Shown here one piece after another: positions 1 to 43,306 of a stretch of 43,306 nucleotides of DNA (the stretch's first letter is position 1; every line of letters starts with the position of its first letter). The notes under the pieces are model-generated. The model was not told where the DNA came from. It searched no databases and saw only the letters and a list, made by a program, of their open reading frames with translations. The position numbers and the translations under genes are program-made. The stretch spans positions 1-43,306 of the forward strand of contig JAAYMV010000077.1 in NCBI GenBank assembly GCA_012521185.1. The letters are read 5' to 3'. The DNA comes from Bacillota bacterium (lineage in GTDB: Bacteria > Bacillota > Limnochordia > Darwinibacteriales > DTU012).

Positions 1-126
1 AATAATTTTGCTAAGTAGTCCCGGACGCATTCCCCGACCTAAAAGCAAACTTTTAACAGCTAAGTATTTCGGCTTCCACCAAATTAGCCAGGTCTCTCTG
101 CGGGTTATTGCTGGTTTTACACTCAA
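1..126 (-). CDS. Sugar ABC transporter permease, MalG-like (N-terminal 42 residues only)
   Basis: An open frame starts with TTG at 126 and runs off the window edge. A strong ribosome binding site (AAGGAGGGAG) lies just upstream and overlaps the stop codon of the preceding permease gene, so the two are probably translationally coupled. The visible part is a basic, tryptophan-rich N-terminus (TWLIWWKPKYLAVKSLLLGR), as expected before the first membrane helix of an inner-membrane permease. By position, after a MalF-type permease gene, it should be the MalG-type partner of the second importer. No EAA loop or helix is visible, so the family call rests on context. Confidence 0.6.
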   Translation of the reverse strand, partial: MSVKPAITRRETWLIWWKPKYLAVKSLLLGRGMRPGLLSKII

Positions 127-138
127 CTTGCTCCCTCC

Positions 139-1002
139 TTAAAACCTTTTCGTCCGACGCATTCCAAATGTATAGACTAAAACTAAGGAAACTAGAATCA
201 GTAAGAAATAAATCCAACCCAAGGCACTAGCATAACCCATTCCAGTTCGCACATTAAACATGTGGGACCGGATAGAGCCTAACATTGGGTTAAAAGGTGA
301 TACTGATAAGTCAACTATTGTATAAACGGTAATTAACACAATAAAGGGTGTTAAAGCCGGAAGAGTAATCTTCCAAAACACTTCCCAACGTCCTGCACCA
401 TCAATCGCCGCAGCCTCATATACATTGCTGCTAATTGTTTTTAAAGCGGCAAGGATCAGTAGAATCTGTACTCCTGAACTCCACAATACTAAGGTAAAGC
501 GATTTAACACCGTACTAATAGGCTGATACAATTGTTCCGGCAAAGCATTAAGCATCAGACCGAAAATATTAAATCTTTGCAAAAAGTTGCCGCCTCCTGC
601 ACCTTGATTAAACAAAGAATTAATCACTTCACTGGTGGAAAAGATCACTGGCAAGAAAAAGATAGCGCGAAAAAGTCCTCTGCCCCAAACATCTTGGTTA
701 ATTAACAGTCCGACTAATAATGAGAATATCACAATAATCGGCACTGTAATCAAGGATTCTTGAATAAAGCTAGTCAACTGAACTGGAAACACATTATCAC
801 TTAAAAAGGCGTAGACATAATTATCCCAACCAACAAAGGTAAAATTAATCTTAGTTGCCGTAACCTGAACTTCAGTAAAACTCATATACAAGGAAAAACC
901 TAAAGGATAAGCCATAAACACAATAAACCCAATTAACCATGGTGTAATAAAAGCAAATCCCTCTAACGAACGTCGGGTGGCTAGTGACAGTTTAAGTTTC
1001 AT
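139..1002 (-). CDS. Sugar ABC transporter permease, MalF/UgpA-like (second importer)
   Basis: This 287-residue integral membrane protein belongs to the CUT1 carbohydrate ABC permease family (binding-protein-dependent inner membrane component). It has a basic N-terminus, a first helix near residues 17-36 (FAFITPWLIGFIVF), several further helices, and the cytoplasmic EAA loop (YEAAAIDGAGRWEVFWKITLP) that contacts the ATPase. The ATG overlaps the stop codon of the DUF5696 gene by four bases (ATGA), and a MalG-type gene follows. It would form a heterodimer with that partner. The substrate is not readable from the sequence; a plant-derived oligosaccharide is inferred from the neighbouring glycoside hydrolase genes. 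Confidence 0.92.
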   Translation of the reverse strand: MKLKLSLATRRSLEGFAFITPWLIGFIVFMAYPLGFSLYMSFTEVQVTATKINFTFVGWDNYVYAFLSDNVFPVQLTSFIQESLITVPIIVIFSLLVGLLINQDVWGRGLFRAIFFLPVIFSTSEVINSLFNQGAGGGNFLQRFNIFGLMLNALPEQLYQPISTVLNRFTLVLWSSGVQILLILAALKTISSNVYEAAAIDGAGRWEVFWKITLPALTPFIVLITVYTIVDLSVSPFNPMLGSIRSHMFNVRTGMGYASALGWIYFLLILVSLVLVYTFGMRRTKRF

Positions 1003-3188
1003 TGATCACCCTCCTTGTTAAAAACAGCAAATGTTCCGCCGGCAACTTCTACACCTCGATAAATATAAGGACGAGCTGAATAGTTGACTACAAACTGAAT
1101 TCCATTTTCATACTCTGTCAAATATACGTCTTCCCTAAGTTTTAAGTGATTAACGATAAATTGATCATGGACTGCCAGCATACTGGCACTAGCTTGCTGA
1201 TAATACTGAACAATGTCCGTTAACCAATCTAAGTAATAAGTACTATATAAACTGCTCGACAAGGTATATCGTAATTTCCAGGACGGCTCAGCAGTTAACA
1301 TAAAGCTAGGTAAAACACCATATTCAATGGAACGCAGGATCTCCCATTTAGGGTTAGTACTTAAATTGATCGGATCCATATAATTGGTGATTAAACCATG
1401 AGTAGCAATTTGATAAAAAGGAATCGATTCATCAATATAAGTATCCTTGGTAGCCCGCACTGGTACACCAGTAATATAATCCACTAAGCCAATTAGATAA
1501 GCATTTCCGGTAGTCGCACCTACATAAGCAAAATTTTCTTTGGTATATTTTAGTAAATCCTGATAAATCTGACGTGCATCTCGGCGCTGGATTTTCCGGC
1601 TAGCATTAGGATTATGGTCACTTTTCAAATTTTCACCAATAGATTGATGAGTGATCCCTTGAACTTTTAAAGCTGCTAACTGTGGTAAATCCCGCTTGGC
1701 GAATTCTAAACTAATCGGCGGACTAATTAGATACGTCACTAAGTCTGAACCGCCAATTCCATATCTTCGAGTAGTTACTTTAATCAAATCATTAAAGGCA
1801 GTTCTACTTGCCTGGGTGCTAGCCTGAAATCCGTTTCTAGTTCCTCGTGCCACCGTATAATCATCAGTTAAAAGCAAGGGGATTTCTAAATCTAATAAGT
1901 ACTCAGCTAATTCTAGCAGCCCCTGATTACCACCTAAGGCTTTTTCCGCTGGCAATCTTCTAGGTAAATTACCAAAAGCACCTAGGCGATTCCAACCAGT
2001 ATAGCTAAGAACGAAATTCTCTATTCCTTGTTCTAAGAGCAAATCCACAATTATTTTAGCCTGGTCAAAGCTGGTCATTTGTTGCATTACCGGACCTAAA
2101 ATGTTAGTTTCATAGTCAGCGCCAAATAATTGGATCATCATCGGTGCTGGCCATTCAGACAAATCTAATCGCTTTGCATTTTGATATTTGATCAAGTATT
2201 CCCGGTATACTTTGGCCATACCAACATAATTGGCCTGCTCATTACCTAAGAAATAAAACCGAACTGAGCGATCACCTGGGATCGGATTTTCATCAAAAAT
2301 GCGAATACCACTACCTTGGCGCGAAGTACGCATAATAATCGATTGGCTGTACCAAAATTCTCCTGCCACCCAGTTAAAATCAGTGATGATTCCCCCTGGC
2401 GTAGCTAAGACCTTAGCCGCTTCTTGTCCTTGCTCCATGACAGCTAGAAAGGCTTGATCCAAATACTTCAAACCATAAACTGGCATAATCACCGGTTCTC
2501 GATAAAAATCATAGGTGGGCTCGGCAGCTGCCGGATCTAAACCATAAACCCACTGATTAAAACCGGTTTGTGATAGAGAAACTAACTCTTTAAACCGCAT
2601 TAATCCCCCAGAGCCATCAGGTACTAACAAATAGCCATCGTAATCAACAGCACTAGGTTGGGCTCCAAAAAAGGGCAGCACCCGAATGGAAAGTAATTGT
2701 AACTCTGCTTCGCCTGCCGCTTGGACATGCTCCCAAGGCACAGTAACTAATAAACTATCACCATCTAACTGATATTGAATAAGAAATCCTATTTCTAAAC
2801 TTGGAAAATAATAACTCATGGCAAAACCATTATTGATAAACTTAAATTCCATTTCCGGATCGCCAAAATAGGCATTAGCTCCCCGTACATTACGCCGTTT
2901 ATCAAAGTAATCAATATAAACTGGAGACTGTAAATTTCCTTGCCAGAGATCAGACAACATCATAAAACCTTGAATTTGCTTAACGTCAGGATTAGAATAC
3001 CAAATCTTATCATGAATTAAATCATGAACAATCAACTGACCATCTGTCGGTCTAGCATAGAGCGCTAATGTGGAATTATTAGCTGTTAAAACAAAGTCCT
3101 CAGGAATTGCTGCTTGGCTAAGTAATGACCAACTGAACAAAGCTATTAAGACTGTGATTAAGCAAATCGTTAGCTTTTTAGAAGACAC
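999..3188 (-). CDS. Exported DUF5696-type protein, probable glycan-active or glycan-binding
   Basis: This 729-residue protein has a signal peptide (residues 1-26, cleavage near SQA) and no lipobox, so it is probably periplasmic or secreted. The N-terminal half is beta-rich and contains LLVPDGSGGLMRF (about 187-199), which I associate with the DUF5696 family. From about residue 350 it becomes alpha/beta and resembles a TIM barrel (FVLSYTGWN near 392-400, GGNQGLLELAEYLLDLEIP near 419-437), reminiscent of glycoside hydrolase clans. No catalytic pair can be assigned with confidence. The GTG start at 3188 follows AGGTGAT and lies inside the end of the upstream gene (11-base overlap), which indicates coupling. 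A role in processing or presenting the sugar taken up by the flanking transporters is inference. Confidence 0.75.
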   Translation of the reverse strand: MSSKKLTICLITVLIALFSWSLLSQAAIPEDFVLTANNSTLALYARPTDGQLIVHDLIHDKIWYSNPDVKQIQGFMMLSDLWQGNLQSPVYIDYFDKRRNVRGANAYFGDPEMEFKFINNGFAMSYYFPSLEIGFLIQYQLDGDSLLVTVPWEHVQAAGEAELQLLSIRVLPFFGAQPSAVDYDGYLLVPDGSGGLMRFKELVSLSQTGFNQWVYGLDPAAAEPTYDFYREPVIMPVYGLKYLDQAFLAVMEQGQEAAKVLATPGGIITDFNWVAGEFWYSQSIIMRTSRQGSGIRIFDENPIPGDRSVRFYFLGNEQANYVGMAKVYREYLIKYQNAKRLDLSEWPAPMMIQLFGADYETNILGPVMQQMTSFDQAKIIVDLLLEQGIENFVLSYTGWNRLGAFGNLPRRLPAEKALGGNQGLLELAEYLLDLEIPLLLTDDYTVARGTRNGFQASTQASRTAFNDLIKVTTRRYGIGGSDLVTYLISPPISLEFAKRDLPQLAALKVQGITHQSIGENLKSDHNPNASRKIQRRDARQIYQDLLKYTKENFAYVGATTGNAYLIGLVDYITGVPVRATKDTYIDESIPFYQIATHGLITNYMDPINLSTNPKWEILRSIEYGVLPSFMLTAEPSWKLRYTLSSSLYSTYYLDWLTDIVQYYQQASASMLAVHDQFIVNHLKLREDVYLTEYENGIQFVVNYSARPYIYRGVEVAGGTFAVFNKEGDQ

Positions 3189-5283
3189 GATAGATCACCT
3201 CTTTGTATAAGGCTGTCGCAAATTCAGTTACATTAAAGGTCAAACCAATTACCAAGCCTCCGAGGGCACTAATAACTACCATCATTAAAACACTTAAAAT
3301 ACAAGTTGGAATTGCTTCCCAAATTTCATAATTATGGATCGTAAAGACCATAATGAAAAATAGCAAACCACACCATAAGATCGATACATTTTGGAAAAAG
3401 GTATATACGGTAGCTTCATAACCAGTCAGTAGATTGGAAATTATCGTTAAAGGAATCATGATTATGATATAAGGAACCATGGCATAGGCGCTACCAATAA
3501 ACACATCACGAAAACGCCCTTCTCCAGCTTTTAACGAACTAATTAAATAATGAGCCACTACCCAAATTAACCAGGGCAGGACAAAAGTCAGTGCTTGTTC
3601 AACTAAATTAATCCGATTTCGATCAACACTCATAAAAATCAAGCTGGTATAATACAAAGTGAAAATTTTAGTGGCAAAGGCTAAAAAAATAATTATCCAG
3701 GCTGCCAGAATCGAACCTTTTTTACCCCATCTAATATCATAGAAGCCATCTACTGGCTTAGTAATTACTTTAAAAGAATACATCAAATCCCCTAACAAAC
3801 GATTTACTTGGTACCAGTCGCGTTTGTACTTAGGGCGCTTGCCTAACCATAATCTCTGAACTAAGAAATGTAACACCCAAATAATGACCACCACAATAAT
3901 AACATTACTTAAATTTTCTAGGAGCCAGGCCCGTCTCACCCACCAAAAAGCATCAGAGTAACCGGCTGCATCTTGGGCTAACTCAAAATATTTAATAGCT
4001 TCATGATAATCTTCATTTTGATAAGCTGCCATCCCCAAGCCTCGCTGTGCTAAATCATAATTCGCATTCCGCCGGAGTACTTCAGACCAATATACTGCGC
4101 TTTCTGAATATCGGCCATCCTCAAATAAATGTACTGCTTGATGCACTAATGTCGCAAACTCTGTCGGCTGAAAAACATGAACGTTATTACTTCTTAAATC
4201 TGAAACTAATAATAAACCATCATAACGAATCGCAATCCCAGCCGCTTGATTAATTACACCTAAACGTTCGATCTGGGTTAAACCCCGGCCGCCAAAGACA
4301 AACAATAAGTCTCCATTAGGTGTATATTGAAAAATCTGCCCTGTGTTAGCATCAACAGTAGTTATTAAACCTTGTGAATCTACAGCGATACCTGTAAACA
4401 TAGAGGTACCTGCCCGAAAAAAGGGATCACCATAATCTTTTTCCGGTAAAGTATTAATGCCCCCTAAATTAAAACGCTTTATTTGAGCATGATTAGTTGA
4501 GATAGTAGCAGTATAGACTAAACCTTTATCATCAATCACTACACTGCCAGGAGAACCAGGTAAACGCCGGGCTTCTCGACTTAATTGTTCTTCTGTAAAA
4601 AACCATTGCTTAAGTAACCATAACAAATCAAAGCCGGCTTTATTTCCACCTAAAAAGCCCATAAACTGCCCTAAAGGTGATATTTGTACTAAACCGCGAT
4701 AGCCTCCCTCAGTTGCCACATATAAAGTTCCCCGCCGATCCACTGCCACAGAAATAGGAGCAAAGCGATACTGACTGCCAAAAACTTGCGAACCTGGGCG
4801 ACCATAGTCTTTCACAAACTCACCGTCTTCCGAAAAGACCGCCACTCGGCTATTACCGGTATCAGCCACATAAATCAAACCATCTTGATCAACAAACACT
4901 CCACGGGGTCGGGACAATCTTCCCTTTCCAGAAGAATCGCCAATCGTTCTAACAAAGTTAAAATCCTGGTCATACTGGACAATTCTATTATTACCAGTAT
5001 CAGCAATATATAGATGATCCTGACTATCAACAGCCAATCCTTGAGGTTGGCTTAATGGAACAATGGAAAAGCCAGTTAATGACCAAGGATCCTCTTGCAT
5101 AATGTCATAACCGTCTATTAACCTAATTGGCTCATATGGCGCAGGTGCCACAACCCTTTGACCCCAAGCATCAAAACTAAAGCTGGGATAGGGGACAGAA
5201 GCCAAGGAGGGAACTCCTATCCCCAAGTACCAGACTAATCCTATAATTGCGACAATAATTAGTCGCCGTAACTGTCTACCCAC
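3178..5283 (-). CDS. Membrane protein with NHL-repeat propeller, TPR and C-terminal YIP1 domain
   Basis: After a signal or anchor helix (about residues 10-32 of the longer reading) come NHL-type repeats (QGLAVDSQDHLYIADTGNNR near 84-103, then RGVFVDQDGLIYVADTGNSR) forming a probable beta-propeller to about residue 375. A TPR-like helical pair follows (about 385-445), then a membrane helix (463-482), then a YIP1-family domain of about five helices (495-690). The propeller and TPR would face outward. A GTG at 5292 is possible, but GTG at 5283 is preferred because GAGGTG sits six bases before it. The gene lies inside the importer operon, so a role as sensor, scaffold or energy-coupling partner is plausible but unproven. 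I know of no defined function for this domain combination. Confidence 0.82.
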   Translation of the reverse strand: MGRQLRRLIIVAIIGLVWYLGIGVPSLASVPYPSFSFDAWGQRVVAPAPYEPIRLIDGYDIMQEDPWSLTGFSIVPLSQPQGLAVDSQDHLYIADTGNNRIVQYDQDFNFVRTIGDSSGKGRLSRPRGVFVDQDGLIYVADTGNSRVAVFSEDGEFVKDYGRPGSQVFGSQYRFAPISVAVDRRGTLYVATEGGYRGLVQISPLGQFMGFLGGNKAGFDLLWLLKQWFFTEEQLSREARRLPGSPGSVVIDDKGLVYTATISTNHAQIKRFNLGGINTLPEKDYGDPFFRAGTSMFTGIAVDSQGLITTVDANTGQIFQYTPNGDLLFVFGGRGLTQIERLGVINQAAGIAIRYDGLLLVSDLRSNNVHVFQPTEFATLVHQAVHLFEDGRYSESAVYWSEVLRRNANYDLAQRGLGMAAYQNEDYHEAIKYFELAQDAAGYSDAFWWVRRAWLLENLSNVIIVVVIIWVLHFLVQRLWLGKRPKYKRDWYQVNRLLGDLMYSFKVITKPVDGFYDIRWGKKGSILAAWIIIFLAFATKIFTLYYTSLIFMSVDRNRINLVEQALTFVLPWLIWVVAHYLISSLKAGEGRFRDVFIGSAYAMVPYIIIMIPLTIISNLLTGYEATVYTFFQNVSILWCGLLFFIMVFTIHNYEIWEAIPTCILSVLMMVVISALGGLVIGLTFNVTEFATALYKEVIYRVF

Positions 5284-5293
5284 GTTCTTCACC

Positions 5294-6142
5294 TCATTTA
5301 AGGCCAGAATACGCCATTGTTTGAATTACACGGCTCTGCATGATTAAGAAAAAGATTAAATTGGGTAAGAAAAGCAATAATCCTGCTGCGGCAGCTGCAC
5401 CCTGCCCAGCTACATTATTGGCTAAACCTGAGGTTAAGGTGCCAAGAAAAAAAGGTAACGTACGCATAGCTTCATTTTCGATATAGTAAATTGACGGCTC
5501 TAAGGTATTCCAAGTGGCCTGAAAAGTTAACAAAGCAATAGTACTAACTGCCGGACGACAAATTGGCAGAATAATATTAAACAAAATATGCCATTCAGAT
5601 GCGCCGTCAATTCGTGCTGAAGCTAATAAATCATCCGGCACTTGATCAACGAATTGTTTAAATAAGAAGACACTAACTGGAGCTGCTACAAATGGTAAAA
5701 TATGAGCTAAATAAGTATCAATTATGCCAAGGCGTTGAATAATAATATAGCGGGGAATTAGTACTGCTTGGGGAGCAAACATTAAAGCCATGATTGTCAC
5801 ATCAAGGATTGTATTTTTACCAATAAAATTATGTTTAGAAAGAGCATAGGCAACCATTGTACTAACGATCACCACTACAACAACAGTAATTGAACTAGTG
5901 AGTATGCTATTAAAGATGTAACGAACCACTGGCACTACAGCCACGTCAACCGAAACTAACAGCTGAGTAAAATTTTGCAACGTTGGATTCATTACATAAA
6001 ACCTAGGCGGATATAAAAATAGCTCACTTAAGGGCTTGAACGCCTGCATAAAGATGAACACGATCGGCAGCAGCATAAAGATTGCTAACAAGCCTAAGAT
6101 AATGGTTAAAACAATTTGGGTTTTGTCCATTTGCAATTTCAT
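5294..6142 (-). CDS. Sugar ABC transporter permease, MalG-like (first importer)
   Basis: This 282-residue CUT1 permease has about six hydrophobic helices. The first is near residues 10-33, followed by the periplasmic segment PLSELFLYPPRFYVMNPTLQ typical of MalG-type subunits. The EAA-type loop (LLASARIDGASEWHILFNIILP) is intact and would dock on the ATPase. Its ATG overlaps the stop of the MalF-type gene by one base (TAATG), so the pair is translated together. No ATP-binding subunit gene occurs anywhere in the window. A shared MsmK/MalK-type ATPase encoded elsewhere is therefore expected, as is common for CUT1 systems in Firmicutes. Confidence 0.93.
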   Translation of the reverse strand: MKLQMDKTQIVLTIILGLLAIFMLLPIVFIFMQAFKPLSELFLYPPRFYVMNPTLQNFTQLLVSVDVAVVPVVRYIFNSILTSSITVVVVVIVSTMVAYALSKHNFIGKNTILDVTIMALMFAPQAVLIPRYIIIQRLGIIDTYLAHILPFVAAPVSVFLFKQFVDQVPDDLLASARIDGASEWHILFNIILPICRPAVSTIALLTFQATWNTLEPSIYYIENEAMRTLPFFLGTLTSGLANNVAGQGAAAAAGLLLFLPNLIFFLIMQSRVIQTMAYSGLK

Positions 6143-7119
6143 TATTCATCCCCCCGTGAGCCAAATAACGCCCAAGCTAACTTGCTTGAAAGATAGACAA
6201 TGATTAACAGCACAACGGAAATAGCTGCCGCATACCCCATTTCATAACGTTGAAAAGCAAAGTCATCAATATGATTAAGTACTAACTGTCCTGCATACTG
6301 AGGCGTAGGATTCTGTCCTGACAAGGTCACCCCAATAGAACCAGCCTGTAATGTATTAACAATTGCCATCACCGCTCCGAACAGCATTTGCGGTTTTACT
6401 GATGGAATTGTAATATAAATAATCTCTTGAAAACGATTGCGGATGCCATCTATTTTAGCCGCTTCATATAATTGAGAGTCCACATTCAAGACACCAGCCA
6501 TCATCGCTAAGAAACCGACACCCATACTGCTCCATAAAGTAACGACAATCATGACTGGCATTAACCACTCCACACTATGCACCCAGTTAATCGGTTCATC
6601 AATTACCCCTAAACCCAATAAAAAGCTGTTCAAATAACCAACTCGGTCACCACTAAAAACAACTAGCCAAATAGCTGACATTGCCACCGCGGCAGCCATT
6701 GACGGAGTGTACCAAGCTAAGCTCAAGAATGTTCGGATCTTTCCAGGTAATTGAGCTAATAACCAGGCCAATAAAAAGGATAATAAATATCCACCAGGTC
6801 CGACAATAACGGCAAACGTAAAGGTATTCGGCAAAACATGGGTCATAAACACGTCATCTTCTGTAAATAGATAAACATAGTTCAATAAACCCACATAACG
6901 AGGAGGTTCGATCATGTTATAAAAGGTAAAGGAGAGACCAATAGCTCCTAGTACAGGTAAGAGAATGAAAATCACAAAGCAAATTACAAAAGGAGCAACC
7001 ATTAAATACGAAGTTCGAGCTAACCAAATACGTCGACCTAAACTTTTTAGCTTAAGCCATAGTTTACTCCTAAAGCTATATGGCATTTCAATTACGCGCT
7101 CATAACTAGGAGTCTTCAT
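6142..7119 (-). CDS. Sugar ABC transporter permease, MalF-like (first importer)
   Basis: This 325-residue permease carries a basic cytoplasmic N-terminal extension of about 35 residues before its first helix ([20 protein letters not shown], about 38-57). Further helices and an EAA loop ([22 protein letters not shown]) place it in the CUT1 family. The ATG at 7119 lies within the 3' end of the solute-binding protein gene (14-base overlap) and has AGGAGGT upstream. It pairs with the MalG-type protein that follows. The preceding gene makes a 973-residue solute-binding protein, so the three probably form one importer, although the separate 456-residue binding protein at the operon start could also serve it. 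Confidence 0.93.
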
Positions 7120-10027
7120 TAGTCAGGACCTCCTTCTCCCAATCCCAAGGCTGATTTACTACTGGGATTCTAAAATCTACTAAGGGTTCCTCTTTTTCAT
7201 TGATCAAGCCAAACTCTAGCTGTTTCCGGATTAACTCTCGTCTAGTATTCCGATCTGCTTCATGTAAAGCTAGCCTTGGGTTTTGTGTACCCGTTGCTGT
7301 TCCGATTACTACCCGGTTCCAAGCAAAAGACAATTCACGCTCTAAAATATAACCACCAGGCACTTGTGGAATATCTTTTAGCCAACGCCATTGCTCTTTA
7401 ATAGCTTCTAACTCCTCTAAAGTCCAGGGAATTTGTGAAATAGCTGCTAAATTGGCTGTATTCCACCGATAAGCTACGCTAAACATCGCTTCAATTTCAT
7501 TACCAAACCGAGCCTGAGTTTCAGCAGAAGTCCACCATTTCATCCATTCCCATGCTTGCTCTTGTTTTTTACTTTGATTAAACATGATCATCGACTGCAT
7601 GGCACCTGGAGCCCAACGTACAACTTCGCCATTTGGTCCTAGCTCTCCAGGCATTGGCACAATACCCCACAAGCCTTCTAGTTCAGGCGCAGCAGCTTTT
7701 AATTGCACATAGGTGTTGTAATCAGAAACACCAATAGGAATATCACCAGAGCGGAAATTTTGGAAAAACCAAGCTACAAAGTTATCCAGACTATAAACAG
7801 TATAAAGATCTGTCAGACGTCGAAAGCCAGCTAATGCTTCAGCGGTTTGCAAACCAGACCGTAAACCATCGTCAGAAAACAATTCTGCTCCCGCTTGATA
7901 AAAGAAGGGCGCCATAACGAACAGAGCTTTGATTCCTGTACCAGCTGATACTGGCACATAGAAATTCATGCCCATTTGCTGCAATAAAGGCAATAATTCA
8001 ATTACATCATCCCAGGTATCTGGTAATGGAACATCCAATTGTTGAAAGATATCTTTGCGATAAAACAACACCCAAAAGTTTTGCGTTTCAGGTAAAGCAT
8101 AAATACCGTTTAAGTAATGATAAGATAAAAAGGCACCTGGATGAAAACGACCAGCTACTTCTGGAAAATCAGGAAACTGTGATAAATCTACTAGGGCACC
8201 ACGGCTAGCTAAATTCACTGGTGTTGTAAACCAGACACTTGTAGCAATATCTGGTGGTGTACCATTAGAATTAGCTAAGATTAATTGATCCTCACGCGGC
8301 ATTAAACTAAAGGCTACCTTAATACCAGTTTTAGGTGTAAATTCTTGATCGGTTAATTGCTGCATTACAGAAACAAAGTCTCTACCCCGTCCGACCCAAA
8401 TTTCTAAAGTATCTTCATCAGCTTTGCCTACCGCATTGTAATTGCGGAAGAAGGATTGAACAAAATTCTTAACAGTTACATATAAACGAGATAGCCAATT
8501 AGATTTACCAGCGGGCAAAGGATGCCCAACCGATGCAATAAAAATCTGGTCAATCTGCAATGGTTCATCTTGTAATGCTAAAATCGCATTTCCTAAAACT
8601 TCCGAAATTGAGCCAGAATCGATACTTAATTGCTTATATCTTAAGGGCAACTTTTCAGGAGCTTCTAACAGCTTATCTAATTGATCAGCACTAACTAATA
8701 GGTTGGCTGCTGCATCAGGTGCTTTGCCGCTAATTTCTCGCAGCCTTGTATACTCTTTCCGCAATAAGTCTGCAGCATTGGCAATTCGATCATATGCATC
8801 AGGTATTTGAGTTTCTAAATCCCAATCTCGGAAACGATCTTGATTATTTCCCGTTGCCATCGTAATAGCTAAAGATAAATCTCGTAAATCAGCAATTACA
8901 TCTAGAATCGTGTCAATCGTCGGTTGAACTGGTTCACTAACTGCTGTTAAGCGAATCCGATGAACTCCTTTACTTAAGAAAAATAACATAGGTCGCCCAT
9001 CATCTAATGAAAAATACTTTGATTGCCAATTATAATCATACTCAAAAGGATAAATCAGCAATTCTTCATATGGAACCTGACCATCAATGGACAACTGACG
9101 AAAAGTAGGCATATTATGTTTAAAATTCTGGCGATAACGCAATCCTATTTGGTAATAGCCAGATTCGGGTACCTCAAACTCCCATTCTGCCCATTCTGCC
9201 CCCCGATGCCAATAAAGAGTATTATAAATTGTAACACCGTCTTCCCGTGGCGAAACAATTGGATCACCGCTAGCATTAACCATTACCGAAGAATGAGATT
9301 TGACAATTGGATTTTCCGCTTCCAGTGCTATTAGCCAATCCCTTGATGAAGTTATCGGTTCTTCTGGCTCTTGGTATCTGGCATATGTTAAAGGTGGAAC
9401 TAAAGAAATCTTCCTTAAAACCACTGGGGAACGCATACCAATAAACCTAATCGTATTAAAACCTTGTTTAAAATACCACAATAATGGCTGCGCCGACTTG
9501 CCATTAGGATCGCTTAAACGAACCGTCTTCCATTCAAATATTTGCCTTTGAAAAGCTCTTACTTCATTACGAAAATCATCTCGTCCAAAGGGGTATACAC
9601 TATTTTGCCATTGCCGGTCTAAGACAATCCTTCGTGCTTCCCAAAATGGGTATTCTCCATTAACCTGCACACTTCGTTCAATGGCGAAAACTTGCTCACC
9701 ATAAGGTAAATACTCAATAGCAATGTTATACAAGCCAGGTTTTTCAACATAGACTTCATACTCAAGCCACCCACCATCATTTTGCCAAAGTAGCTCGTCT
9801 CCTGATACACTAATTAAATCAGCAGAAGAAACAGCACTGTATTCGATGGCAGAAAGAATGATTGGCTGTTGGGTTTGAGGCACTAAAATAGCACCTTGCT
9901 GACGTTTTTCGGCCAGATATTCACGATAATTTATCTCACCATAAGACTGAAAAATAGTGGAAGCCCAGGTAATTTGGGAAAAAAATAATACAATAAGTCC
10001 ACAAAGAGCTAACCAAGGCCTTTTCAT
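7106..10027 (-). CDS. Giant solute-binding protein: two CBM-like domains, helical linker, CUT1 binding domain
   Basis: This 973-residue exported protein starts with a signal peptide (1-22, cleavage near WAS) and has no lipobox. Residues about 30-215 and 230-365 are two beta-sandwich modules with the pattern of carbohydrate-binding modules ([40 protein letters not shown]). A mostly helical section (370-500) follows. Residues about 538-960 are a family 1 solute-binding domain ([11 protein letters not shown] at the start, then [55 protein letters not shown]). Ordinary CUT1 binding proteins have about 400-450 residues, so this is more than double. The modules may hold the protein on polymer or pre-bind long oligosaccharides. 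It is followed by, and overlaps, a permease pair. Confidence 0.88.
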
Positions 10028-10056
10028 AATAGTTTCCTCCTAACAGGAATTAAAGC

Positions 10057-10092
10057 TAAGCGCCCATCAAAACAGGGTTTAACGGGCGCTTA
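10057..10092 (-). promoter_or_regulatory. Intercistronic hairpin after the solute-binding protein gene
   Basis: A perfect nine-base inverted repeat (TAAGCGCCC / GGGCGCTTA) with an 18-base loop lies between the 456-residue binding protein gene and the 973-residue gene. No T-run follows it on the minus strand. It is therefore better read as an mRNA-stabilising or attenuating hairpin than as a full terminator. Such hairpins often let the binding protein be made in excess over membrane components. Confidence 0.6.
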
Positions 10093-10098
10093 TATCTA

Positions 10099-11469
10099 CT
10101 ACTGATTAAGAACAGCATCTAAGGCTGCTTCATTTGCCAGGCGAGCATCTTCTAGTACTTTATTCGCTTGTTCAACAATTATGTTTTGGAATATGTCATC
10201 ATAATGAGCAAGACCTAGTCTGAGTTGATCACGAGCTGGTGTTACAATATTATCCCACACATAGCCAAGTTGTGGCACATAACGGTTAGGATCAACTAAT
10301 CCATTTTCTAAGGTAGCATAAACATCACGCATTCCTGGTGGTACTGCAGGATTATCAAAATAGAGTTCCCATGCTTTAGGTGCATTGATGGTTGGCATAC
10401 TATATGGGGCAGGAACTTCTACTTTCATCCGGGCTTCCCAACCTTCTGGATCATAGCTCATCCAACGTAAGAAGAGGAAAGCTTCTTCTGGATGCTTAGT
10501 GGTTGGAGAAATGCCCATATGGTCAACAATTAACGGAGTTGCTTGTCGAGCTGGACCATAAGGATACGGAATTACATCCCAGGGCACCTCATAATTTTCT
10601 GTCCACCAAGATAACGACCAGCTCCAACCAACATGGAAAGCTGCTTTACTTTGCATCCAAGGGGACACATTACCATAAGCTTCTTCAAAAGCAGGATGGG
10701 TCCAAGGATTAAGTACGCTGCCGTCTGCTAAACCAATGCTTACAGCAGCATTGTTTCTTTCAAATTCAATTGCTCGTTTCAAAGCTTCGGCAACATCAGG
10801 ATCATCAAGTAAAAGACGGGTACCATCTAAACTTAAACCATCCCAAGTAACCTTATCAGAATAAGCTGGCGGCATAAAAGCCCAGAACATCCAGGGATCT
10901 TCCATACCATAGTAGTTTTGCGCAGGACGATTAATCCGCATACAGATGTTCCATAAATCATCATATGTCCAAGAAGGATCTGGCTTACGTAGACCAAATT
11001 GGCTTAATACTTCTAAATTAGCTACCAAGAAACTAGCTTGTAATTGGAATGGCAAACCAAATAAACGGCCGCGAAAACGCATTGGTTCTAGTGTATTACC
11101 CCAGAACAAACCTTCATCGAATGTAGGATCTTTTTCCAAAAATGGTGTTAAGTCAGTTACCCAGCCATTACGTACATATAAGTTATTGTCCATAATCCAT
11201 AAAACATCAGGTAAAGTTCCCGCTGCAGCCAGTGCTGTAATCCGATCATTAAACTCTGCTGCATCTACAAACTCATAATGGACAATGATATTCGGGTAGG
11301 CTTCCATGAAAGCTTGGAGGCGTGGTTCTTGTGGTTGATCATCTGCTGCCCAACCCATGTACCATAATTCAACAACTTGATCACCTTGAGCACTGATTAG
11401 CCCTGTACTAGCTATGAGTGCTAACAAACTGAACACTAAACAAACTAACATTTTGCTTTTAGTTTTCAT
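10099..11469 (-). CDS. Extracellular sugar-binding protein, family 1 (CUT1)
   Basis: This 456-residue solute-binding protein has a typical signal peptide (1-27, cleavage near ISA). There is no Cys at the cleavage site, so it is not a lipoprotein; a free binding protein fits a periplasm. The mature protein opens with VVELWYMGWAADD, and ITALAAAGTLPDVLWIMDN, GRLFGLPFQLQASFLVAN and PEEAFLFLRWMSYDPEGW are characteristic of the family. It is rich in Trp and Tyr, as sugar-stacking sites require. It is the first transport gene after the LacI regulator, and a hairpin follows it. Which of the two permease pairs it serves cannot be decided from the sequence. Confidence 0.92.
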   Translation of the reverse strand: MKTKSKMLVCLVFSLLALIASTGLISAQGDQVVELWYMGWAADDQPQEPRLQAFMEAYPNIIVHYEFVDAAEFNDRITALAAAGTLPDVLWIMDNNLYVRNGWVTDLTPFLEKDPTFDEGLFWGNTLEPMRFRGRLFGLPFQLQASFLVANLEVLSQFGLRKPDPSWTYDDLWNICMRINRPAQNYYGMEDPWMFWAFMPPAYSDKVTWDGLSLDGTRLLLDDPDVAEALKRAIEFERNNAAVSIGLADGSVLNPWTHPAFEEAYGNVSPWMQSKAAFHVGWSWSLSWWTENYEVPWDVIPYPYGPARQATPLIVDHMGISPTTKHPEEAFLFLRWMSYDPEGWEARMKVEVPAPYSMPTINAPKAWELYFDNPAVPPGMRDVYATLENGLVDPNRYVPQLGYVWDNIVTPARDQLRLGLAHYDDIFQNIIVEQANKVLEDARLANEAALDAVLNQ

Positions 11470-11550
11470 GTTAGACTCCTTTCTCTCCTATACAGAATTG
11501 TGTTTATCACTCAAAGGTAATAAGTTTTTGAACCACCTCCAATCACAATT

Positions 11551-12540
11551 TTAGGAAGAGCTTCGTTCGATTAATTTAGGTGTTAAAACTACTTTACTAG
11601 TGTCAAGTGACCGGTTTTCCATCACTTTTAACAAAATTTCAGCCGTCTTCATTCCCATTTCATTATGTTGTGTATCAATAGTCGTTAGCGGTGGATTAGT
11701 AATCTCAGTAACGCCTAAGTTATCAACACCAAGTACTGCTATATCTGAAGGTATTTTTAAACCACGCTCATATAAACCACGAACAATTTCTACAGCAATA
11801 TGGTCACAAAAACAGAAGATCGCAGTTGGTTCCAAACCTTGATCTAAAGCTTTAAATAAAATTGCTTTAGCTGTCTCATTAGCGCGTACTTCTCGAATCC
11901 ATTGGTCTTCAACATTAATGCCATGTTTTTTCATTGTATTTAAATAACCTTGTAAGCGTAATCGAGCACTGTGGTTTCCAGATGAGTTTATAAAAAGAAT
12001 TTTACGATGACCTTTCTTAATCAAGTGTTCTGCTGCCATTTGACCAATTAGTTGATCGTCACAAACAACAAAATTAGTATCTACATCTGGAATATTCCGA
12101 CCTACTAACACAAAAGGAACTCTATTTTTGTTGAGAAACTCCACCACTGCTGGTGAGCTTTGCACAGGTGCTAAAACTAAACCGTCAACGCGCTGTTCTA
12201 ATAAAACTCGAACAGCTTCCATTTCTCGTTCAGGATCTTCATGGGAACTACTCAATAAAATATTGTAACCATAGTCACTTAAAACACGTTCAATGCCGGA
12301 AACTACGTTAGCGTAAAAAGGGTTTTCAATAGTTGTAACTAAAACTCCTACGATCTTTGTTTTGCCTGACCATAAACCCTTAGCTAATGAGTTAGGAACA
12401 TAGCCTAATTCCTCAGCTACAGCTAACACTCGCTTGCGGGTTTCTGGATTTACTTCTCCTTTATCATTTAATGCTCTAGATGCAGTAGCAATCGATACTC
12501 CACATATACGAGCTACGTCTTTTAAAGTAGCTGGTCCCAT
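11551..12540 (-). CDS. LacI-family transcriptional regulator (transport operon)
   Basis: This 329-residue regulator has an N-terminal LacI-type helix-turn-helix (TLKDVARICGVSIATASRALN, residues about 5-25) and hinge helix (PNSLAKGLW, about 50-58). A periplasmic-binding-protein-like effector domain follows (GVLVTTIENPFYANVVSGIE to LLTTIDTQHNEMGMKTAEILL). The ATG follows AAAGGAG. It sits directly upstream of the binding protein gene and downstream of the GH43 gene, so it likely controls both sugar uptake and its own synthesis. A LacI/cre-type palindrome lies 15 bases before its start codon. The effector is presumably the imported sugar or a phosphorylated derivative. Confidence 0.93.
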   Translation of the reverse strand: MGPATLKDVARICGVSIATASRALNDKGEVNPETRKRVLAVAEELGYVPNSLAKGLWSGKTKIVGVLVTTIENPFYANVVSGIERVLSDYGYNILLSSSHEDPEREMEAVRVLLEQRVDGLVLAPVQSSPAVVEFLNKNRVPFVLVGRNIPDVDTNFVVCDDQLIGQMAAEHLIKKGHRKILFINSSGNHSARLRLQGYLNTMKKHGINVEDQWIREVRANETAKAILFKALDQGLEPTAIFCFCDHIAVEIVRGLYERGLKIPSDIAVLGVDNLGVTEITNPPLTTIDTQHNEMGMKTAEILLKVMENRSLDTSKVVLTPKLIERSSS

Positions 12541-12554
12541 AAATTTATTCTCCT

Positions 12555-12570
12555 TTGCAAACGTTTCCGT
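12555..12570. promoter_or_regulatory. LacI/CcpA-type operator (cre-like) before the LacI gene
   Basis: TTGCAAACGTTTCCGT matches the catabolite-responsive element consensus WTGNAANCGNWNNCW at every defined position except the last. It contains the AAACGTTT core with central CG used by many LacI-family proteins. It lies just upstream of the ribosome binding site of the LacI gene, with a GATAAT-like -10 element close by on the minus strand. It could serve autoregulation, CcpA control, or both. Confidence 0.6.
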
Positions 12571-12647
12571 TGTATTATCTTTCGATAACTTTACGGAATT
12601 TCCTTTTTTATTTTTTAAAAAATTACATATCGATTTGCTTTTAACAA

Positions 12648-13958
12648 CTAAGCAATCTTTTTACCCCAGAGACAAAGTCCTTGACGATCAAGGCCGCTAA
12701 AAACTAAACAGGGCCTATCTTTTTCCCAATCCCATGCTGGTAATAGCTTCAGTGCAAACTCACCTCCTATAAATGGAGTGTTTAAGCTGACATAGAATGT
12801 TTGTTTATCTGATTCAAAGCGATAGTTACTTTGATGACTTATTTCTATTTCAATTGACTTAATCTGGTAATTATTGGCTCGATCTAACAAAATAATTTCC
12901 CATATTCCTTTAATTTCATCCCCTTCCAACTTTTGTACTTTTTCACCAGCATATCTTTGCGGTGAAACCACTGGCCAACCATTATCTGTCCAAAGAATTC
13001 TTCTAATATGCAAGTAAGGCCAACGTTTGTCCTTACCGCCCCGAGCATGGTGGGCGATGAAATATTCCTGATCATCTTTTAAAACTGAATTATGGCCAGG
13101 AGCAATCCAACCATAGTCTTGTGCAAAGCTATAACTGCCTAAAATCTTGTTGCCTACTTCTGATTGGGGAAAATGTTCTATGTCTGTAAACCGGTTTCCA
13201 TTAATGTCAACATAGGGTCCAGTAATCGACTCTGACCGACCAACCCGAATATTGTAATTTTCAAACAAAGAATCGTAAGAAACGAATAGATAATACTTTT
13301 TATATTGCTCATTGTAAATAATGTAAGGCCCTTCCACAGCACCTTCCACATGATGATGTCGGCGAGCAATTAAAGTTCCCGAACCGGGTTCTAATAATTT
13401 TCCAGTTTGTGGATTAATTCTGGTTATATAAATTCCCTCAAAAAATGAGCCATAAACCATCCAAGGTTGACCTTCATGGTCAATAACTATATTGGGGTCA
13501 ATAGCATTCATCGGATCGCCCTGTTCAGTTTTGTAAACTTCGCCTTGGTCGATCCAAGGTCCATCAATACTTTTACTGGTTGCTACACCAATGAAAGATT
13601 GATTCTTACCAAATTGAGAAGCAGAATAATATAAATAATAAGTATCACCTAACTTGCACACATCAGGCGCCCATAATGTTGAAGCCCCTGTCCATTGATA
13701 AGCTGCTTCCGGTACACCTGACAAGGCATAACCGACCCATTCCCAATGAATTAAATCTGGAGATTTACGAACTTGAATCCCGGCTGGTACTTGTCGATCT
13801 TTGGCTAATACTTTGCAATCAGTAGAAAAAATATAGTAATAGTCTCCATCTTTCACTAGTGCTGGATCATGTACATTATGAATTTTCCATTCGCTTTCTT
13901 TTTCAATGGCGTCATAATCATATAATTTATAGCTAGGCGGCTTATTTGGATAGTTCAC
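12648..13958 (-). CDS. Intracellular GH43 arabinanase/arabinosidase-like glycoside hydrolase
   Basis: This 436-residue protein has the five-bladed propeller sequence of GH43. The three catalytic acids are visible: D31 in VHDPALVKDGDYYY (general base), D154 in AIDPNIVIDHEGQPWMVYGS (pKa modulator), and E209 in VEGPYIIY (general acid). Also present are the APDVCKLGDTYYLYYS and APGHNS motifs usual in endo-1,5-alpha-L-arabinanases. There is no signal peptide, so it should act in the cytoplasm on imported short arabino-oligosaccharides. Residues after about 330 form an extra C-terminal beta-domain. The GTG start has GGAG nine bases before it. An extended -10 element (TGTTATAAA, with TATAAA at 14000-14005) lies upstream. 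Beta-xylosidase or other GH43 activity cannot be excluded. Confidence 0.88.
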   Translation of the reverse strand: MNYPNKPPSYKLYDYDAIEKESEWKIHNVHDPALVKDGDYYYIFSTDCKVLAKDRQVPAGIQVRKSPDLIHWEWVGYALSGVPEAAYQWTGASTLWAPDVCKLGDTYYLYYSASQFGKNQSFIGVATSKSIDGPWIDQGEVYKTEQGDPMNAIDPNIVIDHEGQPWMVYGSFFEGIYITRINPQTGKLLEPGSGTLIARRHHHVEGAVEGPYIIYNEQYKKYYLFVSYDSLFENYNIRVGRSESITGPYVDINGNRFTDIEHFPQSEVGNKILGSYSFAQDYGWIAPGHNSVLKDDQEYFIAHHARGGKDKRWPYLHIRRILWTDNGWPVVSPQRYAGEKVQKLEGDEIKGIWEIILLDRANNYQIKSIEIEISHQSNYRFESDKQTFYVSLNTPFIGGEFALKLLPAWDWEKDRPCLVFSGLDRQGLCLWGKKIA

Positions 13959-14024
13959 TTCACTCAGCTCCTCATGTTTGTTTACTTATTTCTTATGATT
14001 TTATAACATCTCAGCAAATTTAGC

Positions 14025-14059
14025 AAAAAAAAATAGCTATCACCCTCGGTGATAGCTAT
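14025..14059 (-). terminator. Rho-independent terminator of the glycolytic operon
   Basis: A perfect 12-bp stem (ATAGCTATCACC / GGTGATAGCTAT, loop of three) lies just past the eno stop codon. On the minus strand it is followed by a run of nine T residues. Confidence 0.93.
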
Positions 14060-14064
14060 GTTCA

Positions 14065-15348
<1,284 letters not shown>

Positions 15349-15369
15349 TCATATTTCCCCCTTTTTTGA

Positions 15370-16905
15370 CTAGTTTATAATTAAACTTTTTCCAGTCATT
15401 TCTGCTGGTTTATCTAACCCCATCAATTCTAATAAAGATGGAGCTAAGTCACCTAAAATACCGTCGGAGATTTTACGATCTCCAGCATTAAATAACCAAA
15501 CTGGAACTAAGTTAGAAGTATGAGCAGTATGTGCAGATCCAGTTTCTGGATCAACCATTTGCTCTGCATTACCGTGGTCTGCAGTAATAATTGCTTGCCC
15601 ACCCTGACGTTTAATAGCTTGCAATACTTTACCTAAACCCTGATCAACTGTTTCGACAGCCTTAATTGCAGCATCCATATCTCCAGTATGACCCACCATA
15701 TCACAGTTAGCATAGTTTAAGACAATTAAATCATATTTACCACTATCAATGGCTTCAACAACTGCCTCTGTTACTAATGGAGCACTCATTTCAGGTTGCA
15801 AATCATAAGTTGCTACCTTTGGTGAAGGAATTAGAATACGCTCTTCTCCTGGGAATGGCTCCTCTATGCCACCATTAAAGAAGAAAGTAACATGTGCATA
15901 TTTTTCAGTTTCCGCAATTCTTAATTGAGTCTTGTTCAGTTTACTGAGGTATTCTCCTAAAGTGTTACTTAAATCTTGAGGTTCAAACGCATACGGAGCA
16001 TTTAACTGTTGATCATATTGAGTCATTGTAATAAAACATAGATCCAACTTACCACTTACTCTGGGGAAACCATCAAAATCGTCATTTAAGAATGCCCAAC
16101 TTAGTTCGCGAGCACGGTCTGCCCGGAAGTTAAAGAAAATCACTGCGTCTTCATTTTCTATAGTAGCTACTGGCTGATCATTTTCCATAATCACAGTCGG
16201 AATCACAAACTCATCTGTTTCGCCATTGGCATAAGCGTTTTGAATAGCTTCAGCGCTAGAGGAAGCTGGTCGACCTTTACCTAGTGTTAGTGCTTCATAG
16301 GCTTGAACTACCCGTTCCCAACGGCGATCTCGATCCATTGCGTAATAACGACCGGAAATTGTAGCTATCTTACCAACACCAATTTTCTCTATTTCTGCTT
16401 CTAGCTCAGCTAAATATTCAGCTGCACTAGAAGGGGGGACATCACGCCCGTCGAGGAAAGCATGGACGTACACATCTTGCAAACCATGCTCTTTAGCCAT
16501 TTGCAATAACGCATAAAGATGCATGCTGTGACTATGTACACCACCAGGCGATACTAATCCCATTAAATGTAATTTAGTACTATTTTCTTTAGCATGGTTA
16601 ATAGCTTTTAATAGCTGTTCGTTCTTGAAAAATTCTCCTTCTTTAATGGCCTTAGAAATTCGTGCCACGTCTTGGTACACAATTCGTCCTGCACCAATAT
16701 TTAAGTGACCTACGTTAGAGTCACCCATTTGACCAGCCATTAAACCAACACTTTCTCCAGATGCTCTTAAAGTAGCAGAGGGACAGTTTTCCCATAACCA
16801 ATCGATTGTTGGCTTACGTGCTGCTTCAACTGCATTGCCTTCTTTATTCTCACTTAAGCCAAATCCATCTAATATGATTAATGCTACAGGTTTTTTTGCA
16901 CCCAC
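15370..16905 (-). CDS. gpmI: 2,3-bisphosphoglycerate-independent phosphoglycerate mutase
   Basis: This 511-residue enzyme interconverts 3- and 2-phosphoglycerate. It belongs to the manganese-dependent alkaline-phosphatase superfamily rather than the cofactor-dependent mutases. The first metal-site motif LIILDGFGLSENKEGNA, the phosphorylated Ser (S63 in MGDSNVGHLNIGAGR), and the C-terminal metal-binding DHGNAEQM and HTAHTSNLVP are present. It starts with GTG after GGGGGATTT. Only 11 bases separate it from tpiA and 21 from eno, so it is cotranscribed. Confidence 0.98.
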   Translation of the reverse strand: MGAKKPVALIILDGFGLSENKEGNAVEAARKPTIDWLWENCPSATLRASGESVGLMAGQMGDSNVGHLNIGAGRIVYQDVARISKAIKEGEFFKNEQLLKAINHAKENSTKLHLMGLVSPGGVHSHSMHLYALLQMAKEHGLQDVYVHAFLDGRDVPPSSAAEYLAELEAEIEKIGVGKIATISGRYYAMDRDRRWERVVQAYEALTLGKGRPASSSAEAIQNAYANGETDEFVIPTVIMENDQPVATIENEDAVIFFNFRADRARELSWAFLNDDFDGFPRVSGKLDLCFITMTQYDQQLNAPYAFEPQDLSNTLGEYLSKLNKTQLRIAETEKYAHVTFFFNGGIEEPFPGEERILIPSPKVATYDLQPEMSAPLVTEAVVEAIDSGKYDLIVLNYANCDMVGHTGDMDAAIKAVETVDQGLGKVLQAIKRQGGQAIITADHGNAEQMVDPETGSAHTAHTSNLVPVWLFNAGDRKISDGILGDLAPSLLELMGLDKPAEMTGKSLIIN

Positions 16906-16916
16906 ATAAATCCCCC

Positions 16917-17672
16917 CTATTTTGCTACGTTATAATTAACGATAGCGGCAAATTCATTAGCATCGAGACTTGCACCGCCTACTAATGCACCATCAATCTC
17001 AGGCTCAGCCATTAATTCTTTAATGTTACTGGATTTAACACTTCCGCCATACTGAATTCGAACAGCATTGGCTACCTCTTGATCATAAATCTCAGCAATA
17101 GTTTTTCTAATGGTAGCAATTACTTGATTAGCATCAGCAGCACTAGCAGTTTCTCCAGTGCCAATCGCCCAAATGGGCTCATAAGCAATCACAACATTTA
17201 CAGCATCTGTAGCAGTAATCCCATCAAATGCTGCTTTAACTTGGCTAACAACTACAGTTTCTGTTTCGTTAGCCTTTCTTTGTGCTAAAGTTTCTCCAAC
17301 ACAAATAATTGGATTGATCCTATATTTCAAAGCTAAACGGGCCTTTTTATTGATTTGTTCATCTGTTTCATTAAAGAGTTCACGCCGTTCTGAGTGACCT
17401 AAGATCACATATTTACAACCTATATCTCTTAACATCAAAACAGATACTTCTCCGGTATAAGCCCCTGATTCTGCATCAGCCATGTTTTGCGCTGCTAAAC
17501 CAATATTAGCTAATCCAAGGGCATTTACAGCTGATAAAGCAGTAAATGGCGGGCAAACAACAACTTCAACATTTTGTTCTTCAATTAATTCTGCTAAATT
17601 GCGACAAGTTTCGATAGCTTCACCGATTGTCTTATGCATTTTCCAATTGCCCGCAATTATAGGTTTTCGCAC
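16917..17672 (-). CDS. tpiA: Triosephosphate isomerase
   Basis: Triosephosphate isomerase (251 residues) interconverts dihydroxyacetone phosphate and glyceraldehyde 3-phosphate. Active-site residues are all visible: N9 and K11 in GNWKMHKT, H93 in ILGHSERR, and E165 in AYEPIWAIGTG. The phosphate-binding loops (YGGSVKSSN and DGALVGGASLD) are also intact. The GTG start follows AGGAGGGTGC, 11 bases after the pgk stop. Confidence 0.98.
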   Translation of the reverse strand: MRKPIIAGNWKMHKTIGEAIETCRNLAELIEEQNVEVVVCPPFTALSAVNALGLANIGLAAQNMADAESGAYTGEVSVLMLRDIGCKYVILGHSERRELFNETDEQINKKARLALKYRINPIICVGETLAQRKANETETVVVSQVKAAFDGITATDAVNVVIAYEPIWAIGTGETASAADANQVIATIRKTIAEIYDQEVANAVRIQYGGSVKSSNIKELMAEPEIDGALVGGASLDANEFAAIVNYNVAK

Positions 17673-17683
17673 TTAGCACCCTC

Positions 17684-18868
17684 CTAACGATCGTTAAGTG
17701 CTGCTACTCCTGGTAGCTCTTTACCTTCTAAAAATTCTAAAGACGCTCCGCCACCAGTAGATACGTGAGTCATTTTCTCAGCTAGGCCAGCTTGTTCAAC
17801 AGCAGCAGCAGAGTCTCCGCCGCCAATAATTGTAATCGCCGAACTGTCAGCTAAGGCTTGAGCTACTGCATTGGTTCCTTTAGCAAAAGCAGGGAACTCA
17901 AACACACCCATAGGACCGTTCCAAATTACTGTTTCGGCCTTAGCAATTGCATCGCTAAATAATTTAATTGTCTCAGGTCCTATATCTAATCCTTCCCAAT
18001 CAGCTGGGATTTGATCAGCAGCTACTACCTTATGCTCAGCATCTGCAGCAAATTCAGCAGCAACTACTACATCAACGGGCAATAGTAATTGTACTCCTTT
18101 AGCTTCTGCATCTGCCATAATTTTTTTACAAAAATCAATGCGATCCGCATCTAATAAAGATTTACCAATTTCATAGCCTTTAGCCTTTAGGAATGTATAG
18201 GCCATGCCACCGCCGATAATCAATGTATCGACTTTATTAAGTAAAGCTTCAATTACAGCAATTTTATCTTGAACTTTTGCTCCACCTAAAATGGCAACAA
18301 AAGGACGTTTAGGATCATTAACTGCGCCACCTAAGAATTTTAATTCTTTTTCCATTAAAAATCCAGATACTGCTGGCAAATATTCAGCAACTCCAGCTGT
18401 GGAAGCATGAGCCCGGTGAGCAGTACCAAAAGCATCATTAACGTAAATGTCACCTACAGCAGCTAACTTCTTGGCAAACTCTAAATCATTCGCTTCCTCT
18501 TCAGCATAAAAACGAACGTTTTCCAGTAATAAAACATCGCCTTCATTTAAGTTAGCTACCGCTTGCTCTACTACTTCACCAATACAGTCATCTACTTTAA
18601 CAACTGGTTGACCCAGTAATTCAGATAAACGTTTAGCTACTGGATCAAGCCGCATCGAATCAACAGGCTTACCTTTTGGTCTACCAAAGTGGGACATTAA
18701 AATTACTTTTGCCTTATGGTCCACTAAATATTTAATAGTTGGTAATGCTGCAGTGATTCTTTTGTCATCGGTAATCTCACCTTGTTCGTTTACAGGCACG
18801 TTAAAGTCAGCACGCATTAAAACTCGTTTACCCCGGACATCTACATCAGTAATGATCTGTTTGTTCAT
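17684..18868 (-). CDS. pgk: Phosphoglycerate kinase
   Basis: Phosphoglycerate kinase (394 residues) makes ATP from 1,3-bisphosphoglycerate. Substrate-binding motifs [20 protein letters not shown] and SHFGRPKG lie in the N-domain. [14 protein letters not shown], the NGPMGVFE loop and [10 protein letters not shown] lie in the C-domain, where the nucleotide binds. The ATG follows an AGGAGGG site. The gene is separated from gap by 55 bases that hold a GC-rich hairpin, whereas other junctions in the operon are 11-21 bases. Confidence 0.98.
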
Positions 18869-18892
18869 CGAAATCCCTCCTTAAACCTAAGG

Positions 18893-18916
18893 AATGAGGG
18901 GGAACTCCCCCTCATT
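18893..18916 (-). promoter_or_regulatory. Intercistronic hairpin between gap and pgk
   Basis: A perfect 10-bp stem (AATGAGGGGG / CCCCCTCATT, loop AACT on the plus strand) lies immediately after the gap stop codon. No T-run follows on the minus strand, so full termination is unlikely. It may stabilise the 3' end of a cggR-gap transcript or reduce read-through, which would allow more gap product than downstream products. Confidence 0.65.
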
Positions 18917-18923
18917 TTCAGTA

Positions 18924-20967
<2,044 letters not shown>

Positions 20968-20985
20968 AAATTAAACCCCTTAGCT

Positions 20986-21020
20986 GGATCTTTTTTATCC
21001 CACAGGTACATTTTTGACCC
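20986..21020. promoter_or_regulatory. Tandem CggR-type operator
   Basis: On the minus strand two similar boxes, GGGTCAAAAATGTACC and GGGATAAAAAAGATCC, are separated by three bases and start 19 bases apart. They lie between the -10 element and the cggR start codon. The arrangement matches the tandem direct repeat known for Bacillus CggR, where two dimers bind side by side, although the bases differ. Confidence 0.7.
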
Positions 21021-21029
21021 ACCTTGCTG

Positions 21030-21058
21030 ATAATAGAACTTCACAATTGGTAAGTCTA
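21030..21058 (-). promoter_or_regulatory. SigA-type promoter of the cggR-gap operon
   Basis: On the minus strand, TAGACT (-35, 21053-21058) and TATTAT (-10, 21030-21035) are separated by exactly 17 bases. They match the consensus at four and five of six positions. The CggR-type operator lies just downstream. Confidence 0.7.
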
Positions 21059-21112
21059 TTCTATTTAGAGGAAATATATTCCTCCCCTGATATTGTAAAA
21101 ATAATATTAATG

Positions 21113-22042
21113 TTAATCTGCTATCTGCTCTTTTTGTAGTCGTTGATAAGTCTGTTCTAATTGACGCATCCGATGATTGATCCCAGATTTACTTAGTGGT
21201 GGTTCAAAGAGCTCACCTAGTTCCTTTAATGACGCATAAGGATTTTCCAAACGCAATTTAGCCGTTTGATAAAGTTTAGGTGGCAAAGTAGATAAATCCA
21301 GATGCGCATCAATATATTCAATCATCTCAATTTGATTCATCGCAGCTTTAATTGTCTTATCTACATTAGCTGTTTCACAATTAACCAACCGATTGACTTG
21401 ATTGCGCATATCTTTCATTACACGGATATTTTCAAACTCCAATAAACTAGTATGCGCCCCCATGAGATTTAACAATGTGGAAATTTGGTCACCATCTTTT
21501 AAATAAACCAAATAATTACCTTTTCGCATAGTAATATTACTGGATAAGCCGAAAGAATTTATAGTTCCTAAAATCCGATAAGCTACTTCCCGCTTTTCGG
21601 TGAAAAATTCTAAATGATAAGTTTTCTCAGGATTAGTAATTGATCCATGGCTAATGAAAGAACCTCGCAAATACCCACGCCGGCAACAATCATTTTCTAA
21701 AATTTTCAGTTCAGCATTAGTATACGCTTGATTCATAAAACTATTATATACTAACTGCGCAGCCTCTTTGCCCAAGACTCGGATAGCACAGACTTGATTT
21801 TTTCTAATCCTAGCCTTTTGTACTAATGTTTGCGTCGGTACATCTGGAAAAATACTACGAATTAAACTTAATACGTTCCGAGCTACTAGAGGCGATGAAT
21901 GTGTAAAATCGAGATAATTCCCTTCTTTGCCCATTAAATATCCATTTAAATCATAAAAAGCAGTTAACTCTGCTATGCGACAGCAAGTTGTTTCAGGCAT
22001 AATCCTGGCCAACTCATTTTTCGTTTTTTCCGAAAATCCCAA
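21113..22042 (-). CDS. whiA: DNA-binding protein WhiA
   Basis: WhiA (309 residues) has a degenerate LAGLIDADG homing-endonuclease-like N-domain and a C-terminal helix-turn-helix. Visible signatures are FSEKTKNELARI at the start, CCRRGYLRGSFISHGSITNP, the LVNCETANVDKTIKAAMNQ segment before the HTH, and EPPLSKSGINHRMRQL in it. In actinobacteria it controls sporulation; in Bacillus it affects division and chromosome segregation. The start is TTG at 22042 with GGAGGG upstream. It follows a VanW-type gene and is the last gene of the yvcK group; cggR starts anew from its own promoter 145 bases downstream. Confidence 0.96.
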   Translation of the reverse strand: MGFSEKTKNELARIMPETTCCRIAELTAFYDLNGYLMGKEGNYLDFTHSSPLVARNVLSLIRSIFPDVPTQTLVQKARIRKNQVCAIRVLGKEAAQLVYNSFMNQAYTNAELKILENDCCRRGYLRGSFISHGSITNPEKTYHLEFFTEKREVAYRILGTINSFGLSSNITMRKGNYLVYLKDGDQISTLLNLMGAHTSLLEFENIRVMKDMRNQVNRLVNCETANVDKTIKAAMNQIEMIEYIDAHLDLSTLPPKLYQTAKLRLENPYASLKELGELFEPPLSKSGINHRMRQLEQTYQRLQKEQIAD

Positions 22043-22066
22043 TTAGTACCCTCCTATATCCGAGTC

Positions 22067-22882
22067 CTACTCTCTACCAACAATCCATACTCGTACCCGC
22101 CAACCTTGAATCTCGCCTTTAACAATGATCGGGAAGTCTTTATTGTTACGAAACTTATAATCTGTATGTGGCCACGCTACTGTAGCATCCATTCCATGTT
22201 GAATGTAACTAGGAGAAATGGAGTGGATTCGTCGCTCAACTGTTTCCAACCCACTACGATTAACAGCATTATATAAAGTTGTCGAAACTTGACAAATACC
22301 CCCACCGACTCCAGGAGCCACACTTTCCCCGATGATAATTGGTGCTGGTTTATAACCTTTTTCTGATGTTCGTTCTCCCACAACTTCATTAAAGGAAAAA
22401 ACTTCTCCTGGTAACACTAAAGTGTTATTAATGGCAGCTAAGGATAACCTGATATTGGTCACTCGTCCTGCATCACCCATCAGCGGTGTAGAAAAATCTC
22501 CTAAAACTGCTGTCAAAGATTCCAACTCATCTGCTAATATCTCGGGAACAATTTCTATTAAAATAGGTTCTAGCTTCGTGCGAGCTCCAGCTCGCATTAC
22601 TAAATCTACAGTACCATCAATATCCAAATATAAGCCATTTTGATGGGGGATAACTTGACCAGTTTCTTTATGAATACTAGCATTGACTGGTGGTTGATTT
22701 AATTCCCGTGCTAACTGTTGGACGATGGTTCTTACTTCTCTTTTATAGTAATATTCCATATTCCGTTGGGCTAAATAAACCTGCGGCTTAACTCCTACCA
22801 TTCGCCGATGAATCTGCCTTACAAAAGGTGGAACTGTCCCTATAATGCTGATGATTAGCAAAACCGCGAAAAAGCGTTTCAC
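22067..22882 (-). CDS. VanW-family exported or membrane-anchored protein
   Basis: This 271-residue protein has an N-terminal hydrophobic anchor or signal (FFAVLLIISIIGTVPPF) and a VanW domain (about 150-260). Its hallmarks are LVLPGEVFSFNEVVGERTS, PGVGGGICQVSTTLYNAV and ATVAWPHTDYKFRNN. VanW proteins occur beside vancomycin resistance and cell-wall genes, but their activity is not established; many carry peptidoglycan-binding partners, which are absent here. The GTG start follows AGGAGGTGATG. It is inserted between yvcK and whiA, 25 bases before the latter, and reads as part of that operon. A cell-wall role would suit YvcK, which also influences wall synthesis. Confidence 0.9.
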   Translation of the reverse strand: MKRFFAVLLIISIIGTVPPFVRQIHRRMVGVKPQVYLAQRNMEYYYKREVRTIVQQLARELNQPPVNASIHKETGQVIPHQNGLYLDIDGTVDLVMRAGARTKLEPILIEIVPEILADELESLTAVLGDFSTPLMGDAGRVTNIRLSLAAINNTLVLPGEVFSFNEVVGERTSEKGYKPAPIIIGESVAPGVGGGICQVSTTLYNAVNRSGLETVERRIHSISPSYIQHGMDATVAWPHTDYKFRNNKDFPIIVKGEIQGWRVRVWIVGRE

Positions 22883-22935
22883 ACCATCACCTCCTATGAA
22901 ATCATATGAGTAATGACGGTGGATTAAGCCATGAA

Positions 22936-24270
22936 TTAGATCAGCTTTTTATGATTTTCTTTAGCTCTCCAAGCTATTTTCATTATTTCCTTTGCTAGTC
23001 TTTCTGAATCATGGCGTACTAGATTACTTTGGTTCAATAAAGGAGCACAGATTGGTTCTACCCCCAGCTCTCTTACTTTATCTAAGTCAAGGTTTACCGG
23101 ATAAGCTTTTTGTTTCCGGTATTTTCGCAGCTGATTAGTGGTTAAACGCTCATTATTAAAGAGAGCACAATCAATAATTGGTTGATGGTTAGCATGTTTT
23201 AAAATAGCAGCGACATGATCACTTGCTCGCATATTATCAGTTTCGCCTGGTTGAGTCATCACATTACAAACATAAACTTTAGTTGCTCGTGTATTAACTA
23301 GAGCCTCACAAATTGAGTTAACCAATAAATTAGGAATTATACTGGTATACAAACTGCCAGGACCTAAAACGACTACATCAGCATTAGCAATGGCTTCTAA
23401 GGCTTCTGGCAAAGGTTCAGCTTCATCTGGAATAGTATAAACTCGTTCAATGGTCTGACCTGGTCGCGGAATCTGACTTTCGCCAATTATCTCAGAACCA
23501 TCCCTATATACAGCTTTCAACTTAACAGGTGATAAAGTTGAGGGTAGTACTTGACCGCTAACTGCTAAAACTTTACTAAAAGCTCTAATCGATTCCTCAA
23601 AATCACCTGTAATATCCGTCATAGCTGCAATAAATAAATTACCAAAACTATGCCCAGATAGTCCTTCACCCCAAGAAAAACGATACTGAAACAACTTTTC
23701 CATCAATGGTTCAGTATCGGCTAACGCTACTAAAGTATTGCGAATATCTCCCGGCGGTAGGATACCTAATTCCTCACGAATTCTTCCAGAACTTCCGCCA
23801 TCATCTGCTACTGTAACTATTGCTGTTATATTACTGGTATACTGCTTCAAACCTCTTAATAAGGTGGAAAGACCTGTTCCCCCACCAATCACTACAATAT
23901 GGGGTCCTTTTTCTAAAGTCCGTTTCCGGTAAACCACATCTACTAAGTTATTGGCTTTTGCCTCAGGCAAAGCACTAATTAAAGAATGCACAATATTCCG
24001 CATACCTAAACCAGCAATTAAAAAACCAATCAAAATTAATAAAACGCCTACTAGCAACTCACTGCCAGGTAAAATATAGGTTAGAAAACTAATCAGCGCG
24101 TCTTCTAAAAATGCCAAAACTCTTGTGTTGAGTAATAATGTAATTCCCAGGCTAAAGAACAAGGTGCCAATAATTACAACTATTATCCAACGTTTCACAC
24201 CCATGCCGGGATAAAGCCACTTCCACCGCTCCACACGCCGTCCCTCCAAGTTTAATTTAGATTCGGGCAT
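22936..24270 (-). CDS. yvcK: Gluconeogenesis factor YvcK (CofD-like) with N-terminal membrane helices
   Basis: The C-terminal three quarters (about 120-440) form the CofD/YvcK fold: VVIGGGTGLSTLLRGLKQYT, IVTVADDGGSSGRIREELG, LPPGDIRNTLVALAD, LSGHSFGNLFIAAM and VVLGPGSLYTSIIPNLLV. YvcK binds UDP-sugars and is needed for growth on gluconeogenic carbon and for wall synthesis. Here about 115 extra N-terminal residues carry two hydrophobic stretches (about 26-48 and 62-90), so the protein is membrane-anchored. The Bacillus protein is shorter and soluble, but membrane-extended forms are common in Clostridia. The ATG overlaps the PHP gene by 14 bases. No rapZ, the usual partner, is next to it. Confidence 0.95.
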   Translation of the reverse strand: MPESKLNLEGRRVERWKWLYPGMGVKRWIIVVIIGTLFFSLGITLLLNTRVLAFLEDALISFLTYILPGSELLVGVLLILIGFLIAGLGMRNIVHSLISALPEAKANNLVDVVYRKRTLEKGPHIVVIGGGTGLSTLLRGLKQYTSNITAIVTVADDGGSSGRIREELGILPPGDIRNTLVALADTEPLMEKLFQYRFSWGEGLSGHSFGNLFIAAMTDITGDFEESIRAFSKVLAVSGQVLPSTLSPVKLKAVYRDGSEIIGESQIPRPGQTIERVYTIPDEAEPLPEALEAIANADVVVLGPGSLYTSIIPNLLVNSICEALVNTRATKVYVCNVMTQPGETDNMRASDHVAAILKHANHQPIIDCALFNNERLTTNQLRKYRKQKAYPVNLDLDKVRELGVEPICAPLLNQSNLVRHDSERLAKEIMKIAWRAKENHKKLI

Positions 24271-24997
24271 TGATTATTTGCTCTGCTGTTAATCCAGCTG
24301 CTTTTGCTAAAGCTACTCCTTTAGAAAAGTCGCCAATCCGACTAGGATGATGAGCGTCACTGCCGATCACAAACTTAACACCTTCATTAGCCGCTAACTC
24401 AATCAAATCTAGGCTAATATTGTCATGACTGGTATTGATTTCCAAAGCTGTACCCCGTTGAGCACAAGCGCGTGCTAATTCTTTGGTATCAATATCAAAT
24501 CGATGTCCAGGATGAGTAACAATATCAATATCATGCTTATAAACAGCATTAACTATTGCTTCTGTATTCAATAAACGCGATTTTCTTTTTAAACCTGGAC
24601 TTAAATGTTTTAAATAGTGAAAAGCAGTCCGTTTCAAACCATCAAACCAAGACTCTGGTTTCACCATTAAATGTAAGCCTACTTGTAAAATATCTAACTT
24701 CTCCTGATACTCTTTGGGAATATCAATATCCCCTAAAATACTGGTAACATTCGATTCCACACCTAATTTTACCCGTACATTCGGATAAACCTTCATTGCC
24801 GCTTCACAATCCTGACGAATTTGATCTAATACTTTAATATCTTTTATACCAATCCCCATCATATGACTAGGACCATGGTCGCTAATGGCAATCTCTGCCA
24901 AACCTATTTTACTGGCAGCTGCTACATTATCTAAAACCGTGCCTTTACCATGACTATAAATGGTATGAGTATGATAATCTGCAAATATTTCCATCAT
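24257..24997 (-). CDS. PHP-domain metal-dependent phosphoesterase
   Basis: This 246-residue protein carries the PHP motifs: ADYHTHTIYSHGKGT (H9 and H11), EIAISDHGPSH, KLGVESNVT, DIVTHPGHRFDID and KFVIGSDAHHPSRIG. Together these form the trinuclear metal site. Related proteins include the YcdX phosphatases and histidinol phosphatases; the substrate here is unknown. It starts with ATG after GGAGGTAA and overlaps yvcK, heading the PHP-yvcK-vanW-whiA group. A regulatory link to YvcK is suggested by context only. Confidence 0.9.
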   Translation of the reverse strand: MMEIFADYHTHTIYSHGKGTVLDNVAAASKIGLAEIAISDHGPSHMMGIGIKDIKVLDQIRQDCEAAMKVYPNVRVKLGVESNVTSILGDIDIPKEYQEKLDILQVGLHLMVKPESWFDGLKRTAFHYLKHLSPGLKRKSRLLNTEAIVNAVYKHDIDIVTHPGHRFDIDTKELARACAQRGTALEINTSHDNISLDLIELAANEGVKFVIGSDAHHPSRIGDFSKGVALAKAAGLTAEQIINARI

Positions 24998-25075
24998 TTA
25001 CCTCCGACTAACATTGTTCACTATAAGTCTAATTCAACAATAGATAGTGGTTTCTCCTTTCTTTTATTCTACCTA

Positions 25076-25104
25076 TTGACATTTTAGCTTTTCCATGTTA
25101 AGGT
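25076..25104 (+). promoter_or_regulatory. SigA-type promoter before the c-di-AMP riboswitch
   Basis: TTGACA (25076-25081, perfect -35) is separated by 17 bases from TAAGGT (25099-25104). The -10 element is weak, but TG one base before it makes an extended -10. The riboswitch begins about ten bases downstream. Confidence 0.7.
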
Positions 25105-25112
25105 AATTACAG

Positions 25113-25230
25113 AAATCTCCGAATATCATTTTATGACAACGGGGGACCCGATATTTAGGGGTGAATCGAATGTTTTAATTCGAAGGGCAACTTGGGTGTC
25201 CTAACCCGTCAGCTAACCTCGTAGGAGTAC
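25113..25230 (+). ncRNA. Cyclic-di-AMP riboswitch (ydaO/yuaA class)
   Basis: The conserved blocks of the class occur in order: GGGGGACCC (25141-25149), AGGGGTGAATC (25157-25167), a short hairpin (TCGAA/TTCGA), AGGGC (25184-25188), then CCCGTCAGCTAACCTCGTA (25205-25223). The outer P1 stem can form between CTCC (25117-25120) and GGAG (25224-25227). In this class, ligand binding generally turns expression off. A strong terminator hairpin follows three bases after the aptamer, as expected for transcriptional control. The first full gene downstream is veg. Confidence 0.93.
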
Positions 25231-25233
25231 ACC

Positions 25234-25279
25234 AAGCGTATGTCAACTCATATTGTGTGAGTTCGTCATGCGCTTTTTT
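25234..25279 (+). terminator. Riboswitch expression-platform terminator
   Basis: Arms AAGCGTATG and CATGCGCTT (one G-U pair), with an inner AACTCA/TGAGTT stem, form a long hairpin followed by T6. It sits directly after the c-di-AMP aptamer and would end the transcript before veg when the ligand is bound. Confidence 0.9.
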
Positions 25280-25301
25280 GTATTCATTAATCAGTAAGGA
25301 G

Positions 25302-25397
25302 ATGATGTTCTTGAAGACTCGAAATCACTGCCGCAATCCGGACATACTTACCCTATTATCCATTCTATGCAATTCATGCGAATCTGTAAATGGATGA
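25302..25397 (+). CDS. Possible small Cys-containing ORF between riboswitch and veg (29-31 residues)
   Basis: A short frame follows AAGGAG. ATG at 25302 or 25305 would be too close to that site; TTG at 25311 has a nine-base spacing and would give 29 residues. The peptide has three Cys (one pair as CNSC) and no recognised family. The same bases can fold as nested inverted repeats (ATCCATT/AATGGAT around ATTC/GAAT), so this may be untranslated structured leader. I see no other gene here. Confidence 0.25.
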   Translation: MMFLKTRNHCRNPDILTLLSILCNSCESVNG

Positions 25398-25458
25398 TCC
25401 TGTAAAATTTCGTGTTCGGTTCGTTTACTGATTAAATTTATAAGGAAGGTGAACGTCT

Positions 25459-25719
25459 GTGGCTGTTCAGTACACCATCGATCAAATCAAGAAGAGCTTA
25501 GATGCTTGCGTTGGAAAGAAAGTTAAACTTAGAGCTGATAAAGGAAGAAAAAGAGTTTTAGAAGCAGAAGGTGTTCTAGTAGAAACATATCCAAAATTAT
25601 TTGTAATTAAACTTGATAAATCTAATGCAGTTAGAAGATTATCATATACTTATGCTGATATACTAACAGAAAAAGTAGAGCTTACACTTGATGATAAGCG
25701 CATTGGAATCCCAAGTTAA
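25459..25719 (+). CDS. veg: Veg protein (biofilm-formation stimulator family)
   Basis: This 86-residue protein matches the small conserved Veg family: IDQIKKSLDACVGKKVKLRADKGRKR near the N-terminus and RLSYTYADILTEKVELTL near the C-terminus, with a KOW-like small beta-barrel pattern. In Bacillus subtilis Veg stimulates biofilm matrix genes by countering SinR. The GTG start follows AAGGAAGGTG. No convincing promoter lies between the riboswitch terminator and the gene, so it is probably transcribed through the c-di-AMP riboswitch. A bidirectional terminator follows. Confidence 0.93.
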   Translation: MAVQYTIDQIKKSLDACVGKKVKLRADKGRKRVLEAEGVLVETYPKLFVIKLDKSNAVRRLSYTYADILTEKVELTLDDKRIGIPS

Positions 25720-25739
25720 CTCCCCTTTCCCTATCCCAA

Positions 25740-25765
25740 AAAAGCACCCTTAAACGGGTGCTTTT
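25740..25765. terminator. Bidirectional terminator between veg and the convergent gene
   Basis: The stem AAAAGCACCC/GGGTGCTTTT (10 bp, loop of six) has A-rich and T-rich flanks on both sides. It can therefore end veg on the plus strand and the outer-membrane-like gene on the minus strand. Confidence 0.88.
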
Positions 25766-25770
25766 CGTTT

Positions 25771-26253
25771 TTAAAATGGATAGTGAATTCCAATACCAAT
25801 ATGGTTTTTAACTTCAAGGTCTCCATCAGATTGTTTTCTAGCTTGCAATAATGCTTCAACAGACAGGCTAAAAGGTGTTGTAAGTTGTTTGTAAGCTAAA
25901 GGAAACTCAACCCCTACTAAAATCTGCCCATTGTAACTACTTGACTTGTCATCCGTATCGTTAAACTGGTTACGATAACTTTTAGAAGAATAACCAACAC
26001 CGGCTCCAACATAGCGATCTACTTCACCAACTTTACCAAATGAATAAAGAGCACGAACACCTACATTTATGTCTGTAGTATCCTTATTCATCAATATTCT
26101 GCCTACTACCTGCGGTCGAATCAGACCTTGAGTAGCCTTCACGCTTACACCATTGATATCACCAGAATAAATCACACCAATAGCAGGAGCTGCGTAACTA
26201 GTAACCGTCAAACTAAGTACTAAAATAACTACTAAGAATAATGCTTTTTTCAT
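25771..26253 (-). CDS. Small exported beta-strand protein, probable outer-membrane beta-barrel
   Basis: This 160-residue protein has a clear signal peptide (1-21, cleavage near SYA). The rest consists of alternating polar/hydrophobic strands with aromatic girdle residues (VGVRALYSF, YVGAGVGYSSKSYR, YNGQILVGVEFPLAY, FSLSVEALLQARKQ). It ends in HIGIGIHYPF, with a terminal Phe like the recognition signal used by the BAM machinery. About eight strands could form a small barrel. No enzyme motif is present. Such a protein makes sense only with an outer membrane, which supports a diderm Firmicute. The ATG has AGGGAGGG upstream. Confidence 0.75.
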   Translation of the reverse strand: MKKALFLVVILVLSLTVTSYAAPAIGVIYSGDINGVSVKATQGLIRPQVVGRILMNKDTTDINVGVRALYSFGKVGEVDRYVGAGVGYSSKSYRNQFNDTDDKSSSYNGQILVGVEFPLAYKQLTTPFSLSVEALLQARKQSDGDLEVKNHIGIGIHYPF

Positions 26254-26321
26254 ATTATTCCCTCCCTAATTCAAACTTTAACATATTAGCCTTAAAATAC
26301 AAGTTAAAAATATTACCAAAT

Positions 26322-26744
26322 CTATTTATCAAACAACTTTAAATATTCTCCATAACCCTCTTTCTCCAGAGCTTCCTTAGGAATAAAACGTAATGCTGCG
26401 CTATTAATGCAGTAACGCAAGCCGCCTTTGTCTTGTGGACCATCAGTAAACACATGACCTAAATGATAATTGGTAGTCTTAGTCCGTACCTCAGTACGAA
26501 CCCGGTTATGACTTAAATCTTCATGCTCAGTGATTTCTTGCAAGTCGATTGGTTTAGTGAAACTTGGCCACCCACAACCTGCATCATACTTATCCAACGA
26601 AGAAAACAATGGTTTGCCACTAATAATATCGACATAGATACCATCACGAAATTCATTCCAATAAGGGTTATCAAATGGGGGTTCTGTTCCATTATTTTGG
26701 GTAACCTCATATTGAATAGGGGTTAGTTTGTCTTTTAAACTCAT
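26322..26744 (-). CDS. msrB: Peptide methionine-R-sulfoxide reductase MsrB
   Basis: MsrB (140 residues) repairs methionine-R-sulfoxide in proteins. The catalytic Cys is C112 in [11 protein letters not shown] and the probable recycling Cys is C57 in [19 protein letters not shown] is also intact. The paired CxxC zinc ligands found in many MsrB proteins are absent, so this is the zinc-free form. It is a stand-alone gene, not fused to MsrA, and is divergent from the sigma factor operon. The ATG follows TTGGAGGAATG. Confidence 0.96.
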
Positions 26745-26852
26745 GGCTACATTCCTCCAAAATAGTTTTTTCGATATAATTAATTTATAAATAAACTTTT
26801 TCCTTACTTGTCGGATATATAAAGTAAGACCCTTAAAGAAAGGAGGGCGATT

Positions 26853-27410
26853 ATGCTAGAAAATGAACAAGCAATCATTCAACGAGTTAAACAAGGTGAT
26901 CATCAGGCTATGGAAATCCTATTTAGAACTCACCTGGACGCTGCTATTCGTTTGGCTTATTTAATAACCCGTGACTGGACTTCAGCTGAAGACGCTGTAC
27001 AAGAAGGGTTTATTCAAGCATTCCGCTCGATCAATAACTTTAAAGACGGTTTGCCCTTTAAACCTTGGTTTACTAAAATCGTGGTAAATAAGGCCAAACG
27101 TATTAAGGAGAAATTCGGAACTGAAAGACAAATTCCTGCCAGTAATTATCTAATAATTAATGATCCGGCATCACCGGAGGAAATTTCATTAGACAAAGAA
27201 AAAGAGCAAGCCTTGTACAATGCTATTAACCAGCTAGACGAGAAACATCGTCTTCCTATAATTTTAAAATATTTGAATGAACTATCTGAAGCCGAAACAG
27301 CTCAAGTACTCGATTTGCCTGTATCCACTGTTAAATCTCGGCTGTATGTTGCTAGACAAAGATTAAAAAAGCATTTAATCGCTGACCAAGGAGGTGTGTC
27401 TAATGACTGA
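26853..27410 (+). CDS. ECF-type RNA polymerase sigma factor
   Basis: This 185-residue protein has sigma region 2 (about 14-80, including [28 protein letters not shown] for core and -10 binding). Region 4 is at about 120-175, with the helix-turn-helix [28 protein letters not shown]. Regions 1 and 3 are absent, as in group 4 (ECF) factors. The ATG has AAAGGAGGG upstream. It overlaps the next gene by eight bases, and that gene encodes a probable anti-sigma factor. The inducing signal is unknown. Confidence 0.94.
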
Positions 27411-28011
27411 CGAACAAATTAAAAAAGCGCTCCTTGACTATACCAACTGGCCTGGTTCACCAGAAAAGCTATGGCAAAATATTATCACTGAACTTGAACC
27501 AAAAATTCCTTGGTGGAAAAAGTACCAAATCTGGCTTACACCAATGGCAGCTGCTATTGTTTTGCTAATATTGGTATTTAACAGCCCTGTTCCTAATCAA
27601 CCGGAGGAACAAATCGAGCCAGATGTTGCCCCAGAAAATATGATAATGATGCGAACATTTTTTATAGCAGAACAAATTGCTGAAATACAAATTGCTCCTT
27701 TAAACAATATTCAAAGGGGGACACCAATTGACCTAGCAATTAATTTAACAGCTCTGCAAGACTTAAATCTTACCAGACTAGCCTTAACTGCTCGTTTAAT
27801 CAAACTGGACAATGATTATCAAGTTATTACTGAACAAGAATTTAATCCATGGAGCGAACAAACTTTAGCTAACGGACAAGTGCTAACTACTAAAATAGGG
27901 TTGGCTCCAGTCCAAGAATCTGGGGATTATTTAATAGAAATAGAAATTCAAGGGCTCCATAATCAAGAGCCAATAGTGATTAATCAACAACAAATGATTG
28001 AAATAAATTAA
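27403..28011 (+). CDS. Probable membrane anti-sigma factor
   Basis: This 202-residue protein has a short cytoplasmic N-terminal part (about 1-40), one membrane helix (about 43-59, IWLTPMAAAIVLLILVF), and an extracytoplasmic beta-rich domain. That topology and its overlap with an ECF sigma gene indicate an anti-sigma factor, although no zinc-finger HxxxCxxC motif is visible. ATG at 27403 is chosen over the GTG nine bases earlier because GGAGGTG then has the right spacing. The outer domain could sense envelope stress. Confidence 0.7.
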   Translation: MTDEQIKKALLDYTNWPGSPEKLWQNIITELEPKIPWWKKYQIWLTPMAAAIVLLILVFNSPVPNQPEEQIEPDVAPENMIMMRTFFIAEQIAEIQIAPLNNIQRGTPIDLAINLTALQDLNLTRLALTARLIKLDNDYQVITEQEFNPWSEQTLANGQVLTTKIGLAPVQESGDYLIEIEIQGLHNQEPIVINQQQMIEIN

Positions 28012-28029
28012 TCCGAAAGGAAGATATTC

Positions 28030-28743
28030 ATGGTTAAAAGTCGATTTAGCAAAGTGATGGCGTTATTAGTTTTATCTGTAATAGTACTTTCCAGCAGCGC
28101 ATATGCCAGCCAAAGTACAAATTCTATTAAAGTGACTGGTCATGCTGTGGTAACTGCTGCTCCTGATGTAGCCTATATTACTTTAGGAGTAGAAACCAAA
28201 AGTAATTCCGCAGCCTCTTCTTCTGAAGAGAATGCTGCCGCCGTTGCCAATGTTATTGCTAAACTAAAAGAATTTGGCCTAACAGACAGCGAAATAACTA
28301 CTAGCAATTACAACATTTATAGCTATCAAGATTACGACCGGATTACTGATCCACAAACCTATGTAACTGTTTACTATGTACGCAACCAATTAAATATTAA
28401 AACCAATCGCTTAAGCGAGGTTGGCAAAATTATTGATCTAGCAATTCGAGCTGGTGCTAATCAGGTTCAAGGCATTAAATTCGATTTAGAAGATAAGAGC
28501 GAATTACAATTATTAGCCTTAAAAAATGCTACTAAACAAGCAGCTGCTAAAGCTAAGGCAATTGCTGAAGCTGCTAATGTGGAAATTGCTAGCTTAATTA
28601 ATGTTACCGAAGAATATGAATACTATGCTCCATATACTGAGGTTAATATGTTTCGCTCAGCAGCAGCTGGCATTGCTGATACACAAATCAATCCAAGTGA
28701 TGTAGAAGTAACCGCTCGAATTGTTGCCGAATACGGATTTTAA
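28030..28743 (+). CDS. SIMPL (DUF541) domain periplasmic protein
   Basis: This 237-residue protein has a signal peptide (1-27, cleavage near AYA) and a complete SIMPL/DUF541 domain. Visible motifs are IKVTGHAVVTAAPDVAYITLGVE, YYVRNQLNIKTNRLSEVGKIID, AGANQVQGIKFDLEDKSELQ, and the Ala-rich helix NATKQAAAKAKAIAEAANV. Members are exported or outer-membrane-associated proteins of poorly known, often stress-related function. It lies 18 bases after the anti-sigma gene and ends in a strong terminator, so it is probably part of, and perhaps a target of, the sigma operon. Confidence 0.92.
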   Translation: MVKSRFSKVMALLVLSVIVLSSSAYASQSTNSIKVTGHAVVTAAPDVAYITLGVETKSNSAASSSEENAAAVANVIAKLKEFGLTDSEITTSNYNIYSYQDYDRITDPQTYVTVYYVRNQLNIKTNRLSEVGKIIDLAIRAGANQVQGIKFDLEDKSELQLLALKNATKQAAAKAKAIAEAANVEIASLINVTEEYEYYAPYTEVNMFRSAAAGIADTQINPSDVEVTARIVAEYGF

Positions 28744-28747
28744 AACA

Positions 28748-28772
28748 AACCCAGGCTTAATTGCCTGGGTTT
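28748..28772. terminator. Bidirectional terminator between SIMPL gene and asnS
   Basis: The stem AACCCAGGC/GCCTGGGTT (9 bp, loop TTAATT) is followed by T residues on the plus strand and has A residues on the other flank. It lies between the convergent gene ends. Confidence 0.88.
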
Positions 28773-28775
28773 TCC

Positions 28776-30167
28776 TTAGAATTCAGCATTTCGAACTGTG
28801 CGTGGAAATGGCATTACGTCACGAATATTACTCATGCCGGTAAGATACATTATGGCTCGTTCAAAGCCTAATCCAAATCCAGCATGCTTACTGGTACCAT
28901 AACGTCTAGTATCTAAATACCACCAATAATCTTCTTCTTTTAAACCTAATTCTTGCATTCTCCGTTGTAAATAATCAAGTCTTTCTTCCCGTTGACTGCC
29001 GCCAATGATTTCTCCTACTCCAGGAACTAATAAATCCATAGCAGCCACAGTTTTTCCATCGTCATTTAAGCGCATATAAAATGCTTTAATATCTTTTGGA
29101 TAGTCGGTTACAAACACTGGTTTTTGGAAAACATGTTCTGTCAGATAACGTTCATGCTCGGTTTGTAAATCATTACCCCATTTTACTGGATACTCAAAAT
29201 TAACTTTAGCTTTTGATAATAGATCAATTGCTTCGGTATAAGTGATTCGTTCAAAATCAGATTCTAGAATGTTATTTAAACGTTCAAAGAGGCCTTTATC
29301 AATGAAGTTATTAAAAAATTCCATTTCTTCTGGGGCGTGATCCATACAATATTTAATAATATATTTTAGCATGGATTCTGCTAAATCCATATTATCATTT
29401 AAATCAGCAAAAGCTACTTCTGGTTCGATCATCCAGAACTCAGCTGCATGACGGGCTGTATTTGAGTTTTCTGATCTAAAGGTTGGACCAAAAGTATACA
29501 CTTTACGGAAAGCCATCGCATAAGTTTCCACTGCCAATTGACCACTAACTGTTAAGTAAGTTTCTCGGCCAAAAAAGTCTTTAGAAAAATCAATTGCACC
29601 AGACTCATCACGAGGCGGGTTAGCAAAATCCATAGTAGTTACATGGAACATTTCTCCCGCACCTTCACAGTCACTGCTAGTAATAATCGGGGTATGGACA
29701 TAAACGAAATCTCGTTCTTGGAAAAACTGATGAATGGCAAAGGATGCTAAAGACCGGATCCGAAAAACAGCATTAAAAGCGTTTGCCCGTGGACGTAAAT
29801 GAGCAATTGTTCTTAAGTATTCAAAGGTGTGCCGTTTTTTCTGCAATGGATAATCCGGCTCTGCTTTACCTTCAATAATAATTTTTTTAGCTCTAATTTC
29901 AAAGGGCTGTTTAGCTCCGATACTCTCTACCAACTCTCCTTCTACAATAATCGCAGAACCAATGCCTAATTTAGCAATGGTAGTAAAGTTGTCTAAAGTA
30001 TCATCAAAAACAATCTGTAGGTTTTTGAAAAAGGAGCCATCGTTTAACTCGATAAAACCAAATGTTTTCGAATCACGAATTGTCCTTACCCAGCCAGAAA
30101 CTTGAATGTCTTTCCCAATATATAAATCTGGTTGGCGGAAAATTTGTTTAACTATAATATTTTCCAC
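28776..30167 (-). CDS. asnS: Asparagine--tRNA ligase
   Basis: This 463-residue class II synthetase has an N-terminal OB-fold anticodon-binding domain (about 15-115, [23 protein letters not shown]). Motif 2 ([36 protein letters not shown]) and motif 3 ([15 protein letters not shown]) complete the class II core. The [11 protein letters not shown] segment is typical of AsnRS rather than AspRS. The GTG start has GGAGGAATAG upstream. It appears to be a single-gene unit: the LacI regulator gene upstream ends 48 bases away. No T-box leader is visible. Confidence 0.97.
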
Positions 30168-30215
30168 GGCTATTCCTCCAATTCTAGTGAAACATCAACA
30201 TGGTTCATTTCTATT

Positions 30216-31235
30216 TTAAATATACAATTTCCTGCAAGAATCACGGACTACTAACTCTACTGGCAACACCATTGACTTTGTTGGCTCGGAATCAGGATTA
30301 TTTATTAACCTAATCAATGCTTTTGCGGCAGTTTTACCCATCAAAACTGTATCTTGACGCACTGTTGTTAAGCGGGGCTTAATATACTTACATAAGTCTA
30401 GATCATCATACCCAATTATAGAAAGATCATCAGGACACTTTAAACCAGCTTCCTCTATAGCCTTCAGTGCTCCAACTGCAATAGAGTCACTTTGACAAAA
30501 TACTGCTGTTGGTCGTGAACTTAGCCTTAATAATTGCCGCATCCCCTGATAACCACTGGCCTCCAAATAATCATCACCAACAATCCACTCTGGCAGACAA
30601 GTTAAACTAAACTGCCGTAAAGCCTGGTAAAAACCTTCAGTTCGCTCTATTGTCGGTTTAATATTAGGATAACCTTTAATCATACCTATTTTTCGATGAC
30701 CTAAATTATAAAAATGCTCAATCGCTTGTCGCACACCACTATAGTTATTCCATACTACGCAAACAGAACGTTTACCAATCTGATCACCATCAATAAATAC
30801 AGCTGGCAAATCTGACTCTAGCACTTCGGTTAAGCCTGGTTCCTCTTTATTAATTCCCATAAATACGGCACCGTCAACTTGGCGGGTGCGACATTTTTGC
30901 AGGAAGTTTCCCTGTTCACGCCAGCGTAAATCGGCAAATAAAACAAAATCATAACCACACAAACCAAGGGTTTTTTCTAAACCGGAGATTACTCCTTGAA
31001 AGAAAGCCTGATGCAATCCAGGAGTAGGATTATAATTTATAAATAAACCAATGGAATGAGATTGTTTGCCAGAAAGACTTTTGGCAATTGCATTAGGCTG
31101 ATAGTCTTCTTGTACAATAATCTCCATTACCTTTTGCCTAGTTTCAGCCCCAATATCAGGATAGCCATTAATCACCTTCGATACTGTAGCTACTGAAACA
31201 CCGGCCAACTTAGCAATATCCTTGATTGTTTTCAT
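30216..31235 (-). CDS. LacI-family transcriptional regulator (GH31/GH3 operon)
   Basis: This 339-residue regulator starts with the helix-turn-helix TIKDIAKLAGVSVATVSKVIN and hinge AIAKSLSGKQS, followed by a sugar-binding domain ending in LCKYIKPRLTTVRQDTVLMG. ATG at 31235 is chosen because it directly precedes the DNA-binding motif and has AAGGGAG upstream. The frame is open 24 codons further up, but that part lies within the GH3 gene and adds no motif. It overlaps the GH3 gene by 26 bases and is cotranscribed with it. The palindrome at 36431-36450 is its most likely operator. Confidence 0.93.
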   Translation of the reverse strand: MKTIKDIAKLAGVSVATVSKVINGYPDIGAETRQKVMEIIVQEDYQPNAIAKSLSGKQSHSIGLFINYNPTPGLHQAFFQGVISGLEKTLGLCGYDFVLFADLRWREQGNFLQKCRTRQVDGAVFMGINKEEPGLTEVLESDLPAVFIDGDQIGKRSVCVVWNNYSGVRQAIEHFYNLGHRKIGMIKGYPNIKPTIERTEGFYQALRQFSLTCLPEWIVGDDYLEASGYQGMRQLLRLSSRPTAVFCQSDSIAVGALKAIEEAGLKCPDDLSIIGYDDLDLCKYIKPRLTTVRQDTVLMGKTAAKALIRLINNPDSEPTKSMVLPVELVVRDSCRKLYI

Positions 31236-34065
31236 AAGTATTATCTCCCTTGGCAATCTGCAGCCAGGCAATACTGAGATCACCTGTAAACTTAAGATAC
31301 AAATCACGGACTCCAGCAGCAGGTCTTATTGAAAAATCGATAGTCTGCCAATTTTGGCTGCCGCCAGTACGTGCAACAACATATTCCCCAAGTAATTCTC
31401 CATCGATTGTATCAATGCGTACTTCCAGCTTACCGCCAAATTCAGGACTAGCAACCCGAGCTACAAACCGATTTAGCTGAGCATTAAAGCCTACCTGATG
31501 AAAGGCAATCCAACCTTCCGCTGCTGCTAAACAGACTCTAGTTCCACCTTCTTTAGACTTATCCAGATAAACTTGAGCATAATCATCATAGTTTTCTGCC
31601 CTAGTTTGGATAGTCAAATCTCGCGGCGGAATGATTTCTCCTTCAACTTGCAAAATTTCAGACAAGCGAATATCAGCAGAAGAAGTACCAATCATAACCT
31701 GATAAAAGCCTGTTTCTACACAGTATTTATCTCTGGTAACATCCCAAAATTCAAAGTCTTTACCAGCTATGATAAACTCAATTTCCTTAGTTTCTTGCGG
31801 TTGTAAATGAATCCGCTGAAAGCCTTTTAATTGCTTAACTGGTCGAGGTACCCTAGAATCTAATGCTTGAACATAAAGTTGTACCACTTCATCACCAGCT
31901 AATTCACCACTATTAGTCAGCTTTACTGTTACAGTCACTTGTTCGTCAGCTGAAATAGTTTTTTTACTAAGACTGATTGCTAGATAAGTAAAATCAGTAT
32001 AACTTAAGCCATAGCCAAATGGATATAGTACTTGTCCTGTAAAATACTGATATGTTCTCCTACCTTTAATAATATCATAATCCATCATATTTGGCAGCTG
32101 ACTAACTGACCTATACCACGTCATGTTTAAACGCCCTGCTGGATTGTAATCACCAAATAATACGTCAGCTACTCCAGTACCTAATTCTTGACCACAATTT
32201 GTAGTCCAAATAATACCAGATAAATTTTGATCCTCCCAATTAATTGCCACCGGATAGCTGCTGACTAACACTAAGATAGTATTAGGATTAGCTTGATACA
32301 CAGCTCGAATTAATTCTTGCTGGCTAGCTGCTAAGTTTAAATCAACCCGATCAATTTCTTCCTTCCCATTAATCAGCGGATGATTACCAACACAAACAAT
32401 AGCTACATCTGCAGCCTTTGCTGCTGCCACTGCTTCTTTTATTCCATCAACTATTATTTCTTTTTCAAATAAATCTGCCGAAGAAATTGTTTGATCATTA
32501 TTTGGCGACAAACTGAAATCCTGAGCATCAACAGTAACCTTTTTCCCATCCCAGGTTTTTATGAAATATCCTTCTCCTGATGGCTGTAAAGCAAACTGTT
32601 CTCTTACAAACCAACCATAAACCTGATTAGCTGTAGCCTTAACTTGCTTGTCCATAGTTACAAAGTTCCCATTTGCTAAAGATTTTAAAGTTTGCCTACC
32701 CCAACCCCAATCATTAATTTCAAAGATGGCATCGATATTTACTTGTTCACCTGCAGCACGCAGGATTCCGTCTGCACTAGGCACCAGATACTTATTATTC
32801 AGCTTAGATTTTAAGGCAATTTGATCTAAACCAGTAGCAAAGTATAGTTCGCTATTAGGCAGTTTTCGTCGAATCCCTTCTAGTATTGTAGTCAAATAGG
32901 GAGCATAGCCAGCATACCAATCCATATGTACCTCATCCGCTAGTGGGCCAATTACCGCAATTTTCTTGGTTGCAGCGGGATTTAAAGGTAAAGTTTTATT
33001 ATCATTTTTGAGCAAAACAATTGATTCTCGCTGCACCTGTAAAGCAATCTTTACATGCTCAGATGAGCAGATTACTGATTCAGGAATCTGAGAATAAGGA
33101 TTTAGTTCTGGCGGATCAAACTGGCCAAGCCGAAACCGAATCCGAAATATATTTTTTAAAGCTCGATCCAGATCTGCTTCTGTTAACAAGCCTTGTGCTA
33201 AGGCCTCTCTCAGGGAAGTAATAATTAATTCCGGATCATCCGGTATACAATCAATACCACTTTTTAAAGTATCAGCAATAGATTCTACATGATTATCATA
33301 GTATTGATGCATAGTTACTGTTTGGCTAAAATCACCGCCATCAGCTACTACAAAACCAGCTAATCCCCATTCCTGCTTCACCACATCTTCCACATCTTTA
33401 TTTAAAATCGCTGGTGTACCATTTATTTCATTATAAGCTGTCATAATACAGCCAACTTTTCCTTCGCAAACCACTGCTTCAAAGGCTTTCCAATAATATT
33501 CCCTCATATTTCGCGGGTCAATACTTACTGAACAGGTACAGCGATCCTGCTCATTATTATTGGCAAAAAAATGCTTCAAAGTGGCAACAGCTTTGAAATA
33601 AAAGTCATGGTCACCTTGGATACCTTGCACATAAGCTGAAGCCATTTTTCCAGTTAAATAAGGATCCTCTCCATAAGCCTCTTCCGTTCTACCCCACCGA
33701 GGATCTCTTTCTAAATCTACTGTTGGTGCCCAAACTGTTAAGCCTCCTCGTTCTCCTCTTTGATGATAGTAAGCCCTTGCCTCATTACCAACTACTGTAC
33801 CTGCTAGCTTTAACAACTGTGGATTCCAAGTACAAGCCATGCCTAGAGTTTGTGGAAAAATAGTAGTTGGTGAACCATCACGCAATACTAGACCGTGAGC
33901 TGCCTCACTCTCTACTTGGTAAGGCTTGATCCCTAAACGAGGTATACCTGTTTGAGTTGTAGGAATCAGACTTAATTTTTCTTCTATAGTTAAACGACTA
34001 ATTAAATCATTAACTCTGGTTTCTAAATCTAAGTTGGGATCTTGAAAAGGAAACTTTACCTGCAT
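31210..34065 (-). CDS. GH3 glycoside hydrolase with inserted beta-domain and C-terminal CBM6-like module
   Basis: Residue numbers below count from the GTG at 34074. The GH3 N-domain has WAPTVDLERDPRWGRTEEAYGEDP, TLKHFFANN and the nucleophile region GFVVADGGD (D245). The alpha/beta sandwich domain is split by an insertion of about 100 residues (440-535, including LKSLANGNFVTMD) that looks like a beta-trefoil or fascin-like fold. A fibronectin III-like domain (about 700-790) and a CBM6-like domain (about 825-945, ending GDLSIAWLQI) follow. There is no signal peptide, so it is cytoplasmic. ATG at 34065 is preferred because AGGTGA is well placed for it. Beta-xylosidase or beta-glucosidase activity is likely. 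It lies between GH31 and its regulator. Confidence 0.9.
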   Translation of the reverse strand: MQVKFPFQDPNLDLETRVNDLISRLTIEEKLSLIPTTQTGIPRLGIKPYQVESEAAHGLVLRDGSPTTIFPQTLGMACTWNPQLLKLAGTVVGNEARAYYHQRGERGGLTVWAPTVDLERDPRWGRTEEAYGEDPYLTGKMASAYVQGIQGDHDFYFKAVATLKHFFANNNEQDRCTCSVSIDPRNMREYYWKAFEAVVCEGKVGCIMTAYNEINGTPAILNKDVEDVVKQEWGLAGFVVADGGDFSQTVTMHQYYDNHVESIADTLKSGIDCIPDDPELIITSLREALAQGLLTEADLDRALKNIFRIRFRLGQFDPPELNPYSQIPESVICSSEHVKIALQVQRESIVLLKNDNKTLPLNPAATKKIAVIGPLADEVHMDWYAGYAPYLTTILEGIRRKLPNSELYFATGLDQIALKSKLNNKYLVPSADGILRAAGEQVNIDAIFEINDWGWGRQTLKSLANGNFVTMDKQVKATANQVYGWFVREQFALQPSGEGYFIKTWDGKKVTVDAQDFSLSPNNDQTISSADLFEKEIIVDGIKEAVAAAKAADVAIVCVGNHPLINGKEEIDRVDLNLAASQQELIRAVYQANPNTILVLVSSYPVAINWEDQNLSGIIWTTNCGQELGTGVADVLFGDYNPAGRLNMTWYRSVSQLPNMMDYDIIKGRRTYQYFTGQVLYPFGYGLSYTDFTYLAISLSKKTISADEQVTVTVKLTNSGELAGDEVVQLYVQALDSRVPRPVKQLKGFQRIHLQPQETKEIEFIIAGKDFEFWDVTRDKYCVETGFYQVMIGTSSADIRLSEILQVEGEIIPPRDLTIQTRAENYDDYAQVYLDKSKEGGTRVCLAAAEGWIAFHQVGFNAQLNRFVARVASPEFGGKLEVRIDTIDGELLGEYVVARTGGSQNWQTIDFSIRPAAGVRDLYLKFTGDLSIAWLQIAKGDNTYENNQGYC

Positions 34066-34087
34066 TTTTCTCACCTAGCCTTACCAT

Positions 34088-36406
34088 CTATAGTTGAATT
34101 ATAATTTGTTTAGTATTTGGTTCCGGTTTAATAATGACGCCTAATTCTGAGGAGAGAATCTCACCAATACTCACTTTCGCAACCTGATTAATTCCCCGTA
34201 AACATAATTGCCAAGGCTTGCCACTGCCATTAACCTGCACTAGTAATTGCCCTCGCTGATCAGTTACGGTCACAACTAAGTCTAACTGACCCTGTGGGTC
34301 ATAAACCTGACAAGTAGCTGTCTGATTTTCTGCTAACTGGAATAGGTGTAAGGTAACTTGATTTGCATAATCATACTCAGGTTGGTCATTTACACTGCCA
34401 ATTGCCAACAAGCTATTTGGTCGAACCATTAAGGGTAAACTCATAAAGTCATGATTTTCTTTAAGCCAACGACCACCACTAACCACCTGATTAGTCAGTA
34501 AGTTAGTCCAGTTGCCCTCTGGTAAGTAATAATAAACATCTCCCGTTTCATTAAAGACAGGTGCCACCAATAAATTGTCACCTAACATGTATTGCAAATC
34601 CAAATAATCACAAGCCGGATCAAAGGGAAACTCTAAATTCATGGACCGCATTATTGGCACCCCATCAGTAGCTTGAATAGCTGTTTGAAAGAGATAAGGC
34701 ATTAAACTACATTTTAATTTGGTAAAATAGCGCATGACCTCTACAGCTTCTTCATCGAATAACCAGGGAACGCGATAAGAAGAATTACCATGCAATCTGC
34801 TATGAGAACTTAATAACCCAAAAGCGGTCCAACGTTTGTATAAAGCTGGTGTGGCAGTAGATTCAAAACCGCCAATATCATGACTCCAATAGCCAAAACC
34901 GGATAAACCTAATGATAATCCTCCCCGTAAACTTTCAGCCATTGATTCAAAGGTAGCAGCACAATCTCCGCCCCAATGGACAGGAAACTGCTGTCCACCA
35001 GCGGTTGCCGAACGAGCAAACACTACTGCCTCACCCTTACCTTTAACCTCCTCTAGTAACTCAAAGACCACTTTGTTATAAAGATAAGAATAGTAATTGT
35101 GCATTTTATCAGGATCGGAGCCATCGTAATAAACTACATCAGTAGGAATTCGTTCACCAAAGTCTGTTTTAAAAGAATCTACACCCATTTCCAGTAATGT
35201 TCTTAGTTTAGCTTTATACCAAGCACAGGCTTCTGGATTAGTAAAATCGACAATCGCCATTCCAGCCTGCCATTTATCCCATTGCCAAACATCACCATTA
35301 GGTCGTTTTAGAAAATAGCCTTTTTCCATTCCTTCTTTAAACAAATGTGACCGTTGTGCAATATAAGGATTAATCCAAATGGAAATCTTTAATCCCCGCT
35401 CTTTCAAACGTTTCAACATGTTTACTGGATCAGGAAACACTCGCTCATCCCATAAGAAATTACACCAATGAAATTCTTTCATCCAAAAACAATCAAAGTG
35501 AAAAATATGTAATGGCAGATCCCGTTCCGCCATACCGTCAATAAAACTAGAAACAGTTGCTTCATCGTAACTAGTAGTAAATGAAGTGGTTAACCACAAT
35601 CCAAAAGACCAGGCTGGCGGTAAGGCTGGTTTACCTGTTAATGTTGTATAACGTTGCAACACTTCTTTAGGGGTTGGTCCATTGATAATAAAATACTCTA
35701 AGTATTCACCTGGTACACTAAACTGCACCTTTGATACCCTTTCAGTACCTACTTCAAATGAGACTAACTCTGGATGATTAACAAAAACTCCATAACCACG
35801 GTTAGTCAAATAAAAAGGCACATTTTTATAAGCTTGTTCACTGCCGGTACCACCGTCTCGATTCCAAATATCCACTGTTTGACCATTCTTAACAAAGGCA
35901 GTGAATCGCTCTCCTAACCCGTAAACACATTCACCTACACCGAGAGATAATTGTTCCCGCATGTAGGCACCTTCGCCATCAACCTCTAAGTAGGCCATGG
36001 CTTTATTACCACTTTCCGTAATTAACTGTTCTCCATTAAAGAACTGTAAAGCCCACCCTTTACCCTTTTTCACTATAGCTTTTAAATTTCCACTGCTAAA
36101 GCTGACATACTGATCATTGTTTTCAATCTTAACTTGATGCTCAGTTGTGGAATTCAGTTGGAATTCGGGTCCCTTATGTACAATACCTTGATGATGCTCG
36201 ATTCGCACCCCAATTACATCAGGCATAGGCGAAAATAACTTAATCGTTAATAAAGCACCATCTAGGGTTGCACCCCGATGATTAATCCAGCGAGTTGGTG
36301 CATGCAAAATAAGGGATTGTTCATCAAATTCCAAATCATAAACTGTTGCTGGTGATTGCAAGGTTACTCCTTCTTGTAAAAGCCAGTTTCCATCTGTAAA
36401 TTTCAC
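34088..36406 (-). CDS. GH31 alpha-xylosidase, YicI-like
   Basis: This 772-residue enzyme has the same length as Escherichia coli YicI. The nucleophile is D415 in FKTDFGERIP and the acid/base is D481 in VHWGGDCAATFESM, both in YicI-like context. Other motifs are GLGERFTAFVKNGQ, FHFDCFWMK and SHDIGGFE. YicI-type enzymes remove alpha-1,6-xylosyl units from xyloglucan oligosaccharides. There is no signal peptide, so it is cytoplasmic. The GTG start follows AAGGGAG. It heads the GH31-GH3-lacI operon, with an operator palindrome 25-44 bases upstream. With the GH3 partner it could dismantle xyloglucan fragments. Confidence 0.93.
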   Translation of the reverse strand: MKFTDGNWLLQEGVTLQSPATVYDLEFDEQSLILHAPTRWINHRGATLDGALLTIKLFSPMPDVIGVRIEHHQGIVHKGPEFQLNSTTEHQVKIENNDQYVSFSSGNLKAIVKKGKGWALQFFNGEQLITESGNKAMAYLEVDGEGAYMREQLSLGVGECVYGLGERFTAFVKNGQTVDIWNRDGGTGSEQAYKNVPFYLTNRGYGVFVNHPELVSFEVGTERVSKVQFSVPGEYLEYFIINGPTPKEVLQRYTTLTGKPALPPAWSFGLWLTTSFTTSYDEATVSSFIDGMAERDLPLHIFHFDCFWMKEFHWCNFLWDERVFPDPVNMLKRLKERGLKISIWINPYIAQRSHLFKEGMEKGYFLKRPNGDVWQWDKWQAGMAIVDFTNPEACAWYKAKLRTLLEMGVDSFKTDFGERIPTDVVYYDGSDPDKMHNYYSYLYNKVVFELLEEVKGKGEAVVFARSATAGGQQFPVHWGGDCAATFESMAESLRGGLSLGLSGFGYWSHDIGGFESTATPALYKRWTAFGLLSSHSRLHGNSSYRVPWLFDEEAVEVMRYFTKLKCSLMPYLFQTAIQATDGVPIMRSMNLEFPFDPACDYLDLQYMLGDNLLVAPVFNETGDVYYYLPEGNWTNLLTNQVVSGGRWLKENHDFMSLPLMVRPNSLLAIGSVNDQPEYDYANQVTLHLFQLAENQTATCQVYDPQGQLDLVVTVTDQRGQLLVQVNGSGKPWQLCLRGINQVAKVSIGEILSSELGVIIKPEPNTKQIIIQL

Positions 36407-36430
36407 TTAAGTACTCCCTTTCATTCCAGT

Positions 36431-36450
36431 TTACTAAACCGTTTTAGTAA
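36431..36450. promoter_or_regulatory. LacI-type operator before the GH31-GH3-lacI operon
   Basis: TTACTAAACCGTTTTAGTAA is a 20-base palindrome with a central CG and only one mismatched pair. This is the form expected for a LacI-family binding site. It lies just upstream of the GH31 ribosome binding site, in an operon that ends with a LacI gene. I saw no second clear copy in the window. Confidence 0.75.
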
Positions 36451-36492
36451 GTGTTTTTCTCTAAAAATCAGTCTTTTCCTGCTCAGCCAAGA

Positions 36493-36523
36493 AAAATAGC
36501 ACCCTTGCCTAAAGGGTGCTATT
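36493..36523 (-). terminator. Terminator of the CotH gene, overlapping its stop codon
   Basis: A near-perfect stem (AAATAGCACCCTT with AAGGGTGCTATTT) includes the TAG stop codon of the CotH gene in one arm. On the minus strand it is followed by a T-run. Confidence 0.88.
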
Positions 36524-39050
36524 TCAGCTCATTGAAAACTGCTGTAATGAGCAATGGATGACTGCTAGGCGTTAATATAATGGTCGGTTTGTTCCGCTCT
36601 GATTCTGGTACTCCTTGCCAACCAACAAATTGATAGCCAGGTTTAGGCAAAGCTGTTAGGGTAAGCGGAACATCTTGGAAATAAATACCAGTCCAAGAAC
36701 TCGGATCAAGCACACCTGGAGTTCCGGGGGCAATTTCAATGGAATTGATTTTAATAGTGCCCATCCTAGCATCGGTTTTTAATGTTACTTCTACAGTACC
36801 TGATAAATTAAAGAGATCTAAAATATGTTGGCGCTGAACTGCAGGTCTACGTCTGGCAAAATTTCGCAATTGTTCATTCTGCCCTAGCCATACGGCCACA
36901 CTAGGTGCTGGTTTGTTCCAGCGTAAAATATGTTCTTCCATTTCTGGCAGCATTAATTGCTCTAATCGATCTACTTCTGTAATTACTACTTCTGGCAAAA
37001 AAGTTGTGTTCAAATGATCTGCTGTTCTGTTGATAAAATCTATTCGAAACTGCTCATTTTCCATTAAAGAACGTAATAAGAAGGTTGCCCATGACTGGTT
37101 ATACCACTCTCGACCCGCTGGAAGAGTGGCACTAACTAAGTTGTTGAAATTAAAATCAGAAAATGCTAAGTCTAAATCAAATAGCATCCAACGCCATAAA
37201 CCGTCGTGTCCATAGGGAGCATCAGCAATATACTGCTCTGTGTTTAACCGCCAGTACCTAACATTATTGCCAGGCCAGTCAAAGTTTTGAATATAGATCT
37301 GAATAACAGCATAATCCAAAAAGTTATCCACAGACATCAGTTGCTGCAGCTGTTGATAAGCTTGTGGATTACTTAGAGTATTTACTGTTTGATAACCATT
37401 TTGCCGATAATTTGGGTCAATTAGCTGAAGAATCCGCCTGTAGTTTGCCCGCGACGGATCAGCAAGCGGTGTACTACCTTCATTTTCAACAACACTGTCT
37501 TTAATCATTTCCACCTGTTTAGGATCAACACCATAAGTATAATACAAATACCATTCATCATAGCGATCACGAATGTTATGAATACCCCAATATTCACCAT
37601 TTAGATATACGATAGCTGGGCGAAAATACTGCACGTCTAGCTTGGTATGGGCTACAAGATTTTGTAGCAAGCCATCTTTAAACATAGTAAATTCCCAGGT
37701 ATTGCCGCCATTCCTTAAGATAAATGATTTATACTCGTTATAAGGTTCTCCAGTTATTGGTTTAGTCCGACCAGGAAATAGTTCATGATAAAAACGATCC
37801 ACCTCATCATAATCACTACTGGCAATAATTCGTAAACTCTTTTGTGCATGAGCCCTCGAAGCATCCCCATGAATTCGAACCCCTGCATTTTGAGCAAAGG
37901 CTAAACTACCATCAACTTCCCAAAATTCTATATGAATTGGTCTTTCCCATTCTTTACCTCGACCGTGAAAATTACCGCTTCCCCAAAAATGATAAGCCCA
38001 AGGCAATTTCTCGTGGTAACCAATTCCAGGAATATAAATTCCCCGTTCGTAATGGTAAAAATCCAATGGATCAACAGTAATGGCGATTATTGGAAAAGTA
38101 TGGCGTTTAAATCCAGTTGGATCTACAAAAAATGTATGTGTTATTACTTCACTTGGAGTATAATCTGGGGCATAAGCTCTAGCTCTAATTACTGTTCCGC
38201 GAAACATAGGGGTTTTTGGAATCCACCATTTTGTATAACTGCTGACTAAATAGGTTAAAGGTGGTGTTGGCGTAACTCCTTTTAATATCGAACGACTTTG
38301 TCCCGGTGGTGTAACTTGACTGGTAATAGGAATTGGATTTTGATACAAAATAGTGCGATTCGCGTTATAAATGGGATCTGGCACGGAACCATCTAGAGTA
38401 TAATAAATCCGATGCTCTGCACTAGCAGCACTCAGTTCTAAGAAAAACTCTGTTTGGTAAAAGCCACCTGGATGTGAAAAACTGGGATTCAAGCGCCGAT
38501 CTGCCGGTCGATGTTCCATGGACTTATTATTGGTATGGCCTGGAGAAGTATTAGCTGCCGCAAAAAACACTAAGTTATCACTAGCATCCGGCTGCCGGCC
38601 GACGGAAACATCAGCAGTAAGTGCCGGTACTACAAAATAGTCAACCAAAGTTATGCCATCCTGTTTACTAAGGATTAGTGTTTCACCGTCTTTGGCAATA
38701 CTAAAATTAGTATGAATCTGGCCATTGGAATCGATGCGGTCTTTTCCTGATGCCCAAATCAATAAATAATCGTAACTGGCAATTTCTGTTCCTAATGGAA
38801 ACTGCCATTTCTTCCGGTTTTTTCCTGAATCAGATAAGTAATAACCACTTAAATCTATGCTTTCTCCTGTGGGATTATATAACTCAATCCAATCAGAATA
38901 GTCACCATCAGCATCTTTTATAGTAACAGAATTAGAGGACATCACTTCATTTATCACCAGGTAGCTAACAGGTTCCGCACTGATGCTGTTTCCAGTAAGC
39001 AAACAGCCAATGACTAACACTAAATAACAAAGCTTACGTAGTTTACCCAT
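36519..39050 (-). CDS. Exported CotH-kinase protein with lamin-tail and chitobiase-C-like domains
   Basis: This 843-residue protein has a signal peptide (1-25, SISA). A lamin-tail domain follows (about 28-140, VINEVMSSNSVTIKDADGD, DWIELYNPTG), then a chitobiase C-terminal-like beta-domain (about 195-310, IYYTLDGSVPDP), then a CotH kinase-like domain (about 330-650). CotH hallmarks are GVRIHGDASRAHAQKSLRI (probable ATP-binding Lys), LNGEYWGIHNIRDRYDEWYL, DWPGNNVRYWR and WMLFDLDLAF (metal-binding Asp). The end (about 750-843) resembles a bacterial repeat domain (GYQFVGWQG). Spore-coat CotH is an atypical protein kinase; secreted relatives occur in fibre-degrading bacteria. Terminators flank the gene on both sides. 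The substrate is unknown. Confidence 0.88.
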   Translation of the reverse strand: MGKLRKLCYLVLVIGCLLTGNSISAEPVSYLVINEVMSSNSVTIKDADGDYSDWIELYNPTGESIDLSGYYLSDSGKNRKKWQFPLGTEIASYDYLLIWASGKDRIDSNGQIHTNFSIAKDGETLILSKQDGITLVDYFVVPALTADVSVGRQPDASDNLVFFAAANTSPGHTNNKSMEHRPADRRLNPSFSHPGGFYQTEFFLELSAASAEHRIYYTLDGSVPDPIYNANRTILYQNPIPITSQVTPPGQSRSILKGVTPTPPLTYLVSSYTKWWIPKTPMFRGTVIRARAYAPDYTPSEVITHTFFVDPTGFKRHTFPIIAITVDPLDFYHYERGIYIPGIGYHEKLPWAYHFWGSGNFHGRGKEWERPIHIEFWEVDGSLAFAQNAGVRIHGDASRAHAQKSLRIIASSDYDEVDRFYHELFPGRTKPITGEPYNEYKSFILRNGGNTWEFTMFKDGLLQNLVAHTKLDVQYFRPAIVYLNGEYWGIHNIRDRYDEWYLYYTYGVDPKQVEMIKDSVVENEGSTPLADPSRANYRRILQLIDPNYRQNGYQTVNTLSNPQAYQQLQQLMSVDNFLDYAVIQIYIQNFDWPGNNVRYWRLNTEQYIADAPYGHDGLWRWMLFDLDLAFSDFNFNNLVSATLPAGREWYNQSWATFLLRSLMENEQFRIDFINRTADHLNTTFLPEVVITEVDRLEQLMLPEMEEHILRWNKPAPSVAVWLGQNEQLRNFARRRPAVQRQHILDLFNLSGTVEVTLKTDARMGTIKINSIEIAPGTPGVLDPSSWTGIYFQDVPLTLTALPKPGYQFVGWQGVPESERNKPTIILTPSSHPLLITAVFNELK

Positions 39051-39075
39051 AGACCCAGCTCCTTCAGATAATTAG

Positions 39076-39108
39076 AAAACGTGTGACTTGTAGCAAGCCA
39101 CACGTTTT
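39076..39108 (-). terminator. Terminator after the GH112 gene
   Basis: The stem AAAACGTGTG/CACACGTTTT (10 bp), extended by CTTG/CAAG inside, begins three bases after the GH112 stop codon. On the minus strand the stem ends in T4, so termination may be partial and allow some read-through into the CotH gene. Confidence 0.75.
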
Positions 39109-39110
39109 AT

Positions 39111-41291
39111 TTATAGATCGATAAATACTGAAGCGTTTGGTTCTAACTCTACTTTAATTTCTTTTTTGTTTGGTGTTGTAATCGTAGCAGTTTGGACTTC
39201 AAAACTATTATTAATCACTACAAGTTGATTAGCTTTAGCAAAGTATGCGCATTCTACATTTATATTACTACTGAGCCAATCAGCGAATTCCTCTTCTTTT
39301 CCAGCTGCATAAAATATGGCTCGATGCAAGAGACGAATATTGTCTGGTTTAAACTGGTGACCTGCAAAATAAATAACTCGACCTTGTTTAAATTGGTATT
39401 CAGTAATGACAGGACAGCCATCTTGTTCTGCCAAAACCTTAGTTTCTGGTCCCAGTACATAAATGCCATCAATAACTTTACCCAGATCTACTTGTTCACT
39501 AAGATCAGCAGTAATAAAATGTTTTTCTGTCTTTTCGTATGGATATTTTTCCCAAGCAACTGTTAATCCAATTTCCCGTTCTACCCCAAACAAGTGAGAC
39601 AATTGAAAATATTGACTGCTATGTTTTGCTGCAGATGGTTCTCCAATCCCAATTAATCCGCCACCTTGACTAACCCATTCAGTAATAATTTCAATGACCT
39701 TCGGATTCTTCCAATACCATCCGCCGCTCCAAGCATCATCTAGCCTTCCAGCATTAATAATCACTTGAATATGATCTGGAATACCATTAGCTAAGATATC
39801 ATCAAAACTAATAAACTCTATTTCCACTGGTAAACCGGAGATTGATTCCATAGCTTCATTATAAAAATTCCCTCGATTAAAATGACCGCGACAACCCCAA
39901 GCCCGCATATTACCCCAAGCAGTTAAAAACGCTACTTTAAAAGAAGATGTATTTGGTTGATCGATTTGATGAAGTTCTTTAATTCGTCTAAACTCCTGAG
40001 CTAGTTCGGCAACATATTCAATAAAATCAGGATGATTGGCTACTAAGCTTAAATAGCCACCAAAACCGATTCGATCCACACATTTTCTTAATAAGGCCCG
40101 ACGGATGTCCATCCAGTATGTTTTACATTCTAAAGTTGGATTACCTTCTGGCAAAAATGACGGTGCCCCATTAACTCCTGTTGGGAAAAAGTATGGATGT
40201 AGGCGAATTTCACGCACGTCAACATGGGGTGTTTCCGCTACTTTACGAGCCTCAAAGCCATTAAAAATTCCATCAATAATCCCGTCAAAATTGAACTCTT
40301 TCCATCGTTCTAAAGTAGGCTCCATGCCCACCCAATGATCATTATAGAAAACATAGGCCTTTTTACCGTGCTTATGTACTAGTTCGACACATTTTTTACC
40401 AAAATCGACGACAAAATTGTTAATAAACTCCATCCAATCCCGATATTTTTTCGCTGGCGGTAAGTAGGAGTTATTATATAAACCTTTATTCACAAAATCC
40501 TCTGATGTTAAACGATAACCTTTTACCTTTTCAAATTCGCGAATGGCATAAGCATTAACGGAGAATTCATATGAGCCCCAATCGTTTACAATGAACCTTT
40601 GTTTTGGATCATCGCTCCATAACCAGAAAAAGTTATAGAATAAGGAAGTGAAGCGAACCACCTTAGTATGAGGATGATCGATTAACCATTGTTCTAAAAT
40701 CTCCAAAATTCTTGCTTGAGTTTCTGGGTACATTGGTTCAATCGGCATTAAATGTTCCCGATCGCCCCAATCATTAGTCACGTGGTTATATGCGGAAATT
40801 TCTTCCCAAATCCGATAAACTAGAAAGTTGACTGTATAGCGATGCCATTTAAATGTATTTTTCACTGTTACAGTTCCCTTTTCCGGATCTAAAGTCCAAT
40901 CACTTAAGGGCACTTCTTCTCCTGTTGTCCGGTTAAAGACTTGCCAAAATTCTTTCGGATCATCATTGCAATTCACCAAAAACTGGTCTTTGTTATAACC
41001 GCGTAACAGATCAATGGTTACCGTATCCGATTCGGCTACTACTGGATAACTCATTAAAAAGCATTGCTGCAGCTTATCCATGTTTGCCTTGGCCCACTCA
41101 TTATCAGCCCGTATTAAACAAAGGGTTGAATAAATATCATAATCAGAGGCTAAAATCTGTTCGGAAAGTTGGGTACCATCACTATCACGAATTACATCTG
41201 CACCCCATTTTTCTGCTAACTCCAAGGTTAACTCCTCATAGCCAGCTTCACCTGGCAGTGTAAAACTACCCTTTGTATAATCTTTGCCCAT
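39111..41291 (-). CDS. GH112 beta-galactoside phosphorylase (lacto-N-biose / galactosyl-rhamnose type)
   Basis: This 726-residue protein matches GH112 throughout. It has GSFTLPGEAGYEELTLELAE and IRDSDGTQLSEQIL at the N-terminus, FNRTTGEEVPLSDW, WHRYTVNFLVYRIWEE, YNHVTNDWGDREHLMPIEP, and YNDHWVGMEP holding the probable catalytic acid D318. A glutamine-amidotransferase-like domain (about 450-650) and a small beta-domain follow. Members phosphorolyse Gal-beta-1,3-HexNAc or Gal-beta-1,4-rhamnose to galactose 1-phosphate. In this plant-glycan setting galactosyl-rhamnose from pectin is the more likely substrate, but specificity cannot be read directly. There is no signal peptide. The ATG has GAGGAGG upstream. 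Confidence 0.9.
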   Translation of the reverse strand: MGKDYTKGSFTLPGEAGYEELTLELAEKWGADVIRDSDGTQLSEQILASDYDIYSTLCLIRADNEWAKANMDKLQQCFLMSYPVVAESDTVTIDLLRGYNKDQFLVNCNDDPKEFWQVFNRTTGEEVPLSDWTLDPEKGTVTVKNTFKWHRYTVNFLVYRIWEEISAYNHVTNDWGDREHLMPIEPMYPETQARILEILEQWLIDHPHTKVVRFTSLFYNFFWLWSDDPKQRFIVNDWGSYEFSVNAYAIREFEKVKGYRLTSEDFVNKGLYNNSYLPPAKKYRDWMEFINNFVVDFGKKCVELVHKHGKKAYVFYNDHWVGMEPTLERWKEFNFDGIIDGIFNGFEARKVAETPHVDVREIRLHPYFFPTGVNGAPSFLPEGNPTLECKTYWMDIRRALLRKCVDRIGFGGYLSLVANHPDFIEYVAELAQEFRRIKELHQIDQPNTSSFKVAFLTAWGNMRAWGCRGHFNRGNFYNEAMESISGLPVEIEFISFDDILANGIPDHIQVIINAGRLDDAWSGGWYWKNPKVIEIITEWVSQGGGLIGIGEPSAAKHSSQYFQLSHLFGVEREIGLTVAWEKYPYEKTEKHFITADLSEQVDLGKVIDGIYVLGPETKVLAEQDGCPVITEYQFKQGRVIYFAGHQFKPDNIRLLHRAIFYAAGKEEEFADWLSSNINVECAYFAKANQLVVINNSFEVQTATITTPNKKEIKVELEPNASVFIDL

Positions 41292-41341
41292 TGCAATCCT
41301 CCTCTATTTAAATTTTATAGTGAAGTTACTCGATCAACCTC

Positions 41342-41947
41342 TCAGATTCCTGCCCTTCTGGAAACAAATGGATTACCCTTGATATAAAATCTCCAAGGTT
41401 TTAAAGCATCTTCCTCAGCATAATCTACATTAATCCGCCGATCTGCTATTATTTCAAAAGCTGTTGGCTGAAAATGTTCAATAATAAATAACTCTTGGCC
41501 AGTAACTAGATTGTAACCATTAAGATTTCGATCTATATTTAAGGCTTGACAAAGCTTACCTGGTCCATTAGTCAAATTAATTAGTTTGTTGTTCTTTACC
41601 TTTCTGTTTTGCTGCATAATATCAATACCAGCCAGTGGCTCCACTGCCCGAATTAATACTGCTTCTGGACGGTTTTCTTTACTCGATACTACATTAAGAC
41701 AGTTATACATACCGTAAATTAAATAAACATAAGCATGTCCGCCAGGCAAAAACATAGCTTCAGTACGGGATGTTCGTTTATTCTGGTAAGCATGGCAAGC
41801 TTTATCATCAGCACCCAGATAGGCTTCTGTTTCTACTATTTTGCAAACCAATTCTTCACCATTAATTTTTCTAACTAGTAATTTGCCTAACAATTCCTTA
41901 GCTACCGTTAGAGTATCTCGTTGATAAAAATCTTCAACTAAACGCAC
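41342..41947 (-). CDS. 3-methyladenine DNA glycosylase (AAG/MPG family)
   Basis: This base-excision repair enzyme of the Mpg family removes alkylated purines. Motifs include LAKELLGKLLV-like TVAKELLGKLLVRK, the catalytic region VCKIVETEAYLGADDKACHAY, MFLPGGHAYVYLIYGMYNCLNVV, AVLIRAVEPLAG and NLTNGPGKLCQAL. GTG at 41947 is chosen because AGAGGTGAT sits at ideal spacing and the resulting 201 residues fit the family. The frame extends 25 codons further upstream without similarity. A possible promoter with TTGAGC and TATAAG (18-base spacing) lies upstream on the minus strand. It is not linked to the glycan genes. Confidence 0.94.
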   Translation of the reverse strand: MRLVEDFYQRDTLTVAKELLGKLLVRKINGEELVCKIVETEAYLGADDKACHAYQNKRTSRTEAMFLPGGHAYVYLIYGMYNCLNVVSSKENRPEAVLIRAVEPLAGIDIMQQNRKVKNNKLINLTNGPGKLCQALNIDRNLNGYNLVTGQELFIIEHFQPTAFEIIADRRINVDYAEEDALKPWRFYIKGNPFVSRRAGI

Positions 41948-42063
41948 AAAATCACCTCTATTAACTAAGTATCCTGTTTGTAAAATTTGATAAACTAGAT
42001 ATTGACTTCTCTTATAAAACATGTAATTTTAAATGCTCAACAATATATAAAGCTGGTGATAAA

Positions 42064-43009
42064 ATGTACAAGTTTTGGCGAGCGTTTCTACTGGCAAAAA
42101 AGCAATGGAAACGACATCTGATTGCTGGAATATCATTAATTTGTGATACAGCATCTCTAATTCTTGTTCCTTTAATTTTGAAGAACTTATTTGACGTTTT
42201 TTCTGCCGCTCTACCAAGGGAAACAATTTTAAGAGAAATTAATCGCGGTGTCCTCTATGTTATTCTGCTAGCATTTTTGCGGTCAGTAATTACATATTTA
42301 GGCATGTATTTTCAAGAAGCCACTGGTAACTACATTAGCCATGACCTTCGCCAACTGCTATTTGGCAAAATACTGCGCTTTCCGTTCAAGTTTTTTGATA
42401 CGCGTAAAACTGGTGATTTGATGTCAGTTTTAACTCGTGATGTAGACGCAAATTTTAGTGGATGGTTATGACATCTTCCAACATAATCTATTAAGTTATC
42501 GACAACAAATTGGTCTAGTACTTCAAGAGCCATTCTTGTTTTCAGGCACTTTACGGGATAATTTACTTTTTGGTGCGCCTAATGCCTCTGATGAACAATT
42601 GTGGCATGCGTTAGAGACTGTAGGGCTTGCTGAACAGTTTCGGCAAAATAAAATTACATTAGATTCTATGTTAACTGAGCGAGGTAGCAATTTTTCTACC
42701 GGACAAAGACAATTAATCTCTTTTGCCCGTGCCTTATTAGCTAATCCACGAATCCTAATTTTAGATGAAGCTACAGCACATGTAGACACCATAACAGAAC
42801 AAAGGATTCAAACTGCACTCAATAAATTGCTAGAAGGCCGTACTTCGTTTATAATTGCCCACCGTTTGTCTACAATTAGGAATTCAGGTCAAATTTTAGT
42901 GATTGGTAATGGGCAAATATTGGAACAAGGAACCCACGATCAATTGTTACAATTAAAAGGCGAATATTGGCAATTATGCAATAGCCAATTGCTCGCAGTC
43001 GAACAATAA
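42064..43009 (+). pseudogene. ABC exporter (MsbA/LmrA-type) with large internal deletion
   Basis: The first 135 codons (42064-42471) encode the start of an exporter membrane domain: two helices, then GNYISHDLRQLLFGKILRFP, FFDTRKTGDLMSVLTRDVD. From 42458, in another frame, comes the end of a nucleotide-binding domain: VDGYDIFQHNL, Q-loop VLQEPFLFSGTLRDNLLFG, signature NFSTGQRQ, Walker B ILILDEATAHVD and H-loop IIAHRLSTI. Four helices and the Walker A half of the ATPase, roughly 260 residues of a usual 580, are missing. The junction lies near 42450-42460. The second frame has no ribosome binding site. Either the gene is dead or the window has an assembly error here. TTGACT at 42002 could be its -35 element. 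Confidence 0.88.
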
Positions 43010-43155
43010 CTTTATGTAAATCTAACAAAACTTTACCATCTTTGAAGGACTTTTAACTCTATTGTTGAAGATAATTTAACAGAAGCTTTTGCATTTGTTA
43101 AGAGGATATTCCTTTGAATATCAATTCTAACAGGAAGGAGGGCAGTACTTCTTTT

Positions 43156-43305
43156 TTACAACTGTTCGACAACTAAAATGAGGCTTTGTAAACTAAACAT
43201 GAAAAAATAGCACAATGTTTTATAGAATTGCTTTAAATTACTTTCAATTTCGCCTTGACGATTATAAAAGTCCGCCTTGAGATTGTCAAGGGTAAAATGA
43301 ACGCG
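43156..43305 (-). CDS. C-terminal 49 residues of an unidentified protein (window edge)
   Basis: A frame enters from the right window edge and ends with TAA at 43156. The tail is amphipathic and then hydrophobic (NLKADFYNRQGEIESNLKQF followed by FMFSLQSLILVVEQL). I do not recognise it. The 146 bases between it and the ABC remnant contain no gene I can support, only an A/T-rich stretch with a short GATATTC/GAATATC repeat. Confidence 0.4.
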   Translation of the reverse strand, partial: RVHFTLDNLKADFYNRQGEIESNLKQFYKTLCYFFMFSLQSLILVVEQL

Positions 43306-43306
43306 C

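Follow-up and report, generated by a model that had tools for sequence, protein, structure and literature searches.

A cyclic-di-AMP riboswitch that appears to control a second veg gene in Limnochordia

The window analyzed here is the whole 43,306-nt stretch of contig JAAYMV010000077.1 (assembly GCA_012521185.1, genome G000 below) from a Bacillota bacterium of the Limnochordia. Within it, a gene of the VEG family, veg2, lies behind a leader, and its neighbors are a PHP-domain gene and then a CofD/YvcK-type gene. The features of this locus are as follows.

25076–25104, + strand: promoter found and scored from its sequence, with TTGACA (25076–25081), a 17-nt spacer, TG at 25096–25097 and the −10 hexamer TAAGGT (25099–25104)
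25107–25243, + strand: c-di-AMP riboswitch aptamer (RF00379, ydaO class), full length, cmscan 93.2 bits
25191–25195, + strand: aptamer loop CUUGG, candidate 5′ switching strand, complementary to 25232–25236
25232–25236, + strand: CCAAG, candidate 3′ switching strand, sharing its last three bases with the foot of the terminator stem
25234–25279, + strand: intrinsic terminator, stem 25234–25275 and U-run 25274–25279, −20.7 kcal/mol, z −7.1
25302 or 25311 to 25397, + strand: short open reading frame of 31 codons from ATG 25302 or 28 from TTG 25311, probable relic of a CxxC/CxxC gene by position and DNA similarity
25442–25449, + strand: Shine-Dalgarno sequence AAGGAAGG of veg2, from sequence
25459–25719, + strand: veg2, second paralog, 86-amino-acid VEG-family protein with a GTG start (Pfam PF06257, E 3.5e-29)
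25740–25765, + strand: terminator after veg2 (terminator scan), ending a single-gene transcript

The RNA of this leader is a standard member of the RF00379 class, and its novelty lies in the target. The match, which is the sole Rfam match within the window, covers all 134 model positions (1–134) at 93.2 bits (gathering score 38; E 8e-21), and the z value of the terminator hairpin was obtained against shuffled sequences. Both the ydaO-class aptamer upstream of veg and the terminator between them, as proposed in a first-pass annotation of this DNA, are thus borne out. The same annotation spoke of a complete promoter, which is generous wording since the −10 hexamer is poor and the consensus promoter scan did not list the site; the −35 hexamer is perfect and the TG extension good, but TAAGGT has only three of six matches. 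The promoters of relatives are better: at the equivalent position they have TTGACA-18-TATACT and similar sequences with a TG at a similar place, and TTGACA/TTGACT-17/18-TATACT-like sites with TG lie 5′ of the veg2 riboswitches in most genomes. The G000 genome contains two other RF00379 riboswitches, which precede a sodium/hydrogen exchanger-family (cation antiporter) gene and a DUF1538 gene, and it has two genes with the DAC domain of c-di-AMP synthases, so the organism has the means to make the ligand.

The Veg2 protein matches the Pfam VEG model (PF06257) over positions 2–73 of 73 with 101 bits (cut-off 25). Between the terminator and veg2 there is no promoter-like site on the + strand; the best candidate has 8 of 12 consensus positions and none appears in the consensus scan. 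The DNA of the short open reading frame in this interval resembles the start of a gene for a CxxC protein in genome G044 (Smith-Waterman p 0.003, one of several comparisons), and the similarity of its protein to the CxxC and other riboswitch-linked small proteins is marginal or not significant. The frame, which the first-pass annotation does not mention, is probably a relic of the ∼59-amino-acid CxxC/CxxC gene found behind the riboswitch of relatives.

G000 carries two veg genes, the window copy and veg1 on another contig (G000:C50). The latter has a ksgA-type methyltransferase gene and an RNaseH-like gene on one side and a gene for a peptidoglycan-binding protein on the other, a neighborhood which we take to resemble that of Bacillus subtilis veg. 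It has a perfect TTGACA-17-TATAAT promoter close to the gene start and no riboswitch upstream. Thus veg1 shares with B. subtilis veg the protein family (PF06257), the place beside a ksgA-type gene and a strong near-consensus promoter, whereas veg2 is a second copy that lies elsewhere, behind a riboswitch and without a promoter of its own. Measured against what would mark an ortholog of B. subtilis veg, the window copy has neither the ksgA neighborhood nor its own promoter, and it does not group with the ordinary veg genes. In a tree of the proteins, a single branch with support of 86/88 (85% of bootstraps) separates veg1 from veg2; these values come from few alignment columns and are not above a strict threshold, so this split is only moderately supported. 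The veg2 proteins of G026–G028 are very divergent, and that of the window is the veg2 nearest to veg1. The simplest reading of these sequences is that a single duplication lies behind the two groups.

RF00379 and PF06257 were searched separately in 73 Limnochordia genomes and their positions crossed. Riboswitch and veg2 occur together on the same strand in 21 genomes of eight genera and two families: four in the family of the window (G000, G026, G027 and G028) and the others in a second family of the order (G033–G039, G041, G042, G044–G047, G049, G050, G052 and G053; the G049 riboswitch was confirmed by cmscan). All 21 second copies have RF00379 and a terminator upstream on their own strand. 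A further veg gene without a riboswitch is present in 20 of these genomes, and G038 yielded veg2 alone. No RF00379 match was found at any of the 40 ordinary veg (veg1) loci scanned, of which 37 have a promoter-like site with 10–12 of 12 consensus positions within 150 nt of the gene start. The 21 intervals between riboswitch and veg2, some of them only ∼100 nt long, contain no good promoter-like site (5–9 of 12, mostly 5–8, with a single case at 9). These promoter-poor intervals, together with the promoter upstream of the riboswitch, make veg2 apparently reachable only through the riboswitch. Since the 21 genomes are related, their second copies speak for conservation and are not 21 independent events. 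In a sample of 149 genomes of the phylum, veg is single-copy outside the Limnochordia, and none of the riboswitches listed there (at least ∼80 bits) lies upstream of veg; a general pairing of riboswitch and veg across the phylum, which was also considered, was rejected because the single-copy veg genes have no upstream riboswitch among these matches. In one distant genome of the phylum (G146:C149:12046–12670), RF00379 follows veg on the same strand at a distance of ∼180 nt and presumably serves the next gene.

The proposal that a c-di-AMP riboswitch controls veg therefore holds in part. A veg-family gene does appear to be controlled, as indicated by the 21 of 21 pairing and the intervals without good promoter-like sites, and the riboswitch precedes the second veg gene in 20 relatives of the window genome; but the target is the second paralog, and the ordinary veg has no riboswitch. 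Because the pairing is kept in 21 genomes and the ordinary veg is never found with the switch, the duplicate veg looks like a real new c-di-AMP target.

The surroundings of these loci vary. The potassium uptake genes trkA-trkH are opposite-strand neighbors upstream of the riboswitch in many second-family genomes (L031–L041 and others), and the riboswitch points away from them; in the window this place is taken by the PHP-domain gene. In several genomes of genus g16 (L041–L046) a small GC-rich hairpin (CCCGGGAT..ATCCCG-like) lies between the terminator and the veg2 start; judged by eye, its sequence varies and its pairing is kept. Small proteins follow RF00379 elsewhere as well. Two-CxxC proteins of ∼48–63 amino acids, zinc-ribbon-like and without a Pfam match in the one member scanned, come after riboswitches L103, L105 and L108 as well as in the veg2 operons of G039, G041, G044 and G045. 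Proteins of ∼50–60 amino acids with an FLxLExHPRQK-like motif and significant pairwise similarity follow the riboswitch in G031, G040, G048 and G051 (L098, L101, L104 and L109). In G025, G029 and, twice, G030 (L092, L093, L094 and L095) a riboswitch and terminator precede a conserved hydrophobic protein of ∼30 amino acids (M(L)xPVKL..VRL...), probably a single membrane span, which begins ∼80–130 nt past RF00379 with no other same-strand gene nearby.

The outer stem of the terminator is kept with compensatory changes among the veg2 leaders, and its inner part diverges among genera. Among the 21 leaders, pair 8-47 is UA in 11, CG in six and UG in four, and pair 14-39 is GC in ten, CG in four, UA in four, AU in two and UG in one. 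The CCAAG strand is found in all 21. In 36 distinct riboswitches the match between the strands at the CUUGG and CCAAG positions is 13.9, as against 11.7 when they are re-paired at random (p 0.001, kinship ignored), and these include full exchanges such as CUCUUCA:UGAAGAG. The CUUGG:CCAAG pairing could serve as an antiterminator or belong to the tertiary fold of the aptamer; it overlaps the terminator by only three bases, too few to assign it to one state. Members of the c-di-AMP riboswitch class have been described as OFF switches (PMC9960051), and in the kdp leader c-di-AMP raised termination from 27 to 63% (PMC6488665). By analogy with these studied members, the veg2 riboswitch is likely a transcription-OFF switch. 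Transcription would start near 25111, a position that would take in the paired core of the aptamer. At high c-di-AMP the aptamer would be stabilized, the terminator at 25234–25279 would form and veg2 would be off; at low c-di-AMP, for which low potassium is a presumed trigger, RNA polymerase would read through and veg2 alone would be made. The veg1 gene, transcribed from its own strong promoter, should stand outside this circuit. The reading we favor, with a probability of about 80%, is that veg2, a dedicated second veg copy, is under the control of a standard c-di-AMP riboswitch acting by transcription termination.

It might be argued that the true targets of the riboswitch are the small genes that can follow it and that veg2 is a passenger at the operon end. 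In G039, G041, G044 and G045 the riboswitch is followed in turn by genes for a ∼59-amino-acid two-CxxC protein and a ∼105-amino-acid protein and by veg2, and in G042 and G028 the ∼105-amino-acid protein alone intervenes. The ∼105-amino-acid family (L037:5081–5398 and six relatives, alignment A1) occurs in seven Limnochordia genomes, always behind RF00379 and once (G054) without veg2, and riboswitches with stand-alone CxxC genes are present in G040, G048 and G051. The family has no Pfam match; its predicted structure is a CnaB-like beta sandwich (pLDDT 80.7), and the best PDB matches of the model are pilin and CnaB domains with modest TM-scores. However, in 12 of the 21 genomes (six each of genera g9 and g16) the riboswitch leads straight into veg2 with no gene between, and riboswitch, terminator and promoter persist there. 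They persist likewise in G000, G026 and G027, where only short open reading frames or relics remain in between; G026 retains a 3′ remnant of the G028-type ∼105-amino-acid gene before veg2 (Smith-Waterman p 0.003). Riboswitch and veg2 thus stay together where the intervening genes are missing, which makes veg2 the recurrent target and the passenger explanation unlikely. Even less probable, in our judgment, is that veg2 is made mainly from an unrecognized promoter past the terminator and that the riboswitch carries little weight. The first-pass annotation had seen no second promoter before veg and had named a start at 25280–25450 that is used for veg as an observation that would undo its proposal; by sequence, none is recognizable in the window or at the 21 loci (at most 9 of 12 in the consensus scan). 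Such a scan would miss promoters of unusual type, and the upstream −10 (TAAGGT) is weak, but no good site exists in any of the 21 intervals, even those of ∼100 nt, and such sites are obvious at veg1 in the same genomes.

A further suggestion was that the switch links c-di-AMP to biofilm matrix production, acting through Veg and SinR. It draws on B. subtilis, where mutation of veg impaired both the expression of biofilm genes and the formation of biofilms (Lei et al. 2013, cited in PMC8307031). According to PMC8307031, what Veg does precisely has yet to be identified, and its role may lie in RNA metabolism: a cspB cspD double mutant is rescued when veg is reduced or absent, and Veg was among the mRNA-associated proteins of Clostridioides difficile. 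No SinI-family domain (PF08671) was found in G000 in a search in which the B. subtilis control was positive, and the target is the second paralog and not the ordinary veg, which remains. We consider a role related to RNA no less likely than matrix control; the conclusion about biofilm is therefore unsupported, and a matrix circuit of this kind seems to us very improbable. By analogy with the family, Veg2 may act on RNA rather than on the biofilm matrix in particular.

In its general plan, the veg2 leader that we regard as a c-di-AMP-controlled unit is like the known RF00379 leaders of B. subtilis ydaO/kimA and Bacillus thuringiensis kdpFABC: each has a full-length aptamer, a downstream intrinsic terminator and a single transcription unit. 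It differs in that its target is a VEG-family paralog and not a potassium transporter, osmolyte or wall-hydrolase gene. Among the papers that our literature search covered, none was found that links a c-di-AMP riboswitch or ydaO with the control of veg. The regulon of this riboswitch would thus gain a conserved non-transport target. Whether a duplicated Veg, probably RNA-associated, was captured by the c-di-AMP regulon, with a constitutive Veg1 and a c-di-AMP-repressed Veg2, is a more tentative matter, to which we would give somewhat less than even odds. If it is true, a messenger of potassium and osmotic state would adjust RNA metabolism through a Veg2 made only at low c-di-AMP, and Veg2 would stand in that regulon alongside several small riboswitch-controlled proteins. 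The placing of one Veg copy under c-di-AMP control suggests that what Veg does is important when cells adapt to potassium or osmotic conditions, and the two copies, of which one has a strong promoter to itself and the other is apparently controlled by the messenger, offer a natural system for asking what Veg proteins do.
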